Below, piece by piece: positions 1 through 64,000 of a DNA stretch of 64,000 nt. Below the pieces are notes generated by a model. It ran no database searches. It was given only the letters and a program-made list of their open reading frames with translations, and was not told the origin of the DNA. A program made the translations under genes and the position numbers. Each line of letters opens with the position of its first letter. Position 1 is the stretch's first letter. The stretch comes from Ktedonobacteraceae bacterium (lineage in GTDB: Bacteria; Chloroflexota; Ktedonobacteria; Ktedonobacterales; Ktedonobacteraceae): contig DASRBN010000037.1 in assembly GCA_035653615.1 (NCBI GenBank), positions 311,736-375,735 of the forward strand. Reading direction: 5' to 3'.

Positions 1-189
1 ACCATTGGCTCTATCTGTTGCCTCACCTCTACCGGCGATAGGCAAGTCTCCACTCACGCCTTTTAATTTTGTGCGCGCAGAAAACACTAACCCCTGGGCA
101 TCTTCCGTCTTGCCTTCCAGGCTAAGTCGTATGGCTTCCTGAGCGTTTGCTACTGCATTATTGAAAATCGAAGGTGTCGTATCGGCCAT
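1..189 (-). CDS. hypothetical protein, N-terminal part (runs off left edge)
   Basis: An open frame runs from an ATG at 189 to the window edge without a stop, giving the first 63 residues (begins MADTTPSIFNNAVANAQ). The peptide is hydrophilic and probably helical, with no signal peptide or recognised motif. It lies 41 bases downstream of the zinc-ribbon-like gene on the same strand and may be cotranscribed with it. No clear Shine-Dalgarno sequence precedes the ATG, so the start is uncertain. The family is not recognised. Confidence 0.5.
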   Translation of the reverse strand, partial: MADTTPSIFNNAVANAQEAIRLSLEGKTEDAQGLVFSARTKLKGVSGDLPIAGRGEATDRANG

Positions 190-230
190 GATTTATTAAG
201 GCACCGGTTACTGGCGAAGATGTAACTGCT

Positions 231-470
231 TTAATGTTCAGCCTCTTGCAATACCGCTGCCAGGAGCAAGCGATCAGGGCAATGCTGGGGAAATTTCTTT
301 GCGTAACATACCAGGCAATAATCTCCAACCAGCTCCTCATCGTCGCCCGTACCATAGTAGGTGATGGTGTGTGGCGGACAGGCGTAGTGGCCGCAAGGAA
401 GCAGAACGGCTTCTCTGTCGTGTGGCAGCCGGTGTGGGAATTGTTCGATATAGCATACATGTGTACTCAT
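231..470 (-). CDS. small cysteine-rich (zinc-ribbon-like) hypothetical protein
   Basis: A 79-residue protein with cysteine pairs in the motifs LPCGHYACPP and DYCLVC, a spacing that suggests one bound zinc ion. The start at 470 is chosen because GAGGAAAA lies 7 bases upstream. A second ATG directly upstream at 473 is too close to that site, although the frame is open further out. No membrane segment is visible. It is followed 41 bases later by another minus-strand open frame, so a small operon is likely. The function is unknown, and zinc binding is inferred from cysteine spacing only. Confidence 0.6.
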   Translation of the reverse strand: MSTHVCYIEQFPHRLPHDREAVLLPCGHYACPPHTITYYGTGDDEELVGDYCLVCYAKKFPQHCPDRLLLAAVLQEAEH

Positions 471-587
471 CATTTTTCCTCTTACTAGCAGCAAATAAAT
501 TTGGGGAAGATGCATCTCTGGACTGTCTGCATAATATCGCTCTCTCACATGTGTGTCAAGGTGAAGACTATATTTTGTTCCGCCCGC

Positions 588-617
588 TTGTCATGCATTA
601 CCATAACATGCTACACT
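588..617 (+). promoter_or_regulatory. sigma-70-like promoter candidate for the BON-domain gene
   Basis: TTGTCA at 588-593 and TACACT at 612-617 are separated by 18 bases and lie about 70 bases upstream of the BON-protein start. The match is moderate and was found by eye. Confidence 0.4.
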
Positions 618-686
618 CTCTATAAGGGAGATAGTATGTAACAGTTCTATGCCCATCATAAAATTCAGTAGTGCGAGGTGGTCGTT

Positions 687-1688
687 ATGATTAAACCTGG
701 TTCAATCGCCGAAATGCAGAAGTTTATTTTCGGCACGCAGATATTTTGTTCCGATGGTGAGGATGGCTCGCTGGTTCAGGTCATTTTTGACCCTGCTACC
801 CGGCGCCTGACACATATAGGTGCGCGGCAGGGGCGTTTCTTCGGCAAAACTCACCTTGTTTCGTTTGAGCACGTCGTTAATGCTTCCGGTGAGGCTATAA
901 CGCTCGATCTCAGTCTTGCCGATGTCGCTTCCACAGATAGTTCAGGAGTGAGTGGAGTATCCCTCGAAAGAAAGAGTGTCGTAGAGCTTGTCGGTTCCTC
1001 AAGTAAAGGCACGCTGCTGCTCGTTGCTGTGCATCCAGGGAATGGGGAACTGGCCTATCTCGTGGCCCACAATATCCGCCCCGGGCAGGACACTCTGTTT
1101 CAGGAGAAGTACGTCGGCTCAATAGAAGCCGGGCATGTGATGGTGACGATTCCGGAAGAGGTCCTGCAAAGCCTTCCACCTTACCGGCCTGATGATGTAC
1201 TCCAGCGCGAGGTAGAGGGCATTCTGTTCGATTTTACTCCATTACATGTTGACCTGAAGGCCATCAATATTCATGTGTTGGATAGTGTCCTTTACCTGGA
1301 CGGTAACATCTCCAGTTCGCTGAAGCGTGATATTGTGACCGACCAGGTATCGGGCGTGCAGGGCTTGTTGGAGATCAACAACAACCTGGTTGCCGACGAT
1401 ACGCTGGCGGCAGGGCTGGCGAGAGCGTTGGGCCAGGACCAGATCACACACGACCTGCCAATAGGCGTCTACCCGCGTCTTGGAGTCGTGCGCCTGAGCG
1501 GTGCCGTCCACACCGGCCAGCAGAAAGCGGTTGCCGGAGAAATAGCAAAGAACTATCCAGGAGTGCGTTCGGTAATCAACAACCTGGTGATCGACCCCAA
1601 TGCCGAATTGCTGAACGTTATGTCGGCACCCGAAGGCGGCGATGCGAAAGATAAGGTGCCTGGGAAATATGTCAGGCATACAAAGTAG
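687..1688 (+). CDS. BON-domain protein with N-terminal PRC-barrel-like region
   Basis: A 333-residue soluble protein. The N-terminal half (about residues 1-90) has the feel of a PRC-barrel-like beta domain (SLVQVIFDPATRRLTHIG). The C-terminal half holds two BON-like repeats: VDLKAINIHVLDSVLYLDG...VQGLLEINNNL, and a second containing GVVRLSGAVHTGQQKAVAGE...GVRSVINNLV. BON domains are thought to bind membranes or ligands. No signal peptide or membrane helix is seen, so a cytoplasmic or peripheral location is likely. The ATG at 687 is chosen over the in-frame GTG at 678 because GAGGT at 675-679 is then well spaced. It is a single gene behind its own promoter candidate; its role is unknown. Confidence 0.75.
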   Translation: MIKPGSIAEMQKFIFGTQIFCSDGEDGSLVQVIFDPATRRLTHIGARQGRFFGKTHLVSFEHVVNASGEAITLDLSLADVASTDSSGVSGVSLERKSVVELVGSSSKGTLLLVAVHPGNGELAYLVAHNIRPGQDTLFQEKYVGSIEAGHVMVTIPEEVLQSLPPYRPDDVLQREVEGILFDFTPLHVDLKAINIHVLDSVLYLDGNISSSLKRDIVTDQVSGVQGLLEINNNLVADDTLAAGLARALGQDQITHDLPIGVYPRLGVVRLSGAVHTGQQKAVAGEIAKNYPGVRSVINNLVIDPNAELLNVMSAPEGGDAKDKVPGKYVRHTK

Positions 1689-1822
1689 CTGTTATCCTTT
1701 TGAGGGATGGCCGTAAACATGTTCTGAGATGCGAAGGCATCCCTCATTTCTTCACGTAAGATAGTCTCCCTTGTCCTTCCTATTCTTCCTTTCCAATCGC
1801 CCTGCATCAGTCTCACCACTTG

Positions 1823-1851
1823 TTGACAGAATCCCGGTATAAGAGTATCAT
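1823..1851 (+). promoter_or_regulatory. sigma-70-like promoter for the AAA ATPase gene
   Basis: A perfect TTGACA at 1823-1828 and TATCAT at 1846-1851 are separated by 17 bases and lie 60 bases upstream of the AAA gene. The rest of the 1689-1911 gap shows nothing notable. Confidence 0.65.
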
Positions 1852-1911
1852 CGATGAGGTAAGAAACTATCGTTGTCAATTTTGAACCAATAGAAGTCGG
1901 ACTGAAAATAC

Positions 1912-3408
1912 ATGATGGAGAGTTTAGACCAGCTCAAAACCACTGCACAAGAAGCGTCTCCTCCAACCCCCGCGATCGATACAGATGAGCCAAAAGATGC
2001 TGAAGCCGCGCGGTCAGGTAGTGAAGCAATGGCAAGACCGGTGCCCACCCAGAAGCGCGAGATCGCAGCCCAGGCGCTAAGAACACTCTGGTTCGAGTTT
2101 CAGCTTGAGGGTGAACCGCTAATTTTCCCCTCACCCATTGGGGGAAGGATGCAGATTGAACATCATCCTATGCTCCTCAACCGGCTTGTGGAAGTGGACA
2201 GAGAGCAAGAGAAGGCGCGCCCCGGCCAGCTCAAAAATTGGAGACGACTGCCCGCGCCAGAATATGCTGCCGGTATTGCTGCAATCGGTGAAGTCAATAC
2301 CATCTTGAAGGCGGACCTGATCCAACCGGCAGAAATTGGTGATACGGGTACCGTACCTGCCGCTCCCTACAGCTGGATATACTATATCTTCGAGGATGGT
2401 TGGAAAGCCCTCTCCGTCTACTTCGAGACCGATGGGAACGAGACTGCCGCGCTGGCCGCTATTCCCATGGGACGCCAGGATGATTGGCTGGCCTTTCTCA
2501 AGCACCTGGATGACCAGCACAAGTCCTACTGGATTAAGGATCACTATGGCCGTATAGAGATTATCGGCGGCGATAGTGACCTCGCAGATTCAATTAAAGC
2601 TGCCTCATATGATGATCTGGTACTACCGGAAGGAACATTACTTCAGATAAAGGCGCAGCGCCACATCTTTGACAAAGCAGTCTTGAGCCGGTACGAAGCC
2701 CTGCATATGCCGCGCCTGCGCAAGGTCCTGCTCTTTGGACCATCCGGCACCGGCAAGACAACGCTTCTGAGGGCCGAGGGCGCGTTTCATGCAAAGCAAG
2801 ACGGCCTTGTCCTTTATGTTTCTTCGACTCCACCGGGGCGCAATGGCAGTCCCTGGCAAAATCTGGCCCAGGCACTCAATGTGGCGGCGAAGTGCAGTCT
2901 GCCAACGCTCATCTTGCTCGAAGACTTCGAGGCATTTATCGTCAATCCTCCTGACCTGCAGCAGGTTCTCAATATGCTTGATGGCGTAGGCGCGCCTGAT
3001 AATCCCGCTGGCACATTGTTGCTGGCTACCACCAGCGATCCGGAGAAGATCGACCAGCGCATTCGCGACCGGCCAGGTCGTATTGACGTTTTGATTGAAA
3101 TGGGGCTGATTGACAATACTGAACTTGCATTGCGCTTCCTCAAACATTTCCTCGGTGAATACTTTAACGAGGAAGAGCATACCTCCGTTGCCTCACTGCT
3201 GTTGAAGCAGCCGGGCAGCCATTTCCGCGAGGTATGTATCTCCGGCCTCATGCATGCTCTGGAGATGGGCCGCTCGGATGTGCTGAAAGAAGACCTGCTC
3301 TGGGCGCATGACATGATTATTACGGGTAGGGACCTTGCTTCCGAAGCTGAAAGATTCTCGCCCTCAGTAGCGCGCAAACGCGGCAGCTACTTCGGCAAGA
3401 ATTCTTAG
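1912..3408 (+). CDS. AAA-family ATPase, single C-terminal AAA module
   Basis: A 498-residue cytoplasmic protein. Residues 1-50 are low-complexity and acidic. Residues 55-255 form an unrecognised N-terminal domain. The AAA module starts near residue 270: Walker A GPSGTGKTTLL at about 276, Walker B LILLEDFEAF at about 333, then TTSDPEKIDQRIRDRPGRID near 375-390 with arginine-finger-type residues, and a helical lid to about 480. This layout matches AAA proteins that remodel a partner protein, but no substrate or protease partner lies next to it. The start has two adjacent ATGs (1912 and 1915) and only a weak ribosome binding site. Transcription probably ends at the hairpin at 3440. Confidence 0.8.
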   Translation: MMESLDQLKTTAQEASPPTPAIDTDEPKDAEAARSGSEAMARPVPTQKREIAAQALRTLWFEFQLEGEPLIFPSPIGGRMQIEHHPMLLNRLVEVDREQEKARPGQLKNWRRLPAPEYAAGIAAIGEVNTILKADLIQPAEIGDTGTVPAAPYSWIYYIFEDGWKALSVYFETDGNETAALAAIPMGRQDDWLAFLKHLDDQHKSYWIKDHYGRIEIIGGDSDLADSIKAASYDDLVLPEGTLLQIKAQRHIFDKAVLSRYEALHMPRLRKVLLFGPSGTGKTTLLRAEGAFHAKQDGLVLYVSSTPPGRNGSPWQNLAQALNVAAKCSLPTLILLEDFEAFIVNPPDLQQVLNMLDGVGAPDNPAGTLLLATTSDPEKIDQRIRDRPGRIDVLIEMGLIDNTELALRFLKHFLGEYFNEEEHTSVASLLLKQPGSHFREVCISGLMHALEMGRSDVLKEDLLWAHDMIITGRDLASEAERFSPSVARKRGSYFGKNS

Positions 3409-3439
3409 TAGCGTCTGATATCAATCTGCTGATTGCCAG

Positions 3440-3507
3440 GCTTTGAGCGCGTGTTTTATAGTTTCCGATGAGAAAAGCTATAGGACACGCGCTCAAAGCT
3501 CTTTTTG
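3440..3507 (+). terminator. intrinsic terminator after the AAA gene
   Basis: A perfect 15-bp inverted repeat (GCTTTGAGCGCGTGT at 3440-3454 pairing with 3485-3499) is followed by TCTTTTTG. The loop is 30 bases and contains CTATA-type pairs that can extend the stem (TATAG/CTATA). Confidence 0.75.
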
Positions 3508-3591
3508 TGTACTTTCCTGCCGGCATAATCGTGTGAATCCTGAGAGGATAGTAGATGATGCGATGTTATACTGAGAAAGGAAAGGGAGTAC

Positions 3592-4038
3592 ATGGCAGAT
3601 TCGGAGAAAAATAGGAATAGCAACCAGGATACAGGTGCGGTATCGAATGATCAGGGCTTTCAACAACCGGGCGGGCAGAATGCCGATTACAATAAGATGA
3701 TTCGAGATGAGCACCTGGGCACCGCTAAAGGCGAGGGCGAGCCTGAGGGCGGTATGGGTACTGGAACCCAGCCTGATACCGCGCTTGGCAGTGGGAGAGC
3801 ACCTGGGGGCGCGGCCACAAGTAACAGCACGGTCGCCGGTGGTGGAACCACGGGCGGCACAAATCCGGGCGGCATTACCACTACGGATCGTGGCAGACCG
3901 TCTATGCGCGATTTAACCACCAATAGCGATCCCATCATGGGTGTAGGTGGTCGCGGCGACATAGCGGGCCAGGCCCCACCGAAACCCATCCCGGAGCAGG
4001 ATATTCATACTGAGGAGAAGTCCAGAGATCAATCGTAG
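3592..4038 (+). CDS. disordered Gly/Thr-rich hypothetical protein
   Basis: A 148-residue hydrophilic protein rich in Gly, Thr, Pro and Asn, with low-complexity tracts such as GGGTTGGTNPGGITTT. It has no signal peptide, cysteine or membrane segment, and it looks intrinsically disordered over its whole length. The start ATG follows GGAAAGGGAG at good spacing, which supports expression. It resembles small stress- or desiccation-type hydrophilic proteins in composition only. The function is unknown. Confidence 0.6.
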   Translation: MADSEKNRNSNQDTGAVSNDQGFQQPGGQNADYNKMIRDEHLGTAKGEGEPEGGMGTGTQPDTALGSGRAPGGAATSNSTVAGGGTTGGTNPGGITTTDRGRPSMRDLTTNSDPIMGVGGRGDIAGQAPPKPIPEQDIHTEEKSRDQS

Positions 4039-4153
4039 GAAGTAGATCAGGGAAAGCCGATATGGATTTCAACAACTTAGTCTGACAAGGGACGCGGGCC
4101 GATCAATCGGCGATGGGTACGGTATGCCTGTCCCCCAGACAGACTGCCCGGCC

Positions 4154-4205
4154 CCTACGGCTTCGCCGTGGCAATGGAATGCATATCCCACGGCGAAGCC
4201 GTAGG
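4154..4205. repeat. 18-bp inverted repeat, stem-loop between convergent genes
   Basis: CCTACGGCTTCGCCGTGG at 4154-4171 pairs perfectly with 4188-4205 across a 16-base loop. It lies between the convergent ends of the Gly/Thr-rich gene and the PLP-enzyme gene. Flanking CGGCGAT...ATCGGCG-like segments add further weak dyads. There is no T-run, so it may be a dispersed palindromic element or a processing hairpin. Confidence 0.6.
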
Positions 4206-4249
4206 TCCCGATTTATCGCGGACACCGCCGATTTATCGGCCCCCAACAA

Positions 4250-5482
4250 TCACACCGATAGCTTTTCCAGCGCCTGGTCCAGGTCACTAATAATATCCCC
4301 TACATCCTCGATGCCGGCAGATAAGCGGATACAACCATCTGAAATGCCGATATGCTGGCGCTCAGCGGGTGTCAGATTGCGGTGTGAAGACATGGGTGGG
4401 TAGCTCACCTCGGTATAGACATCGCCGAGCGTTGTGGCCGGTAAACAGAGTTTCAGGCTGTCCATGAAGCGGTAAGCAGCGTCGCGGGACTGGCTCTTTA
4501 ATTCAAATGCCAGCAGCCCGCCAAATCTTTGGGATCGAAGCATCTGTGAAGCTAGTTCATGCTGTGGATGGTTGGGCAGTCCGGGATAATAGACGCGCTC
4601 AACGGCAGGATGCGCTTGCAAGAATTGCGCTACCTGCAAGGCATTCGTACAATGCCGCTCCATGCGCAGTGTCAGCGTCTTCAATCCACGCGCAATCAGA
4701 AACGACTCGAACGGACTGAGCATCGCTCCCAGCATGGTGGCATAGCCGCGCAGCTGCTCGACCTGCGCATTGCGAGCGCTCACGATGACTCCGGCGGTGC
4801 TATCACCATGCCCGCCGAAATATTTCGTTGCGCTGTGTACAACGAGGTCGAAACCGAGCGTGATGGGTTGGACAAGATAGGGCGTGGTGAAGGTGCTATC
4901 GACGATGCTCACCGCGCCAACCTCATGAGCGGCGGCGCTGATTGCGGCGAGGTCCGTTACGCGTGTTAACGGATTCGAGATTGTCTCTACGTAGACAACA
5001 TCTGGCTGCTCTTCCCGGATGATATCCCCAGCCTGGGCGCAACAGAGGTCGCGCAGTTGTACGTCGACACCTACCGGTTTGAAGATGGTGCGCATCAGGC
5101 CGATTGTCGGACCATAGAGGTCCTGGGCGGCCAGAATCTTCGCTCCTGGCGCAAGCCCTGCTGTCAGCAAAGCGGCATGAATGGCCGCCATGCCGGAGGC
5201 AAACACCACAGCGCCGGCCCCTTTCTCCGCCCGGGCCAGCGTATTCTCAAGCGCCTGGGCGTTAGGATTCCCTTGCCGCGCATAGACATAGGCCTCTTCT
5301 CCATTGGAGAGACGACCGGTAAAGGCCTGGTCAAGCGCTTCCGCGTTGGCTTGCAGGTAAGTTGTGCTGGCGTAGATAGGCTGGGTGGTTGGGACTATCG
5401 GATTGCTTGCATTGGCAACGCTTTTACCCCCATGCACCAGCAGCGTGTCTAAAGTCCAGGTTGAGTCATCGGATCGTTTCAA
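4250..5482 (-). CDS. Cys/Met-metabolism PLP enzyme (cystathionine gamma-synthase / gamma-lyase family)
   Basis: A 410-residue cytoplasmic fold-type I PLP enzyme of the trans-sulfuration family. It shows the family N-terminus (DTLLVHGG, PIVPTTQPIYASTTY), the PLP phosphate-contact region (YARQGNPNAQALE and FASGMAAI), the cofactor aspartate (SIVDSTFTTPYLVQP), the Schiff-base lysine in HSATKYFGGHGD, and the C-terminal RLSAGIEDVGDI. These motifs do not separate synthase from lyase or O-acetylhomoserine sulfhydrylase. The frame is open to 5548, but a TTG at 5482 has GAGGTG five bases upstream and forms a TTGA overlap with the stop of the upstream INSIG-like gene, which argues for translational coupling. 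It is last of a three-gene operon. No SAM riboswitch was recognised upstream. Confidence 0.9.
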   Translation of the reverse strand: MKRSDDSTWTLDTLLVHGGKSVANASNPIVPTTQPIYASTTYLQANAEALDQAFTGRLSNGEEAYVYARQGNPNAQALENTLARAEKGAGAVVFASGMAAIHAALLTAGLAPGAKILAAQDLYGPTIGLMRTIFKPVGVDVQLRDLCCAQAGDIIREEQPDVVYVETISNPLTRVTDLAAISAAAHEVGAVSIVDSTFTTPYLVQPITLGFDLVVHSATKYFGGHGDSTAGVIVSARNAQVEQLRGYATMLGAMLSPFESFLIARGLKTLTLRMERHCTNALQVAQFLQAHPAVERVYYPGLPNHPQHELASQMLRSQRFGGLLAFELKSQSRDAAYRFMDSLKLCLPATTLGDVYTEVSYPPMSSHRNLTPAERQHIGISDGCIRLSAGIEDVGDIISDLDQALEKLSV

Positions 5483-6048
5483 AGTACACCTCGCGAAGAG
5501 AGCGACACCAGGCTCCTTCCCAGGTCTCCTACTGCCAGCGATGCGCACGCATAGATGCAGGGCAACCAGTAAGGAACGCCGATCATGTCAGGATGTAAAT
5601 ACGAAAAGGCTCCGGCTGCTACCAGCGTCATTTCAATGAGCGTGCCTGTAATAGCCACCACGAGCGCAAGCAACAAACTTTGCCAGCGTCTCCCGCTGAG
5701 CAGCCAGAAGTTGAGAAAGATGAGAATGAGCAATCCTGCTTTGGCAATCGAGTCGAGCATACTCGCTCCCACCAGCTGTGCGAGCAACAACCACGATAAT
5801 TCGCCAATGCTGATTGTGAGCCTGCGTGGAGGGCGAATATTGCCGATCAGCGGATCGACCAGCGGGTGAGAATAGCCGATGGCGACGACAGCAGCGCCAA
5901 AGAGGAGCGGCACCCACCATGCCATTCCGAACAGAACAGGCATACTATAACGCTCGACATGGCTGTACACGTCGATGGCATCGAGGCCCGTACCGAACAC
6001 CGCGCCCAGTAGGAAGAGCGACGTTATTACCCATCCCGAATGCTTCAT
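5479..6048 (-). CDS. INSIG-like integral membrane protein
   Basis: A 189-residue protein with five or six hydrophobic segments. Its pattern matches animal INSIG proteins from memory: WWVP followed by a G/A-rich helix, an IG..(Y/H)P..D element (GYSHPLVDPLIG), a late helix ending near FSYLHPD, and the hallmark WLPCIYACASLAVGDLGR, compared with INSIG's SWLPCIFF...GNIGR. INSIGs are ER sterol sensors that retain SCAP and HMG-CoA reductase; a mycobacterial homolog has a known structure. A bacterial member implies a lipid-binding membrane sensor or carrier. It sits 21 bases after a redoxin-like gene, and its TGA overlaps the TTG start of the PLP enzyme. Function in this organism is inference. Confidence 0.7.
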   Translation of the reverse strand: MKHSGWVITSLFLLGAVFGTGLDAIDVYSHVERYSMPVLFGMAWWVPLLFGAAVVAIGYSHPLVDPLIGNIRPPRRLTISIGELSWLLLAQLVGASMLDSIAKAGLLILIFLNFWLLSGRRWQSLLLALVVAITGTLIEMTLVAAGAFSYLHPDMIGVPYWLPCIYACASLAVGDLGRSLVSLSSRGVL

Positions 6049-6069
6049 ATAGCCATAACCAATTCACAA

Positions 6070-6561
6070 CTAAGGCGTGCAGAGCCGGTTAAGATAGCGG
6101 AGCGCATCCAACAGTTCCTCAATTGATGGTAAGCTGGCTTCATCATCGGCTATCCATTGTTGATAGAGCGCGCTGTATCGGTCGGCCAGGACGATGCTGG
6201 GTCGAATGGTCTCCGCTTTGCCTTCCCAGAAGGTATAACGGGAGATAACTTCCCCTGCCGGGTCGGCAAGAAGCGCGAAAGGCAGCTTCAAATCTTCCTG
6301 GGTTTGCAGGTTGGTAATGACCGTATCGGGTGAAATTGCCAGGATTGAGCAATCCTCCTCACGAAACTCCGCATAATGCTGCGCGAATGCCCGTAGCAGG
6401 CCGCGCGTTTCTCCTGTGGTCGAGCTTCTTGTAATCAACAGCACCAGGTGCTCGCGTTGTTTGTAATCCCACGGACTATGCGGCATGCCATCCGCGCCCG
6501 GCAGGGTGAAAGCAGGGATGATCTGTCCCACTTCGATCAGTGGCTGGTTCGTATTCGACAT
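6070..6561 (-). CDS. redoxin/AhpC-TSA-fold protein lacking the peroxidatic cysteine
   Basis: A 163-residue thioredoxin-fold protein. GQIIPAFTLPGADG is the typical start of the AhpC/TSA domain. It is followed by LVLLITRSSTTGETRG where a peroxiredoxin would have its catalytic cysteine, then AISPDTVITN and LPFALLADPAGEVISRY. The only cysteines lie elsewhere (EEDCSIL and near the C-terminus), so ordinary peroxidase chemistry is unlikely. The start at 6561 is chosen because GAGGAT lies 9 bases upstream; an in-frame ATG pair further out is possible. It is first of the operon with the INSIG-like and PLP-enzyme genes. Confidence 0.75.
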   Translation of the reverse strand: MSNTNQPLIEVGQIIPAFTLPGADGMPHSPWDYKQREHLVLLITRSSTTGETRGLLRAFAQHYAEFREEDCSILAISPDTVITNLQTQEDLKLPFALLADPAGEVISRYTFWEGKAETIRPSIVLADRYSALYQQWIADDEASLPSIEELLDALRYLNRLCTP

Positions 6562-6701
6562 AGATAAAATCCTCATCATGTCAGCAAGAACTGGATTTTC
6601 GGATGTGTCCTCATGTAGCATTGTACATCATGGGGGATAGGGGATGCGTTCTCAATAGCATGGAAAGCAGCAAAAATAACTGGTGATTACTCATGATGTG
6701 A

Positions 6702-6820
6702 CGGGGGATTCTTCGCTGCGCTCAGAATGACACCCCTGGGTGTATCATGGTCTGGGCGTGTCATAGCCAGGCATGCCATGGTCTGGGCGTGTCATTCTGA
6801 GCGCAGCGAAGAATCCCCCG
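6702..6820. repeat. dispersed palindromic element, head-to-head pair
   Basis: A 32-bp arm at 6702-6733 is perfectly inverted at 6789-6820. The arms contain the core GTCATTCTGAGCGCAGCGAA found at many other places in the window. The spacer holds a direct repeat of ATGGTCTGGGCGTGTCAT (6747-6764 and 6778-6795). The rest of the 6562-6961 gap shows no gene. Confidence 0.8.
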
Positions 6821-6961
6821 CGCAGTTGTCCCGCTGTCCCGCCTTGCATCACCTGGCTCATTTATGGATAACCATCAGAGAAATAACGCTTGTATTTTGT
6901 TTAAACACCATGTAATCTTGAAGGAAAGAGTCATAATTTAAATGAAGAGAGAAGGATGTTC

Positions 6962-7486
6962 ATGCGCCGTACAATCTCCGCTGCAATGGCAGGATTGGTC
7001 CTGATTCTGCTGGTAGTAGTAGGCAGCCTATTTGCCTCTAAGCAGAGTGCTGCTCAACAGTCAGTATACCCACCACCGCCGCGATCAAATAACCATGGTT
7101 TTGGGTTTCCAGCGCTTACTCCGCATATTAATCTATCAAAACCCAATCTGCCCACATTTACTGCGCAAGACGTCGAACAATATGTTTCACAGACTGGCTC
7201 TCCGGTTGGGCCTCTTGTCAAGGGGGCGCATTTAACTTTCATCAAGATTCTTTTTGTCACCTCAAGCCAGGCCAGTGATATCATGGGAGGGGAATATATT
7301 GGCTTGCCTGCCAACGCTCCTGTTTGCTATGTAGTGATCCATGGCCCATTCTTGGGAACAAACTTACATCTTTCTCCTTCAGCACATATTAAGCAGCCGC
7401 CTGTGGTAGATACGACTGAGATAGTTCTTGACGGTCGTACCGGAAACTTGCTTGTATGGGGAGCACCTGCTACGGGATACCCGTAG
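6962..7486 (+). CDS. exported hypothetical protein
   Basis: A 174-residue protein with an N-terminal signal or anchor (MRRTISAAMAGLVLILLVVVG) followed by a Pro-rich stretch and a secreted domain of about 130 residues with no recognised motif. It is probably released or anchored outside the membrane. The ATG at 6962 is preferred to the one at 6956 because AGAAGG directly abuts the latter. A well-formed terminator follows at 7509, so it is a single-gene transcript. Confidence 0.65.
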   Translation: MRRTISAAMAGLVLILLVVVGSLFASKQSAAQQSVYPPPPRSNNHGFGFPALTPHINLSKPNLPTFTAQDVEQYVSQTGSPVGPLVKGAHLTFIKILFVTSSQASDIMGGEYIGLPANAPVCYVVIHGPFLGTNLHLSPSAHIKQPPVVDTTEIVLDGRTGNLLVWGAPATGYP

Positions 7487-7508
7487 ATATCCTCATGAAT
7501 TAGCAAGT

Positions 7509-7535
7509 AGCCCTGGATTTCCAGGGCTGTTTTTT
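7509..7535 (+). terminator. intrinsic terminator
   Basis: AGCCCTGG and CCAGGGCT form an 8-bp stem with a 4-base loop, followed by GTTTTTT. It is placed 22 bases after the exported-protein gene. Confidence 0.85.
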
Positions 7536-7651
7536 ATGGGCAAAGTACTACGCGTTCAGGTATCACAAACAACATCGCTTGCAATCAAGGCCCACAAAGT
7601 CGCATAATTAAGGCAGTCAAAAAATATATCGTTGTGGAGGTGTAGAACTTT

Positions 7652-8695
7652 ATGGAAGGTACAATGATGGCGGCCCTCAAAGCGGAGGCGGCGCCTGGAG
7701 CAACGGTTGCCCTGGTTGACATTCCTCGTATCGGCCCGCGTGATGTGCTGGTGAAGGTGAAAGCAGCCTCTATCTGTGGCACAGACATGCATATCTATGA
7801 GTGGGATGCGTGGGCGCAGAGCCGCATGACTACCCCTCGTATCTTTGGTCACGAGTTTGCCGGTGAGATCGTCGAGGTCGGCGACGAGGTAACGCAGCTC
7901 GTTCCCGGCGATTTTGTCGCGGCGGAAACCCATATTACCTGCGGGCACTGTTATCAATGTCGCACCGGTCAGGCACATGTCTGCCAGAATGTGCAGATTA
8001 TCGGCGTAGACCGCGATGGCGCGTTTGCCCAGTATATCGCTATTCCCGAAAGCGTGGCCTGGAAAACCGGCAAAGAGATCGATCACAAGGTCGCCTCTAT
8101 TCAAGAACCATTCGGTAATGCCGTGCATGCCACATTCGCGGGCGAAATTGCCGATCAGACCGTGGCAGTAATCGGCTGTGGCCCCATTGGCCTGTGGGCC
8201 GTTGGGTTATCCCGCGTCTCAGGCTCCAGCACCATCTTTGCTATAGAACCGAATCACAAGCGCCTGGAAATCGCCATGAAGATGGGCGCGGACTATGTCA
8301 TCAATCCCCGCGAAGTCGATCCGGTGCAGAAAGTGCTGGATGTTACTGGCGGGTTGGGCGTCGATGTCGTGCTGGAGATGTCCGGCAACCCATTGGCAAT
8401 CCGGCAGGGCTTCAAGATGCTGCGCAGCGGCGGGCGTGTCTCTCTGCTTGGCATTCCCTCGCGCATGGTCGAACTGGATCTCGCGAACGATATCATCTTC
8501 AAGGGCGCGACCGTGCTGGGCATCTCCGGGCGGCGCATCTTCGATACCTGGTATCGCACGCGCAGAATTCTCGAAGGCGGTCAACTCGACCTCAAGCAGG
8601 TCATTACGCATACACTCCCGTTTGAGCAGATTCACGAGGCCATGGAGATCATGAAATCTGGCGACTGCGGCAAAATAGTGCTGACTTTTGACTGA
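7652..8695 (+). CDS. tdh: L-threonine 3-dehydrogenase
   Basis: Zinc-dependent medium-chain dehydrogenase of 347 residues, oxidising L-threonine with NAD+ to 2-amino-3-ketobutyrate. Visible features are the catalytic zinc cysteine in SICGTDMHIYEWD, GHEFAGE, the four-cysteine structural zinc loop CGHCYQCRTGQAHVC, the nucleotide-binding segment VAVIGCGPIGLWAVG, and LEMSGNPLAIRQG. The next gene encodes the enzyme that cleaves its product, so both form the Tdh-Kbl route to glycine and acetyl-CoA. The ATG at 7652 follows GGAGG by 11 bases; an alternative start at 7664/7667 follows GGAAGGT at closer spacing and aligns well with the usual N-terminus. Confidence 0.93.
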   Translation: MEGTMMAALKAEAAPGATVALVDIPRIGPRDVLVKVKAASICGTDMHIYEWDAWAQSRMTTPRIFGHEFAGEIVEVGDEVTQLVPGDFVAAETHITCGHCYQCRTGQAHVCQNVQIIGVDRDGAFAQYIAIPESVAWKTGKEIDHKVASIQEPFGNAVHATFAGEIADQTVAVIGCGPIGLWAVGLSRVSGSSTIFAIEPNHKRLEIAMKMGADYVINPREVDPVQKVLDVTGGLGVDVVLEMSGNPLAIRQGFKMLRSGGRVSLLGIPSRMVELDLANDIIFKGATVLGISGRRIFDTWYRTRRILEGGQLDLKQVITHTLPFEQIHEAMEIMKSGDCGKIVLTFD

Positions 8696-8715
8696 TCTAG
8701 CAGTGTAATTCATGT

Positions 8716-8739
8716 GAGGGCGCGATTTGTTGCGCCCTC
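8716..8739 (+). promoter_or_regulatory. stem-loop between tdh and kbl
   Basis: GAGGGCGC and GCGCCCTC form an 8-bp GC-rich stem with an 8-base loop, ending 6 bases before the kbl ribosome binding site. There is no T-run. It could adjust kbl translation or stabilise the downstream message. Confidence 0.45.
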
Positions 8740-8755
8740 CGTTCAAGGAGGAAGC

Positions 8756-9934
8756 ATGGACAAACTACAGCAATATTTAAAGGGCGAATTGGACGGGCTG
8801 CGCGCGAAGGGCGTCTTCAGCCTGCCACGCGAATTGGAGACGGAACAGAAGGCCACCGTTATCATCGATGGGCACGAGGTCATCACCCTTTCCTCGAACA
8901 ACTATCTTGGCCTGACCGTCCATCCACGTCTGAAAGAACTTGCGATTGCGGCGATTGAGCGCTATGGCGTCGGCTCAGGCTCGGTTCGTACCATCGCCGG
9001 CACTATGTCGCTGCACAACGAGTTGGAAGAGAAACTGGCGCGTTTTAAGCATACTGAGGCCTCACTCACCTTCCAGTCCGGCTATGCCACTAACCTGGGT
9101 GTGATCTCGGCGCTGATGCAGGAAGGCGATATGATTATCAGCGACGAGCTGAATCATGCCAGCATCATCGACGGTATTCGCCTGTGCAAAGCGCCGCGCA
9201 AAGTGTATCCACATAAGGACATGGCTGGTCTGCGCCGCGCGCTAGAAGAGTCCAAAGGTGCTAACAAGGTGATGGTCGTTACTGATGGCGTCTTCAGCAT
9301 GGATGGCGACATCGCCCCGCTGCCGGAGATTGTCGAACTGGCCGAGGAGTATGGCGCTTTCGTGATGGTGGACGATGCTCACTCCAGCGGCGTGCTGGGC
9401 AAGAATGGGCGCGGCAGCGTCAACCATTTCGGACTGGACGGCCGAGTCGCCTTGCAGGTAGGTACGCTTTCCAAGGCCATCGGTGCGCTCGGTGGTTATG
9501 TAGCCTGTAGCAAAGACGCGCGCGATTTCCTCTTGCAGCGTGCCAGACCGGTTCTCTTCAGCACTTCTCATCCGCCCTCTGTGGTAGCAACCTGCATCGG
9601 GGCTATTGATATTCTTGAGGAGGACAACAGCCTGGTCGAGCGCCTATGGGAGAACACCGCTTTCTTCAAGCGCGGCCTGGAACAGCTCGGCTTCAATACC
9701 GGGCGCAGCGAGACCCCCATCACGCCCGTTATCGTTGGTGAAGGCGCCCTGGCAATGCAATTCAGCCGGCGTCTCTTCGAAGAAGGCGTGTTCGCGCAGG
9801 GTATCGTCTATCCCACCGTTCCCGCCGACAAGTGCCGCGTCCGCACCATCGTTACGGCGTTGCATACCCGCGATGAACTGACGAAGGCACTCGATATCTT
9901 CGAGAAGGTGGGGAAAGAGCTGAAGATCATCTAA
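8756..9934 (+). CDS. kbl: glycine C-acetyltransferase (2-amino-3-ketobutyrate CoA ligase)
   Basis: A 392-residue alpha-oxoamine synthase, close to the E. coli Kbl length. It is a PLP enzyme that thiolyses 2-amino-3-ketobutyrate with CoA to glycine and acetyl-CoA. Motifs are [66 protein letters not shown] and the Schiff-base lysine region [15 protein letters not shown]. The ATG at 8756 follows AAGGAGGAAGC; the open frame upstream is not used. It is cotranscribed with tdh. Its last codons (KII-stop) lie inside a perfect palindrome shared with the end of the convergent gene. Confidence 0.94.
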
Positions 9935-9999
9935 AAAATGGAAATACCCACAAATGCCCGCGGGCATTTGTGGGTATTTCCATTTTTTAGATGATCTTC
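9922..9999. terminator. 78-bp perfect palindrome, bidirectional terminator
   Basis: Two 39-bp arms meet with no spacer at 9960/9961. The centre is the GC-rich ATGCCCGCGGGCAT and the flanks are AAAAAATGG and CCATTTTTT, so each strand ends its stem near a T-run, as a shared terminator needs. The arms extend through the stop codons and the last three codons of both kbl and the convergent HAD gene, which both end KII-stop. Confidence 0.85.
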
Positions 10000-10793
10000 G
10001 ATAAAATCAGTGCCTCAATCGCTTGCGCAACGCCTTCCTCGGCATTGCTGGCGGTAACGTAATCGGCCTGTTTTTTAACCTCTTCGTGCGCGTTGCCCAT
10101 CGCAATACCCAATCCGGCGAATTGCAGCATGCCGATATCGTTATGATTATCTCCGAAAGCCACAATCTCCTCGGGCGGAATATGCAAATCTGCCGCGATC
10201 ACTTTCAAAGCGTTACCTTTTGATACGGATGGATGCAGGAATTCTATCAGGTCGAACGAGGATTGCGTGACATAGAGCTTGCCCTCGAAGAGCCTTTCAA
10301 GCTCTGGCCGCTTGCCCCGTATCTTGCTCTCTTCTCCAACGCCTACCAGTTTGACGCACTGCAATGGGTAAAGGCTGGCCACGTCCTCAACCTCAATGGC
10401 CGGTGGTACCGGCGGGCGATACCAGTTGCGGGCGCGCGGAGTATTTTTATCGACATAGACGCGATGAATGGTGTGATAGGCCCGGTAGAAGCCGAGGCCG
10501 CGCAGCGTGTCGAGGACGGGCAGAATATATTCGGTGGGGAAAGGCTTTTCGTGATAAATGTTGCCCTGCAAATCGGCAATCACGGCCCCATTTTCAATGA
10601 TCTGCGGCCCTTGCAGTGGCAGTTCCCCACAGACGCTCCGTAAGACGGCCAGATTCTGTCCCGTGGCAATCACTATGGTAATGCCTGCTTCAGCAGCGCG
10701 GAAGAGCGCCTGGCGGGTGCGGGGTGTGATAATTTTATTGGGTTGCGGTGTAAGTAGCGTTCCATCAAGGTCTATGGCGAGTAGGCGGTACAC
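9987..10793 (-). CDS. Cof-type HAD-superfamily phosphatase
   Basis: A 268-residue cytoplasmic HAD hydrolase of the IIB (Cof) type. Motif I is LLAIDLDGTLLTP with the nucleophile Asp, motif II is IVIATGQN, and motif IV is VAFGDNHNDIGMLQFAG, with the lysine in VSKGNALK. The C2-type cap lies between about residues 85 and 190. Such enzymes dephosphorylate sugar phosphates or other small phosphoesters. The GTG start at 10793 follows AGGAGCAACTC. It converges on kbl and shares its terminator palindrome. Confidence 0.9.
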   Translation of the reverse strand: MYRLLAIDLDGTLLTPQPNKIITPRTRQALFRAAEAGITIVIATGQNLAVLRSVCGELPLQGPQIIENGAVIADLQGNIYHEKPFPTEYILPVLDTLRGLGFYRAYHTIHRVYVDKNTPRARNWYRPPVPPAIEVEDVASLYPLQCVKLVGVGEESKIRGKRPELERLFEGKLYVTQSSFDLIEFLHPSVSKGNALKVIAADLHIPPEEIVAFGDNHNDIGMLQFAGLGIAMGNAHEEVKKQADYVTASNAEEGVAQAIEALILSKII

Positions 10794-10863
10794 GAGTTGC
10801 TCCTGAGCTGTTATTTATTCTCTGTTTCCATCAGTATATCTAGCTTGGCTGTCGTCTTGCAAA

Positions 10864-11304
10864 TTAATCTTCGCTCGAAAGTATTGCCAGATCGTTCCGG
10901 CATATCGCGCAGGTGCAATTATTCTCTTCAATCGGCTGTTGACCTCCAATTGGAGCCAGGATATGATCGATGATAGACGACCAGAAATAAAATTTCGCCT
11001 GCACATTACTGGTGGTAACAAACTTCTCCAGTAGCTCAGCAAGCTGTGGGTCCCAACTATGCAGATCTGAAAGCATTCTTTTGCTGCTCACCCACCATCT
11101 CCTTTGAAGCTGATAGTGGTACTTGAGGAAGTCATTTAGACCAACATGCATTGCGAGAAGCGCCGTTGTAGGGTCAGTACGCAGATTTCTCTTCACCTTA
11201 TTGTTACCATGGTAAAACATAAACTGGACAAATTGATACTCTTCCGGTGGGATTCCTTTGAAAGCGGCTATTGATGCCAGGGGCGCCTCCTGAGTGTCCA
11301 ACAA
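10864..11304 (-). CDS. unrecognised protein, possibly a C-terminal gene fragment
   Basis: An open frame of 146 codons. Its first 18 or so codons lie over DNA that reads as the beta-lactamase-like HSGGAPGI motif in another frame, so the true coding part probably begins later (AFKGIPPEEYQFVQFMF onward). The C-terminus holds CTCAICR, a possible metal-binding Cys cluster. The lack of a proper start and the join to a truncated gene suggest a fragment left by deletion. No family is recognised. Confidence 0.4.
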   Translation of the reverse strand: MLDTQEAPLASIAAFKGIPPEEYQFVQFMFYHGNNKVKRNLRTDPTTALLAMHVGLNDFLKYHYQLQRRWWVSSKRMLSDLHSWDPQLAELLEKFVTTSNVQAKFYFWSSIIDHILAPIGGQQPIEENNCTCAICRNDLAILSSED

Positions 11305-11573
11305 TCCTGTGACCGTTGATCATCTCCTCGAAAAAACCATAGGCGTGGCAAGTAGGTATCTTTTGAGGCTCAGGTAAGGCCACTTTTCCGCTTAGCACGA
11401 TATCAGTATATTCCTTGGTGAGCAATCTATGTTCCTGCAGGGCAATGGAGAAATTGAATAAGTCTTCGACAGTTGAGAAGCCTCCACCGGCAGGACCGCC
11501 CTTGATGACATGTAGGAAGAGGTTGTTTTTGCGCAATCCAGGCTCAGTTGCTCTTTCTTGTTGGGTACCAGCA
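11291..11573 (-). pseudogene. remnant of a beta-lactamase-related serine hydrolase
   Basis: The minus strand reads GGPAGGGFSTVEDLFNF, then HRLLTKEYTDIVLSGKV, and then YGFFEEMINGHRIVGHSGG, which is the late part of class C beta-lactamase-like hydrolases including the HSGG motif. The catalytic SxxK region and the C-terminus are absent. The frame runs into the end of the transglutaminase gene upstream and into unrelated sequence downstream. It is a broken gene. Confidence 0.7.
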
Positions 11574-12461
11574 CTATAAGGCGAACTCCACTTCCTGCGG
11601 TTCAGCCACGGGGCTGTAGGACATCACGGGCGGCGACACCTTCAATCCTTCGACATTTTCATAGGTGGAAAGTTGCTCGGCAAATCCTTCAGCGCCGGCC
11701 TGCGTAACTACTGCCAGCTTATCCAGCAGCGCCAGGTCTTCCTCACCGGTTAGCTCTTTGAGCATGATGCCCCAGGTATCCCAAAGCAGCAGTTCCATCT
11801 TGTTTTGCGCGGCCAGGTCTTGAATCAGTTTGTGGCCAATAAACCACCATCCCTTCGCAAAACTATCAGGCTCGACGCCGAACTTGTCGGGGTTGGCCCT
11901 GTCCGCTCGACACCATTGCCATGCCAGGCCACCAACGATGAACTGGTCGCGAGGCACATCATGTACATCAAAGCGTATCCGATTCTCTTGAATATGTCGC
12001 TCGCTCATTTCCGGATCAACCAGGCGCCAGCGTTGTTCTTTGGCATCCCAGCATTCCACTATTTCGTGATCGTGGTTGAAGCCAGGAGTAAAGTAAGCGG
12101 CAAAACCGATGCGCGTGCGGGTAGGGATGCCGCGATAACGCGCCATGGAGCAGAACAGGGTCGCGAAATCACGACAGCATCCTACGAACCGCTTTTCAGG
12201 AGAACGCGCCCCGGTCAAGGGACGGTCATCGAGTTCGCGTATGCGTGCTAGCATCTTCGGTACGTAGCGGGTATCGATCTCAGCTAAACGTTCGTCCGGT
12301 ATCGTATAGTTGAACATCGCCGCGCCTCGATAATGGATAATCAGTCCCTGCACGACTTTGCAGAGGCCGGCGATATCATAAGGTAAGTCCTCGTAAAGAT
12401 GAGCATATTCTGCCGGGTTGGTTATAGAGCTTTGCTCTGTGTAGTAGGTTGCCAGGTCCAC
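11574..12461 (-). CDS. transglutaminase-like superfamily protein
   Basis: A 295-residue cytoplasmic protein with the papain-like transglutaminase core. The cysteine lies in RFVGCCRDFATLFCSM, the histidine in NHDHEIVECWD, and the aspartate in RWRLVDPEM, in the usual C-H-D order. Bacterial members act as proteases, peptide N-glycanase-like enzymes or amide-forming enzymes; the substrate here is unknown. The GTG at 12461 has GAAGG 9 bases upstream; the nearby ATG is out of frame. It has no signal peptide. Remnants of other genes lie on both sides. Confidence 0.8.
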   Translation of the reverse strand: MDLATYYTEQSSITNPAEYAHLYEDLPYDIAGLCKVVQGLIIHYRGAAMFNYTIPDERLAEIDTRYVPKMLARIRELDDRPLTGARSPEKRFVGCCRDFATLFCSMARYRGIPTRTRIGFAAYFTPGFNHDHEIVECWDAKEQRWRLVDPEMSERHIQENRIRFDVHDVPRDQFIVGGLAWQWCRADRANPDKFGVEPDSFAKGWWFIGHKLIQDLAAQNKMELLLWDTWGIMLKELTGEEDLALLDKLAVVTQAGAEGFAEQLSTYENVEGLKVSPPVMSYSPVAEPQEVEFAL

Positions 12462-12707
12462 GGTTGCATGCCTTCTTTCATCTGATGTTTCTGTTAAGCT
12501 CTGTTATTACTAACGCCATTATAACAAACAAATTCTGACATCTGGTGTCAAGTTTCGCTCAAAATTTTGCAATCTCTCTCCCAAGCTTGTTCTCTTCTTA
12601 AATACGAGCAACAATTCTTAGCATAAAACTGATCCGTTTGAAAATATAGGAAGTCGTATGGTGTAGAGTTGAGCTATAACGGCTGGCTACAGATAAAAGG
12701 AGGGATA

Positions 12708-12851
12708 ATGTCAATTGAAGCCGTTATCTTCGATTTTGGGGGTGTGATAGGGATAAGAGAAGATTGGAGTAAGCGGATTGAGGTCTCGGAAACTTGCCAA
12801 ATGCATAGCTCACTCTTATACTACCATTCAGAGCCTTTTGCTAGAAAATAA
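12708..12851 (+). pseudogene. 5' fragment of a HAD hydrolase gene
   Basis: An ATG after AAAGGAGGGATA begins MSIEAVIFDFGGVIGIRE, the motif I of HAD-IA hydrolases (DFGGV with nucleophile Asp). HAD similarity is lost after about 20 residues and the frame ends at codon 48. The rest of the domain is missing and the Mrp gene follows 20 bases later. It is a truncated relic. Confidence 0.7.
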
Positions 12852-12872
12852 ATTGTGTTTGGAGAAACAGGT

Positions 12873-13709
12873 TTGCAAGGACAGGTACAACGACCTCGGA
12901 TAGATCATATCGAAAAAGTCATTGTCGTTGGCAGTGGCAAGGGTGGCGTAGGGAAATCTACCATCAGTGTCAACCTGGCGGTTGCGCTGGCAAAACGTGG
13001 CGCTCGCGTTGGTTTGCTGGATGGCGACGCGTATGGCCCTAGCGTGCCGATGATGCTCGGCGTGCGCAAACGCAATGCCAGCCAGGGATGGAACGCTACG
13101 CTACCCCTGGGACAACGTGAAGAACTGACTTCTGAGCAGATGCTTCAACCCTTGGTGCGCTATGGCGTCAAGGTAATGTCGGTTGGCTTCTTCATTGGCG
13201 AGGAGCAGGCGGTAGCTCCCATGCCCGATGTGCTGGGAGTGCTTATTCGCCAGCTTCTCTATACAGTGAATTGGGGACCGCTCGACTACCTGATCATTGA
13301 TCTTCCCCCTGGCAATGGCGAGCCGCAGGCCACCCTGTGTCGCGAACTGCACCTGGATGGAGCCATCCTCGTCACCACGCCGCAGGATATCGCGCGCATT
13401 GATACCGCGAAAGGTCTTGGCATGTTTCAGAGCGCCGGAGTCCCTGTACTTGGTCTCGTACAGAATATGAGCGGCTTCGTCTGTCCGCACTGCGGCAATC
13501 ATGTCGAGATTTTCCCGGCCAGCCCCGAATATCGTGCCCTGCTGGACGAATTGCCCCGGCTGGGAGCTATTCCGCTTGATCCTGCCACAGCAATAAGCGG
13601 TGACAAGGGCCAGCCGGTAGTGATAAGAATGCCGGAGTCTGCGGTTGCGCAGACCTTTGCCTGTATCGCGGAGAAGGTTGCGAATGCCCTTAACGCATCA
13701 ATTCCTTGA
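12873..13709 (+). CDS. Mrp/ApbC-type P-loop ATPase (Fe-S carrier family)
   Basis: A 278-residue cytoplasmic ATPase of the Mrp/NBP35 family, which carries and transfers Fe-S clusters. The deviant Walker A is GSGKGGVGKSTISVNLA near the N-terminus, followed by GLLDGDAYGPSVPMMLG, YLIIDLPPGNGEPQ (Walker B-like) and the family cysteines in FVCPHCGNHVEIF. Many Mrp proteins carry an extra N-terminal MIP18-like domain, which is absent here. The TTG at 12873 is preferred because GGAG lies 8 bases upstream; an upstream GTG at 12855 has no ribosome binding site. It stands alone between two broken or unrelated genes. Confidence 0.85.
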   Translation: MQGQVQRPRIDHIEKVIVVGSGKGGVGKSTISVNLAVALAKRGARVGLLDGDAYGPSVPMMLGVRKRNASQGWNATLPLGQREELTSEQMLQPLVRYGVKVMSVGFFIGEEQAVAPMPDVLGVLIRQLLYTVNWGPLDYLIIDLPPGNGEPQATLCRELHLDGAILVTTPQDIARIDTAKGLGMFQSAGVPVLGLVQNMSGFVCPHCGNHVEIFPASPEYRALLDELPRLGAIPLDPATAISGDKGQPVVIRMPESAVAQTFACIAEKVANALNASIP

Positions 13710-13820
13710 CTGGAGGCATGTTTCAATATCATAATCTCTACATTTATTGCTCTCATGATAAAGTTTCAATCCCAAACAGGCATAACCTTGCTACTAATAA
13801 AACAACACAAGAGGTGTCAC

Positions 13821-13856
13821 ATGAAGTTACACAGCTTTAGAATCGAGCGCCCATGA
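13821..13856 (+). CDS. possible 11-residue leader peptide overlapping the NUDIX start
   Basis: GAGGTG is followed after 4 bases by an ATG that opens MKLHSFRIERP and stops at a TGA. That TGA overlaps the NUDIX ATG as ATGA. The NUDIX gene itself has no good ribosome binding site, so this short frame may load ribosomes by coupling. Evidence is limited to spacing and overlap. Confidence 0.4.
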   Translation: MKLHSFRIERP

Positions 13857-14317
13857 AGGAAAAGCTCAAGGGCTGGCTGGCCGGCCTTGCCTTTCGCATC
13901 ATCGCTTTATTTACATTGGGACAAATCTCTCCGCTGCTTGGTGCCGGAATAATTATTGAGCAAGACGGCAAAATATTATTGATAGACCGTTCCGATGGGC
14001 TCGGCTATACTGTTCCTGGCGGCATCGTGCGTTATCGCGAAACGGTCGAGCAGTGCGTGCTGCGCGAGGTACGCGAGGAGACAGGTTACAACGTCAAAAT
14101 AACCGGGCTGGTGGGTGTCTATTCGCGACATGACCGTGACCCGCGTTTTCGCGCGATAGCCATTGCTTATAAGGGCGCAATCATCGATGGAGCCTTGCAT
14201 GGTTCCGGTGAGGGTCAACCATGCTGGCGCACTCCCGAAGAGGTCTTCGGCCACCTGGCTTTTGATTGCGAAGAAATGCTCAAAGACTATTTAAGCGGAC
14301 AACAGCGTTTTGCCTGA
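13853..14317 (+). CDS. NUDIX hydrolase with N-terminal hydrophobic segment
   Basis: A 154-residue protein. The NUDIX box GGIVRYRETVEQCVLREVRE continues into ETGY and matches GX5EX7REUXEEXGU. Residues 8-30 (LAGLAFRIIALFTLG) are hydrophobic, so it may associate with the membrane. NUDIX enzymes hydrolyse nucleoside diphosphates linked to another group; the substrate is not evident. Its start codon overlaps the stop of a short open frame with a strong ribosome binding site. Confidence 0.85.
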   Translation: MKEKLKGWLAGLAFRIIALFTLGQISPLLGAGIIIEQDGKILLIDRSDGLGYTVPGGIVRYRETVEQCVLREVREETGYNVKITGLVGVYSRHDRDPRFRAIAIAYKGAIIDGALHGSGEGQPCWRTPEEVFGHLAFDCEEMLKDYLSGQQRFA

Positions 14318-14384
14318 TCACCTTGTCCTATTATGGACTTTGACACAATAATCTGGTATCAGGGGCCGACGATAAATTTTATCA

Positions 14385-14657
14385 TTGAAATCGGTAAGCG
14401 TCCCCTATTGGCATATGGATATTGGCTGCGCCGTGATGATCCTCTTGCTGGCCGCGGTTGATGAAGGCCTTGGCGCGGGCTTTGCCGGATTCCCTGCCGA
14501 ATATTTTGCCGAAGCACGTAAATTGCTCCGCATCCCCGATGATATAACACCCGTCGGCGTCATTCCTATCGGCCACCGCGCAAAAGATATCCCCTCGCCC
14601 TCGCTCAAACGCGGCAGAAAGCCCGACGAAGAATATATTCACCGTGAAACATGGTAG
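14385..14657 (+). pseudogene. 3' remnant of a nitroreductase-family gene
   Basis: The translation PYWHMDIGCAVMILLLAAVD, followed by EGLGAGFAGFPAE and IPDDITPVGVIPIGHRAKD, is the C-terminal half of FMN-dependent nitroreductases. The N-terminal half, with the first FMN-binding residues, is missing, and no start codon with a ribosome binding site is present. The upstream join is near 14385. It is a decayed gene. Confidence 0.7.
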
Positions 14658-14698
14658 ATTGCTGGCTATGGGGATAGGCAAAAAGAAAGGACAGAACA

Positions 14699-15433
14699 AT
14701 GCGCCTCGCTCTTCTATCTGATATTCATGGCAATGCAGTTGCCCTGGACGCCGTTCTGGACGCTCTAGCAAAACAGAGGGTAGATTCCATCGTCTGCCTG
14801 GGAGATGTAGCGGCCAGCGGCCCGCAACCGAGGCAGGTCATCGAGCGCTTGAGGGAGATCGGTTGTCCTGTCGTGATGGGCAATACGGACGATTGGCTTC
14901 TGGAGCCTCAACTGAGGGAGAAAACCGATAATTGGGGCCGGCACTTGCAGGATGTTGAGTTCTGGGACTCGCAGCAGCTTTCTTCCTCAGACCGCGAGTA
15001 CCTGCGGAGCTTCCAGCCCACGCTTGAGATTCCGCTGGTAGATGGTAAGATGCTGCTCTGCTATCATGGCTCGCCGCGCTCTTATCGAGAAGGTATCGTC
15101 GCAACAACATCTGAAGATGAACTGGACCAGATTTTCGCGGGCCAGCAGGCCGCGATTATGGCCGGTGGGCATACCCATATGCAGATGTTCAGGCGCTACA
15201 AAGATGCGCTGATCGTGAATCCGGGCAGTGTGGGTTCAGCCATTGATCCCGTGTCGCCATTCGCAGAGATTCGCAATGCGGCCTGGGCCGAGTATGCCAT
15301 TATCGATGCTGGAAACGGCTTATTGAGTATTGAATTGTATCGTCTCCCATTTGATTTCGAGGCCGTTATTCAAGCCGTGCGATCAAGTAGCATGCCTCAT
15401 GCGGAATGGTGGATCAGCGAATGGAGCAGGTAG
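14699..15433 (+). CDS. calcineurin-like metallophosphoesterase (paralog 1)
   Basis: A 244-residue cytoplasmic phosphoesterase with the two-metal motif set: SDIHGN (D-x-H), CLGDVAASGP (GD), VVMGNTDDW (GN), CYHGSPRS (H) and GGHTHMQM (GHTH). It resembles the YfcE/diadenosine tetraphosphatase-like group; the substrate is unknown. The ATG follows AAAGGACAGAACA. It converges with a paralog at 15500-16249 that has the same motif order, which suggests a local inverted duplication with later divergence. Confidence 0.88.
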   Translation: MRLALLSDIHGNAVALDAVLDALAKQRVDSIVCLGDVAASGPQPRQVIERLREIGCPVVMGNTDDWLLEPQLREKTDNWGRHLQDVEFWDSQQLSSSDREYLRSFQPTLEIPLVDGKMLLCYHGSPRSYREGIVATTSEDELDQIFAGQQAAIMAGGHTHMQMFRRYKDALIVNPGSVGSAIDPVSPFAEIRNAAWAEYAIIDAGNGLLSIELYRLPFDFEAVIQAVRSSSMPHAEWWISEWSR

Positions 15434-15476
15434 CATCAGGAAGCTACTGATGATATGTGCAGCTTGATGTAATCCA

Positions 15477-15507
15477 CGAAGTGAGCAACAGTTCGTTGCT
15501 CACTTCG
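15477..15507. terminator. 13-bp stem-loop between convergent phosphoesterase genes
   Basis: CGAAGTGAGCAAC (15477-15489) pairs perfectly with 15495-15507 over a 5-base loop. It overlaps the last codons of the minus-strand gene. There is no T-run on either side, so a transcription-end function is probable but not certain. Confidence 0.5.
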
Positions 15508-16249
15508 TCCATAGATAGGCGGAGATGGACTCTTCAGCATAGGGCCTGCCACTGGCGCGGATGATGCGGGCCAGCTCATGAACATCAAAAGGAACATGCC
15601 GGAAGGTGATGCCCAGGCAATCTCCATCAGAGGTGACGATCGCGTAATCGGCCCAGGGGTCAACCCGCACACGGCCTGATGCGAGGTCCATGAACTCCCA
15701 GTTATAGGCCAGGCTCACGCTACCTGGATTGAAATACCAGGAATTGCCCAGGCGCCGCATTTGCTGCGTATGAGTATGTCCGCCGGTGAAGAGTGTCGCA
15801 TTATGCCCATTCAAGTACTGCCGTACCAGGTCACCTGGTGTATCGGGCAGGATGATCTCGTCGAAAGAGCGTGGCGAGCCATGAAAACAGAGCAGGGTCT
15901 TTCCACCTTCCAGGGGGATCTCAATCGTGGGGCGAAATTGCCGGATAAAGGCGATATCGCTTTCCGAGAGTTGGGCGAGTGACCAGGCTCTCACTGTGCG
16001 CTGTTGCTCGCTGGTCTTTTCACTCGCGGATGTCTCCTGGCCTGTGATTAGCCAGGCATCCGCGTTGCCCATCACGACGGGACAGTTCAGTTCGCGCAGC
16101 CGCGCCACGGTCTTGGCAGGCTGTGAACCCCCTTGTATTGCATCGCCCAGACATACAATCTGCTCAACGCCCTGTTGCCGAATATCTTGAAGCACCTGGT
16201 CAAGCGTGAAGCATTCCCCATGAATATCGGAAATCACTGCAAGACGCAT
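15500..16249 (-). CDS. calcineurin-like metallophosphoesterase (paralog 2)
   Basis: A 249-residue paralog of the plus-strand gene at 14699. It has the motifs SDIHGE, CLGDAIQGG, VVMGNADAW, CFHGSPRS and GGHTHTQQM. The first motif ends in Glu where paralog 1 has Asn. The middle region (residues 75-95) is a Ser/Glu-rich insertion not shared with the paralog. The start ATG follows AAAGGATTGCTTCT. It is cytoplasmic with an unknown substrate. The two genes are convergent and their stops are only 66 bases apart. Confidence 0.88.
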   Translation of the reverse strand: MRLAVISDIHGECFTLDQVLQDIRQQGVEQIVCLGDAIQGGSQPAKTVARLRELNCPVVMGNADAWLITGQETSASEKTSEQQRTVRAWSLAQLSESDIAFIRQFRPTIEIPLEGGKTLLCFHGSPRSFDEIILPDTPGDLVRQYLNGHNATLFTGGHTHTQQMRRLGNSWYFNPGSVSLAYNWEFMDLASGRVRVDPWADYAIVTSDGDCLGITFRHVPFDVHELARIIRASGRPYAEESISAYLWTK

Positions 16250-16327
16250 AGAAGCAATCCTTTCGCTCTGATTAGAGGTCTATCTCGTTGCGCCTGCCGT
16301 GAGTATACCATAAGAAGACATGGTTCA

Positions 16328-17968
16328 CTACCTTTTAGGATTGCTCTTCTGCACTGTATCCACCACAAACTTGCCCCCGATAATCAACGCGGCTACGATG
16401 ATGCTGAGCGAGAGGCGATTCGCGGCGCGGTTCATGCTTTTGATCGCATCATCCAGGTGATCGACTTCCAGGCGCAGCGTGAGCTGGTCGTTTGATAGCT
16501 TATCCAGGATCATATCGGTGCGGCGCGGGGAGTTTTCCACCAGGCGCTTCATGTCGATGACCCAGGCGAAGACGCGACCGGGCGAGAGTTGCCCCATAAC
16601 GCGCTTTTCCATCACCTTCAGCATATAGTCTCGGATCAACTGTACCGGATCAAGCTGCGGTGAAAGCACGCGAATGGTTCCATCCAGGTTGAGCATGGCT
16701 TTGCCCAGCAACGTCATCGCCGTTGGCACCGGGGTGTTATTAGCCTGGGCCAGTTTCGTCAAATCCAGCAATGCAGTTCCTATAGCCATACGCCCACCGC
16801 TCATGTCATGATAGCGGCTGACGAGCGCCGATACGTCCTGGGTGAATGCGCGCCGGTCGACATCTTTGGGAATTTCGATCATGTCGAGGTACGTATCCGC
16901 TACGCGCTCCCCCAGGCGTTCAGAGAAGGCCAGCAGCAGCAGGATGATATTGTCCTTCTGGCCGGAGTCGAATCGCCCGACCATGCCGAAGTCCATCAGC
17001 GCCAGGCGCCCATCATCTGCCAGTAGAATATTGCCAGGATGAGGATCGCAGTGGAAGACGCCGTCGATCACCATCTGCTTGAGGTAGGCGGAAAGCAGTT
17101 CTTTGGCAATGGCGCGCGAATCGAGCGCGTCAAGCTCTTCGCGGCTCACGTCTGCCAGGTGCCGCCCATGAATGAAGCTCAGCGTCAGCACGCGCCGCGA
17201 GGTGTATTCGCTGAAGACGGTGGGAGTCGTCAGAAGTTGGAATTCAGCTACCTGCTTGCCAATCAGGCGCGTATTATCGGCCTCCAGGCGGAAATCCATT
17301 TCCTGGTTTAGACTACGTTCCAGTTCGCGCACAATTTGCAGAAAGCCGTAGCGTTTGCCAAAGGGCGTGTACTTTGAGGCGAAGTTTGCCATCTCGTGCA
17401 GGATTTCGAGGTCGATCTCGATACGCTGGCGCACACCGGGACGCTGTACCTTGACGGCTACTTCGGTACCATCGAGCAGAATGGCGCGGTGTACCTGGGC
17501 CATGGAAGCGGTTGCCAGCGGCTCGCAGTCGAATTCAGCGAACAGTTGTGAGATGGGTGCTCCAAGCTCACTCTCGATAATCGCGGTCACCTTTCCGGCG
17601 GGTACCGGTGTTACCGTGCTTTGCAGGCGAGAAAGGGCCTCGATGTAGTTGGCGGGCATCACATCCGGGCGCGTACTTAACAACTGTCCCAACTTAATAA
17701 AGCACGGGCCGAGTTCTTCGAGCGCGCTGGCTAGACCAGCAGCATGATCCTCTTCTTCCTCATCATGATAGCCATTGAGCAAGTGGTGATCATCGTCCTC
17801 TTCCTCATGTCGGTGAGCCAGGCCGAATTCGGCTGCTACGTGGTGCAGCTCATATTTACGAAATACGCGGAAAATCTCGATATAGCGCTCAGGGTGACGA
17901 GAGAAGCGGTTCGTGATCAAGCTTTTAAAAGAGGTTTCTGAATTGACGTGATCTTTCAGGTTTGCCAT
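16328..17968 (-). CDS. ABC1/UbiB-family atypical kinase with His/acidic insertion
   Basis: A 546-residue member of the ABC1/ADCK/UbiB family, which supports isoprenoid-quinone synthesis or lipid metabolism. Visible motifs are the KxGQ element PCFIKLGQLLSTRPD, the Ala-rich loop ATASMAQVHRA, the lysine in VAVKVQRPG, the catalytic FHCDPHPGNILL, the metal-binding LMDFGMVG and a C-terminal membrane helix (LSLSIIVAALIIGGKF). Residues 51-75 are an unusual His/Asp/Glu-rich insertion (AHRHEEEDDDHH...HDEEEEDH) that could bind metal. The ATG at 17968 was chosen because upstream TTG codons lack a ribosome binding site. MenG and a polyprenyl synthase lie 3-5 kb away, which fits menaquinone metabolism. Confidence 0.85.
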   Translation of the reverse strand: MANLKDHVNSETSFKSLITNRFSRHPERYIEIFRVFRKYELHHVAAEFGLAHRHEEEDDDHHLLNGYHDEEEEDHAAGLASALEELGPCFIKLGQLLSTRPDVMPANYIEALSRLQSTVTPVPAGKVTAIIESELGAPISQLFAEFDCEPLATASMAQVHRAILLDGTEVAVKVQRPGVRQRIEIDLEILHEMANFASKYTPFGKRYGFLQIVRELERSLNQEMDFRLEADNTRLIGKQVAEFQLLTTPTVFSEYTSRRVLTLSFIHGRHLADVSREELDALDSRAIAKELLSAYLKQMVIDGVFHCDPHPGNILLADDGRLALMDFGMVGRFDSGQKDNIILLLLAFSERLGERVADTYLDMIEIPKDVDRRAFTQDVSALVSRYHDMSGGRMAIGTALLDLTKLAQANNTPVPTAMTLLGKAMLNLDGTIRVLSPQLDPVQLIRDYMLKVMEKRVMGQLSPGRVFAWVIDMKRLVENSPRRTDMILDKLSNDQLTLRLEVDHLDDAIKSMNRAANRLSLSIIVAALIIGGKFVVDTVQKSNPKR

Positions 17969-18185
17969 ACAGGTCTGGTGATCTCCTTTATCCTTTGTTG
18001 GGTCAGGAGAAGACCATCCTCCTTTCCTTCCTGCTTCTATGTTGTTCCACAAAAGGGATGGAGGCTATGGTCGACCATAGCCTGCTTCATCCTTTAAAGC
18101 AACGTATGAAATGCCGTTTTAGATCACCGGTTTACCGCATCCACTGACGAGTATGGACTTGACTAACCCGAACCAGCCCTGTTTC

Positions 18186-18278
18186 CCTGTCATTCTGAGC
18201 GATAGCGAAGAATCTATGGCCTGGGGGACACGAGCCGTCGGGCAACGTAGATTCTTCGCTATCGCTCAGAATGACAGG
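18186..18278. repeat. dispersed palindromic element, head-to-head pair (variant core)
   Basis: A 31-bp arm at 18186-18216 is perfectly inverted at 18248-18278. The arms carry GTCATTCTGAGCGATAGCGA, a variant of the common core. This element and the 49-bp repeat pair fill most of the 17969-18525 gap, in which I see no gene. Confidence 0.8.
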
Positions 18279-18387
18279 AGCAGGCAGGCCATGTGACGAG
18301 AGCCACAATCGGTTTATTTCGTCAAAATCCATTCTCGGCCCTCCTGGGATGGAGCCTCTTGAACGGTATGATATAGTGGAGCAAGTA

Positions 18388-18511
18388 GTATGGGCGCACC
18401 CTTGTGGTCGCCCTCGGGCCTTTTAAATCTTGAAACAGTCTTCCCTGTAGAACCTCAGATATGTATGGGTACACCTTTGTGGTCGCCCTCGGGCCTTTTA
18501 AATCTTGAATC
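18388..18511. repeat. pair of 49-bp direct repeats, CRISPR-like arrangement
   Basis: Copies lie at 18388-18436 and 18463-18511, period 75 bases, with four mismatches near the ends. A 33-base core (18402-18434 and 18477-18509) is identical and contains the palindrome GCCCTCGGGC. On the minus strand, copy 1 begins GTTTCAAGATTTAAAAGGCC, which has the look of a CRISPR repeat. No cas gene is present and there are only two copies. Confidence 0.6.
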
Positions 18512-18525
18512 AGCTGGAGGTCATT

Positions 18526-18927
18526 ATGCCAATTTGTCCAATTTGTGATGATACAGGCCTGCAAAATTCAGATTCGACACACCCAGAATTCTGCTATTGT
18601 GCTGCCGGCAAACAGGCGAAGCGCCAGTGGGAACTCAGTCATGGAAGCCAGGGCAAAAACCAGCCGAAGGCTGCCAGCTTCATCGATATCGCCAATCTTG
18701 ACGAGGTAAATGCGAGCGTCGAGGCCATGCGGGCCTCGCTGCTTGGTTCGGCCGCCGGTGAGGTCGCCGCATCAACAAAGCATCCTTCTGTTCAACTGCT
18801 CTACCAGGTTGCTCACGCGGGCCACGAGATTTCAGTGTATGAGGCGACCCAACTCTACGAACTGGCCAAAGCGTTAGAAGTGTTCCTGGTTGGATTAGGC
18901 CCCATCGGCAGTAAGCTCAAAAAGTAA
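18526..18927 (+). CDS. small protein with N-terminal zinc-finger-like cysteines
   Basis: A 133-residue soluble protein. The N-terminus MPICPICDDTG with the later FCYCAAGKQ gives four cysteines in a treble-clef or ribbon-like spacing. The remaining 90 residues are helical and end LGPIGSKLKK. The ATG at 18526 follows GGAGGTCATT. The gene begins 15 bases after the second 49-bp repeat, so those repeats sit in its promoter or leader region. The function is unknown. Confidence 0.65.
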   Translation: MPICPICDDTGLQNSDSTHPEFCYCAAGKQAKRQWELSHGSQGKNQPKAASFIDIANLDEVNASVEAMRASLLGSAAGEVAASTKHPSVQLLYQVAHAGHEISVYEATQLYELAKALEVFLVGLGPIGSKLKK

Positions 18928-19224
18928 TACTTATGTATAGTATTTATGGGGTAAATTATTGACACCTTCCTGTGTTCTCTACTACCATACGTTTAAGAGG
19001 GCACATTCATGCAGGTTCATACATTTTGCGAACCAGGGGTACGATAATGACCTCGAGCTTGATTTGAGAACTGTCTTGTAAGGCAGATTTTTCCAACGGA
19101 TCATCACATTTTTCCATCGATTTTGGTTTCTCTAGCAGGCAAGTAGGCCCGGCAGCTAAATGTGCTAGAGGACGGGGCGGAAGCTATTTCAACGTGTATT
19201 TGTAGGCGCAAAGAGGGGTGCAGT

Positions 19225-20994
19225 ATGAAATGTCCGCGTTGTGGCAATGAACTGGATGCAACTAAGGGTGCTTGCGCAAGTTGTGGTTATGTCATTCGTT
19301 TGACGGGCCAATCAGGAGGCTCAGCATGGCCCGCTCCTCATTCTTTTCAGCATGGGAATCCGCAACCTGGCGTATTGTCAGGAGAAAGGCAGATTTCAGG
19401 CGATTCGCCTAATCCATGGCGGCAATCTGCCAGCCCATCGCCTGTCAGGCAGCCCTCGGACGACTTGCCCAATCCGTGGCGCCAATCCGGCGGCTTGCCA
19501 CCACTGGCACCACAGCCGATCGAGAAAAATCCGCCGCTTAAAAAAGAAATTGATTCATGGCAATCAGCACAACCGGCAAGGGTACCGGGGACAGACGCTT
19601 TATCGATGAACAATAGCGTACCACTCACTCCTCCAGTGATGCCATCGTTTGAATCGTCCCCATCTACGGGCACGCTGCGACATGACCAGGGTCGCCGGCA
19701 GTCACAGCCCTTGCCACCACTCTCAACAAGCGATCCTTTCACACGAGACCGCCAGCAGATGAACACTCCACGGCCCGCGGCAATTGCGCAGCAACAGTCG
19801 AATCCGAACGTTCCGGCGGTTATGAAACCGAATACACGGCCATTAAACGCAGGCCCATTGTTGCCCGGCGTACTTTTACGCGGCGGGCGTTATCGCTTGC
19901 AGGAAATGTTGAGGCGCCAGGACTGGATACCGGGGGTATTCGAGGCAACATGGATCGGCAAAGATGCCCAGCGCAACGGATCGCAGGTGATGATCTGTGA
20001 GCTGGTTCTTCCTGATAAAGCTTCGGCTACGACTCAATCGATACTGCGAACTGCTACCACGTCACTTGCATCTATAGGTCGTCATCCTCATATCCCGGCG
20101 CTTTGGGATGCCTTTAGTGACCAGGACCGCAGCTTCTTTGTTTTTGAGCCTATCGAGGGTGAATCTTTGCTTTCGCGCCTGCACCGCAGTGGGCGCGGCG
20201 TGCCGGAAGATGAAATCATCGAATGTTGCTTGCAAATGACAGAAGTACTCGAGCTTCTGGCCCAGCAAAATCCTCCTACGGTACATGGTCTCATCCGGCC
20301 CGAACATATTATTCTGGCACGTAGTAGCGCGCAATTCGTGTTGATCAACTTCTCGGTTGTCCTGGCAGGCGGTGCAATACAGTTCGTCACCGGCATGGAT
20401 CGCGCGCTCCTGTCTCCCTATACTGCCTCAGAATTTGTGCGCGGCGTAATAGATGTGCGTACCGATATGTACTCTCTGCTCGCCACAGCATATCATGTTG
20501 CCACGGGAAGCATTCCAAATGCGATCAATGGGAATATTATTCCGGCCAGACAGGTCAACAACAATCTCTCCACCGAGTTCGATGCCATTTTGACGAAAGG
20601 CTTGCGTGCTAATCCCGGCCAGCGCTACCAGCGCCCCTCGGAGCTGCGCCAGGATTTGTTGGCCGCGCGCGCGGCTAATAAAATGCCCGCGGCAGGAAGT
20701 AGTAGAGAGCGCCTTGTCTATAGTTTCCCTGTGAATTCGCAGCCACTCAACGATGCGAGAAATGGGCAGAGCGCTCAACCTGTGCTACAACGCCCTGATC
20801 CGGTTGCTGAACCATTGCCGGATTTGTTGATCCCCGGGAGAGACGATAAGGGAAAGCAGCCAGCACTCCCACGCCAGGAAAATCTTCCTCAGGCAACGGA
20901 GAGTAACTTTATGCGCAATATCTCTATCTTTTTCGCTCTGTTCATCGTGGCCCTTATCATAGCTGCTGTGCTCAGCCAGATCATGCACCCTTAG
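19225..20994 (+). CDS. membrane-anchored zinc-ribbon pseudokinase
   Basis: A 589-residue protein. Residues 1-25 form a zinc ribbon (MKCPRCGNELD...CASCGYVI). Residues 30-210 are a Pro/Ser/Gln-rich disordered linker. A Ser/Thr kinase-like domain spans about 215-480, and a single membrane helix (ISIFFALFIVALIIAAVLS) ends the protein. The kinase fold is recognisable by FFVFEPIEGESLLSRL and DVRTDMYSLLATAYHVATG, but the catalytic loop HRDxKPxN reads HGLIRPEHI and the DFG position reads INFSV. Both catalytic and metal-binding Asp are therefore gone, and it is probably a scaffold or sensor rather than a kinase. The start follows GAGGGG. It is followed 7 bases later by the convergent menG. Confidence 0.8.
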   Translation: MKCPRCGNELDATKGACASCGYVIRLTGQSGGSAWPAPHSFQHGNPQPGVLSGERQISGDSPNPWRQSASPSPVRQPSDDLPNPWRQSGGLPPLAPQPIEKNPPLKKEIDSWQSAQPARVPGTDALSMNNSVPLTPPVMPSFESSPSTGTLRHDQGRRQSQPLPPLSTSDPFTRDRQQMNTPRPAAIAQQQSNPNVPAVMKPNTRPLNAGPLLPGVLLRGGRYRLQEMLRRQDWIPGVFEATWIGKDAQRNGSQVMICELVLPDKASATTQSILRTATTSLASIGRHPHIPALWDAFSDQDRSFFVFEPIEGESLLSRLHRSGRGVPEDEIIECCLQMTEVLELLAQQNPPTVHGLIRPEHIILARSSAQFVLINFSVVLAGGAIQFVTGMDRALLSPYTASEFVRGVIDVRTDMYSLLATAYHVATGSIPNAINGNIIPARQVNNNLSTEFDAILTKGLRANPGQRYQRPSELRQDLLAARAANKMPAAGSSRERLVYSFPVNSQPLNDARNGQSAQPVLQRPDPVAEPLPDLLIPGRDDKGKQPALPRQENLPQATESNFMRNISIFFALFIVALIIAAVLSQIMHP

Positions 20995-21001
20995 AGGTGG
21001 A

Positions 21002-21742
21002 TTATAGCTTCGTGCCTACATGGATAGCCACAATTCCTCGCGTGAGCCGGTAGAAGCGTACATCGCTCCAACCGGCCTGCTCCATAATGCTCTTGAGTGC
21101 CGGGGCGTCGGGAAAATTGGTAAGCGAATTCGGCAGGTAGTTATATTCCTCGACAGCCTTTCCGATAATGGTGCCGAACAGGGGCGCGAGCCTGTAAAAA
21201 TAGAAGCGAAACAGGCGACCAAAGAGCTTGCCGGGAGGATGGCTGATTTCCAGGCATACAACGCGCCCGCCTGGACGTACAACGCGCAACATCTCGCGAA
21301 ATCCCTGCTCTCTATCGCTCAGGTTCCGCACCATAAACGCGGAACAGCAGCCATCCACGCTGTTATCGGGCAGATCAATATGTTCGGCATCGCCAATGCG
21401 CAATTCGATGCGATCCTGCAAGCCCAGGCGTGCCAGCTTCTTTCGTCCCACTTCGAGCATTTCGGGTGTGATATCCATGCCGATCATGCGCGTACCCGGC
21501 CCGGAGCGGCGAATGACGGCGATGGCAAGATCAGCCGTACCCGTACCGAGGTCCAGCCCTAATTGTCCCGTTCCAAGAGCCAGGTACCTGGCAGCACGCG
21601 CGCGCCAATACCTATCCAACCCAAAACTCATCAGCCGGTTCATCAGGTCATAGATATGCGCGATGCGCCCAAAAAGGCGCTGGACATAGCGACGTTTGCC
21701 GCCCGTTTCACGAAATTTTTCCTCGAAATCCACAGTGGTCAT
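21002..21742 (-). CDS. menG: demethylmenaquinone methyltransferase (UbiE/MenG family)
   Basis: A 246-residue SAM-dependent C-methyltransferase that finishes menaquinone. Motif I is GLDLGTGTADLAIAV, followed by MIGMDITPEMLEVGRKK, the acidic RIGDAEHIDLPDNSVD, and the UbiE hallmark FMVRNLSDREQGFREMLRV and RPGGRVVCLEISHP. The N-terminus (YVQRLFGRIAHIYDLMNRLM) is also typical. The start ATG has AAAGG upstream. A polyprenyl diphosphate synthase lies upstream on the same strand, which supplies the quinone tail, and an ABC1/UbiB kinase lies downstream. Confidence 0.92.
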   Translation of the reverse strand: MTTVDFEEKFRETGGKRRYVQRLFGRIAHIYDLMNRLMSFGLDRYWRARAARYLALGTGQLGLDLGTGTADLAIAVIRRSGPGTRMIGMDITPEMLEVGRKKLARLGLQDRIELRIGDAEHIDLPDNSVDGCCSAFMVRNLSDREQGFREMLRVVRPGGRVVCLEISHPPGKLFGRLFRFYFYRLAPLFGTIIGKAVEEYNYLPNSLTNFPDAPALKSIMEQAGWSDVRFYRLTRGIVAIHVGTKL

Positions 21743-21958
21743 GCTTGCCTTTCAGTTTCTGCTCTGCGGGGCTTTTATTCTCTCTGGTTCAGATTCTAGC
21801 AAACCCGGATATCCCTGATTGCCTTTCTCAACTGGCATATTAGGAATGCCTGATTTCAATCCCTCAATGGGTTCAGGAAAAGATTTGGCTTGTTTGCTAT
21901 CTTCAAAAAATGATACTCTGTTAGAACTTGAGGCGGTAGCGAGCCCTCCGGCATAAAG

Positions 21959-22948
21959 CTAATGCTGGCGCGTCACGACGAAGTCAATTAGCTCGTCCAG
22001 TACCTGCCGATTGGGCGAGGGTGGGAAATGATAGAGCGCGGCGCGCGCTTTAGCAGCGTAAGATTCTGCCTCTGCGATGGCATGATCGACGCTACCGCCT
22101 TCAACGACCCAGTTCACGACCGCGCGAATATCATCTTCATCGTGTACCTGCCCGTTAAGCAATCGCGTGACCGTCTGATGATGTCCGTTGTAGGGGTGTT
22201 CCTGCAGGGCGTAAATCAAAGGTAGCGTAACCATGCCCTGTCGCAGATCATTACCGGCGGGTTTGCCAATGGTTGATTGATCCTGCGTATAGTCCAGCAC
22301 GTCGTCGATGATCTGAAAGGCAATGCCGAGGTTCATGCCATAGTCTTCAAGCAGTTGGATCTCTTCGAGGGTCGCCTCGCTAACGATGGCGCCGCCTTTG
22401 CAGCAGGCGGCAATCAGGCGCGCGGTTTTGTGACTGATCTTCTCGTAATATGTTTCTAACGTCAGGTCGATACGGCCCGCGGTCATCATCTCTAGAATTG
22501 TGCCTTCGCAGACGGTCGCGACCGTATCAGAAAAGAGGTGATCGATACGGTTATCATTGATATCGGCGATCAGGCCCGCTGTTTTGGCAAAGTAATAGTC
22601 GCCAAGCAGGATCGCGATATTATTCCCAAACAAGGAATTGACGGTGGGCTTGCCCCGCCGTGTCATCGCATTATCGACGATATCGTCATGAATGAGGGTT
22701 GCTAAATGGACCATCTCGAAGGCAACGCTCAGAGGCAACAGTTTATCGAAATGGTAGGTATTCAATTTGCCTGAAAGCAGGGTCAGGGCCGTTCTCAGGC
22801 GTTTGCCCGGTGAGCCTAGTGCATGCATCGAAGCAGAATTGAGAATATCGAGTCCGGAGGTAGCTCGTTCCTCAAACATGCGATCTACCTTTTCAAGATC
22901 AGGCTCGATACCGGCAAAAAGACGGCTCAAAGTGGCCGAGTCATTCAT
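21959..22948 (-). CDS. long-chain polyprenyl diphosphate synthase
   Basis: A 329-residue trans-isoprenyl diphosphate synthase. It has the first Asp-rich motif LIHDDIVDNAMTRRGKPT, the second IIDDVLDYTQD, and GKRLRTALTLLSGK near the N-terminus. Small residues before the first motif fit a long-chain (hepta- to decaprenyl) product, but chain length is inferred. The ATG at 22948 has GGAG 9 bases upstream and is preferred to an upstream in-frame ATG. Together with menG 216 bases downstream, it fits menaquinone side-chain supply. Confidence 0.9.
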   Translation of the reverse strand: MNDSATLSRLFAGIEPDLEKVDRMFEERATSGLDILNSASMHALGSPGKRLRTALTLLSGKLNTYHFDKLLPLSVAFEMVHLATLIHDDIVDNAMTRRGKPTVNSLFGNNIAILLGDYYFAKTAGLIADINDNRIDHLFSDTVATVCEGTILEMMTAGRIDLTLETYYEKISHKTARLIAACCKGGAIVSEATLEEIQLLEDYGMNLGIAFQIIDDVLDYTQDQSTIGKPAGNDLRQGMVTLPLIYALQEHPYNGHHQTVTRLLNGQVHDEDDIRAVVNWVVEGGSVDHAIAEAESYAAKARAALYHFPPSPNRQVLDELIDFVVTRQH

Positions 22949-23141
22949 AATACTACTCTCCATTCCGGGCAACTTGTGGCACCCAGGTACATGTATCTAT
23001 CCGTCCTGTTGGGCGTGCTCCACCCGAAAAGCTATTCAGCGAGCTTGAACAGGGCGAAAAGAGAAAGAAAAGCGGACTGTACAACACCGTACGCCGCCTC
23101 TCAAGAACCGTTATCTATTTATTTATATTCATTCACTTCAA

Positions 23142-23150
23142 ATTATAGCA
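23142..23150 (-). promoter_or_regulatory. extended -10 promoter candidate upstream of the polyprenyl synthase
   Basis: On the minus strand TGCTATAAT is a perfect TGn-TATAAT extended -10 element about 195 bases upstream of the gene. The -35 is poor. The intervening leader shows no recognised riboswitch. Confidence 0.35.
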
Positions 23151-23164
23151 CGTGGTGGCCCTGT

Positions 23165-24109
23165 TTATACAATAGACGTGGTATCCAGCTCCATCAGGTC
23201 TTCCTGCACGAATCCCTCCGTCAAATTGAATTCTTCCAGCGCGTCCATCGCTGTCCGGTACTCTTCCCAGGTGAGCCGGCGGTTCAAAATGGGATCATTG
23301 ACGGCTTTCCAGGCGGGAAAGTATTGATCCATCAGGCTGACGGGTGTATCGGGACCAAGTTCTTCCGCTATCCAGCGCAACACCTCGCGCGTGCCCGAAA
23401 TGTCTTCCGGCATCACCAGGTGGCGAATCAGCAGGCCGCGCCGCGCGATGCCCTCTTCATCAACCTCCAACGGGCCAACCTGGCGATACATCTCTCGCAA
23501 CGTCGCCTGGTTGGATTCGACGTAATGCGGCATTTTCGAGGTGCGCAACGCGTGTTTGTTGTCGGAATATTTGGAATCGGGCAGGTAGATATCGACTACG
23601 CCATCCAGCAGTTTCAGTGTCTCCAGGTTCTCGTACCCGGCGCAGTTGTAGACGAGCGGCAGGCGCAATCCCTTGCCGCAGGCGATGACCAGGGCTGCAA
23701 GTATCTGGGGCACGAAATGCGTCGGCGTTACCAGGTCCAGGTTGTGGCAGCGTTTCTTTTGCAGGTACATCATCATATCGGCCAGTCGCTCGGGTCCGAC
23801 GCGATGCCCTAATCCCCCCTGGCTCAATGAGAAATTCTGGCAATACGTACAGCGCGCCTGGCAGTAGCCGAAGAAAATGGTGCCTGCGCCACGCGTGCCG
23901 CTGATCGGCGGTTCCTCGCGGCGATGGACATTCCAGGATGCCACGATTGCTTCAGTCCCTGAGCGGCACACGCCGGTTTTGCCCGCGATACGGTTGCAGC
24001 GACAATTTTGCGGGCAGATGGTACACTGGCGCAGCACCTCCCAGGCCGTGTCAGCCCGTTCCGCCAGTTCGCCCGTTTCATATAGTTGAAGATAGCCTGG
24101 ATAGAGCAT
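23165..24109 (-). CDS. radical SAM protein of the PflX/PflA-like group
   Basis: A 314-residue radical SAM enzyme. The cluster motif CxxxCxxC is in FFGYCQARCTYCQNF. Upstream are additional cysteines (QCTICPQNCRCNR and GVCRSG), which mark the PflX-type subgroup of pyruvate-formate-lyase-activase relatives. No glycyl-radical enzyme lies nearby, so the target is unknown. The ATG at 24109 is preferred because GAGGT lies upstream and the hydrolase gene ends only 5 bases earlier. It is the last gene of a three-gene minus-strand group. Confidence 0.85.
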   Translation of the reverse strand: MLYPGYLQLYETGELAERADTAWEVLRQCTICPQNCRCNRIAGKTGVCRSGTEAIVASWNVHRREEPPISGTRGAGTIFFGYCQARCTYCQNFSLSQGGLGHRVGPERLADMMMYLQKKRCHNLDLVTPTHFVPQILAALVIACGKGLRLPLVYNCAGYENLETLKLLDGVVDIYLPDSKYSDNKHALRTSKMPHYVESNQATLREMYRQVGPLEVDEEGIARRGLLIRHLVMPEDISGTREVLRWIAEELGPDTPVSLMDQYFPAWKAVNDPILNRRLTWEEYRTAMDALEEFNLTEGFVQEDLMELDTTSIV

Positions 24110-24114
24110 GGAAG

Positions 24115-25170
24115 TTATACCTCTAGTGTTAGCAAGCGTTTCGGCGTTTCGATCAGCATGATATCCAATTCTTGCTGGGAGACGCCCGCGTGTCGTAAGC
24201 GTGGCACAATATTGCGCAGCAAATGATCCCAGCCCCAACCTCCATAGCGATGAAACTGGATGCGCGTGCAGATATCATGCGCCAGTGTCACCTGTGCCCC
24301 GTAACCTTTTTCCAGCAGGCGCAGCAGGCACTCGATGCGCTGGGTATCGCGTGGCTCCTGCGCAAAGCTACGATCAAAATAGGTTTCCGAACCAAATGTG
24401 TCGAACGAGAGTACCGCCCCCCGTTCGGCGATACGCGCGTGCCATTGCGGCTCGACCAGCTCGTCGCAATGACTGATGGCGACTCTGGTCAGGTCCGCGC
24501 CCTCCTCTTCCAGGATATCCAGGATGCGCAGGTGTTCGTGTCCCCATATCAAGGGATGAACATTGATGCTGGCTCCTGTCTGGCGCTGCACGCGAGCCGC
24601 GGCCCGCAGCTGGCGTTCCTCGAATGGATAGATGGGAGAACTGGTTCCTAATTCTCCCATCAGTCCCGCGCGTATCGTTGTGCCATACAAGCCCTCGCTG
24701 AGCCAGCGCAGGAAATCATCCGCGATTTCCCCGGTGCTGCGCTCATGCAAGGATTCTGGCAGCAAGGGCTGCCGGTAGTAGCCACATCCCGCTATCACGT
24801 GGATGCCGGTACGTTCAGCGATGCGACAAAGCGCCTCCGGGTCGGGCTTAATACCGATGGTGGTCATATCGATGAGACTATTTCCACCTGCATCTTTGTA
24901 ATAGAGTAGTTCGTGTATGCTTAACTCGGGATCGTCGATCAACAGGTTGGGCCGCGAATCGTATGGGTTGCGCAGCAGCGCGCCCAGATTTTCCAGGGTT
25001 GGCTCTTGATCGACCAGGTATGCTCGTTTCGCGGGCGGATCATCCCACAGGCCGCGCAGGTCGATCAGTACATGCTCGTGACCCAGCGTAATGCCGAGCT
25101 CGTCGGGAGCAATAGGGCCTAGCACCGTTCTAATGATCGAGTTGTTCCTGGCTTTGTCCGACTGAGACAT
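24115..25170 (-). CDS. phosphotriesterase-family metal-dependent hydrolase
   Basis: A 351-residue TIM-barrel amidohydrolase of the phosphotriesterase family. It shows the HxH metal motif LGHEHVLIDLRG, a probable bridging Glu in LMGELGTSSPIYPFEERQL, histidines in SINVHPLIWGHEH and VAISHCDE, and the late Asp in VTLAHDICTR. A Glu instead of a carboxylated Lys is typical of PHP-like family members, many of which are lactonases or have unknown substrates. The ATG at 25170 was chosen, although its ribosome binding site is weak. It is followed 5 bases later by the radical SAM gene. Confidence 0.85.
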   Translation of the reverse strand: MSQSDKARNNSIIRTVLGPIAPDELGITLGHEHVLIDLRGLWDDPPAKRAYLVDQEPTLENLGALLRNPYDSRPNLLIDDPELSIHELLYYKDAGGNSLIDMTTIGIKPDPEALCRIAERTGIHVIAGCGYYRQPLLPESLHERSTGEIADDFLRWLSEGLYGTTIRAGLMGELGTSSPIYPFEERQLRAAARVQRQTGASINVHPLIWGHEHLRILDILEEEGADLTRVAISHCDELVEPQWHARIAERGAVLSFDTFGSETYFDRSFAQEPRDTQRIECLLRLLEKGYGAQVTLAHDICTRIQFHRYGGWGWDHLLRNIVPRLRHAGVSQQELDIMLIETPKRLLTLEV

Positions 25171-25205
25171 AACACGAACCCTATTCCGCAAGCACTACTT
25201 ATCAA

Positions 25206-26438
25206 CTACGACTTCGGCCACTTGAAGCCGCGCTGCGATGGTTTTGGAACGTCCGCTCCTGCCATGGGAGAACTCTTCTTTTCCCTGGATTTTCTGCCGC
25301 GCGCGACCTGGCTCGCTTTACGGGCAGGTGGTTTTGCAGTCATCGCGGCTTTAGGCTTTGCGCTCTTTTTAGGAGGTGTTCCAGGTAGCGCTTTTACCCG
25401 TTTGCGCGGAACCTCTTCTCGCGCTACCTCAGGTTGTGTCCTTTTCGGCTCGACACGAGAGACCAGGGCGCCCGTTTCCTGTGAGACATCCGTCCAGAAT
25501 TCCGCGTTCTTGCGCTGGATGCGTCGTGGCCCTTTCAAGACGCGCCCATCGGGAAGGCGTGTCACATGCTGCTCTTCCACCTGCTCCGTGTTGTCTTCAT
25601 ATGGTCGCCGCTGTTCGGCACGATGCCTGGGGGCCTCAGAGGTGTTGAAGGACTCGTAATCGCCTTCATACAGCTCGTCTTCCGGTGTAGCCTCGTTGGC
25701 ATACCTGCGCGGCTGCCGCGCGTAATGTTCGCGCTGCCCCTGTGGGCGGCTCTGCCAGCGTGGATTGTGAGTATCGTGCCGCGAATCACCATGCTCAGGC
25801 CGGTAATTTCGATCATACCTATCGTAACTACGTGGCGAGCGGTCATTACGGTCAAACTCCCTGCGCTGCCGGTTAGCGCCGGGATAGCCTCGTTGCTCGT
25901 AGCCCCTGTCATGGTCCCGGTCGCGCGAGTTGGGCCGGTTATCGGAGTACCCGGCATGCTCGCGGTAATCGCGACGCTCGCCGCGTTCTCCCGGCCTGCC
26001 TGTCCTGTCCTGGTAACCGCGGCGTTCGCCATAGCGAGGCTCGTCAAAATTGCGCCTGCCAGAGTCGTAGGAGCGAGAACGGGGACCGCGATTGCTTTCG
26101 GGAGCGCGGTCATCTTGCCGGTAATTGCCCTGGCGGTTTTCATATGGCCGGCGGCCATTCGTGTTGCGACCATATTGAGCGGGAGAACGATCAAATTGCC
26201 GGTCGCGCCGCCCGTAATCGCGGCCCGGTTGCCCGGCATTGTCGTTGTTTCTACTGCGTGGGCGGTAGTCCGCGTGATTGTGTTGTGCCCCAGTCTCCCA
26301 TCCACGATCTACCGCGCTGCGATTGAGTCGAGGTCGAGCAGGACGAGGAGACCGCTCATCTCCGTACCTGCCTGAGGAATAATTGCGAGAGGACGGTCGC
26401 ACGTCGTCTCGCCTCTGCTTCTTGAAATCTCTGGTCAT
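25206..26438 (-). CDS. Arg/Tyr/Gly/Asp-rich intrinsically disordered protein
   Basis: A 410-residue protein. About residues 1-260 are a low-complexity region dominated by R, D, Y, G, N and S, with repeated RRDY, YGRR, RGY and RNYR-type units and almost no hydrophobic residues. A short ordered-looking segment follows (HVTRLPDGRVLKGPRRIQR and NAEFWTDVSQETGALV). The tail is Lys/Pro/Ala-rich and ends QRGFKWPKS. Alternating Arg and Tyr resemble RNA-binding or condensate-forming regions. The ATG at 26438 follows GGAAAGGACAC. Long open frames on the other strand here are composition artefacts. It is first in line with the hydrolase and radical SAM genes (35-base gap). Confidence 0.75.
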   Translation of the reverse strand: MTRDFKKQRRDDVRPSSRNYSSGRYGDERSPRPARPRLNRSAVDRGWETGAQHNHADYRPRSRNNDNAGQPGRDYGRRDRQFDRSPAQYGRNTNGRRPYENRQGNYRQDDRAPESNRGPRSRSYDSGRRNFDEPRYGERRGYQDRTGRPGERGERRDYREHAGYSDNRPNSRDRDHDRGYEQRGYPGANRQRREFDRNDRSPRSYDRYDRNYRPEHGDSRHDTHNPRWQSRPQGQREHYARQPRRYANEATPEDELYEGDYESFNTSEAPRHRAEQRRPYEDNTEQVEEQHVTRLPDGRVLKGPRRIQRKNAEFWTDVSQETGALVSRVEPKRTQPEVAREEVPRKRVKALPGTPPKKSAKPKAAMTAKPPARKASQVARGRKSREKKSSPMAGADVPKPSQRGFKWPKS

Positions 26439-26676
26439 GTGTCCTTTCCAAATTGGGCGAATAAAGGATAGAGGTAGGTATACTTTTGCGAGGAGGACGT
26501 GTAGACGTGATCTGCTCCCTATCAGCATCCGTCGGTCATTCTGCACCCGCTCCTGATTGTAGCGCACGTCGATACATGAGATTAGATGGCCTGAATGGAA
26601 ATTGTGCGCCGGGTATAGTATAGCACACCGTTCAGGGTGTGTCTAATAAGCGTGCTTTTGAGCTTTTGATGATTTT

Positions 26677-26915
26677 TAGCCGGCGGCTTCTGTGGGCAGG
26701 GCATGGCTTTTGCCCTGCGGCTCGGCCTCATCGTAGCGTCTCTGTACCATATAGAACTCCGTGAGATCGGCGAGGGTTTCTGCGACGTCAGGGTGATCTG
26801 GTCCCGCGTGCTGTTCGGACAGAGCCAGCGCGCGCCGGTAGGTGGCCTCAGCCTCTTCATGCTCGCTACCCAGAACTCGCAGGCAAAATTTGGCCCTCTG
26901 CTTCGTTTAACATGT
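26677..26915 (-). pseudogene. remnant of a TPR-repeat protein
   Basis: The minus strand reads FCLRVLGSEHEEAEATYRRA followed by LALSEQHAGPDHPDVAETLA and FYMVQRRYDEAEP before a TAA at 26679-26677. This is about one and a half of the 42-residue tetratricopeptide units typical of HTH/NB-ARC/TPR regulators. No start is present. Confidence 0.7.
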
Positions 26916-26949
26916 AGAACCCTTCTACGGGTGAGTTGATGGAGGAATC

Positions 26950-27045
26950 ATGGTCAGAAAAGCCGCGGAAGCCACACCGAATAAACTACAGCGGGTGGCG
27001 CGCAAGGAGCGAGGCTGGACCCAACAGCAGCTTGCCCAAACGTAG
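26950..27045 (+). pseudogene. 5' fragment of an XRE-type HTH regulator gene
   Basis: ATG after ATGGAGGAATC begins MVRKAAEATPNKLQRVARKE and continues RGWTQQQLAQT to a TAG. This is the first half of an XRE helix-turn-helix as seen at the N-terminus of NB-ARC/TPR proteins. It stops before the recognition helix, so it is a relic. Confidence 0.65.
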
Positions 27046-27173
27046 CAGCTACGTATCCGAAACTGGTTACCGATCTTGCTTGCAAAACGTCATCAATTAG
27101 AGAACTCCTCGTTGTAAGGCAGGGTTCTAGCGTGCTTTACTGTACAACACACAATCGAAGAAAGGAACATGCT

Positions 27174-27596
27174 ATGCTCACTGTTCGAGATGCCCTCAAT
27201 CGGGCCTACAATCTGCTTGGTGTTGGTGTTGTCGCCATCAGTTCTCTGGCGTTTTTCTCCGATCTGCCATCGGAAATCGATCAGCTTTCCCATATCGTGG
27301 ACGAGGTTCTGCTGGGAGTGCTGGCGCTGGTGGCCTTTGTCTGGTACCTGATCGGGCGCAACAAATATACGCGCACGGTCATACCCATTGTCTTCGCCGT
27401 TGTCGCTCTGGCAATCAAAGTCCTGGGTCTGGTGCTGGAAATCAAAGATCCCGAAGACCGCGGGGATGAGTATGGCGCGCTCGTTCTCTTTGTCGTCCTC
27501 ATCATCGTGCTGGTCTGGCAATACATCGCCGCCCGCCGCCTGGCAGCACAGACCCAGGGGACGGAACAGGTTCCGCAGGCCGCCCAGGCCGATTGA
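27174..27596 (+). CDS. small four-helix membrane protein
   Basis: A 140-residue protein with four hydrophobic segments: LLGVGVVAISSLAFF, VLLGVLALVAFVWYLIG, VIPIVFAVVALAIKVLGLV and GALVLFVVLIIVLVWQYIA. The tail is hydrophilic. No motif is recognised. The ATG at 27174 is preferred because GAAAGGA lies 8 bases upstream. The following 27597-27941 stretch shows no convincing gene. Confidence 0.65.
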   Translation: MLTVRDALNRAYNLLGVGVVAISSLAFFSDLPSEIDQLSHIVDEVLLGVLALVAFVWYLIGRNKYTRTVIPIVFAVVALAIKVLGLVLEIKDPEDRGDEYGALVLFVVLIIVLVWQYIAARRLAAQTQGTEQVPQAAQAD

Positions 27597-27941
27597 TCCT
27601 ATGCCAGGAGAAGAAGGAAAGGGATCTCTATCAAAAGCGGCGATAGCTAGCAAAATAGGTAGAGAAATAACTAATGTCACAGCATATTCAGGATGTGCCT
27701 CAGCATAACCAGCGCGCGCAAATCAGCGATGCGACGGCGGCGATTCAGGAGAGGCAGCTTCACCTCAACCAGAATATCACGCCTGGGGAAATGTAATATC
27801 AAATCTGGCCGGAGAATGATCAAGGCGGGAGATGCAGGAGGGCCAGTGAAAGGCAACTCTGACAGAGTTCGAGGGCTGTTATCCCTCAGATTTTTGCACA
27901 TGCAAGCTGGCGGGCGAATATGTGAGGCACACCCTATCTCA

Positions 27942-29012
27942 TCACTGCGTTGGCGTTGGGGGCGGCGTGGGAACCGCCCCCTCATGTAATGGCACGCCGG
28001 TGTAGTTCAGCGTCCCGCTGCCATACATCGCGAGCAGTTCTTGCGGCAACTCATCCGGCAGCAATGGCCGTAGCATGATCTGATAGTAGAGTCCGTTTTC
28101 CAGAAAATCTCCCTCTTGCTGGCCATTAAGGAGCCTGGAAATTGCCTCGCTCTGCTGCGCGCTTAGCAGTATGGCGCTGTGAGGCACTGTATAGATCAGA
28201 CACCCCGTATCGGCGTTGGGACTGGTAATATCTTGCGGAATGAGGCCGCATTCAAATGTAGCTGCCTGGTACAGCGTAAAATCATTCATTGACCAGGTAG
28301 GAATATTCTGTGACAGGTTTGGGCTGAAGTCCTGGTGAACAAGCAGCGCCGTATCCGGGCTGGTGTAGGGATGCAGCGGCCCCTGCACGGCATTTTGAAT
28401 ACTGGTAATCGCACTACCCAGGCTCTTATAATCCGCCAGGGCCTGGGCGCTCTCACTCTCCGGCAGATTTCCGAATGGGCCATAGATATATTGATATTGC
28501 TTCCCATTGACAGACAATAGAAGCACAGTCGCGTTCTGATCAGGTACATCGTAAAACGTCTGCTGGCTCAATTTAAGCAAGTTATCGCTATCCACCACCG
28601 TATTCAGTAATTGTTGCAGCGATGTAGCCTCCATCCTGCCCTCCTGCATCTGCAAGCCGGGGCCAAGAATGAACATACCATCGCCATAGATGCTGATATC
28701 AGGACTCATCTCAAGCGATCCAAGATTACCCCCCCCGTAAAATGTGCGAATAAGCACGTCCTGAGAGCTGGTGCTATACGTAATGGTTCCATTGCTGGTC
28801 GATAAAGAGGCTTTCTGGCTTGTACCGCTTGACGACGAGGAGCCTCCCAGGTTGCAAGCTGCAAAAAGCATCATCAATATGCAAGCGAGGACAAGAAAGC
28901 AACCAGGCCTGGCAAAAGTAAAATATCTGGAACGAGACCAGGAAGCAGGAATGCCAGGTATTGCGCCCTGCCGGGCATCATTGTGAAATCGCGTGAAATC
29001 GAGGGGACCCAT
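27942..29012 (-). CDS. predicted lipoprotein of unknown function
   Basis: A 356-residue protein. After a 35-residue N-terminal extension comes a hydrophobic stretch (GCFLVLACILMMLF) ending in the lipobox FAAC, then a Ser/Gly linker and an extracellular domain of about 280 residues with no recognised fold. It ends in a Pro/Thr tail. The long N-extension before the signal is unusual, so a later start is possible, but ATG 29012 follows GTAGGAG at 7 bases. A dyad overlaps its predicted promoter. It is probably anchored on the outer face of the membrane. Confidence 0.7.
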   Translation of the reverse strand: MGPLDFTRFHNDARQGAIPGIPASWSRSRYFTFARPGCFLVLACILMMLFAACNLGGSSSSSGTSQKASLSTSNGTITYSTSSQDVLIRTFYGGGNLGSLEMSPDISIYGDGMFILGPGLQMQEGRMEATSLQQLLNTVVDSDNLLKLSQQTFYDVPDQNATVLLLSVNGKQYQYIYGPFGNLPESESAQALADYKSLGSAITSIQNAVQGPLHPYTSPDTALLVHQDFSPNLSQNIPTWSMNDFTLYQAATFECGLIPQDITSPNADTGCLIYTVPHSAILLSAQQSEAISRLLNGQQEGDFLENGLYYQIMLRPLLPDELPQELLAMYGSGTLNYTGVPLHEGAVPTPPPTPTQ

Positions 29013-29022
29013 CAAAGAACTC

Positions 29023-29076
29023 CTACAATAGATTTTCTGCTAAATCTATTGTAGCAGGTGAACGGCGGAATGTCTT
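29023..29076 (-). promoter_or_regulatory. promoter with operator-like 13-bp dyad for the lipoprotein gene
   Basis: On the minus strand AAGACA (29076-29071) and TACAAT (29053-29048) are separated by 17 bases. The -10 lies in the left arm of a perfect dyad CTACAATAGATTT-6-AAATCTATTGTAG (29023-29054), whose right arm merges with the ribosome binding site GTAGGAG. The dyad could be a repressor site or, once transcribed, a hairpin masking translation start. Confidence 0.55.
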
Positions 29077-29104
29077 GTGGAGAGAGCTTTTCGAAACTGC
29101 AATG

Positions 29105-29149
29105 AAAAAAGAGGGTTGGTATGCCAGTCTACGGCATACCAACCCTCTT
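29105..29149 (-). terminator. intrinsic terminator of the DHA2 efflux gene
   Basis: A perfect 17-bp stem (29109-29125 with 29133-29149), 7-base loop. On the minus strand it is followed by a run of T's (AAAAAAG on the plus strand at 29105-29111). It lies 30 bases past the MFS stop. Confidence 0.85.
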
Positions 29150-29179
29150 CTCACCATTTCGTACAATCCAACCGATTGA

Positions 29180-30901
29180 TCACACCATCGTTGCTATGAC
29201 GCCCTCTGGCTCAGGAGCGGTATTCTCCATGCCCTCGGCAACGTCGCTGGCGACGTTCTTCTTGCCTTTCAGCGCAATCTCCTTGATGAAGAAGACTGAG
29301 ATGAGGCCGAGGATCATGATGACCAGGCTCAGCACAAAGACATTATGAATGCCCTGCGCCAGGCCGATTCTCACTGCCTCGATTACCTGGTTGAGCAGTG
29401 CCACCGCCTGCGGACCGCTCTTAGCCGCCGCGGACTGCATCTGCGCCAGTGCATCCGGCGACAGCAAGATCTGCGGGTTGTTGAACGCGGCCAGGAATTT
29501 TGCCGGGACAGCCTGCTTGACTGCCGCGGGCAGCGCGTTCTGGAACGCGGGCAGGTAGGCAGAGGTCATGACCGAACCCATGGCGGCGAGACCAATCGTG
29601 CCACCGATCTGCCGGAAGAAGACCAGCGCCGAGGTCGCCTGGCCAATCTTCTTCGGCAGGGCATTCTGCACAATCAACGTGTACAGCGCCATACCGAAGC
29701 CCATGCCGAAACCGAGTACCAGCATGGCGACCAGTACGTCCGTGTTCGTCGAATGCACATCCAGGCGTACCATCATATACGTGCCGATGACGCTCACCGC
29801 CATACCGAAGATCGCGATCCACTTGTATTTGCCCAGGCGCGAAACGAGCTGGCCGGAGATGATGCTGCCTACAATTGAGGTCAGCATCAAGGGCGTCAGG
29901 ATCAGGCCGCTGCTGGTGGCGGAGCTACCAACCACGCCCTGCACGAAGAGCGGGATGAAGAAGATGCTGCCGAACAGTCCCATCCCAAAGATGATCGTTA
30001 CCACGGTTGAGACGCTGAAGATGCTGTTTTTGAACAGGCTTGGCTCGATAATCGGCTGCCCGCCGCGTCTCTCCAGCCATGCCTGGTAGACGACGAAGAT
30101 GGTCAGGACAATCGCCGAACCCGCGAACAGGCCGATAATCTGCGGCGAGAGCCAGTCGTATTGCGTTCCCGCCCACGTGAAGCTGAGCAGCAGCGGAACT
30201 GTTCCCAGTACGAGCAGAGCCGCACCCGTGTAATCAATCGAGATCTGCTTCGCTTTGCCACGCAGCGTGGGCATCAGGAAGATCAGCACCAGTAGAGCTA
30301 CCAGGCCGATGGGCAGGTTGACGTAGAAGACCCAGCGCCAGGTCGAGTTCTGCGTGATCCAGCCACCAAGCGTCGGGCCGACAATTGCCGACAGTCCCCA
30401 GACGCCGCCGGTTACGCCCTGCCATTTGCCGCGCTCGCGGGGAGTGAACAGGTCGCCGACAATGGCGATGGCAATCGGCATCAGAGCGCCCGCGCCGATA
30501 CCCTGGAAGGCACGGAACGCAATCAACTCGTTCATCGATTGGGAAGCGCCCGAAAGCGCTGAACCGATCAGGAAGATGACGACGCCAAACAGGAAAATGG
30601 GTTTGCGACCAATCAGATCAGAGAGTTTACCATAGATCGGTACGACGACAGTTGAAGTAAGCAGGTAAGCCGTTGAAACCCAGGTATAACGATCAAAGCC
30701 TTGCAAATCAGCGATGACTCGCGGCATAGCCGTGGAGACAATCGTCTGATCCAGCGAGGCGAGCAGCATGACCATCAGCACACCTAGCATGGTCAGCAGC
30801 GTATCGCGCCTGGAAAAGAGTGGCGCCTCATATTCTTCTACTTGCTTTGCGCTATTTGATGTCAGAGCCAGGGCATCAGATTGCGCTGATGAATTTTTCA
30901 T
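29180..30901 (-). CDS. DHA2-family MFS drug efflux transporter
   Basis: A 573-residue protein with 14 predicted membrane helices, matching the EmrB/QacA (DHA2) family of proton-driven multidrug exporters. Typical motifs are LDQTIVSTAMPRVIADL in helix 1, the loop GKLSDLIGRKPIFL (motif A), GIGAGALMPIAIAIVGD and PRERGKWQG. It starts 15 bases after the TetR gene and is probably in the same transcript, repressed by it. The start ATG has AAGGAG upstream at slightly long spacing. Confidence 0.92.
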   Translation of the reverse strand: MKNSSAQSDALALTSNSAKQVEEYEAPLFSRRDTLLTMLGVLMVMLLASLDQTIVSTAMPRVIADLQGFDRYTWVSTAYLLTSTVVVPIYGKLSDLIGRKPIFLFGVVIFLIGSALSGASQSMNELIAFRAFQGIGAGALMPIAIAIVGDLFTPRERGKWQGVTGGVWGLSAIVGPTLGGWITQNSTWRWVFYVNLPIGLVALLVLIFLMPTLRGKAKQISIDYTGAALLVLGTVPLLLSFTWAGTQYDWLSPQIIGLFAGSAIVLTIFVVYQAWLERRGGQPIIEPSLFKNSIFSVSTVVTIIFGMGLFGSIFFIPLFVQGVVGSSATSSGLILTPLMLTSIVGSIISGQLVSRLGKYKWIAIFGMAVSVIGTYMMVRLDVHSTNTDVLVAMLVLGFGMGFGMALYTLIVQNALPKKIGQATSALVFFRQIGGTIGLAAMGSVMTSAYLPAFQNALPAAVKQAVPAKFLAAFNNPQILLSPDALAQMQSAAAKSGPQAVALLNQVIEAVRIGLAQGIHNVFVLSLVIMILGLISVFFIKEIALKGKKNVASDVAEGMENTAPEPEGVIATMV

Positions 30902-30916
30902 GAGTAAGTAATCTCC

Positions 30917-31543
30917 TTAGACAGTAATTCCTTTAAAGTAGATGCGAGCAAGGTGTTTGGCCAGTTCATTGGCCGGGATATGCTCCTCATTCAATAAGCG
31001 TGAATAACTTCTTGGCGACATGAAACTGAAGAATGTGCTGAGCATAACAGCCGTTGGGATCGAGCTATCAAACTCGCCCGCAGCCTTCCCCTCTTCAAAC
31101 AACGTGGTCATATCAGCACCGATTTCCTCCCATAAATCGCGCACGCAGGCTTTCCTCTCTAGAATATTCTGTTTGAGTTCGGCAAAGTTGGTGATCGAGT
31201 AGAACAACTGCATGCGCCTTGTGAAGAGGCTGCCATATAATTGTTCAAGGATAACTTCAGCCTTTGCGCGAGGCGTCAAAGAGGATGAGGCAAGCGTCGT
31301 TTTGATCAATTGCAGCAGCCTTTCCATATCGCGCTGAAAGATCGCGACGACCAGGTCCTCTTTGCTGGGAAAGTGCAGGTACACTGTTCCCTTGGCGATC
31401 CCCACGCGGGCCGCGATTTCATCTATGGACGTTTCATAATAGCCTTTTTCCATCAATACTTTTTCCGCCTCCTGAAGAATAAGCTCCTCGCGTTCCTGGC
31501 GTTGCTTCTCTTTGAGCGAGCGATGTGCGGTAACGGGTTGCAT
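30917..31543 (-). CDS. TetR-family transcriptional repressor
   Basis: A 208-residue regulator. The N-terminal HTH is ILQEAEKVLMEKGYYETSID, followed by EIAARVGIAKGTVYLHFPSK (recognition helix GTVYLHF) and the effector-binding helical domain. The start is at the second of two ATGs after GGAGGCGCA; upstream frame is probably noncoding leader. It precedes the efflux gene by 15 bases and likely represses both. A strong promoter with an overlapping dyad lies about 90 bases upstream. Confidence 0.9.
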   Translation of the reverse strand: MQPVTAHRSLKEKQRQEREELILQEAEKVLMEKGYYETSIDEIAARVGIAKGTVYLHFPSKEDLVVAIFQRDMERLLQLIKTTLASSSLTPRAKAEVILEQLYGSLFTRRMQLFYSITNFAELKQNILERKACVRDLWEEIGADMTTLFEEGKAAGEFDSSIPTAVMLSTFFSFMSPRSYSRLLNEEHIPANELAKHLARIYFKGITV

Positions 31544-31628
31544 CATTGCGCCTCCGTAATCTTCTATCTTTGACCGAGACGATATTTTCTGACAATAATA
31601 ACAAAGTTTGAACGACAAGTATTCCATT

Positions 31629-31673
31629 TGACTTGATAGTCATAATTTTACGTGAAAGTCAGAGAATTGTCAA
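31629..31673 (-). promoter_or_regulatory. promoter and probable TetR operator of the efflux operon
   Basis: On the minus strand TTGACA (31673-31668) and TAAAAT (31650-31645) are separated by exactly 17 bases. Just downstream of the -10 is the dyad TGACTATCAAGTCA (31642-31629), placed over the expected transcription start, a usual position for a TetR-type repressor site. Confidence 0.7.
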
Positions 31674-31815
31674 GAGAGAAGAAGCTGATGATTCCCATAA
31701 GCCTCCAGAACGAAAATATACGGAGGATTGTCATTCACGCGATCTGATCAGAAACTGATGATTCCCCATAAGCCTCCACGACGAGGTGAGTTCGCGCCGG
31801 CTCGGGAGCGTGCCA

Positions 31816-31901
31816 GAGATTCTTCGCTGCGCTCAGCATGACAGGCCCGGAGACAGCCAGCTGTCTCCGGGCCTGTCATGCTGAGCGCAGCGAAGAATCT
31901 C
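31816..31901. repeat. dispersed palindromic element, long hairpin
   Basis: 42-bp arms (31816-31857 and 31860-31901) separated by only two bases form a perfect palindrome. The outer part is the common core in its GTCATGCTGAGCGCAGCGAA form; the inner part is a GGCCCGGAGACAGC stem. The rest of the 31674-31988 gap shows no gene; GATGATTCCC.ATAAGCCTCC occurs twice near 31687 and 31757. Confidence 0.8.
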
Positions 31902-31988
31902 CCGACCACCCTTCACTCATCTGAGACATCTTATCTGAGCCGACGGACTTATGGGTTAATCACCGGTGAAAAATGATTTTGAGGCCGC

Positions 31989-32930
31989 TCATACACGAGC
32001 GGCTTCCTTTTTGGCCCCCGCAATCCTTGCCCACCCCTCCCTGGCGTTAGTCACTTCAGGCTTCCAGTCGCTTACCTCTTTAAAGCGGCGATTTGAGATG
32101 CGCAGGCTGCGACACATCATGTCATATATGACGCCCAGCATCATTCGCATGATCGGGGCGGGAATATGTAGCAGGCGTTTGCGTCCCACGGCCTGGGCCA
32201 TCAATGTGAGAACCTCGCTGCGTGTAAGCGGTTCATCGTCGACGATATCGTAAACATCTGAAGGAACGGATGGCTCGAGGGCTGCGACGATGGCCCTGCC
32301 GGCATCCGGCACCCATATTTGTGACAGGTAGCCATCGCTGCTTCCTGGAAATGTCGCGATCCCTTTGCGGGCATAGTTGATCTGTTCCAGTGTTGTCGGC
32401 GATTCAAGACCATAGAATCCTCCCATGCGCAAAGAGATGCCGCGACGTCCTTCTCCGGCGAACCGTGCGACGGCGGCTTCGGCATCGAGCGTAGAACGCA
32501 GTGTGGGAGTTGGCCGCACAGGCGATGTTTCGGCGTCGATCCATCTATCACCACTATCTGGATAGACGGAAGCAAAACTGGGATAGATGAAGGTATGCAC
32601 TCCGCCCACCGCAAGCGCCGCCTCGACCAGATTATTTGTTCCCTCGCGCCGGATGCGATCATTTTCTTGCCAGGCCGATAGCTTACCCATCTGCATAGTT
32701 GGAGGAATCCTGGTCGCCAGGTGCAATATGGCGTCACAACCGGCCACAGCGTGTTTCAATGACTCCACATCGAACAGATCGGCGCTTACCGGCTCTGCCC
32801 CCATCCGTTCCAGTACCCTCCTATTCTCCTGCGAGCGGCTCAAGGCCTGCACATGGTGTCCTCTGGCAATCAATAGAGGTACGACGGCATTCCCAAGTAC
32901 GCGTGTAGCTCCGGTAACAAAGATCTTCAT
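31989..32930 (-). CDS. extended SDR-type NAD(P)-dependent epimerase/dehydratase-like protein
   Basis: A 313-residue Rossmann protein. The nucleotide motif is VTGATRVLGNAVVPLL, where Arg-Val replaces the usual Gly-Phe, followed by AILHLATRIPP. The region around SFASVYPDSG lacks an obvious YxxxK, so catalytic activity is uncertain. The C-terminus has a substrate domain with VPDAGRAIVAAL and DIVDDEPLTRSEVL. The ATG at 32930 follows GGAAAAAACC. It stands alone between two repeat elements; the substrate is unknown. Confidence 0.8.
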   Translation of the reverse strand: MKIFVTGATRVLGNAVVPLLIARGHHVQALSRSQENRRVLERMGAEPVSADLFDVESLKHAVAGCDAILHLATRIPPTMQMGKLSAWQENDRIRREGTNNLVEAALAVGGVHTFIYPSFASVYPDSGDRWIDAETSPVRPTPTLRSTLDAEAAVARFAGEGRRGISLRMGGFYGLESPTTLEQINYARKGIATFPGSSDGYLSQIWVPDAGRAIVAALEPSVPSDVYDIVDDEPLTRSEVLTLMAQAVGRKRLLHIPAPIMRMMLGVIYDMMCRSLRISNRRFKEVSDWKPEVTNAREGWARIAGAKKEAARV

Positions 32931-33095
32931 GGTTTTTTCCTTTCTAAACAATGTTCTTTATTGCTGTCTTTTATCGTTACAGGAAGAAGCTCTTCTTGTT
33001 CATCGAGCTTCGGAAAGGAGACGAGTGTACTTTCGTAAATGTGACACTTTTCTGATGATTACCTGGAAGTCCGTTAGCTCAGATGCAGCGATCCG

Positions 33096-33194
33096 GCTGA
33101 GTGAAGCGAAGAATCCCCTCCCCAGCATGTCATGCTGAGTGAAGCGAAGAATCCCCTCCCCGGCATGTCATGCTGAGCGAAGCGAAGAATCCCT
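33096..33194 (+). repeat. tandem 38-bp repeat built on the dispersed element core
   Basis: GCTGAGTGAAGCGAAGAATC-type units begin at 33096, 33134 and 33172, a 38-base period with few mismatches. Each contains the core of the dispersed palindromic element in direct orientation joined by CCCTCCCCRGCATGTCAT. It sits 35 bases upstream of the sigma-factor promoter. The rest of the 32931-33288 gap has no gene. Confidence 0.8.
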
Positions 33195-33229
33195 CGCGAA
33201 CTTGTGAAGAATCACCAGGCCCCTTTCCT

Positions 33230-33258
33230 TTGACCATAAGCTATTTAAGGGCTACAAT
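33230..33258 (+). promoter_or_regulatory. sigma-70-like promoter of the sigma-factor gene
   Basis: TTGACC at 33230-33235 and TACAAT at 33253-33258 with a 17-base spacer, 30 bases before the start codon. Confidence 0.65.
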
Positions 33259-33288
33259 AGGTATGGAGTTCTAATGAGGAAGAGAACT

Positions 33289-34167
33289 ATGGAAAACTTT
33301 GAAACATACCGGCCCCTGCTGTTCTCGATTGCTTATCGTATGACGGGCAGCGCGAGCGAGGCCGAGGATATCGTTCAGGAAGCATATTTGCGTTACCACA
33401 ATGCGGCAGCGAGCGAGGTACGCTCCTTGAAGTCATTCCTCATCACCATCGTTGTTCATCTGTGCCTGGATTATCTCAAATCGGCGCGTGTTGAGCGCGA
33501 GCAGTACATCGGTCAATGGTTGCCCGAACCGGTGCTGACGAAGGACAACGACCTGGCGCCGTTGGCAAAAGTCGAGCAGTACGAATCTATTTCACTGGCA
33601 TTTCTGGTAATGCTGGAGACGCTCACTCCGCCTGAGCGAGCCGTCTTTTTGCTGCACGAGGTCTTTGATTACTCGTTCCAGGAGATTGCGGAGATCATCA
33701 ATAAGAGTCCGGCCAATTGTCGCCAGATCTTTCACCGCGCCAGCGAGCATCTTGCTGAGCGGCAACATCGCTTCAATCCCTCACCTGAAACGCATCGCCG
33801 GCTGATAGATCGATTTCTTGCCGCCTGTCGATCAGGCAATATCTCGGCCCTCACCGAGTTGTTGGCCAGGGATGTCACGGCCTGGGCCGATGGAGGGGGC
33901 AAAGTGCAGACGGTTCCACGCCCCATCTTCGGCCAGCGGTCTGTCGCGCGCTTCTATATTGCCATCACGCCCAAACTCTCCCCCGACATCACTACTACTA
34001 TCGATGAGATCAATGGCGCTCCGGCGCTGCTGGGCTGGATGGGGTCGAATCTGGAATGGGTCTTGACGCTCGATGTTGTGGATGAGCATATACAGGGCTT
34101 GCGCCTGGTTATGAATCCCGATAAGCTCGCTTTTATCCGGCGACAACTGGAGGAGCGGCGACGCTAA
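33289..34167 (+). CDS. SigJ-like ECF sigma factor with SnoaL-type C-terminal domain
   Basis: A 292-residue sigma-70 family regulator. Region 2 is FSIAYRMTGSASEAEDIVQE followed by AYLRYH. Region 4 is LTPPERAVFLLHEVFDYSFQ followed by EIAEIINKSPANCRQIFHRA. The C-terminal 115 residues resemble the NTF2/SnoaL-like domain of ECF41/SigJ sigma factors (LLARDVTAWADGGGK, NPDKLAFI), which modulates their activity. No anti-sigma gene lies next to it. An in-frame ATG at 33274 with GGAG is the alternative start. The stop overlaps the convergent ABC exporter gene by 4 bases. Confidence 0.88.
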   Translation: MENFETYRPLLFSIAYRMTGSASEAEDIVQEAYLRYHNAAASEVRSLKSFLITIVVHLCLDYLKSARVEREQYIGQWLPEPVLTKDNDLAPLAKVEQYESISLAFLVMLETLTPPERAVFLLHEVFDYSFQEIAEIINKSPANCRQIFHRASEHLAERQHRFNPSPETHRRLIDRFLAACRSGNISALTELLARDVTAWADGGGKVQTVPRPIFGQRSVARFYIAITPKLSPDITTTIDEINGAPALLGWMGSNLEWVLTLDVVDEHIQGLRLVMNPDKLAFIRRQLEERRR

Positions 34168-36065
34168 CCCAATGCGTCTACCACCTCATCATCCAGCTTC
34201 GTGAGGTCTTCGAAATTGCGGTTGTACAGGCGCGCGTAGAGGCCATCCTGGGCCAGTAGTTCTTGATGCGTGCCTCGTTCGACGATGCGGCCCTCGTTCA
34301 GCACCAGAATCTGGTCGGCGCGTTCGACGGTCGTGAGACGGTGGGCGACGACAATGGTGGTGCGTCCCTGCATCAGGCGGTTGAGCGCGTCCTGAACCAG
34401 GGCCTCGGATTCGTTATCCAGCGAGGCGGTCGCTTCATCGAGTAAGAGGATGCGCGGGTTGTGCAGCAGGGCACGAGCGATGGCAATGCGCTGTCTCTGG
34501 CCTGCCGAGAGCTTGACACCCCGCTCGCCTACCTTCGTTTGCATACCTTCGGGCAAATTTTCGATGAAGCCCATGGCATTAGCTGCCCTGGCTGCCGCGC
34601 GAATCTCCTCATCCGTAGCGTCGAGGCGGCCATAACGAATATTCTCGGCAATCGAATCGCCGAAAAGTACCGGTTCCTGGGGTACGATGGCGATCTGCTC
34701 GCGCAAAGAGCGTACCAGCACCGAGCGAATATCATAGCCATCTATACGAATTGTCCCATGTTGTATCTCATATAGCCGTAATATGAGTGCCAATGTGGTT
34801 GTCTTGCCCGCGCCGCTTGGCCCGACCAGGGCAACGACCTGTCCTGGCTTTGCTTCGAACGTGACATCATGTAGTATCTCGACAGGGGTTGATGTCGTAT
34901 GGTCTTGCCCATCCGAATTGCCGGCGGAATTCAAGAGTAGGGGATAGGCAAAGGATACCTTTTCAAAGGTAATATGGCCGCTGGCAGGGGGCAGGGGAGA
35001 CGCGGAAGCGTCATCGATGGCAAGTTCCACCGGCTCATCCAACAGGGCGAAGACGCGCTCCGAGGCTCCGATTGCTGCCTGAATCTGAGCATAGAGGCCG
35101 CTCAGTGATAGTAGCGGCCCAACCAGCATGAACAGGTAGAACAGGAATGCGATAAGGTCGCCGATGGTCAGGTGCCCGGCCAGCACTTCGCGCCCGCCCA
35201 CCCACAGGACAATGGCCAGCGCGACAAAGCCGATGAACTGGTTGATCGGTCCGAGCAGAGATTGAGCCACGGCACGACTCAGGGCCTTGCGTAAGGACTG
35301 CCCCATGCGCGTGTTGAATCGCTGTTCCTCGTAATCCTCGCGCGCGAACGCTTTGACGACACGCTGCGCGGAAAGCGCCTCTTCCAGCACTATTCCGGCA
35401 TCGCCCAGGCCCTCCTGCACGCCCCGCGTCGTCGTGCGGATACGTCGTCCCAGAACGGACAGAGCGAGACCGGTCAGAGGCCCAACCACCAGGATTACCA
35501 GGCTGATGCGCCAGTTGATGAGTATGACAATAATGACGCTGCCAATAAGTGTTACCACCTGCGAAACAATTGGCAGGATATTGTTGGTTAGCGAAGTTTG
35601 CAGAACCGTCACATCGTTCGTGACCCGGCTCATCAATTCTCCTGTGCGCCTGTGATCAAAGAAGCTCATCGGCAGGCGCTGTAAATGCTTGAATAGTTTT
35701 GTACGCAAGTCGAATGAGAGCCGCTCTCCCAGTGAGGTAATGAGGTAGCTCTGCACTGCTTCCAACAACGATTGTACGAGAAAAACTCCCAGCAGCACCA
35801 CGACCACTATGTTCAACAGTTGCTCGTTATGCTGTACCAGGATAGAATTCAGCAGCGTGCGAATGACGAGTGGAAAGAGCAATCCCAGGCCGGTCGTTAT
35901 CACCAGCAGGAACGAGGCCGCGATTAATGCCCACCGGTACGGCCTCAAGAGGGACAGGATGCGGCGCAACGGAATGTTGATTCTGGTTCTGGTCTTGCGC
36001 GAGGGAAACGACGTGTTGGAAAGAGGGGCAGGCTCTTCCTGCCGCTCTCGGATTGCTTCGGCCAC
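34164..36065 (-). CDS. ABC exporter half-transporter (MsbA/MDR-like)
   Basis: A 633-residue fused permease-ATPase. Residues 25-330 hold six membrane helices with the sequence MSFFDHRRTGELMSRVTNDV typical of type IV exporters. The ATPase has Walker A LVGPSGAGKTTTLAL, Q-loop VPQEPVLFGDSI, signature LSAGQRQRIAIARA, Walker B RILLLDEATASLD and the H-loop VVAHRLTTVERA. It probably works as a homodimer exporting lipids or drugs. The GTG start at 36065 follows GAAAGGACC. Its end overlaps the sigma-factor gene on the opposite strand. Confidence 0.92.
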   Translation of the reverse strand: MAEAIRERQEEPAPLSNTSFPSRKTRTRINIPLRRILSLLRPYRWALIAASFLLVITTGLGLLFPLVIRTLLNSILVQHNEQLLNIVVVVLLGVFLVQSLLEAVQSYLITSLGERLSFDLRTKLFKHLQRLPMSFFDHRRTGELMSRVTNDVTVLQTSLTNNILPIVSQVVTLIGSVIIVILINWRISLVILVVGPLTGLALSVLGRRIRTTTRGVQEGLGDAGIVLEEALSAQRVVKAFAREDYEEQRFNTRMGQSLRKALSRAVAQSLLGPINQFIGFVALAIVLWVGGREVLAGHLTIGDLIAFLFYLFMLVGPLLSLSGLYAQIQAAIGASERVFALLDEPVELAIDDASASPLPPASGHITFEKVSFAYPLLLNSAGNSDGQDHTTSTPVEILHDVTFEAKPGQVVALVGPSGAGKTTTLALILRLYEIQHGTIRIDGYDIRSVLVRSLREQIAIVPQEPVLFGDSIAENIRYGRLDATDEEIRAAARAANAMGFIENLPEGMQTKVGERGVKLSAGQRQRIAIARALLHNPRILLLDEATASLDNESEALVQDALNRLMQGRTTIVVAHRLTTVERADQILVLNEGRIVERGTHQELLAQDGLYARLYNRNFEDLTKLDDEVVDALG

Positions 36066-36338
36066 GGCTGGTCCTTTCGTTATGATGGCCTCTATCTAAT
36101 AAGAAAAGTACTGCTTTCTTTCTTACGATGCAAGGCCCGCCAGGGTTGCTAAAACTGGAGATTGACAAGAGGTCCAGAATCGTTTCTGTGTTTTAAGGGC
36201 GCTTGAACTCTACGGCACCACAAATTTAGATTTTGGGGATACACTTATCATTGCCTCAATGGAGCAGGAGCATTCACAAATTCTTTACTCGTATGATACT
36301 GGGTTTGATCGTATCAAGGGAGTCACACGGCAGGAACC

Positions 36339-37034
36339 CTAATCGTCGCATCCGTCCTCGCCACAACAGCACGCCTCCCCCGTCCGAGCTTCATGCAGCG
36401 CCTCGCGTCCCTCGCGCACGATGAAGTAGACCAGGACAAGCGCGGCGAGCGAATCGGCCCACCATAGGCCGAAGAGGGCGTTGAGCAGCAGACCGGCCAG
36501 CAGCGTGAAGGACATGTAGGCACAGGTGATGCTGCACATGGCATCGCCTTTGAGAGCGGGACTGTGAATATGCTTTGCCACGCGCAATTTTCCCTGCCAG
36601 AGCAATGGCATGATGATGGCGGCTGCGATGGCCAGGCCGGTACCCCACCAGGAGACCTGGGGCCGGCTTTGCGTGAATAGCGCGAATGCGCTGCTGGCGA
36701 CAATATAAAGGCCGAGTCCGAAGAGGCTAAAGGCAGTGATCCAGGCGGCACGGCGCTCTGCATGTTCGATGGCTTCGGTCGAGCCGCCGCGCTGCTCAAC
36801 CAGCAGGCGCCATAACAGGACGCTACCAGCGATGAGTTCGATGATGCTATCGAGGCCAAACCCTTCCAGGGAGACGCTATGTGCTAGAAAACCTGCCGTG
36901 ATGGCGATGCCGGCCTCGATAACCATCCAGGAAAGGGAGATCAATTCGATCCAGGTGCCGAGTCGCACCTGGTGGGCGCGTCCTTGAGCTTGTAATTGCG
37001 TGTTATCGGAAGCTGCTCGCGCCTGCTGGGCCAT
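36339..37034 (-). CDS. CDF-like cation transporter lacking the cytosolic domain
   Basis: A 231-residue membrane protein with about six helices. EGFGLDSIIELIAG and SPALKGDAMCSITCAYMS take the positions of the two metal-site motifs of cation diffusion facilitators, with the Asp-x3-Asp/Glu pattern partly kept. The C-terminal CDF domain is replaced by a short Cys-rich tail (GEACCCGEDGCDD), a likely soft-metal ligand. Its ATG shares one base with the stop of the upstream CDF gene (TAATG), so the two are translationally coupled. It is third in an ArsR-CDF operon. Confidence 0.85.
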   Translation of the reverse strand: MAQQARAASDNTQLQAQGRAHQVRLGTWIELISLSWMVIEAGIAITAGFLAHSVSLEGFGLDSIIELIAGSVLLWRLLVEQRGGSTEAIEHAERRAAWITAFSLFGLGLYIVASSAFALFTQSRPQVSWWGTGLAIAAAIIMPLLWQGKLRVAKHIHSPALKGDAMCSITCAYMSFTLLAGLLLNALFGLWWADSLAALVLVYFIVREGREALHEARTGEACCCGEDGCDD

Positions 37035-38074
37035 TACGAAGCCTCACTCTGTTGCCGGAGAGGCTGCGCGGGTACGCTCTGCTGTGGCTCTGAATCATGT
37101 GAGTGACCATTGCACCTGTCTTTTGCCGCCTCCATGTGGCAATACAGTCCATCCATTTCGCAGCATTTCCCCTTGTGATCGTCGCACTCGAACTGAATCG
37201 TGGTATGCGTGATGTGATATTTTTCGCTCAGCATGTTGTTCAGGGATTGCAGGATGGGGGCGCTACCGCTGGGCGGCAAATCCTTGATGAGGGCATGGCA
37301 CGAGAGCGCGTTCATATTGTTGGTAATGCTCCACACATGCAGATCATGCACATCCTTCACGCCATCGATATTCACCATGTCATCGACCAGGTCCGGCATG
37401 GAGATATTCTTCGGAACAGACTCCATCAGGATATCGATGGTTTCGCGTAGGATGTGCCATGCTCCGATGCCAATCAACGCGGCGATGCCGACTGACAGGA
37501 TAGGGTCAACAATCGTCCAGCCGGTCAGCAGAATGATGATACCGGCCACGATGACGCCTGCTGAAGCGCCAACATCGCCAAAGACGTGCAAGGCGGCGGC
37601 GCGTGCGTTGAGGTTATCGCTCTCTTTACGCAGGCCGAAGCCAATGAAGAGATTGACGGCGATACCAAGGCCGGCCGCCAGAAACATAATCAAGGGTTGG
37701 ACAGGTTCGGGGTGCTGGAAGCGTTGAATGGCCTCCCATAGAATGACCAGCGCAATGATGATCAATGTCATGGCGTTGACGAAAGCGGCGAGAATACCTA
37801 CGCGGTGGTAGCCGAATGTTTTGCGGGCGTTGGCGGGTCGTTCCGCCTGTACCGTGGCAAACCATGCCAGGCCAAGCGCGAAGATGTCGGTAACAACATG
37901 CCCGGCATCTGAGAGCAGGGCCAGCGAGTTCGCGAAAAAGCCACCGGTCAGTTCTGCCACCAGTATCAGCATGGTCAGGAAAAAGGCTACACGCAGTGTC
38001 TGTTTTGCCATGCCATGCGAGTGATCGTGAGTGTGAGTATGGTTATGTCCGGCATGTGCATTCATAGTGCTCAT
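37034..38074 (-). CDS. CDF-family heavy-metal (Zn/Cd) efflux transporter
   Basis: A 346-residue transporter. It starts with a His-rich segment (AGHNHTHTHDHSHGM), has six membrane helices with metal-site motifs LSDAGHVVTD and HVFGDVGAS (both HxxxD), and a C-terminal cytosolic domain (DVHDLHVWSI) followed by a second Cys/His-rich tail (CDDHKGKCCEMDGLYCHME). This fits CzcD/ZitB-type Zn2+/Cd2+ export driven by protons. Its ATG overlaps the ArsR stop as ATGA. It is expected to be induced by metal through the CadC-type repressor upstream. Confidence 0.92.
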   Translation of the reverse strand: MSTMNAHAGHNHTHTHDHSHGMAKQTLRVAFFLTMLILVAELTGGFFANSLALLSDAGHVVTDIFALGLAWFATVQAERPANARKTFGYHRVGILAAFVNAMTLIIIALVILWEAIQRFQHPEPVQPLIMFLAAGLGIAVNLFIGFGLRKESDNLNARAAALHVFGDVGASAGVIVAGIIILLTGWTIVDPILSVGIAALIGIGAWHILRETIDILMESVPKNISMPDLVDDMVNIDGVKDVHDLHVWSITNNMNALSCHALIKDLPPSGSAPILQSLNNMLSEKYHITHTTIQFECDDHKGKCCEMDGLYCHMEAAKDRCNGHSHDSEPQQSVPAQPLRQQSEAS

Positions 38075-38526
38075 ACCATCACCACCGCTTCTCTTTTCAC
38101 GCTGCCGCCCGCCGCCGCTTCAGTTGAGTGGGATAGGCCCAATTCGAGCAACTGGCGAATATGATCATCGACCAGCCGGTAATAGACCACGCGGCCAACT
38201 TTGCGCATAGCGACAATATGGTGGCTGCGCAAGACGCGCAGTTGATGCGAGATGGTGGTGTCGTCGCGACCAAGCCCCGTAGCGAGGTCGCAGACGCACA
38301 GTTCGCCGGTAGGCGAGTTCAACAGGGCATAGACCACCTGCAGGCGTGTGGGATCGCTCAGTACCGCAAAGAGGGACGCGACCCGCGTAGCGGTATCGGT
38401 TTGCAGCAGATTGCGCCGCACTGTCACGACATGTTCAGGATGTATGCAACGGTCCTGGCACACGTCTTCACGTTCATTATCAGAAGGTGAAACCTCAATT
38501 GGAAGCTCTAAAGGCCGGGATGCCAT
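38071..38526 (-). CDS. ArsR/SmtB-family metal sensor, CadC-like
   Basis: A 151-residue winged-helix repressor. The N-terminal cysteines (DVCQDRCIHPEHV) together with ELCVCDLATGLG in the DNA-binding domain match the four-cysteine site of CadC-type Cd/Pb/Zn sensors. DDHIRQLLELGLSH near the C-terminus matches the alpha-5 zinc site of SmtB/CadC. The recognition helix is RDDTTISHQLRVLR. It heads an operon with two cation transporters through ATGA and TAATG overlaps. An imperfect dyad lies 24 bases upstream. Confidence 0.9.
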   Translation of the reverse strand: MASRPLELPIEVSPSDNEREDVCQDRCIHPEHVVTVRRNLLQTDTATRVASLFAVLSDPTRLQVVYALLNSPTGELCVCDLATGLGRDDTTISHQLRVLRSHHIVAMRKVGRVVYYRLVDDHIRQLLELGLSHSTEAAAGGSVKREAVVMV

Positions 38527-38549
38527 ATTTCCTTATCCATCCATTCTAT

Positions 38550-38577
38550 GAATACCTGTACATCCATGCAGCTATTC
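38550..38577 (-). promoter_or_regulatory. operator candidate for the CadC-like repressor
   Basis: GAATACCTG (38550-38558) and CAGCTATTC (38569-38577) form an inverted repeat with one mismatch and a 10-base centre, directly upstream of the repressor start. The spacing is compatible with an ArsR-type dimer site. Confidence 0.4.
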
Positions 38578-38693
38578 TGCTAGTAATATAGCATTTTGGC
38601 GGCAGTTTTGCAAGGATGAAGTGATGACAGATGTGGTATGCTGGTGAAAGACTGAGAAAAGATGTTCGCATGTAGAAAGGATAGTAGCCAGGA

Positions 38694-39809
38694 ATGTCCG
38701 ATCAAGATACCCGGCTTGACGACCCTATGTCTCGCCGTACAATGATGAAAGGATTGGCAGCATTAGCCTTGACAATAATCGGAGCAGGATGCGCTTCATC
38801 TGGCTCTTCATCAACTATTACTCCCACACCAACTGCTACTCCCCTACGTCCAGGAAGCATCATTTACACCTATAAGGGTCATTCGGATCAGGTCTTGACC
38901 GTGGCATGGTCGCCTGCTGGCAATCGCATTGCATCTGGCTCGCGTGATAAGACTGTGCAGGTCTGGGATGCATTTAGCAGCAAGCACGCTCAAGTCTATC
39001 GCGGGCATACGAATGCTGTGGCATCGGTGGCATGGTCCCCTGATAGTAAGTACATTGCCTCCGCTTCCTGGGACAGAACTGTGCAGGTCTGGAACGCCTC
39101 CACGGGAGAACCTTTCTTTACTTATTGCGGACATAGCGCGCAGGTAATGTCTGTGGTATGGTCTTCTGATGGGAAATACGTTGCATCAGGTTCGACAGAT
39201 AAAAGCGTGCAGGTCTGGAATGCCTTGACCGGTTCTGTCCTGTTTCCCTATCATGGACATACCGGGGGAGTGACAGTAGTAGCATGGTCACCCGATGGGA
39301 AATATATCGCGTCAGGTTCGACAGATAAAAGCGTGCAAATTTGGGATGCGGCCACCGGCAAGCGCGTCTTTACTTATCATGGACACACAGATGAGATAAC
39401 CGCGATTAGCTGGTCACCCGATAGCAGGTACATTGCCTCAGGCTCGGTGGATAAAAGCGTGCAAACCTGGGATGTCTCCACAGGGAGGGTTCTCTATACC
39501 TATCGTGGGTATAATGTAGAGCAGGCGCGCAGCAATCCCACAAAAGGCGTCTTACCGGATCTCATTTATGCTGTGGCCTGGTCGCACAACGGCAAGCGCA
39601 TTGCGGCGGTCACCCAGGTCTATTGCGGTGACGACTGTGGAGTGCTTTTGACCTGGGATGCGCTCACCGAAGCTCATTTTACTTTTTACCCCACCGCGCC
39701 GATGTACGCCCTGGCATGGTCGCCCGATGACCGGTATTTCGTGACGGCCGTTTCTCCTGGAGGCGATGTTTCGGGAGGAATGCCGGTTGTACAGATATTG
39801 CAAGTGTAG
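38694..39809 (+). CDS. Tat-type WD40 beta-propeller lipoprotein
   Basis: A 371-residue protein. The N-terminus has SRRTMMKGLAALALTIIGAG, a twin-arginine motif followed by a hydrophobic segment and a lipobox Cys (GAGC), so a folded lipoprotein exported by Tat is likely. After a Thr/Pro linker come seven WD40-type blades; five are near-canonical (GH...VAWSPDGKYIASGSTDKS and VQVWD) and the last two are divergent, one carrying a YCGDDCG loop that may form a disulfide. It is followed 54 bases later by a histidine kinase. Role: extracellular scaffold or sensor partner, inferred. MSRRT (ATG at 38727) is an alternative start. Confidence 0.85.
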   Translation: MSDQDTRLDDPMSRRTMMKGLAALALTIIGAGCASSGSSSTITPTPTATPLRPGSIIYTYKGHSDQVLTVAWSPAGNRIASGSRDKTVQVWDAFSSKHAQVYRGHTNAVASVAWSPDSKYIASASWDRTVQVWNASTGEPFFTYCGHSAQVMSVVWSSDGKYVASGSTDKSVQVWNALTGSVLFPYHGHTGGVTVVAWSPDGKYIASGSTDKSVQIWDAATGKRVFTYHGHTDEITAISWSPDSRYIASGSVDKSVQTWDVSTGRVLYTYRGYNVEQARSNPTKGVLPDLIYAVAWSHNGKRIAAVTQVYCGDDCGVLLTWDALTEAHFTFYPTAPMYALAWSPDDRYFVTAVSPGGDVSGGMPVVQILQV

Positions 39810-39863
39810 CCTGATTTAGAAGATACGATTGCATCGATACCATTGCTGGTGGTACACTAAGGC

Positions 39864-41834
39864 GTGTCTATTTCAACTCAACTGGCGACTACAAACAATA
39901 CCTGGTGGCGGCAACTACGCCTGCGCCTGACTATACTCTATCTGATCGTTGCCTGTTTTCTGCTCGTATTAAGCGCGATAGGGCATGCGCGCATATTGAG
40001 CCAGAATGGAGAGACCTTTGGCGGGTTTTTCTGGGGCATCGATACAGATGGGCAGGTGGATATTGTCTCAGTGCCCGCGCAGCTTCCCCCTCTAGATGCT
40101 TCGCCCGCTTCCCTTACCGGCAGCGATCACCTCGTAGGGGTCAATGGCAAGAATATTTCTGCCCTATCTAATGTCTACGCGCACGCTCATCCAGGTCAGT
40201 CGATCACGTATACAGTCGAGCAGAATGGCAAACGGATTCAGTTTACGAGACCGGCTGTGACGTTTACCTGGCAGATGTGGCTTCAGAATTATGGCCTGGC
40301 GCTTTTTGCCGGTATCAGCTGGCTCGTGGTGGGCGGTATCCTTCTAGCTACAGCGAAGGAATGGACAGGAGCGGTCGAGGGCATCACACTGCTGCCGCCT
40401 GCCATGCTCTTCTTGCTCTACAGCCATTGGGGCAACGTGCAGCATGCATATGCGCCCGATGCCATTTTCCAGCTACTATGGGCTCCATCGTTTGCTCTGC
40501 TGGGTGCGGCATTCATCCATCTGAGCCTGACATACCGGCCGGAGGCTTTGAGTAGCCACCGCAGGCCTGACCTCAAAATCGATGGCTTTCCCTATCTGCC
40601 ATTGATAGCCCTGGTTGCTTACGATCTCGGTACCTATTTCATCAGGGGCAGTGTACCGGCACGCATTCAATTCACCATCACGCTCGGCTACGCGGTGCTT
40701 GGCGGCGTTTTGAGCCTCATCATTGGAATCTGGTCCTTGCTGCGTATCAGTCATTTGTTGCCGGGAACAAGCATTCCAGAAAATATTCGTCGCCGCCTTG
40801 GTGATCTATTGACATTGTGGATCGGTGGTGTCGGATTGGGCTTCTGCCTGGGCATCCTGCCGATTCTGCTGACTGGCAGGCCCTTGTTGCCCCTGGAAAT
40901 CTTTTACGTGCTGGCTACCGTCTATCCCTTGCTCCTGTGGTACGCCATACGCTCATTGCGTTTGATCGAACGCCTGGAAATGACGCTTGCGCAGCGCGAG
41001 CAGGCGCTGCGCGAGCAACAGAAAACAGAGGTCGAATTGCGTCGCGCCAACATGGAACTGCAACGGGCCACCTCATTGCTGCTGCATGCCGACGCGCACC
41101 TGCGCTCATTGCTCTCCCAACGCATTCACGATCAACCCAAGCAGCAGGCTCTGCGCATCCGCTCGCTGTTAGGACACTGGCAGCACAAATTGAAGGTGGA
41201 AGCCGAGCGTGATCCCTATGTGAAGAACCTGGTGCAGCCTGTCATCGAAGCGCTGGGAAAGGTGCGCAAGATTAGCGAGGAGCTGGAAGGCGATCTGCGA
41301 GGATTGCAATTGCTGGTAGAAGATGCGTACCAGCGCCGCAGCCTGGGCTTAAAACTGCATCTTGAGAAGTTGATTCGCGAAGACCTGCCCTCGCTGCATC
41401 CCGAATCGCAATTGAAAGTCCAGTCTGATCTATGGGCATTGGACGAGTTGAACCCGGACTTTGAGCAGACCGCCGAGGGAGAAAAGATCGTCGAGGCTAT
41501 CTCGTATACGGTGACGCAGGCACTGCTCAACGTCTATAACCACGCCGGGGCAAGTTACGCGACCGTGCGCACAGTACGCTCTCAGGATGCTCTTGAAGTC
41601 TATATTATCGATGATGGGCGCGGCTTCGAGACGAGCGCGATTTCCCCTGAGAAAACGAGCCTGTTCAAGGCGCAGCTAAAAGCGCGCGAGGCAGGTGGCA
41701 CGCTTATTATTCGCTCCATTCCTCGCCCGCAGGCGCAGCACGGCACGACGGTGATCCTGCGTTTGCCTTTGAAAGAGGCTCAGCGCCCGAAGCATTCCGG
41801 GCCTTTGTCGCCTTCGATGGTAGAAGAGTTGTGA
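39864..41834 (+). CDS. membrane sensor histidine kinase with PDZ-like extracellular region
   Basis: A 656-residue kinase. The first helix (LYLIVACFLLVLSAIG) is followed by an outside region with a PDZ-like segment (VGVNGKNISALSNVYAHAHP, then GQSITYTVEQNGK), then about seven more helices to residue 370. A coiled-coil (EQALREQQKTEVELRRANME) leads to a HisKA_3-like H-box RIHDQPKQQAL with the probable phospho-His near residue 422. The ATPase domain has N-box QALLNVYNHAGA and G-box IDDGRGFE. The GTG start is the only good start visible. A response regulator converges on it with a 2-base gap. Confidence 0.85.
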   Translation: MSISTQLATTNNTWWRQLRLRLTILYLIVACFLLVLSAIGHARILSQNGETFGGFFWGIDTDGQVDIVSVPAQLPPLDASPASLTGSDHLVGVNGKNISALSNVYAHAHPGQSITYTVEQNGKRIQFTRPAVTFTWQMWLQNYGLALFAGISWLVVGGILLATAKEWTGAVEGITLLPPAMLFLLYSHWGNVQHAYAPDAIFQLLWAPSFALLGAAFIHLSLTYRPEALSSHRRPDLKIDGFPYLPLIALVAYDLGTYFIRGSVPARIQFTITLGYAVLGGVLSLIIGIWSLLRISHLLPGTSIPENIRRRLGDLLTLWIGGVGLGFCLGILPILLTGRPLLPLEIFYVLATVYPLLLWYAIRSLRLIERLEMTLAQREQALREQQKTEVELRRANMELQRATSLLLHADAHLRSLLSQRIHDQPKQQALRIRSLLGHWQHKLKVEAERDPYVKNLVQPVIEALGKVRKISEELEGDLRGLQLLVEDAYQRRSLGLKLHLEKLIREDLPSLHPESQLKVQSDLWALDELNPDFEQTAEGEKIVEAISYTVTQALLNVYNHAGASYATVRTVRSQDALEVYIIDDGRGFETSAISPEKTSLFKAQLKAREAGGTLIIRSIPRPQAQHGTTVILRLPLKEAQRPKHSGPLSPSMVEEL

Positions 41835-41836
41835 GA

Positions 41837-42595
41837 TTATTCCGGTCGCAACCCTGCATACGCCTCGTATGCGTGAGCCAGCAGCACGCGCCTGCCAGGA
41901 TCGCTCGGTGCGCCATCGATGGCGAAGAAGTTATAGAGTTCGCTGACCAGGTTCTCAAGCGGCCCCATGTTTGGTTTTCCCTTGTTGTTGAGAAAGCCCA
42001 TACGCAGCGCGATTTCGTCATTGCTCAGGCCCATCGCAATGAGTGAGGCACACTCTTCCTGGCGCGGCGTCAGGCGCTGGCCGCGGAGCTTCTTCAGCAA
42101 GTAATTCAGCACTTCTGGATCGACGAACGTCTCGTGACGGCGCACAATAATAGTAGCTATATGCTCGAGATAGCCAGGCTCCATGTTGCTGAAAAGCGCG
42201 TAGCCATGCAGGCCCTGCTGTTTGCCGCCCGCGCGTTTCGGTATGCCGCGCCTGGTATATTCACGCCGGAAAACCTCAGCCGCCAGCGTCCAGCTGGGGT
42301 CCTGGGTGTAGATGACGACGCGCAACCCGGGGGCAATTTCGAGCAGAGCTCGCCCCAATTCCACGCCGTTCTCATTGCCGAGTCGCAGATCGGAGAGCAC
42401 GAGCCAGTCCGTCAGCGCCGGATCGCCGGAATTTTCCTTGCCGGCAGTCTCTACCACTTCCATGGCGCCGGCAGCGTTGCCCGCCTGGGCATACAGGCAT
42501 AATTGTGGCGTCTCTTCCACAAAATCGCACACCCCACGCCGTTTGACGGGCGTATCATCAATAACTATGACAGGAATAGCCTTGTCTTGCATCAT
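41837..42595 (-). CDS. NarL/LuxR-like response regulator
   Basis: A 252-residue regulator. The receiver has VIVIDDTPVKRRG (acidic pair) and the phospho-acceptor Asp in VLSDLRLGNENGVELG. The LuxR-type HTH is LTPRQEECASLIAMGLSNDE, with IALRMGF following. It has an insert after the receiver and a longer C-terminus than usual. It is convergent with the histidine kinase gene and separated from its stop by 2 bases, so they are probable partners although not in one transcript. A HisKA_3-type kinase fits a NarL-type partner. Confidence 0.85.
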   Translation of the reverse strand: MMQDKAIPVIVIDDTPVKRRGVCDFVEETPQLCLYAQAGNAAGAMEVVETAGKENSGDPALTDWLVLSDLRLGNENGVELGRALLEIAPGLRVVIYTQDPSWTLAAEVFRREYTRRGIPKRAGGKQQGLHGYALFSNMEPGYLEHIATIIVRRHETFVDPEVLNYLLKKLRGQRLTPRQEECASLIAMGLSNDEIALRMGFLNNKGKPNMGPLENLVSELYNFFAIDGAPSDPGRRVLLAHAYEAYAGLRPE

Positions 42596-42616
42596 TGGTA
42601 GTATATCACGGCCCTC

Positions 42617-43483
42617 CTAACCCGCCACAGCTATCACGAGAATGCCCGCGAAAATAAAAGCGGCTCCGATCACACGTATCACGCCAAACTCTTCTCCCAG
42701 CAAGCGCCATCCTAGAAAAGCTCCAATGACCACACTGACCTCGCGAATAGACCCGGCATAGCTGACCTGCGAAATAGAGTACGCCACAAGTACGAGCATA
42801 TAGCTCAAGAGGCTCAGAATGCCAACCAGGATGATACGCGGCCAGTTTGCCCGCCATTCCGCGATAACGGCCGGACCCCCATAACGCACGATCACAGTCG
42901 GGGCAATAAGAAGACTTGTGAGTCCCATAACCAGCACCGTATAGGGCAGCGGCGCAACCTGCTGGACTGCCGCTCCATCGATGGCCGAATAGATGGAGAT
43001 ACAGCAGGCAACGCCAAGCGCAAGGATGAGCGCGCTGCTGCTCAACGCTGATCGCTTTCGCAATGTACGTAATGTCCACCACGATTTACCGCCCACAATG
43101 ACCAGGCCGCATACCAGGATGCCTATGCCGATCAGGCCATAGAGGCGCGGTCGCTCGCCAAGAAACAGGACGGCCCAGACGGTCAGCAATGCCGGTGCGG
43201 TACCACGGGCCATGGGGTAGACAAGCGAAAAATCGCCGTTCGCATAGGCGCGTATCAGCACGATAAAGTAGGCAGACTCAAAAATGGAGCTGAAGATAAC
43301 ATAGGGCCATATGCGCAAGGGAAACGATGCAACCTGCGCAAGCAAGGGTGCGAAACAGATCGCTCCAACCAACAGCGCGCACGCGGTGAAAATCTGCTTT
43401 TCCCTGGCACGCTTGACAAACAGATTCCACGTCGCGTGCAATACAGCTGCTATGAGCAATAGACCTAATGCTGCTGGAGGCAT
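42617..43483 (-). CDS. EamA/DMT-superfamily transporter
   Basis: A 288-residue protein with ten predicted helices arranged as two five-helix EamA repeats (LLLIAAVLHATWNLFVKRAR opens the first; the second begins near residue 150). DMT carriers export or import small metabolites; the substrate is not evident. It lies 21 bases upstream of the response regulator on the same strand, so the two may be cotranscribed. The ATG follows GGGAAAA, a weak site. Confidence 0.88.
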   Translation of the reverse strand: MPPAALGLLLIAAVLHATWNLFVKRAREKQIFTACALLVGAICFAPLLAQVASFPLRIWPYVIFSSIFESAYFIVLIRAYANGDFSLVYPMARGTAPALLTVWAVLFLGERPRLYGLIGIGILVCGLVIVGGKSWWTLRTLRKRSALSSSALILALGVACCISIYSAIDGAAVQQVAPLPYTVLVMGLTSLLIAPTVIVRYGGPAVIAEWRANWPRIILVGILSLLSYMLVLVAYSISQVSYAGSIREVSVVIGAFLGWRLLGEEFGVIRVIGAAFIFAGILVIAVAG

Positions 43484-43649
43484 AAATTTTCCCGTTCCAT
43501 GTTTTAGTAGGAACCATCGTTAGTCATCAGTAACTACTTTAACATCATCAGGGGTCATTGGGGAATAGGTTCTCTTCTAGCATTTGCCCTTTCCAACGTG
43601 GTACAGTAAGAAGAGACATACATTCAAACAAACTAGCAAGGAGCATATC

Positions 43650-44168
43650 GTGGCCGGAAAATTCAATCGTGGCAACCAGAATCGTAGGAAAGCCCCTATC
43701 CTTGGGCAAAGCCACAGCCTCTCTGACCTCGAAGGGCAGATGATCCAGCAGATGATTCGCGAGCAGCAGAACTCGGCGCGCGAACTATATATTCCGCAGG
43801 AAGACCTGGCGCAGGAAGCTACTACACATATGACACCCGAAGCCGAACAGGTGATCGCGGATAGCCGCGTGCGTATCATCTTGCAGATGTTTAATCGCGA
43901 TTATCTCTATGGCCAGGGGCGGTTCGATGAATACCAGGGCGGACTGCTGCTGAAATGGGGCGATGGTTATTCGCGCAAACACATCTGGGTCAGCGTAGAG
44001 GATGGTAACCTGCTCTTCGAGACCAGCCACGCTCGCAAATGCAACAAACCCTATTGCACAGGCACCCACCACGTGCTGACGCGCGACCTCTATACCAATA
44101 TCGATATCGTTAACGAAGAACTGGGTGACCTCTTCCGCAGGCCGGTTCACGAGTCGCCGGAAGATTAG
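43650..44168 (+). CDS. hypothetical protein, possible partner of a degenerate receiver
   Basis: A 172-residue soluble protein. The N-terminal half is hydrophilic and helical (SLSDLEGQMIQQMIREQQNS). The C-terminal half has mixed structure with a conserved-looking HARKCNKPYCTGTHHVLTRD carrying two cysteines and three histidines, a possible metal site. The GTG at 43650 follows AAGGAGCATATC. It ends 12 bases before the receiver-like gene, so they form an operon. No family is recognised. Confidence 0.65.
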   Translation: MAGKFNRGNQNRRKAPILGQSHSLSDLEGQMIQQMIREQQNSARELYIPQEDLAQEATTHMTPEAEQVIADSRVRIILQMFNRDYLYGQGRFDEYQGGLLLKWGDGYSRKHIWVSVEDGNLLFETSHARKCNKPYCTGTHHVLTRDLYTNIDIVNEELGDLFRRPVHESPED

Positions 44169-44180
44169 GATCGGACAGGT

Positions 44181-44585
44181 ATGACAACGCATATTCTCGC
44201 GCTGGAAAAAGACCTTTTCTTCGCCGTGAAGATGCGCGATACGTTGCGCCATCACGACATGGAAGTAAAGACCGTGCGCTCGCTGGCCGCTTTCGAGCAG
44301 GGACTGGCGGCGGGCGGAGATGAAAAGCCCGCGCTGGTGATCGTGAATATCGCTACCCAGGGCGTTGACTGGGAAACTGCTATTCGGCAGGCGCGCGCTT
44401 CCGGTTATCCCGTACTTGCTTTCGGTTCGCATATGGATTTAGAGGCACGCGCGAAAGCTCTCCAGGCAGGAGCCGGACGTGTCGTAGCAAATTCTAAATT
44501 TAGCAGCGATATGCCGGGATTGGTACAGCGTATGATTAACGAACCGGCTGCATCATCCCTTGATGACGCGGAAGATACGGCATAG
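44181..44585 (+). CDS. degenerate receiver-domain (CheY-like) protein
   Basis: A 134-residue single receiver-like domain. The first strand ILALEKD keeps acidic residues, but the phospho-acceptor position reads LVIVNIATQG, with Asn where Asp is needed. The late conserved Lys may be in VVANSKFSSD. It therefore probably does not accept phosphate and acts as a docking or signal-independent output module. It lies 12 bases after the hypothetical gene and likely works with it. The ATG follows GGACAGGT. Confidence 0.75.
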   Translation: MTTHILALEKDLFFAVKMRDTLRHHDMEVKTVRSLAAFEQGLAAGGDEKPALVIVNIATQGVDWETAIRQARASGYPVLAFGSHMDLEARAKALQAGAGRVVANSKFSSDMPGLVQRMINEPAASSLDDAEDTA

Positions 44586-44587
44586 CG

Positions 44588-44791
44588 TCAATGACTCAGC
44601 ATGCCTCGCATCAAACGATAGCCCCAGGGAATGAGCAAGAGTCCTTGCCCGGGTAAGTGCTTTTGATAGCGGATAGTTTGATGCCGGTAGGTCCAACGAT
44701 TGCGAAGAAAATCTTTGTGAGAACGAAGTGAGGGATGCGGTACAGGCCGCATTTGATGGTAACGCGGGCGATATGCAATGCGTCTGCTCAT
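44588..44791 (-). CDS. possible small basic protein
   Basis: A 67-residue open frame rich in Arg, His and Tyr (starts MSRRIAYRPRYHQMRPVPHP). Its main support is the strong ribosome binding site AAGGAG six bases before the ATG. It converges with the receiver-like gene, their stops two bases apart. There is no recognised homology, so coding status is uncertain. Confidence 0.45.
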   Translation of the reverse strand: MSRRIAYRPRYHQMRPVPHPSLRSHKDFLRNRWTYRHQTIRYQKHLPGQGLLLIPWGYRLMRGMLSH

Positions 44792-44830
44792 TTAGTCTCC
44801 TTATGATTGACGGAACAATCGACAAGACAA

Positions 44831-44872
44831 AAAGAGGTCTTCCCTACTGTATATTACGTAGGAAAGACCAAA
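44831..44872 (-). terminator. intrinsic terminator of the Fe-S carrier gene
   Basis: GGTCTTCCCTAC and GTAGGAAAGACC form a 12-bp stem with one mismatch. On the minus strand it is followed by TCTTTTTGTC. It lies 50 bases after the A-type carrier gene. Confidence 0.7.
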
Positions 44873-44924
44873 TTATTCTCGTGCATGCATATATCGATGC
44901 AGCAGTTCAGCATGTTGTGATGTA

Positions 44925-45326
44925 TTAGTGACCGCAGGCGCAGCCGCGTGCCTCACCGCCGCCATCAGCAGTTCTGAAGGAATGCCCACATCCGCAGCTG
45001 GAGACAGCATTGGGATTATTGACGGTAAAGCCGGCGCCCATCAAGCTGTCAACATAGTCAACTTCGCTGCCGCTAATATACCCCAGGCTCATTTCATCGA
45101 CCAGCACGTTGAAGTCGCCCTGGGAGATGATGGTATCGCCTTCCTGCTGTTCGTCAAGGGTCATACCGTACTGGAGACCAGAACACCCACCACCTGCGAC
45201 GAAGATACGCAGGCCAAGGCTTGGATCATTCTCCTGTTGTAGCAGTTCGCGTACTTTGTTCGCTGCGACAGCCGTCAGAGTTACGACGCTTGTCTCAACC
45301 GCAGATTGCGGGGTTTGCTCAATCAT
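44925..45326 (-). CDS. A-type Fe-S cluster carrier (IscA/ErpA/SufA family)
   Basis: A 133-residue HesB/IscA-fold protein that carries Fe-S clusters to target proteins. It shows VTLTAVAANKVRELL, LGLRIFVAGGGCSGLQYGM with the first cluster Cys, DEMSLGYISGSEVDYVD, and the C-terminal CGCGHSF with the last two Cys of the C-x60-C-x-C signature. An extra tail (EARGCACGH) adds two more cysteines, which is unusual. The ATG at 45326 follows GAGAGG. It has a well-defined promoter with two palindromes about 130 bases upstream, which suggests regulation by iron or cluster status. Confidence 0.9.
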   Translation of the reverse strand: MIEQTPQSAVETSVVTLTAVAANKVRELLQQENDPSLGLRIFVAGGGCSGLQYGMTLDEQQEGDTIISQGDFNVLVDEMSLGYISGSEVDYVDSLMGAGFTVNNPNAVSSCGCGHSFRTADGGGEARGCACGH

Positions 45327-45455
45327 GTTTTTTGCCTCTCTAATACATTTGCGCTTGATATTTTCAGGTTTGGCCGCTATATTGCCCCCACAAGCGAAGC
45401 AGCAGGAGCCAGGCCCACTCCCAAACCCGTTGGGGATTGAAACCCGTTCACCAGT

Positions 45456-45517
45456 ATTATATACTCCAAAAAGTGAAGCGTCAAGGCTTCCGGCACTCAA
45501 TACTTCACAAAATGAAG
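45456..45517 (-). promoter_or_regulatory. promoter with two 15-bp operator-like palindromes for the Fe-S carrier
   Basis: On the minus strand TTGACG (45484-45479) and TATAAT (45461-45456) are separated by 17 bases. A palindrome-like site CTTCACTTTTTGGAG (45478-45464) fills the spacer, and a better copy CTTCATTTTGTGAAG (45517-45503) lies 39 bases upstream. The shared pattern CTTCA-5-TGRAG suggests a dimeric repressor. The regulator is not identified. Confidence 0.65.
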
Positions 45518-45587
45518 CGCTTACCCGGTGAGATGTGAAGTTGTTCCCTGGATTCCTTTCTTTCTTAGGCATGGTTCAAATGCATGT

Positions 45588-45745
45588 GACACGCCAGCCA
45601 TGTCATGCTGAGCGCAGCTCAGCATGACATGGCTGGCGTGTCATGCTGAGCGCAGCGAAGAATCTGCCTCGCCCGGCACCGAGATTCTTCTCCATTCGCT
45701 CCGCTCAGGGCTTGCGGCTTCTGCGCTCAGCATGACATGGCTGGC
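45588..45745. repeat. cluster of dispersed palindromic elements
   Basis: Perfect 26-bp arms at 45588-45613 and 45617-45642 are followed by a third copy of the core at 45641-45666 in direct orientation. An inverted long form at 45682-45745 carries an insertion reading AAGCCGCAAGCCCTGAGCGG on the minus strand. A similar long form is found near 62064. The cluster occupies the gap between the Fe-S carrier promoter and the protease gene, which otherwise has no gene. Confidence 0.8.
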
Positions 45746-45789
45746 GTGTTGCAACTGTCAAGCACCCTTCGTCAAAATTGAACCTTGCC

Positions 45790-47427
45790 TTAAGTTCCAA
45801 AACGCTGCTGCACGCGGATAACGTTTGCAAGCAGGTCCGGTACATCGGGACTGGAACCGAAGAGTTTTTCGGTACGCCGCTCCTTGCCTGCCGCGATACG
45901 GGTGATGGCGTTGGATGCCGACCAGCCCTGTGCCAGCAGGTGCGCGCCCAGCCCACTGATAATGGGGGTCGCAAACGAGGTTCCGCTCCAGTCTGCCCAG
46001 CCGGATATATTTTGCTCCCCTTGTGGGAAGGTCGGCGCGATATAGATTCCACGCACAGCATCCGGTAAACCATTCATATCCGTTATGCCAGAGCTATCGC
46101 CGCCAAAGGTAGCGACGCCCGCATTCACCGGCGGCAGGCAGGCCAGATTTGCGAATTGTGATGGCAGGAAGCGGCTGTTGACCGAGGTCACACTGAGTAC
46201 CGTATCGAAACGCGCCGGAGTGCGTGGAGGGCGCGGTTTCTGCCCCTGCCTTAAAAAAGAGGTCGAATCATTGCCCGCGGCTGCTACAACCAGCGCGCCG
46301 TGAGCATACAGGCTTTCGAAGAGCAGGCGCAGGCCATCCTCGATATGTGTGAGGACACGGAAAGCGCCGGCGAGTTGCGTAGTAGGCCATTGCCGGTGAT
46401 CAAACCAGACGTAGGGGAGCCGCCGGATATCGGGCATGACGGTCAGGCTCAGGTTGATAACGAGGCGGTGAATTGCGCCCGATACCATATCCAGCTCCAG
46501 GTCCGTCAGCGCGGCGAAGAGATTATACAGGTCGCAGCCGCCGAAATCGTTCAGTATGCGAATAAGGCGAATCCGCGCGCCGGGGGCGATATCACGAATA
46601 AGTCCGGCGACGAATATGCCGTGGTCCGGCATAAAGTAGTAGCGCGATTCACCGTTGTTTGTGCGACCGGTGCGTACTTCGTTGGTGACCGGGTAGCGAT
46701 CATATTCGATCTCGAAGCTGCCATTTTCGCTGCGCAGGTCGGCAGCGATACGCTGTAATAGTGCGTTGCGGCGAAACTCTGGTCGCACAGCGGCATTGAG
46801 AATTCTATCGGGAGGATAAGCCGTATCGAGCACGGCCACCATCACATCTTCGGCCCCGTTAGGGTCTAGCAGTAAGCCCTGGTCGACGAACGAGGTATGC
46901 CAACCGAGTGGAACGCCGCCGGAAGTCGGGATATCGACCCTCGGTGCAGGACGGGGGGGCGCTGCAGGCCCACCATCGCTATAATACAATGGAGCCGCGG
47001 TTACCAACCAGTTCGGCATAGCGGAAACCACGTGCAACCCGGCCTGTGCCAGTTGTTCAAGCTGTCCCTGTATATGAGCAAGAGCCATCGGTACCGGGTC
47101 CTGCAGCGCGGAATTATCTTGTCGCACATGATAAAAGATAGCGATCAGAGGTTGCTGCCTGTGAAGGCCAAACAAGAAGGCGCGGCGACGTATGGGCGGC
47201 ATTCCTGGAACATCGCGCCACCGGCCCTGTGTGCCATACGGTTCCAGAAAAATTTCATATGGTGAAAGGAGCGCGTTCAGCTGGTTGCGTACCTGTTCGA
47301 TCAGAATATCGATGACTTCATCCGCGGGACGCCTGTGCAGGCGAACCACTACCACCATTTCGCCCGTGACCCAGTTAAATAATTCATCAGGTGTGCCCAT
47401 CAGCTCTTCGATGGAATTGCGAGACAT
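45790..47427 (-). CDS. subtilisin-like (S8 family) serine protease, apparently cytoplasmic
   Basis: A 545-residue protease. The first ~165 residues are an unrecognised domain. The S8 core follows with Asp in VMVAVLDTAYPP, His in MPDHGIFVAGLIRDIAPGA, the oxyanion Asn region GALVVAAAGNDS, and Ser in SGTSFATPIISGLGAHLLA, so the triad is complete. There is no signal peptide at either possible start, so it may act inside the cell or leave by another route. ATG 47427 is preferred because AGGGGGAA lies upstream. No inhibitor or substrate gene is adjacent. Confidence 0.88.
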   Translation of the reverse strand: MSRNSIEELMGTPDELFNWVTGEMVVVVRLHRRPADEVIDILIEQVRNQLNALLSPYEIFLEPYGTQGRWRDVPGMPPIRRRAFLFGLHRQQPLIAIFYHVRQDNSALQDPVPMALAHIQGQLEQLAQAGLHVVSAMPNWLVTAAPLYYSDGGPAAPPRPAPRVDIPTSGGVPLGWHTSFVDQGLLLDPNGAEDVMVAVLDTAYPPDRILNAAVRPEFRRNALLQRIAADLRSENGSFEIEYDRYPVTNEVRTGRTNNGESRYYFMPDHGIFVAGLIRDIAPGARIRLIRILNDFGGCDLYNLFAALTDLELDMVSGAIHRLVINLSLTVMPDIRRLPYVWFDHRQWPTTQLAGAFRVLTHIEDGLRLLFESLYAHGALVVAAAGNDSTSFLRQGQKPRPPRTPARFDTVLSVTSVNSRFLPSQFANLACLPPVNAGVATFGGDSSGITDMNGLPDAVRGIYIAPTFPQGEQNISGWADWSGTSFATPIISGLGAHLLAQGWSASNAITRIAAGKERRTEKLFGSSPDVPDLLANVIRVQQRFGT

Positions 47428-47654
47428 GCACGAATTCCCCCTATCCGCAAATTGTTTCGAATGCACGCATCTGTGAGCTACCTGTTATGTCTCAGGTAAA
47501 TCGTTCTTTGCGCGTGATTCTCACATTAACGCATTATACCTGAACCTGGGGAAACTAGCAATCGGCAATTGTCCTCGAATTACCCCTGGCTCTCTGGCTG
47601 GTATAATTGCTAAAAAATGCCTTTCATAATCGCGAACAAAGGAGGCTCTATCCC

Positions 47655-48737
47655 ATGTCTTTTGACCGTCTTTGCAATACATTGATACAACTCGCCGCCA
47701 TTCCCAGCACATCGGGCCACGAAGAATCTATTCGCGCTTACCTGGAGCACCAATTAAACAAGCTTGGGATTTCGTCTCAGACTGATGAAGCTGGCAATCT
47801 GATAGGTACGCTTGCCGGCGAGGGTAAGGCAGTGCTGCTCAACGCGCATATGGATCGCGTTCCGCCCGGTCTCGGTCACCAACCAGTGCTGCGAGACGGC
47901 ATACTTTACAGCGACGGAACGACCAATCTGGGGGCAGATGACGCTGCCGGCATCACGATTATTTTGGAGGTGCTGAAGCGCGTCATCGAGCGCCGGTTGC
48001 CCCATCCACCTATCGTGGTCGTCTTCACCGTGCAGGAAGAGGTAGGATTGAAAGGAGCAAACGCCTTCGATCCGGCACCCTGGCATGTTACTGATGGCAT
48101 TGTCTTCGACAATGCATTCGAGGCAGGCGTCGTCGTCTCGCGAGGGGCTATGTATGAGGCGTTCGACGTGGAGATTCGAGGTCGCACCGGGCATCCTGGC
48201 AAAGATTTATCGCGGACGGTAAACGCTATCGAAATCTTTCACGAAGCTAACTACCCACATGGCTCGCTGGCAAACGATCAAACGCGCATCCTGATCGGGC
48301 GTATTGCTGGAGGCAGCGCGCGCAATGCCGTACCGGACAGCGTTCACCTCGAAGGGGAAATGCGCAGCTTTGAACCGGTGGAGGCGCGACAACGCTACAA
48401 AGAGGCCATTCGAGAAGCATTCCAGCGGGCGGCAGAACGCCTGGGCGGAAGCGTTGAGATAACCTACGATCCCCATTGTACCAGCTACGAAGTCGGCGAA
48501 GACGAACCCTTGCTCGCGCTCTATCGCCAGGTGCTGGCCCAGCGCGGAGTTGAGATGCAGATGCGTCCAACATTCATCGGCAGCGACACCAGCGCATTCC
48601 GCCCTCGCGTCAAGGCCTTTACGATTTCAACCGGCGTGGTCAATGAGCATTCGACAGAGGAGTATGTTGCCCTGGCTCCATTAGAGCAGGTAGTGGAGGA
48701 TACATTGAAAGTGCTGGAATTAGCCGCGAAGCGCTAG
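47655..48737 (+). CDS. M20-family peptidase (PepT/tripeptidase-like)
   Basis: A 360-residue cytoplasmic metallopeptidase. Zinc ligands and catalytic residues are seen in LLNAHMDRVPPG, LGADDAAGITI, FTVQEEVGLKGA (EE pair), FDNAFEAG and the late NEHSTEEYVAL. The insertion domain (GRTGHPGKDLSRTVNAIE) is the dimerisation part. This order matches the M20B tripeptidase group. ATG 47655 follows AAAGGAGG by 9-10 bases. It is a single gene, probably recycling peptides. Confidence 0.88.
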   Translation: MSFDRLCNTLIQLAAIPSTSGHEESIRAYLEHQLNKLGISSQTDEAGNLIGTLAGEGKAVLLNAHMDRVPPGLGHQPVLRDGILYSDGTTNLGADDAAGITIILEVLKRVIERRLPHPPIVVVFTVQEEVGLKGANAFDPAPWHVTDGIVFDNAFEAGVVVSRGAMYEAFDVEIRGRTGHPGKDLSRTVNAIEIFHEANYPHGSLANDQTRILIGRIAGGSARNAVPDSVHLEGEMRSFEPVEARQRYKEAIREAFQRAAERLGGSVEITYDPHCTSYEVGEDEPLLALYRQVLAQRGVEMQMRPTFIGSDTSAFRPRVKAFTISTGVVNEHSTEEYVALAPLEQVVEDTLKVLELAAKR

Positions 48738-48822
48738 GCGCGTAAAATATTGTGGCAAAGCCGCATAGGGGCCGATTATGAACTTCCACGAGCAAAATCG
48801 GCCATCCGATTGGTTCAGGCCC

Positions 48823-48851
48823 TGTCATTCTGAGTGCAGCGAAGAATCTCT
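48823..48851 (+). repeat. single copy of the dispersed element core
   Basis: CTGTCATTCTGAGTGCAGCG followed by AAGAATCTC matches the common core with one variant base. No inverted partner is seen nearby. Confidence 0.65.
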
Positions 48852-48886
48852 GGCCCGCTTATGGATAATCACCAGCTCACTCAGCA

Positions 48887-48916
48887 TTGACAAACCCCTA
48901 CCTGTCCCATTAGAAT
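48887..48916 (+). promoter_or_regulatory. promoter of the ECF transporter operon
   Basis: TTGACA at 48887-48892 and TAGAAT at 48911-48916 with an 18-base spacer, about 70 bases before the first gene. No TPP, FMN or other riboswitch pattern was recognised in the short leader. Confidence 0.6.
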
Positions 48917-48985
48917 TAACATAACAACAAACCCTATTTTCATCCTTGCCCATAGTTGCCGGGTGCGAGAGGTATAGAACTATCT

Positions 48986-50659
48986 ATGACCACACATCCC
49001 AACACAACGCCTGCGCCAGCCGTATTTGTTCATGGATTGAGCTTTCGCTATCGCACGCTCGACGAGGAGCCGGAAGCCCGCAGGAAGCCGAACCGTCCAG
49101 ATCAACAGCCACCCGAGCAGGCGAATGCCATTGAGGATATTTCCTTTTCCCTGCCCGCCGGTCAATTATTGCTGATTGCCGGTCCAAGCGGCTGCGGCAA
49201 AAGCACCCTGCTGAAATGCCTGAACGGGCTTATTCCCAATAGCTATAAGGGAACACTGAGCGGCGAGATACAACTCGAGGGCCGTTCGATTCCCGGCCTG
49301 TCGCTGCGTGACCTCGCGCAACAGGTCGGCACCATGCTGCAAGATCCCGACAAACAGATACTGGGCAGCACCGTCGAGCAGGAAATCGCCTTCGGCCTGG
49401 AGAATATGAACACGCCGCGGGAAGAAATGCAGCGCCGCATCGCAGATGTGCTGGAGCAGCTGCACCTGGAACACTATGTGGGGCAGCCAACATTCGCGCT
49501 CTCTGGCGGTCAGCGGCAGCAGGTCGCCGCCGCCGGTATCCTGGTCATGCAGCCGTCTATTTTCCTCTTCGACGAGCCATTCGCGAACCTCGATGCCAGG
49601 GCGGTAGACGAACTAGAGCAACTGATTAAAGGCCTGCTGGCAAAAGGACGTACCGTCATTATCGTCGAGCATCGTGTCGAGGAGGCGCTGCGATTGCAGC
49701 CGAACAAAGTATTGCTCATGCGCGATGGACGCCAGGTCTTCTTCGGCGATACAGAGGAATTTCTAAAGATTGCCGATCCTACACAGGTCAAACTGCCTGT
49801 CGAATCCATGCTGCGCACTTTAAATGACCCGCGGGAAGCTTTCAACCTGCTTGTCAGACCAATTATCACTGCACACAGCCGCCAGAAAGAAGCCGGTGAG
49901 ACCATCCTTGCTTTCGAGAATGTGCATTTTCGCTACAACTCATTCTCCGAGGAAATCCTGCATGGCATCTCCTTTGAAATACATCGCGGCGAGACGATTG
50001 CGCTGCTGGGACCCAATGGTTCGGGCAAGACGACACTGGTGAAGCAGGCGCTTGGCTTGCTGAGGCCCAACTCAGGCACGGTACGGCTCTATGGAGAGGA
50101 TACGCGCGATTTGAGTGTTGCGCAACTCGCCTCGCGCATCGGCTATGTTTTTCAGAGTCCCAGCGCCATGCTCTTTGCTCCCACAGTGCGCAAGGAATTG
50201 AGCTTCGGGCCTGAGAACCTGCGCTTTCCGCGTGAGCGTATTGCGACGGTCGTGCAGGAGGCGGAAAAAGCCATGAATTTAGAGCAGTTCGATGCGCGTT
50301 CGCCGTTTTCCCTGAGCTTCGGCCAGCAGAAAAGGACGGCCATTGCTTCCGTGCTTTCGATGCAGAGCAAAATCCTGCTGCTCGATGAGCCAACGGCGGG
50401 TCAGGATTACCGCTCCTATATCTCTTTCATGGAATATTTGCGCAGCCTGCCGGAACTGGACGCGCTGCTCTTCATCACGCATGATCTCGACCTCGCGCTG
50501 CGTTTCACACAACGTGTTTTGCTGCTAAAAGAAGGCAACCTGGTGGCAGATGGTCCGCCGTTGCAGGTGCTGGCTGATCCGGCGCTGCTGGATGCATGCA
50601 ATCTGCGCCCGACCTCTCTGCTGCATTTCTTGCTTGCCGAACGGAATGCCGTCGCATAA
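48986..50659 (+). CDS. ECF transporter, fused double ATPase (EcfA1-EcfA2 type)
   Basis: A 557-residue protein with two ABC ATPase domains that energise the ECF uptake complex. Domain 1 (about 1-270) has Walker A AGPSGCGKSTLLK, signature LSGGQRQQVAAAG and Walker B IFLFDEPFANLD. Domain 2 (about 300-550) has Walker A LGPNGSGKTTLVK, signature LSFGQQKRTAIAS (Phe replaces the first Gly) and Walker B ILLLDEPTAGQD. A fused pair is typical of YkoD-like systems. ATG 48986 has GAGAGG upstream at long spacing. S and T components follow, giving a complete dedicated ECF transporter. Confidence 0.92.
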   Translation: MTTHPNTTPAPAVFVHGLSFRYRTLDEEPEARRKPNRPDQQPPEQANAIEDISFSLPAGQLLLIAGPSGCGKSTLLKCLNGLIPNSYKGTLSGEIQLEGRSIPGLSLRDLAQQVGTMLQDPDKQILGSTVEQEIAFGLENMNTPREEMQRRIADVLEQLHLEHYVGQPTFALSGGQRQQVAAAGILVMQPSIFLFDEPFANLDARAVDELEQLIKGLLAKGRTVIIVEHRVEEALRLQPNKVLLMRDGRQVFFGDTEEFLKIADPTQVKLPVESMLRTLNDPREAFNLLVRPIITAHSRQKEAGETILAFENVHFRYNSFSEEILHGISFEIHRGETIALLGPNGSGKTTLVKQALGLLRPNSGTVRLYGEDTRDLSVAQLASRIGYVFQSPSAMLFAPTVRKELSFGPENLRFPRERIATVVQEAEKAMNLEQFDARSPFSLSFGQQKRTAIASVLSMQSKILLLDEPTAGQDYRSYISFMEYLRSLPELDALLFITHDLDLALRFTQRVLLLKEGNLVADGPPLQVLADPALLDACNLRPTSLLHFLLAERNAVA

Positions 50660-50768
50660 ACGACGATAGCTACGAAAGGAGGTTTGCGCACTTCTCAGTT
50701 TTTAGTTCCTTTATATTCATCTTTTTCCCTGACGCCGGTTGTTTAGCTGTCAGAAAGGAGTTCCACAC

Positions 50769-51344
50769 ATGGCAGTCGCAGAAAAACGAGAGAGTCTCAA
50801 TACAAAGATCTGGAGCGTCGGCGTGCGCCATATCGTGTTCATGGCGCTTGGCGCGGCGCTTTATGGTGGCTTGAGCTATCTCACCAATATCTTGCAGCTT
50901 CCCGCTACCAGTAACGTTTCATTTCGTCCGGCTATTGTTATTCCTTTGTTCTTTGGAGCCGTCTTTGGTCCCTGGGTTGGCCTCTTCACCGGCGGTGTCG
51001 GCAACTTCCTTGGAGACTATATTTCAGGCTATGGGGTTTACTGGAACTGGGACCTTGGTAACGCCTTGATCGGCTTTATTGCCGGGCTTGCTATGTATCT
51101 GACGTGGGGACGCTACAATACCTCGATGAAGATTATCATTGCGGAGATCTTCGCCGCTGTTGGCGTTGTGGTTGGCATCGGCTTTGCCGCCTATAGCGAT
51201 ATCTGGGTTTCAAAGTATACGGTTGCCGCATCGACCGGCAACTTCGTACCGGCAACCCTGTCCGACCTGGTCAATGGATTGATCCTGCTTCCCATCCTGC
51301 TCGTTGCGTACAATGCAGCAATGAGACGCGCCGGGCGCGGGTAA
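50769..51344 (+). CDS. ECF transporter S component (substrate-binding membrane protein)
   Basis: A 191-residue protein with six membrane helices. IWSVGVRHIVFMALGAALYG starts helix 1; VIPLFFGAVFGPWVGLFTGG and GDYISGYGVYWNWDLGNALI follow; LILLPILLVAYNAAMRR ends the protein. This fits the general S-component fold, which captures a vitamin or other micronutrient and docks on EcfT. The substrate cannot be read from the sequence. ATG 50769 follows GGAGTTCCACAC. The membrane tails of the two kinases downstream resemble this protein over their full length. Confidence 0.85.
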   Translation: MAVAEKRESLNTKIWSVGVRHIVFMALGAALYGGLSYLTNILQLPATSNVSFRPAIVIPLFFGAVFGPWVGLFTGGVGNFLGDYISGYGVYWNWDLGNALIGFIAGLAMYLTWGRYNTSMKIIIAEIFAAVGVVVGIGFAAYSDIWVSKYTVAASTGNFVPATLSDLVNGLILLPILLVAYNAAMRRAGRG

Positions 51345-51372
51345 GTCCCTTGTCAGTAATCTGGCAAAAATA

Positions 51373-51407
51373 AGGTGAGAAGCATGATTTATCTATGCTT
51401 CTCACCT
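51373..51407 (+). promoter_or_regulatory. stem-loop between S and T components
   Basis: AGGTGAGAAGCAT (51373-51385) pairs perfectly with 51395-51407 over a 9-base loop, and no T-run follows. Its position within the operon suggests an mRNA processing or stability element that could set S above T. Confidence 0.5.
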
Positions 51408-51434
51408 GTCCCTGCTGGATGAAAGAGATCATCG

Positions 51435-52346
51435 ATGCTCATTAATTTTCCTTATATCCAACGTGATACACCCATTCATCGCCTGGACCCGCGAACCAAG
51501 TTCGTGTTATTGCTGGCCCTTGGTTTCGCGGTGGCGCAGACTTCTAATTTCTGGGTCATTTTGGCGGGATTTATTGGCGCGGCTTTCTACTATAGGCAGG
51601 CTCACCTGAAGTGGTCAGAGACAAAACGGGCCTGGTATCTTATTATTGCCCTCAATGTGATGATCATTTTCGTGAACTATTTTCTTTCAGGGGGCAATGT
51701 CGTTCAGGGAGTAGACCTTACGCACCCGCATATTCTCTTTACCCTGCCATTTCTGGCGCTAAAAGGGCATTTCCCCTTTATTGGGCTGGGACCATTAGTC
51801 TTCAGTGTCGAAAGCGTTACATTTATGATTACGCAAGGGTTGCGAAATTTCAGCATCGCGCTGCTAGCCGTACCCATACCGTATACCACCAATCCTGGAC
51901 ATATCGGCGTGGCTTTCAAGGGATTGGGCCTGCCGGATAGATTTGCCTATGCCATCGACCTCTCATTCCGTTTTTTACCGACAGTAGCGCGCGACTTCGG
52001 CACGACGCTCGATGCGCAGCGTGCCCGTGGCTTTGAAATTGACAAGCTGCAAGGGGGAATTTTCAGCAAGATTGCGCGTCTGGCGCCTATGGTTGTGCCT
52101 GTTGTCATTGGCTCCGTGGTGGGGGCGGAAGATATCATCAGCGCAATGGAACTGCGCTGCTTTGGTGTTGGCAAGCGTAGCTGGCTCGTAAAGTTGCATG
52201 CAAAGCCGGTTGATCGCATACTCATCACCTTCGCGATTGTCGCCTTCCTTGTCATTACTGCTCTTAACATCCTTGGCAGTTTCTATACCTATGGATTTTT
52301 GCACGTTTTACATACCCAGGGAATCCCGCACTTTCTGGCACCATAA
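51435..52346 (+). CDS. ecfT: ECF transporter T component (EcfT/CbiQ family)
   Basis: A 303-residue membrane protein that couples the ATPase to the S component. It begins with the EcfT-type HRLDPRTKFVLLLALGFAVA and has five or six membrane helices. The two coupling motifs appear as AQRARGFEID (the AxRG motif) and MELRCFGVGKRS (second motif, Arg kept, Cys before Phe-Gly). It ends in a last helix. ATG 51435 follows GAAAGAGATCATCG. It is in line with the ATPase and S genes. Confidence 0.92.
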   Translation: MLINFPYIQRDTPIHRLDPRTKFVLLLALGFAVAQTSNFWVILAGFIGAAFYYRQAHLKWSETKRAWYLIIALNVMIIFVNYFLSGGNVVQGVDLTHPHILFTLPFLALKGHFPFIGLGPLVFSVESVTFMITQGLRNFSIALLAVPIPYTTNPGHIGVAFKGLGLPDRFAYAIDLSFRFLPTVARDFGTTLDAQRARGFEIDKLQGGIFSKIARLAPMVVPVVIGSVVGAEDIISAMELRCFGVGKRSWLVKLHAKPVDRILITFAIVAFLVITALNILGSFYTYGFLHVLHTQGIPHFLAP

Positions 52347-52441
52347 TATGTTCCTCTAGCGTGTTAGATAAAGGGCATACAAAAGGTTCTAAAAGGTATG
52401 CTCCCACACGTGATTTATCGAGCAGGCTAGAGGAATAGCGC

Positions 52442-54064
52442 GTGATGCCTGGAAAGGGTATGGAGATGCCTGAGCGGGTGGGACAACAACTCGGCAATTA
52501 TCAGCTGGTCAAACTGCTTGGACATGGCGGCTTTGCCGATGTATATCTTGGCGAGCATGTCTATCTCAAAACGCAGGCAGCTATTAAAGTTCTCAAAATG
52601 GAGGTGGACAATGAGCAGCGCAATAATTTCCTCAATGAGGCACGAACCATCGCGCATTTAATTCACCCCCATATCATTCGCGTGCTGGATTTCGGCGTAG
52701 AGGGTTACACGCCTTTCCTGGTGATGGATTACGCGCCCAACGGCACCTTGCGGGAACGCCATCCCAGCGGCACGCGCCTGCCACTTGCCACCATTCTTAT
52801 CTACGTGAAGCAGGTTGCCTCGGCTTTGCAATACGCGCACGATCAACATTTCGTACACCGGGATGTCAAACCGGGCAATATGCTGATAGGAGCGCATGAT
52901 GAAATCCTGTTGAGCGATTTTGGCATTGCGCTCGTTGCTCAAAACTCTTCTTCACAAGATACCCAGGATACCGTCGGCACCGCCGCATATATGGCTCCTG
53001 AGCAAATAGAAGGCAAGCCCCGCCCGGCCAGCGACCAGTATGCATTAGGTATAACTGTCTACGAATGGCTATGCGGAGAACGTCCATTTAACGGGTCGCT
53101 CACCGAAGTCGTCACGCAGCAGCTATCGACCCCGCCGCCGTCGTTACGAGCCAAAGTCCCTGAGATTTCACCTGACCTTGAAGAAGCCGTGATGATGGCG
53201 CTGGCAAAGAATCCGCACGACCGCTTTGCCACGGTAGAGGCTTTCGCCAATGCCCTTGAGCAATCCACCCAGGCAAGAAAATATCCTGAAAGGGTATTGC
53301 GGCCGGTTTCGCCGCCCCAACCTCAAGCTTATTCAACGCAGCCTGCCATGTTCTTACCATCCCCAGGCCCAACAAGAACATCTCCCGCTCCTCAGCAATG
53401 GCAATCCAGTATGGCTTCTCAGCAACAGGCGAATAATCATGTTGTGAGGAAGAGTAAACCTGCAAGCGAGTTGCCTCATAGCAAGCTCGTTCCTTCAGGA
53501 GATTTGCAGGGAACGACAAGGAAGAGCAGTGTTTCGCGTCAAATAGCCGGTATGGTCATCGGTCTTGTGCTTTACGGGTGCGCGTATACATTCATTGGGA
53601 CGCTGGCGGGCCATAACAACGAACTGGCGGGGTATGCCCTGTTCAGTTTGACGGTGGTTATTCCGATTTTCTTTGGCGTGGTATTTGGTCCCCTGGTTGG
53701 TCTTGTCAGCGGCGGCGGCGGTTACTTGATGGGACATTACCTGAGTGGTAATCCTGCTTACTGGAATAATGGCCTTGGAATCGCGCTGACAGGCCTCATC
53801 GCCGGTCTGGCCATGCTCAGGACGGGTGGGTATTATGGGAAATTTCGAGCTATTGCGACCGCCATATTGTTCAGCATTTTCGGCATCATTGTTGGCGAGG
53901 GAATCGTTGATTGCGGTAGTATCTGGGTCTCGAATGCCAATATGAAAAGCGCCGCCATAAACTTTGTCATCTTCACCCTGCTTGAACTGGTCTGTAGTCT
54001 CATCCTTTTACCGATCCTGCTGGCGATTTACAATCTGCTGACGAGAGGGAGCAGGCGAGCTTAA
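52442..54064 (+). CDS. Ser/Thr protein kinase fused to an ECF S-component-like membrane domain (kinase 1)
   Basis: A 540-residue protein. The kinase domain (about 18-280) is complete: LLGHGGFADVYLGEH, Lys49 in AAIKVL, catalytic VHRDVKPGNML (Asp141), DFG Asp159 in LSDFGIAL, and GTAAYMAPEQ. A Pro/Gln/Ser linker (280-365) follows. The C-terminal six-helix domain (about 366-535) carries VIPIFFGVVFGPLVGLVSGG, YLMGHYLSGNPAYWNNGLGI and LILLPILLAIYNLL, matching the neighbouring S component segment by segment. The GTG start follows AGAGGAATAGCGC. It lies 95 bases after ecfT. I infer a receptor kinase sensing the transporter's substrate or the transporter itself. Confidence 0.88.
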   Translation: MMPGKGMEMPERVGQQLGNYQLVKLLGHGGFADVYLGEHVYLKTQAAIKVLKMEVDNEQRNNFLNEARTIAHLIHPHIIRVLDFGVEGYTPFLVMDYAPNGTLRERHPSGTRLPLATILIYVKQVASALQYAHDQHFVHRDVKPGNMLIGAHDEILLSDFGIALVAQNSSSQDTQDTVGTAAYMAPEQIEGKPRPASDQYALGITVYEWLCGERPFNGSLTEVVTQQLSTPPPSLRAKVPEISPDLEEAVMMALAKNPHDRFATVEAFANALEQSTQARKYPERVLRPVSPPQPQAYSTQPAMFLPSPGPTRTSPAPQQWQSSMASQQQANNHVVRKSKPASELPHSKLVPSGDLQGTTRKSSVSRQIAGMVIGLVLYGCAYTFIGTLAGHNNELAGYALFSLTVVIPIFFGVVFGPLVGLVSGGGGYLMGHYLSGNPAYWNNGLGIALTGLIAGLAMLRTGGYYGKFRAIATAILFSIFGIIVGEGIVDCGSIWVSNANMKSAAINFVIFTLLELVCSLILLPILLAIYNLLTRGSRRA

Positions 54065-54123
54065 TGCCCTTGTCTTACTTTTTGTTGCTTTCACTTTCCT
54101 TGATGATTATCCATAATGCGAGG

Positions 54124-54353
54124 GGGGGATTCTTCGCTGCGCTCAGAATGACATGCCCCAGACACATCCAGGTGTGTCCGGGGCATGTCATTCTGAGCGC
54201 AGCAAAGAATCCCCCGGTCAGCGCCTGATGATAGCCTTAATCAGTCAGCGATGTCATTCTATACCCTCACCCCTCATTTCTGAGAGGTGGTTCTGTCTAA
54301 TGATAGCCTTAGCCAGTCAGCGATGTCATTCTGAGTGCAACGAAGAATCCCCC
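54124..54353. repeat. dispersed palindromic elements plus 32-bp direct repeat
   Basis: A long hairpin at 54124-54215 has arms with the common core and one mismatch (CGAAG against CAAAG). A single further copy lies at 54325-54353. In addition TGATAGCCTTARYCAGTCAG with CGATGTCATTCT is directly repeated at 54229-54260 and 54301-54332, period 72. The elements separate kinase 1 from the promoter of kinase 2; the 54065-54474 gap has no gene. Confidence 0.75.
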
Positions 54354-54386
54354 GGCCAACATCTGAAGGATCAGCGGTTTATCCCC

Positions 54387-54415
54387 TTGACATATCCTCT
54401 ACAAGCCTCTACAAT
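54387..54415 (+). promoter_or_regulatory. strong sigma-70-like promoter of kinase 2
   Basis: Perfect TTGACA (54387-54392), 17-base spacer, TACAAT (54410-54415), 60 bases before the start codon. Kinase 2 can therefore be expressed apart from the transporter operon. Confidence 0.75.
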
Positions 54416-54474
54416 AAATCCATTAAAACAAAGTACCATGTTCGAATACATCTTTTCCCGAAAGAGGTGCAATG

Positions 54475-56193
54475 ATGGCGGACCGGACAAACCAGCGGCT
54501 TGGCAACTACCACATCGTTCGCCTCATCGGGCGCGGTGGATTCGCCGAAGTCTATCTCGCCGAGCATATCTACCTCAAAACGCAGGTCGCCATCAAGCTA
54601 CTACAGACGCGGGTATCGAGCGAAGACGATATGAAAGGCTTCCTTCAAGAGGCCCAGACCATTGCTCGCCTGATTCATCCCAATATCGTGCGCGTCACCG
54701 ACTTCGGTGTGGATGGTGAAACACCCTATCTCGTTATGGACTATGCGTCCAATGGCACGTTACGCCAGCGCCACCCAAAAGGCTCGGTTCTGCCGCTGCC
54801 CACGATTGTAACCTATGTGAAACAGGTAGCAGTAGCCCTGCAATACGCGCATGACGAAAAGCTGATCCATCGCGATATAAAACCAGAAAACATGCTGCTT
54901 GGGCGAAAAAACGAAATTTTGTTGAGTGATTTTGGTGTGGCCCTGGTCGCTCAAAGTTCGCGTTACCAGAATACGCAGGATGTAGTGGGAACAGTCGCCT
55001 ACATGTCTCCAGAACAGATTCAGGGGAAACCGCGACCGGCGAGCGATCAGTATTCCCTGGGCGTTGTCGTCTACGAATGGCTGAGTGGAGACCGTCCCTT
55101 TCATGGCTCATTTACCGAGTTATGCACGCAGCATATGTTTGCCGCGCCCCCACCGTTGCGGGAGAAGGTTCCGGCAATTCATCCACTCGTTGAGCAGGTC
55201 GTATCTATGGCACTCGCAAAAGACTACAAGCAGCGCTTTGGGAGCGTGCAGGCGTTTGCCAATGCGCTGGAGCAGGCGAGCAAAATAGAGCAATCAAGCG
55301 AAACATATGTGAAAGCTCCAACTCCGCCACCCCCTCCTAAGCCAGTATCATCTGTTCCACCAACCTTAGCCGCATCTCCCTCAGCGTCGCTACAATCCTC
55401 TATTCCCCCGCAGCAATCCACCCCTATTCCACCACCTCCACCACCGGTATCGGGTTATTCCTACCCATCTTATCCTTCTTATTCACCTCAGCAATATGCA
55501 TCCTATCCGCAGCAGGATGCGCAGAGGCCAACCCGGCAGTCACCTGCTCAGAAGGTGAAAATATGGAGCATTGGCTTGCGACAGGTTATTGCAATGCTCA
55601 TAGGAACAGCGCTCTTTACTGTCGCCGGCTATGCTATCGACACCCTTTATGTCCATACTGGCTCAAGTTCGTCATCCACACTGTTCAATCCTATTTTCCC
55701 ATCATTATCGGGAAGCTTTTTGGGCTACTTAACCCTGGGTGGTCTCCTGAATGGACTGATTTTCGTCATTCCCCTGTTCTTTGCTGTAGAGTTTGGCCCG
55801 TGGGTTGGAATCATTGTAGCAGCAGGTGGGAGCTGGCTTGCCGATACTATCTCTACCTACCGCGACTACTTTGGCCTGCAGTGGTACTGGTACGTGGCGA
55901 TTGCTGTTCTGGGTTTCGTCGCGGGGCTCTCTCTGGCCATCACTCGGGGCCGCTACAACAAACTCAGTAGTTTTTTTATTGCCCTGTTTATGAGCGCAGT
56001 CGCCATATTTCTTTATTTCCTTATAGGTATTTTCGGCGACAGTAGAATCTATTCATACCTCCAAAGCAGCTTTGGACCCGAATTAGTCGGCCTCACTCTG
56101 AATACTATAGTAAGCCTGATACCACTGCTTATCCTGCTCCTGATTTACAACGCGGTAACCGGGAAGATGAGGCAAGTTGCCCAAAAGGAATAA
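54475..56193 (+). CDS. Ser/Thr protein kinase fused to an ECF S-component-like membrane domain (kinase 2)
   Basis: A 572-residue paralog of kinase 1. The kinase domain has LIGRGGFAEVYLAEH, Lys41 in VAIKLL, IHRDIKPENML (Asp134), LSDFGVAL (Asp152) and GTVAYMSPEQ, so it should be active. The linker (about 280-360) is rich in Pro, Ser, Tyr and Gln. The membrane domain starts KIWSIGLRQVIAMLIGTALF, nearly the same as the free S component (KIWSVGVRHIVFMALGAALY). It continues VIPLFFAVEFGPWVGIIVAA and ends LILLLIYNAVTGK, with one extra hydrophobic insertion near residue 415. The start at 54475 is preferred over 54472 by spacing to GAGG. It has its own promoter and is followed by trxB after 67 bases. 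Confidence 0.88.
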   Translation: MADRTNQRLGNYHIVRLIGRGGFAEVYLAEHIYLKTQVAIKLLQTRVSSEDDMKGFLQEAQTIARLIHPNIVRVTDFGVDGETPYLVMDYASNGTLRQRHPKGSVLPLPTIVTYVKQVAVALQYAHDEKLIHRDIKPENMLLGRKNEILLSDFGVALVAQSSRYQNTQDVVGTVAYMSPEQIQGKPRPASDQYSLGVVVYEWLSGDRPFHGSFTELCTQHMFAAPPPLREKVPAIHPLVEQVVSMALAKDYKQRFGSVQAFANALEQASKIEQSSETYVKAPTPPPPPKPVSSVPPTLAASPSASLQSSIPPQQSTPIPPPPPPVSGYSYPSYPSYSPQQYASYPQQDAQRPTRQSPAQKVKIWSIGLRQVIAMLIGTALFTVAGYAIDTLYVHTGSSSSSTLFNPIFPSLSGSFLGYLTLGGLLNGLIFVIPLFFAVEFGPWVGIIVAAGGSWLADTISTYRDYFGLQWYWYVAIAVLGFVAGLSLAITRGRYNKLSSFFIALFMSAVAIFLYFLIGIFGDSRIYSYLQSSFGPELVGLTLNTIVSLIPLLILLLIYNAVTGKMRQVAQKE

Positions 56194-56260
56194 TCCTTTG
56201 CCCGTTCCTGTTACTATAAGCAGAGCGGATATATGGGGAGAGAAAAGAGGTCATCCTACT

Positions 56261-57211
56261 ATGGCAAAAATATATGACGTTATCATTATTGGTTCTGGGC
56301 CGGCTGGCTATACCGCGGGGATTTATGCCGCGCGCGCTAACCTGTCGGTGTTGATGTTTCAGGGCTACCAGGTAGGCGGGCAGTTGATGCTGACCAGCGA
56401 GGTAGAGAATTATCCGGGCTTTGAAGAGGGCATTCTGGGACCGCCGATGATGGAAAAATTCGAGATGCAGGCCAGGCGCTTCGGTACCGAGATGATCCCC
56501 GAAGATGTGAGCGCGGTCGACTTCAGTAAGCGGCCATTTAAAGTTACTGCCGATTCGGGCGATTATGCAGCTCGCGCCATCATTATTGCCACTGGAGCGA
56601 GCGCGAAATGGTTGGGCCTGCCAAGCGAGACTCGCTTGCAGGGACGCGGCGTCAGCGCCTGCGCGACCTGTGATGGATTTTTCTTCCGCAACAAGGATGT
56701 AGTAGTCGTCGGCGGCGGCGATACGGCGCTGGAAGAGGCGACGTTCCTGACGCGCTATGCCAGCCATGTCACGGTCATACATCGACGCGATAGCCTGCGC
56801 GCCAGCAAGATTATGCAGGACCGCGCCTTCAAGAATCCAAAGATCAGCTTTATCTGGGATACGGAAGTGGTTGAGGTCCTGGGCGATGATGCCGTGAACG
56901 GGGTACGACTGCGCAATGTGAAAAATGGCGAGGAAAATGTCCTGCCAGCGCAGGGGCTGTTCCTGGCGATTGGACACGAGCCGAATACCGGCCTGTTCAA
57001 GGGCTTCATCGACATGGATGAAAAGGGCTATATTGTTCCCGCTGAGTATACAATGACGAATATTCCCGGTGTCTTTGCCGCCGGTGATGTCACCGACCAC
57101 CGCTATCGCCAGGCAGTTACCGCCGCGGGTGATGGTTGTCGCGCCGCCATCGATCTGGAACGCTGGCTCGAAAGCCAGGGCGAGGATGTCGGCGTAGAAA
57201 ACTGGAACTAA
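56261..57211 (+). CDS. trxB: thioredoxin reductase
   Basis: A 316-residue FAD/NADPH flavoprotein that reduces thioredoxin. It has the FAD motif DVIIIGSGPAGYTAGIYAAR, the redox centre SACATCDGFFF (CxxC), the NADPH motif VVVVGGGDTALEEATFL followed by HRRDSLRAS, and the late FAD motif GVFAAGDVTDHRYRQAVTAA. The length is standard for low-molecular-weight bacterial TrxB. ATG 56261 follows AAGAGGT. It is downstream of kinase 2 by 67 bases and could share its transcript, but no functional link is evident. Confidence 0.95.
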   Translation: MAKIYDVIIIGSGPAGYTAGIYAARANLSVLMFQGYQVGGQLMLTSEVENYPGFEEGILGPPMMEKFEMQARRFGTEMIPEDVSAVDFSKRPFKVTADSGDYAARAIIIATGASAKWLGLPSETRLQGRGVSACATCDGFFFRNKDVVVVGGGDTALEEATFLTRYASHVTVIHRRDSLRASKIMQDRAFKNPKISFIWDTEVVEVLGDDAVNGVRLRNVKNGEENVLPAQGLFLAIGHEPNTGLFKGFIDMDEKGYIVPAEYTMTNIPGVFAAGDVTDHRYRQAVTAAGDGCRAAIDLERWLESQGEDVGVENWN

Positions 57212-57218
57212 ATTTTAA

Positions 57219-57297
57219 TTTGAGAAGCGGAACCGAAAATGCCAGGGAAACAACCACAAGCGTTGTTTCCCTGGCATTTTCGGTTCCGCTTCTCAAA
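57219..57297 (+). terminator. 79-bp palindromic hairpin after trxB
   Basis: Perfect 36-bp arms (57219-57254 and 57262-57297) with a 7-base loop. The stem contains AAAATGCCAGGGAAACAAC. The T-rich lower stem (ATTTTC) rather than a clean T-run follows the core. It is most likely a terminator or mRNA 3'-end stabiliser. Confidence 0.7.
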
Positions 57298-57402
57298 CCG
57301 GTACTTGTCATAGGAATCGTATACCAGTATAATTTACCTCAAGCCTGATTTATAGGCGATAAAATGTAAGCTCCCGGTTTTTATGAGAGGGGGTCGATAC
57401 AC

Positions 57403-58773
57403 ATGGATGTTACCGAGAATCCAGGCGGGGTTGCGATTAGCCCTCCCGGAACCGCAACGCAGCGGCGCGTTTCCCTCTTCGACCAGATCAACATCAATGT
57501 CTTCTGGATTGCCAACAATTTTCACTGGCAGGCATTGCTCGCCATCGTCATTCCCAGTATGGTGGTCTACTTCCTGGGCAATGCCAACAAGGACATCAAC
57601 CTGGCGCTGGTCGTCGTGTGGGGCACGCTTGTTGCTTTCGTCGTCAACCCGCTGGTCGGAGCCATCTCCGACTATGCCACCTTCCGCATCGGGCGCCGCC
57701 GTCCCTTTTTAATTATCGGTACTATTCTCAACGTCATCGTACTGGTATTGTTCGCGTTCTCCCCATTCTGGTTTTCGTCTACGGGGCTTCTTGTTACCTT
57801 TATTCTCCTGTTCTTATTGTTACAGTTTAGCAACAACTTCGCCAATGCTCCCTGGGGAGCGATCATCGCCGACAAAGTCCCGCAGAATCAACGCGGCGTA
57901 ACAGCCGGACTCTTTGGCCTCTTCACTCTGCTTGGCACGATTCTGGGCTCGGTAGTGGCCGGTATTATCGTCAACAAGAACAATCCCCTCCCTGTGTATC
58001 GCAACGGAATCGTAGAAATCTTCTTGCTCATCGCGGTTGTGCAAATCGTTTTTGTTGCCTATACAGCGCTCACCGTCAAAGAGACGCCATTGCCTTTAAG
58101 GGAGGGCAGAACGTTTCAACTGAGCACTGCCCTTAAGAGGTTTTTCTTCAAACCTTCGCGCTATCCAGACCTCTCGTGGGTGTTGCTCGCGCGCCTGCTG
58201 GTGATGATGGGAATCTGGGGTGTCTTCTACTTTCTCCAGTATTATTTCGATGACGTGCTGGGAGGGCCTGGGGTGAAGACTATCATCTTCGGCTCGCAAT
58301 TCTCCGGCGAGCAATTCTCCGGCACGTTGTTCCTGCCCATCCTGCTCGTAGCTGCGCTGCCCACCTCGATTATCGCAGGTTGGATCTCCGATCGTATAGG
58401 ACGCAAAGGGCTGGTCTACCTTTCGGGCACGATGATGACGGTTGTCTGCCTCATCTTTATCCTCTTTCAAAGTCAATATGGAGCATTAATCGCCGGTATC
58501 TTCTTCGGTATTGGCTATGGGGCGTATACCAGTGTAGACTGGGCGCTGGCGGCCGACGCCTTACCACCAACCGATGAGGCGGGTAAATTCCTGGGCATCT
58601 GGTCGGCGATGGGCATTCTACCACAGGTTATCGGCATTACTATCGGCGCGCTCATCCTGCAAGCCTTGCGCAGTCTGCCCAATCACTTCGGCTACACCTC
58701 GCTTTTCCTGGTGACGATTGTGTACTTTGCGCTGGGAACGCTGGTGATTTACCAGGTGAAAGGCGTGAAGTAG
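57403..58773 (+). CDS. MFS transporter
   Basis: A 456-residue protein with about 12 helices. It has a GPH/SLC45-like opening (NVFWIANNFHWQALLAIVIP) and the loop DYATFRIGRRRPFLIIG, which is the cytoplasmic motif between helices 2 and 3 in sugar-type carriers. The second half has GWISDRIGRKGLVYLSG. The substrate is unknown, perhaps a sugar. ATG 57403 follows GAGAGGGGG. Its last codons lie inside the palindrome shared with the convergent peptidase gene. Confidence 0.85.
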   Translation: MDVTENPGGVAISPPGTATQRRVSLFDQININVFWIANNFHWQALLAIVIPSMVVYFLGNANKDINLALVVVWGTLVAFVVNPLVGAISDYATFRIGRRRPFLIIGTILNVIVLVLFAFSPFWFSSTGLLVTFILLFLLLQFSNNFANAPWGAIIADKVPQNQRGVTAGLFGLFTLLGTILGSVVAGIIVNKNNPLPVYRNGIVEIFLLIAVVQIVFVAYTALTVKETPLPLREGRTFQLSTALKRFFFKPSRYPDLSWVLLARLLVMMGIWGVFYFLQYYFDDVLGGPGVKTIIFGSQFSGEQFSGTLFLPILLVAALPTSIIAGWISDRIGRKGLVYLSGTMMTVVCLIFILFQSQYGALIAGIFFGIGYGAYTSVDWALAADALPPTDEAGKFLGIWSAMGILPQVIGITIGALILQALRSLPNHFGYTSLFLVTIVYFALGTLVIYQVKGVK

Positions 58774-58820
58774 CAAGAAGCCCGGCACCTCGCGCGAGGT
58801 GCCGGGCTTCTTGCTACTTC
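58767..58820. terminator. 54-bp perfect palindrome between convergent genes
   Basis: 27-bp arms meet with no spacer at 58793/58794 (ACCTCGCGCGAGGT at the centre). It overlaps the MFS stop codon and ends 3 bases before the stop of the convergent peptidase. It is probably a shared bidirectional terminator, although a T-run is weak. Confidence 0.7.
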
Positions 58821-58822
58821 GT

Positions 58823-60925
58823 TTAATCGTACTCCTCCGGTCGAATCTCCACATATTTCAAGAACCATTCCAGCATCGTTTGCCACCGTCCGTAGAACTG
58901 GCTTTGCTTTGTGGTATTCATGTGCCACGAGGCCGGGCCGCGCACGAACTCGACGGGAACCCTGCCCATCATCTTGAGCGCCATATAGAACTGTTCCGAC
59001 TGCTCGATGGGACAGCGCAGGTCATTTTCGGGATGGATGATACACGTGGGCGTGGTGACGCGCGCGGCGTAAGTGAGGGGCGAGCGCTCGCGGTAATAGG
59101 CTTCGCGTTCGGGGTTCCAGGGATAGCCCTGCGCTTCCTTTACCATCCAGAAGCCGATATCTGAGGTGCCGACGAAACTGGACAGGTTGGAGATACCGGC
59201 CATAGGAACGGCGGCCTTGAAGCGGTCAGTCTGTCCGATGACATACATGGTCATGTAGCCACCGTAGCTATAACCGGTTACCACAAGGCGCTCCGGGTCC
59301 GCAATGCCGCGCGCAATACATGCGTCAACGCCAAGCATGATATCTTGAAAATCCCAACCGCCCCAGTCGCCCACCACCTGGCGCATAAAGTCCTGCCCGC
59401 GCCCGCTACTGCCGTGCGGGTTACAGTAGAAACTGGCAAAGCCCTGCGCAGCAAGGTACTGGAAGAACGGACTCATGCCTGTAGTGAATGTGCTGTGTGG
59501 ACCGCCATGAATGCTCACCAGTAGAGGGTAGCGCACGCCCTCTCGCGCCCCGATTGGCCGTACAATCCAGCCATCGATTTCATCTCCATTGGCTCCCGCA
59601 TAGGTAATGCGCTCCGGTATGCTCCAGACAAACTGCTCCAGCTGGCGGTCGTGAAGATGCGTCAAAGGCTCTATCTCCCCGGATACGCGTACTTCGTCAT
59701 CTTCGCCCTTTAGAGGTAACAGGTAGATTTCCCATGGATGAAGCAGATGCGACTGCGCCAACAATAACCCCTGCTCATTGGGCAGCAAAGACAGGTGGGT
59801 GGTCAGATAGTCGTCATTCGTGAGGCGAGTAGATGCATTTTGCGCCATATCCAGGCAATAGACATTGGCAGAACCACGTTCATTGACGAGAAAATAGACA
59901 TATTTTCCATCCCTGCTCCATTGTGGACGGTATGGGCCGGGCAGTCCGAAATTGGAGACGGTTGGAGGAAAGGCGTTATTATCAATTTCATCCGCCAGCG
60001 TCTCGATCTTGCCGCCTTCGCGCGCCACAAGATACAGGCGCTCGTTACAAACCTCTCCTTTGCGCATATCTTGATCGGCAACCAGGATCACGCGCTGACC
60101 GTCGGGTGACCACGCATAGCTGGCTATCTGCAATGCACCATCAGTAATGCAATGAGCGTCTCCCGTCTCGCGGTTGATTAGCCACACGTCAGTGACCAGC
60201 GAGCGGTCTCGATCTTCATTCCGGTTGCATAATACAGATATTTCTTTGCTATCGGGCAGCCAGCACGGCAGGGCATGGTCATAGTCGCCGGAGGTGAGGC
60301 GTCGAACGGCAGCCGCATCAAGCGTAATATCGTCAGCAGTGGGCGCGGGTATCACAAAAAGCTGGGAGAAATTTTCAAAGATACCGCGTCCATCGAGGCG
60401 ATACCAGATTTTGTTGATGATACGTTGGCGATAACGTTCCGCATCCTCGTATTTCTTCTTATCGGCCCCCTCCAGCGTTTTACGCCCCATTAGAATCTCA
60501 TCGTCATCGTCTGGAGCAGCAATGGCAGTGAAAGCGATCCACTGCCCATCAGGCGACCAGGCAGCCTCGTTGATTCCATGCAGCATATTCGTGAGTTTGC
60601 ATGCCTCGCCGCCATCTGTATTAATCACCCATAATTGCTTCTTTTCTTCTTCGCGGTTGGAAATGAACAGCAGACGCAGGCTATCGGGTGCCCAGGTGGG
60701 ATTCAGGTCATTTTTGCTGCCGCTTGTCAGCTGGCGCGCCGTTCCCACTGCATATCCATGCTCATCGAGATGGAGCAGCCAGATGGCATTCTGCCTGCTA
60801 TCTTTTGCTTTATCCTTGCTCTGCATCACGAATGCGACACGCCTGCCATCCGGGGAAAGTGCAATATTGCCCATTTCTTTAAATTGCCAGAGATCATCGT
60901 AAGAAAGTTTGCGGGTTGCTGTCAT
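58823..60925 (-). CDS. S9-family prolyl oligopeptidase-like serine peptidase
   Basis: A 700-residue cytoplasmic peptidase. The N-terminal two thirds form a beta-propeller of TolB/DPP type with repeated SPDG blades (IALSPDGRRVAFVMQ, AAWSPDGQWIAFTA, YAWSPDGQRVILVA). The C-terminal alpha/beta hydrolase has Ser in VTGYSYGGYMTMYV, Asp in IHPENDLRCPIEQ and His in GPASWHMNTTKQ. This fits acylaminoacyl-peptidase or dipeptidyl-peptidase activity on small peptides. ATG 60925 follows AAAGGTTCCCC. It lies 109 bases after the aldolase gene, separated by a long palindrome. Confidence 0.92.
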   Translation of the reverse strand: MTATRKLSYDDLWQFKEMGNIALSPDGRRVAFVMQSKDKAKDSRQNAIWLLHLDEHGYAVGTARQLTSGSKNDLNPTWAPDSLRLLFISNREEEKKQLWVINTDGGEACKLTNMLHGINEAAWSPDGQWIAFTAIAAPDDDDEILMGRKTLEGADKKKYEDAERYRQRIINKIWYRLDGRGIFENFSQLFVIPAPTADDITLDAAAVRRLTSGDYDHALPCWLPDSKEISVLCNRNEDRDRSLVTDVWLINRETGDAHCITDGALQIASYAWSPDGQRVILVADQDMRKGEVCNERLYLVAREGGKIETLADEIDNNAFPPTVSNFGLPGPYRPQWSRDGKYVYFLVNERGSANVYCLDMAQNASTRLTNDDYLTTHLSLLPNEQGLLLAQSHLLHPWEIYLLPLKGEDDEVRVSGEIEPLTHLHDRQLEQFVWSIPERITYAGANGDEIDGWIVRPIGAREGVRYPLLVSIHGGPHSTFTTGMSPFFQYLAAQGFASFYCNPHGSSGRGQDFMRQVVGDWGGWDFQDIMLGVDACIARGIADPERLVVTGYSYGGYMTMYVIGQTDRFKAAVPMAGISNLSSFVGTSDIGFWMVKEAQGYPWNPEREAYYRERSPLTYAARVTTPTCIIHPENDLRCPIEQSEQFYMALKMMGRVPVEFVRGPASWHMNTTKQSQFYGRWQTMLEWFLKYVEIRPEEYD

Positions 60926-60955
60926 GGGGAACCTTTCTATAGCTTTTACTTTTAC

Positions 60956-61033
60956 GTTTGAAGAGCATGCGATATAACGAAAGAGGGGCGCAGGCCTGCG
61001 CCCCTCTTTCGTTATATCGCATGCTCTTCAAAC
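60956..61033. terminator. 78-bp perfect palindrome after the aldolase gene
   Basis: 39-bp arms meet with no spacer at 60994/60995 (CAGGCCTG centre, GAAAGAGGGGCG stems). It starts one base past the aldolase stop codon. Genes on both sides are on the minus strand, so this is probably the aldolase terminator. The arms also resemble an insertion-type inverted element. Confidence 0.75.
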
Positions 61034-61034
61034 A

Positions 61035-61958
61035 TTACTTAATTGACCCCTCGTAGATGCCCATAACGGTGCTGAGGAACTTGATCGCGTCGTCCTTCTT
61101 GCGCTGGAACGAGTTGCGGCCAATGATGGAGCCGAAACCGCCGCCATCGCGAATGGCTCGGGCTTCCTCGAAGAACTCCTCGTCGGCGGCATACGTCCCG
61201 CCGGAGAAAATGACGATCCTGCGCCCGTCGAACGCGCTCTGCACGACATGGTGGACTCGCTCGGCCAGGGTCGAAATGGGGATTTCATACTTCTGGTAGA
61301 CTTTTTGCGCTTCCGCCAGTTCCACTTTCGCGCTGGGCAGTTTGACCTTGATGATATCCGCGCCCAGTTGGGCCGCGATCTGGGCGGCATAGGCTACGAC
61401 ATCAACCGCCGTCTCGCCCTCTTTGCTCAGGCCGCTGCCGCGCGGGTACGACCAGACGACGACCGCGAGTCCGCTGGCCTTGGCTTCCTCGGCCAGTTCG
61501 CGCAGTTCCTCGTACATGGTGGTAGCCTGGGCGGAGCCGGGGTAGATGGTGAAACCGACGGCGGCACAGCCCAGGCGCAGCGCATCGCCAACACCGGCAG
61601 TAATCGCTGAAATGGGGTCTTTGTCATCGTGCAACAGGTCGTGGTTGTTGCACTTCAGAATCAAGGGCACTTCGCCGACGTAATCGGAGACACCGGCTTC
61701 CAACAAACCCAGTGGAGCGGCATAGGCATTGCAGCCCGCTTCAATAGCAAGCTGGAAAAAATAGCGCGGGTCATAACCGGCGGGGTTGGGCGCGAAACTA
61801 CGCGCCGGGCCATGTTCAAAGCCCTGGTCTACAGGCAGGATGACCATTTTTCCGGTGCCTGCCAGCCGGCCATGATTCAGCATACGCGCGAGATTGGCTC
61901 GCACACCTGGATTTTCGCTGGCGTACCAGCTTAAAATTTCACGAACCCGGTCGTTCAT
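61035..61958 (-). CDS. class I fructose-bisphosphate aldolase, DhnA type
   Basis: A 307-residue TIM-barrel aldolase of the archaeal/DhnA class I group, which cleaves fructose 1,6-bisphosphate by a Schiff base. ILPVDQGFEHGPARSF is the family N-terminus, VVVWSYPRGSG follows, the Schiff-base Lys is in ADIIKVKLPS, and VIFSGGTYAADEEF with GGGFGSIIGRNSFQR binds phosphate. ATG 61958 has a modest AAGGAAC site. It is a single gene with a long palindrome at its end. Confidence 0.9.
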   Translation of the reverse strand: MNDRVREILSWYASENPGVRANLARMLNHGRLAGTGKMVILPVDQGFEHGPARSFAPNPAGYDPRYFFQLAIEAGCNAYAAPLGLLEAGVSDYVGEVPLILKCNNHDLLHDDKDPISAITAGVGDALRLGCAAVGFTIYPGSAQATTMYEELRELAEEAKASGLAVVVWSYPRGSGLSKEGETAVDVVAYAAQIAAQLGADIIKVKLPSAKVELAEAQKVYQKYEIPISTLAERVHHVVQSAFDGRRIVIFSGGTYAADEEFFEEARAIRDGGGFGSIIGRNSFQRKKDDAIKFLSTVMGIYEGSIK

Positions 61959-62063
61959 CTCTCTTGTTCCTTTCTTTCTCTTTTCTTGAGCCTTGTCCTA
62001 TCTTCACCTGGCAATATGACAGGAGATCCAATTGCCTGATCTCTTTGTATTGTATCACCTGGC

Positions 62064-62121
62064 CATGTCATTCTGAGCGAAAGAAGCCGAAGCCCTGAGC
62101 GCAGGAACGGGGAAGAATCTC
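62064..62121 (+). repeat. long-form copy of the dispersed element
   Basis: CATGTCATTCTGAGCG at 62064-62079 and GAAGAATCTC at 62111-62120 are the two ends of the common core. They are separated by an insertion (AAGCCGAAGCCCTGAGCGCA) that resembles the insertion in the copy at 45682-45745. Confidence 0.65.
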
Positions 62122-64000
62122 ACCAGGACTTCAAAAGGTGTGCAACTTTGCCATCGGGCGTGACATCGTAGCGGATACGGTCAGGATTGACATCCTCAAT
62201 TTCCGACGTATTTTTGGCCGCGACGACTGTATCGTGAGGATGAACTATCTGCCAGACACTGGCAACAGTGCCCGGCTCCTCCTGCCGGTACACATAACGA
62301 GTTGGAACTTTCGCGCGTTGCGCCAGGTGTTCGGCTTTACCGAAATATTCTTTCGCCTGCTGGTCATCAAGATAAGGGTCGTACACCTCGAACATGCTGG
62401 GCATTCGACCTGGCCTGCTCTTGCCGACATACAGGAAGACGACAGGATGACCATCCGCTTCGTTAAGGGCCGTCCGTATCACTGCCTCATTTTGCCCATT
62501 GTTTGCCGTCAGCACAGCCATAATAGAACCCGGCAAACGGCCCTCGATACCGGTGGTAACAACAGGCAAACGCCCGGCCCTCCTATGCTGCGAATAGTTG
62601 ATGTAGGCCACAAGCATTCCTATACCTGCTACAGTCCCGCCAAATGCCGTCGCAAGCGGTTTTGCGACTAAATTGGTACACCATGCTGTGGCTACCAGCA
62701 GCGTGGTGAGCACGCCTAGCCAGAAATCGAGATTGTACCAGAGATTATGCAGCCTTATTCGCCACGAACGTGTTGGAGCGGCCATAATCGCGATAGTATC
62801 CGGCTCAACTCCTTTCGCGGCTTCGGAACCATTAGAATGTGTATATTCCTCACTTAATTTCCTGGCCTTGTTGACTACGTCTTCGGTGGATGCCTGTGTA
62901 TTCCCATCAGTGGGGGGTAAGTGCCTGGCTATTTCCCGCGCCATCTTGCGTTCGCGCCGGCGTACAATATCCAGGCCGAGACAGGTAAGAGTGAAAGCCC
63001 CAAGCAGACCAAAAGCATACATGTCACCCAGGATGTTAATATTGCCTCTCACGATGATGAGTACCGCGATAGGAACGCCTGTGGCCAGGGCAATGGAGTA
63101 GTGAGGAGTACCGCGTAACTTATTACGTTTGAGTACAAATGCTGGAAAGAATTCCATGCGCGAAAGGGCCATAAACACGTGATAGGAGCCAATAATGGCC
63201 GTATTGCTGGCAAAAACCAGGAGCGCACTCGCGCTAATAGCCACTTCCGTCTGTAGGATGATTCCTCCCCATTTGCCGCCAAGCAAAGAGATGACTTGCG
63301 CGGATAGTACTGGACTATCAACGACGCTCTTCGGCAATAACAACGTTGAGAGCATAGTCAGCAGTGGGCTGGTCAACCCGATGGTCAAAACAACGAGCAG
63401 GAGTGCGATTCCTGCCACCCTCTTGCGAGGAGTCTTCATGACCGGGGAAAGCTGCGAAATACTCTCAAGACCTGAAAACGCGAGGAACGAACCCGCAAAT
63501 CCGGTCAGGAGAGAGACCGGCGTGAGCGCATCATGTGCAAACATCGAACCGAATAGCGCGAAAAACTCCGGTAGAGAAATATGAGTAAACACTGTGACAA
63601 GGATTGCGATATCACTTAAGAAGGCTATGATAGCACCAACCAGGCTCACTTTCGCGCTCTCGCTCACCCCCACCCAGTTGAGAATACCTAATAAAACCAG
63701 AATAACAATGGTAATCTCCAGCGCGAATGGACCCATGGCCGGTATTACTACGCTCAAGTACAACATTCCTGAAAGGCTGCTGATAGCGGCAGTCAGGAAG
63801 TAATCAACCAGGATGAACATGCCACCCAGGGCGCCAACCCAGTGATTAATGGCCTGAGCCGCTACTGTCACCACACCGCCACCCTGTGGGAAACGCTCGG
63901 TGACCTCTGCATACTTTAAAGTGAGCAATACAAATACGGTCATCGTCAGGAAAACAAAAAAACCGGCCAGTCTCCCTACTGTTCCATAGAGGATACCAGG
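62120..64000 (-). CDS. APC-superfamily amino-acid permease with cytosolic C-terminal domain (5' end off the window)
   Basis: At least 626 codons; the frame is open to the right edge (PGILYGTVGRLAGFF lies upstream of the first ATG at 63943), so the true start is outside the window. About ten membrane helices are visible, with the APC-type TERFPQGGGVVTVAAQAINH and GFAGSFLAFSGLESISQL. After residue ~410 a soluble stretch leads to two more helices and then a C-terminal domain (IMAVLTANNGQNEAVIRTAL, FLYVGKSRPGRMPSMFEVYD) of universal-stress-protein-like character. The substrate is probably an amino acid or a related compound; the domain may regulate transport. Confidence 0.85.
   Translation of the reverse strand, partial: PGILYGTVGRLAGFFVFLTMTVFVLLTLKYAEVTERFPQGGGVVTVAAQAINHWVGALGGMFILVDYFLTAAISSLSGMLYLSVVIPAMGPFALEITIVILVLLGILNWVGVSESAKVSLVGAIIAFLSDIAILVTVFTHISLPEFFALFGSMFAHDALTPVSLLTGFAGSFLAFSGLESISQLSPVMKTPRKRVAGIALLLVVLTIGLTSPLLTMLSTLLLPKSVVDSPVLSAQVISLLGGKWGGIILQTEVAISASALLVFASNTAIIGSYHVFMALSRMEFFPAFVLKRNKLRGTPHYSIALATGVPIAVLIIVRGNINILGDMYAFGLLGAFTLTCLGLDIVRRRERKMAREIARHLPPTDGNTQASTEDVVNKARKLSEEYTHSNGSEAAKGVEPDTIAIMAAPTRSWRIRLHNLWYNLDFWLGVLTTLLVATAWCTNLVAKPLATAFGGTVAGIGMLVAYINYSQHRRAGRLPVVTTGIEGRLPGSIMAVLTANNGQNEAVIRTALNEADGHPVVFLYVGKSRPGRMPSMFEVYDPYLDDQQAKEYFGKAEHLAQRAKVPTRYVYRQEEPGTVASVWQIVHPHDTVVAAKNTSEIEDVNPDRIRYDVTPDGKVAHLLKSW

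Follow-up and report, generated by a model that had tools for sequence, protein, structure and literature searches.

An INSIG-family protein within a probably older operon encoding a Cys/Met-metabolism enzyme in a Ktedonobacteraceae bacterium

A gene of a Ktedonobacteraceae bacterium encodes, as judged from homology and shared motifs, a true member of the INSIG family, and lies in an operon that is, by comparison of relatives, older than its INSIG gene. In these bacteria, INSIG proteins probably have a job that does not involve sterols, because the host genome is without key sterol-making genes. In animals, by contrast, INSIG is known as an anchor of cholesterol control. The window, by which we mean the whole stretch of 64,000 nucleotides that was analyzed, carries the following features.

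4250..5482, minus strand: Cys/Met-metabolism PLP enzyme (CGS/CGL/MGL superfamily) with a TTG start; PF01053, 398.7 bits
5479..5482, minus strand: TTGA stop/start overlap of INSIG and the PLP enzyme; ATGA in relatives
5479..6048, minus strand: INSIG-family membrane protein of 189 aa; PF07281, INSIG-2 match, hydropathy
6070..6561, minus strand: AhpC/TSA-like protein without the peroxidatic cysteine, with an invariant Cys71 and a C-terminal Cys161; PF00578, alignment and a motif check in 21 species

Identity of the INSIG protein

The open reading frame begins with ATG, and its product has six hydrophobic stretches in a hydropathy profile. The first-pass annotation had recognized a 189-residue membrane protein with INSIG hallmarks, and these are borne out: AWWVP is found at residues 43–47, FSYLHPD at 148–154, WLPC at 161–164 and GDLGR at 174–178, with WLPC replaced by WLPW in the INSIGs of genus g11. 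The search with an INSIG profile that the annotation had proposed returns PF07281 as the sole Pfam-A match, at 41.1 bits (E = 2e-10) against a curated cut-off of 28 bits, and the same model is matched by all eight family members.

Among PDB chains, considered up to E = 10, the protein matches only INSIG-2 and its mycobacterial homolog. The best match is vertebrate INSIG-2 (6m49, 9pxb), with a bias-corrected E of 5e-14 over 176 residues (11–186), and the mycobacterial protein MvINS (4xu4/4xu6) reaches 0.07 with the single sequence. When a profile built from eight relatives is used instead, E falls to 7.7e-17 with INSIG and to 2.7e-5 with MvINS. Raw identities are nevertheless alike, at 26% over 176 residues for INSIG-2 and 28% over 159 for MvINS, so the higher score of INSIG-2 comes from shared motifs and conservative changes, and in part from the biased composition of MvINS. 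That INSIG-2 outscores MvINS should therefore not be read as phylogeny. Six helices are seen in the AlphaFold model of the window protein, but confidence was low in both of the runs made (pLDDT 50 and 45, pTM 0.35 and 0.27), which used shallow alignments of 8 and 9 sequences, and a fold search of the PDB with the first of these low-confidence models gave chance matches only.

The neighboring genes

The PLP enzyme is encoded directly downstream of INSIG. That the INSIG stop overlaps a TTG start, as the first-pass annotation had it, is upheld: the junction reads TTGA (5482–5479) in the window and ATGA in all seven relatives that were read, and the occurrence of ATGA at the same overlap supports the TTG as a start codon. 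The protein read from this TTG begins MKRS..., which aligns with the MKRSNN of a relative. It retains the PLP lysine and the YxR motif, and among proteins of solved structure methionine gamma-lyases match it best; it falls below the cut-off of every NCBIfam model among the 25 listed. The residue after the active-site YG is Pro, Gln or Ala.

Upstream of INSIG, at a distance of 21 bases, lies the AhpC/TSA-like gene (PF00578, 66.9 bits). The description of this neighbor as redoxin-like needs a correction, in that the peroxidatic cysteine is absent from the window's protein, from those of all INSIG genomes and from 20 of the 21 species copies. The sole copy with a Cys in the peroxidatic stretch (SETC) is that of G022, whereas Cys71 and Cys161, the latter near the C terminus, are invariant in 21 of 21 species. 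This “redoxin” is probably not a working peroxiredoxin or peroxidase. Almost every genome of family f1 that has its gene carries it next to that of the PLP enzyme.

Other elements were noted around the operon. Threonine-dehydrogenase-like and 2-amino-3-ketobutyrate-ligase-like genes, named from their sequence, occur nearby at 7652–9934, and also in L020 and L054. A short sequence, GGGGATTCTTCGCTGCGCTCAGAATGACA, is present in inverted copies at 6700–6825, upstream of the operon, and a Gly-rich, hydrophilic ORF of 148 aa without a Pfam match is found at 3592–4038.

Distribution and history of the operon

Of the 47 genomes of the class that were searched with the family profile, nine carry INSIG; they come from three genera of family f1 (29 genomes), and the other families of the order have none. 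The Pfam model alone finds INSIG in three of 400 Chloroflexota genomes, and most of genus g11 escapes it but is recovered with the family profile. A deeper profile run over the same 400 genomes adds just two borderline matches. That in G158 sits in an unrelated transporter-like ORF; that in G056, from another Chloroflexota family, is a shorter protein that resembles the C-terminal half of INSIG. The latter (L075:2472–2846) is a 124-aa membrane protein whose best PDB matches are INSIG-2 (1.9e-4), with weak resemblance to DUF817 and to the lycopene cyclase domain; its other matches in the 400 genomes are INSIGs of the family only, the best at 4e-6. Plasmid, phage and viral collections yielded no INSIG relatives, and plasmids searched with MvINS as the query likewise gave nothing. 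Beyond Chloroflexota, relatives were sought in one contig scan with short peptide patterns, and eukaryotic sequences were those of PDB chains.

The first-pass annotation had proposed looking for conservation of the gene pair in relatives, and this conservation is found. The order AhpC/TSA-like gene, INSIG, PLP enzyme is present in eight of the eight informative INSIG genomes, the contig of the ninth beginning just upstream of INSIG. The eight include G044, the INSIG of which is broken or poorly assembled: at L020:2917–3790 a TAG is present and the two parts of the match fall in different frames, and the assembly contains runs of N. Gene order and overlap are kept across the three genera at INSIG identities of 56–69%, with ATGA retained in the two genera other than that of the window.

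The two flanking genes are also adjacent without INSIG in 16 f1 genomes, with gaps of about 31–158 bp, and it is on this basis that the operon is taken to be the older. In a tree of the two flanking proteins, the genomes with INSIG group in a single clade with a bootstrap of 89, opposite an INSIG-free sister clade with 96. Given the empty site in 16 relatives, the single clade of carriers and the lack of INSIG in the other families, these gene arrangements are most simply explained by one insertion of INSIG into an older two-gene operon in an ancestor of the three genera; a less simple history would be an older gain of INSIG followed by loss. In one further genome, G046 (genus g13), the AhpC/TSA-like gene is kept, but both INSIG and the PLP enzyme are missing from this site and from the rest of the assembly. 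This joint loss was seen once, and the assembly concerned is fragmented.

Selection on the INSIG gene

Within genus g11, dN/dS is 0.16–0.33 for INSIG, which implies purifying selection, and 0.02–0.09 for the PLP enzyme. Synonymous divergence of INSIG in this genus (L015–L021) is about half that of both neighbors, as for the pair G037/G041 (0.30 versus 0.65 and 0.93). The low dS suggested a second overlapping frame through INSIG; the +2 frame is indeed long, but it is not open in all genomes, and this candidate was rejected.

Sterol and hopanoid context

The view of the first-pass annotation that the context is unlike sterol biology agrees with the gene content of the window's genome, to which the search for sterol genes was confined. 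Searches of this genome, which is 95% complete, for members of the squalene epoxidase and HMG-CoA reductase families gave nothing, and the same searches were positive in control genomes. The genome does have a full-length match to squalene-hopene cyclase (469 bits), and is the only one of the nine INSIG genomes to do so; short partial matches occur in two others, G037 and G041, and three genomes (G025, G035 and G001) have a full-length cyclase without INSIG. Neither sterol nor hopanoid synthesis, therefore, tracks INSIG, and a hopanoid was rejected as the general ligand of the family for want of co-occurrence, eight of the nine carriers being without a full-length cyclase.

Residues of the vertebrate protein can also be compared. 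Asp149 of INSIG-2, which we take to be equivalent to Asp205 of INSIG-1, corresponds to Gly119 of the window protein, and position 132 of INSIG-2, a glutamine, corresponds to Ala102. Gln132 lines the sterol-binding cleft of INSIG-2 (PMC9233655), and Asp205 of INSIG-1 is the position of the D205A substitution (PMC12905343).

Proposed role and alternatives

The reading that we prefer, to which we would give roughly even credence as a whole, is that INSIG here serves as a membrane adaptor without enzymatic activity, binds a lipid other than a sterol, was gained once and works with the PLP enzyme. By analogy with animals, INSIG would most likely act as such an adaptor. To our knowledge, the INSIG proteins described so far are binding proteins with no enzymatic role, and the mycobacterial one is named as diacylglycerol-binding; it is from these two points that we infer the adaptor function. 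The ligand would be no sterol and, in general, no hopanoid; our best guess is a glycerolipid such as diacylglycerol, from which the mycobacterial relative takes its name. Having been inserted between the AhpC/TSA-like and PLP-enzyme genes of an existing operon in the ancestor of the three genera, INSIG would be translated from one message with the PLP enzyme, which is most likely its partner, for example through tethering of the enzyme to the membrane or its adjustment to the state of membrane lipids. Homology, the conserved triad, the empty site in 16 relatives, the single clade of carriers, the overlap, purifying selection, the joint loss in G046, the missing sterol genes and the presence of a full-length cyclase in one carrier of nine were all counted in favor of this reading. 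Against it, co-transcription alone is no proof of joint function, and the PLP enzyme and the AhpC/TSA-like protein do not need INSIG, because both occur without it in most of f1.

The strongest competing explanation treats INSIG as a passenger, a membrane protein that binds lipid and was inserted and co-expressed with no direct tie to the PLP enzyme or to sulfur metabolism. We regard this as possible, if somewhat doubtful. The INSIG-free pairs in 16 relatives, together with the higher dN/dS of INSIG than of the PLP enzyme, are as a passenger would have it. A passenger would sit less easily with an overlap and a gene order that have outlasted divergence to 56–69% identity across three genera, or with the absence of both INSIG and the PLP enzyme from G046. 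An unlikely third explanation has INSIG sensing a polycyclic triterpenoid, either a hopanoid or an environmental sterol, and working as in eukaryotes; the cyclase of the window's genome and the higher score of the sterol-binding INSIG-2 over MvINS speak for it, but the cyclase does not track INSIG across the genomes, as described above, and the cleft residue Gln132 is replaced by Ala and Asp149 by Gly. A chance match to INSIG, produced by the hydrophobic composition of an unrelated multi-helix membrane protein, would accord with the low-confidence models, their lack of fold matches and an identity of just 26% to INSIG-2. Such a coincidence is nonetheless highly improbable in view of a bias-corrected E of 5e-14 over 176 residues, a profile E of 7.7e-17, a curated cut-off that is passed and motifs that are common to both proteins.

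With the motifs of its animal counterparts and a host that lacks key sterol genes, this bacterial INSIG branch is a simple system in which to study the role of the family without sterols, and the conserved operon with a sulfur/amino-acid enzyme names a candidate partner. A bolder suggestion, which we consider rather improbable, is that this bacterial lineage stands closer than its mycobacterial counterpart to the origin of eukaryotic INSIG, with INSIG acting in it as a lipid-responsive membrane adaptor for a cytosolic amino-acid/sulfur enzyme and sterol sensing being a later eukaryotic use.

Comparison with known systems

The PLP enzyme shares the PLP lysine and YxR motif with the methionine gamma-lyase/cystathionine gamma-synthase superfamily (PF01053), but differs from methionine gamma-lyase in having Pro, Gln or Ala after YG, where the lyase has Cys.

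INSIG may itself be part of a wider bacterial superfamily, to judge from the 124-aa protein of G056. MvINS and the window protein are both bacterial INSIG homologs, albeit with a weak match between them. The mycobacterial protein forms trimers (PMC7815742) and is named “diacylglycerol-binding protein” in NCBIfam NF047899, a model against which the window INSIG scores 23.8 bits, far under the cut-off of 280 bits; in the alignment, moreover, MvINS is without the WLPC...G(D/N)xGR segment. Vertebrate INSIG-2, on the other hand, is matched over nearly the full length, and AWWVP, Y..PD, WLPC and G(D/N)(L/I)GR are common to the two proteins. The window INSIG departs from INSIG-2 at the Gln132 and Asp149 positions, in its bacterial host without two key sterol-pathway families, and in the setting of its gene, an operon shared with a PLP enzyme.
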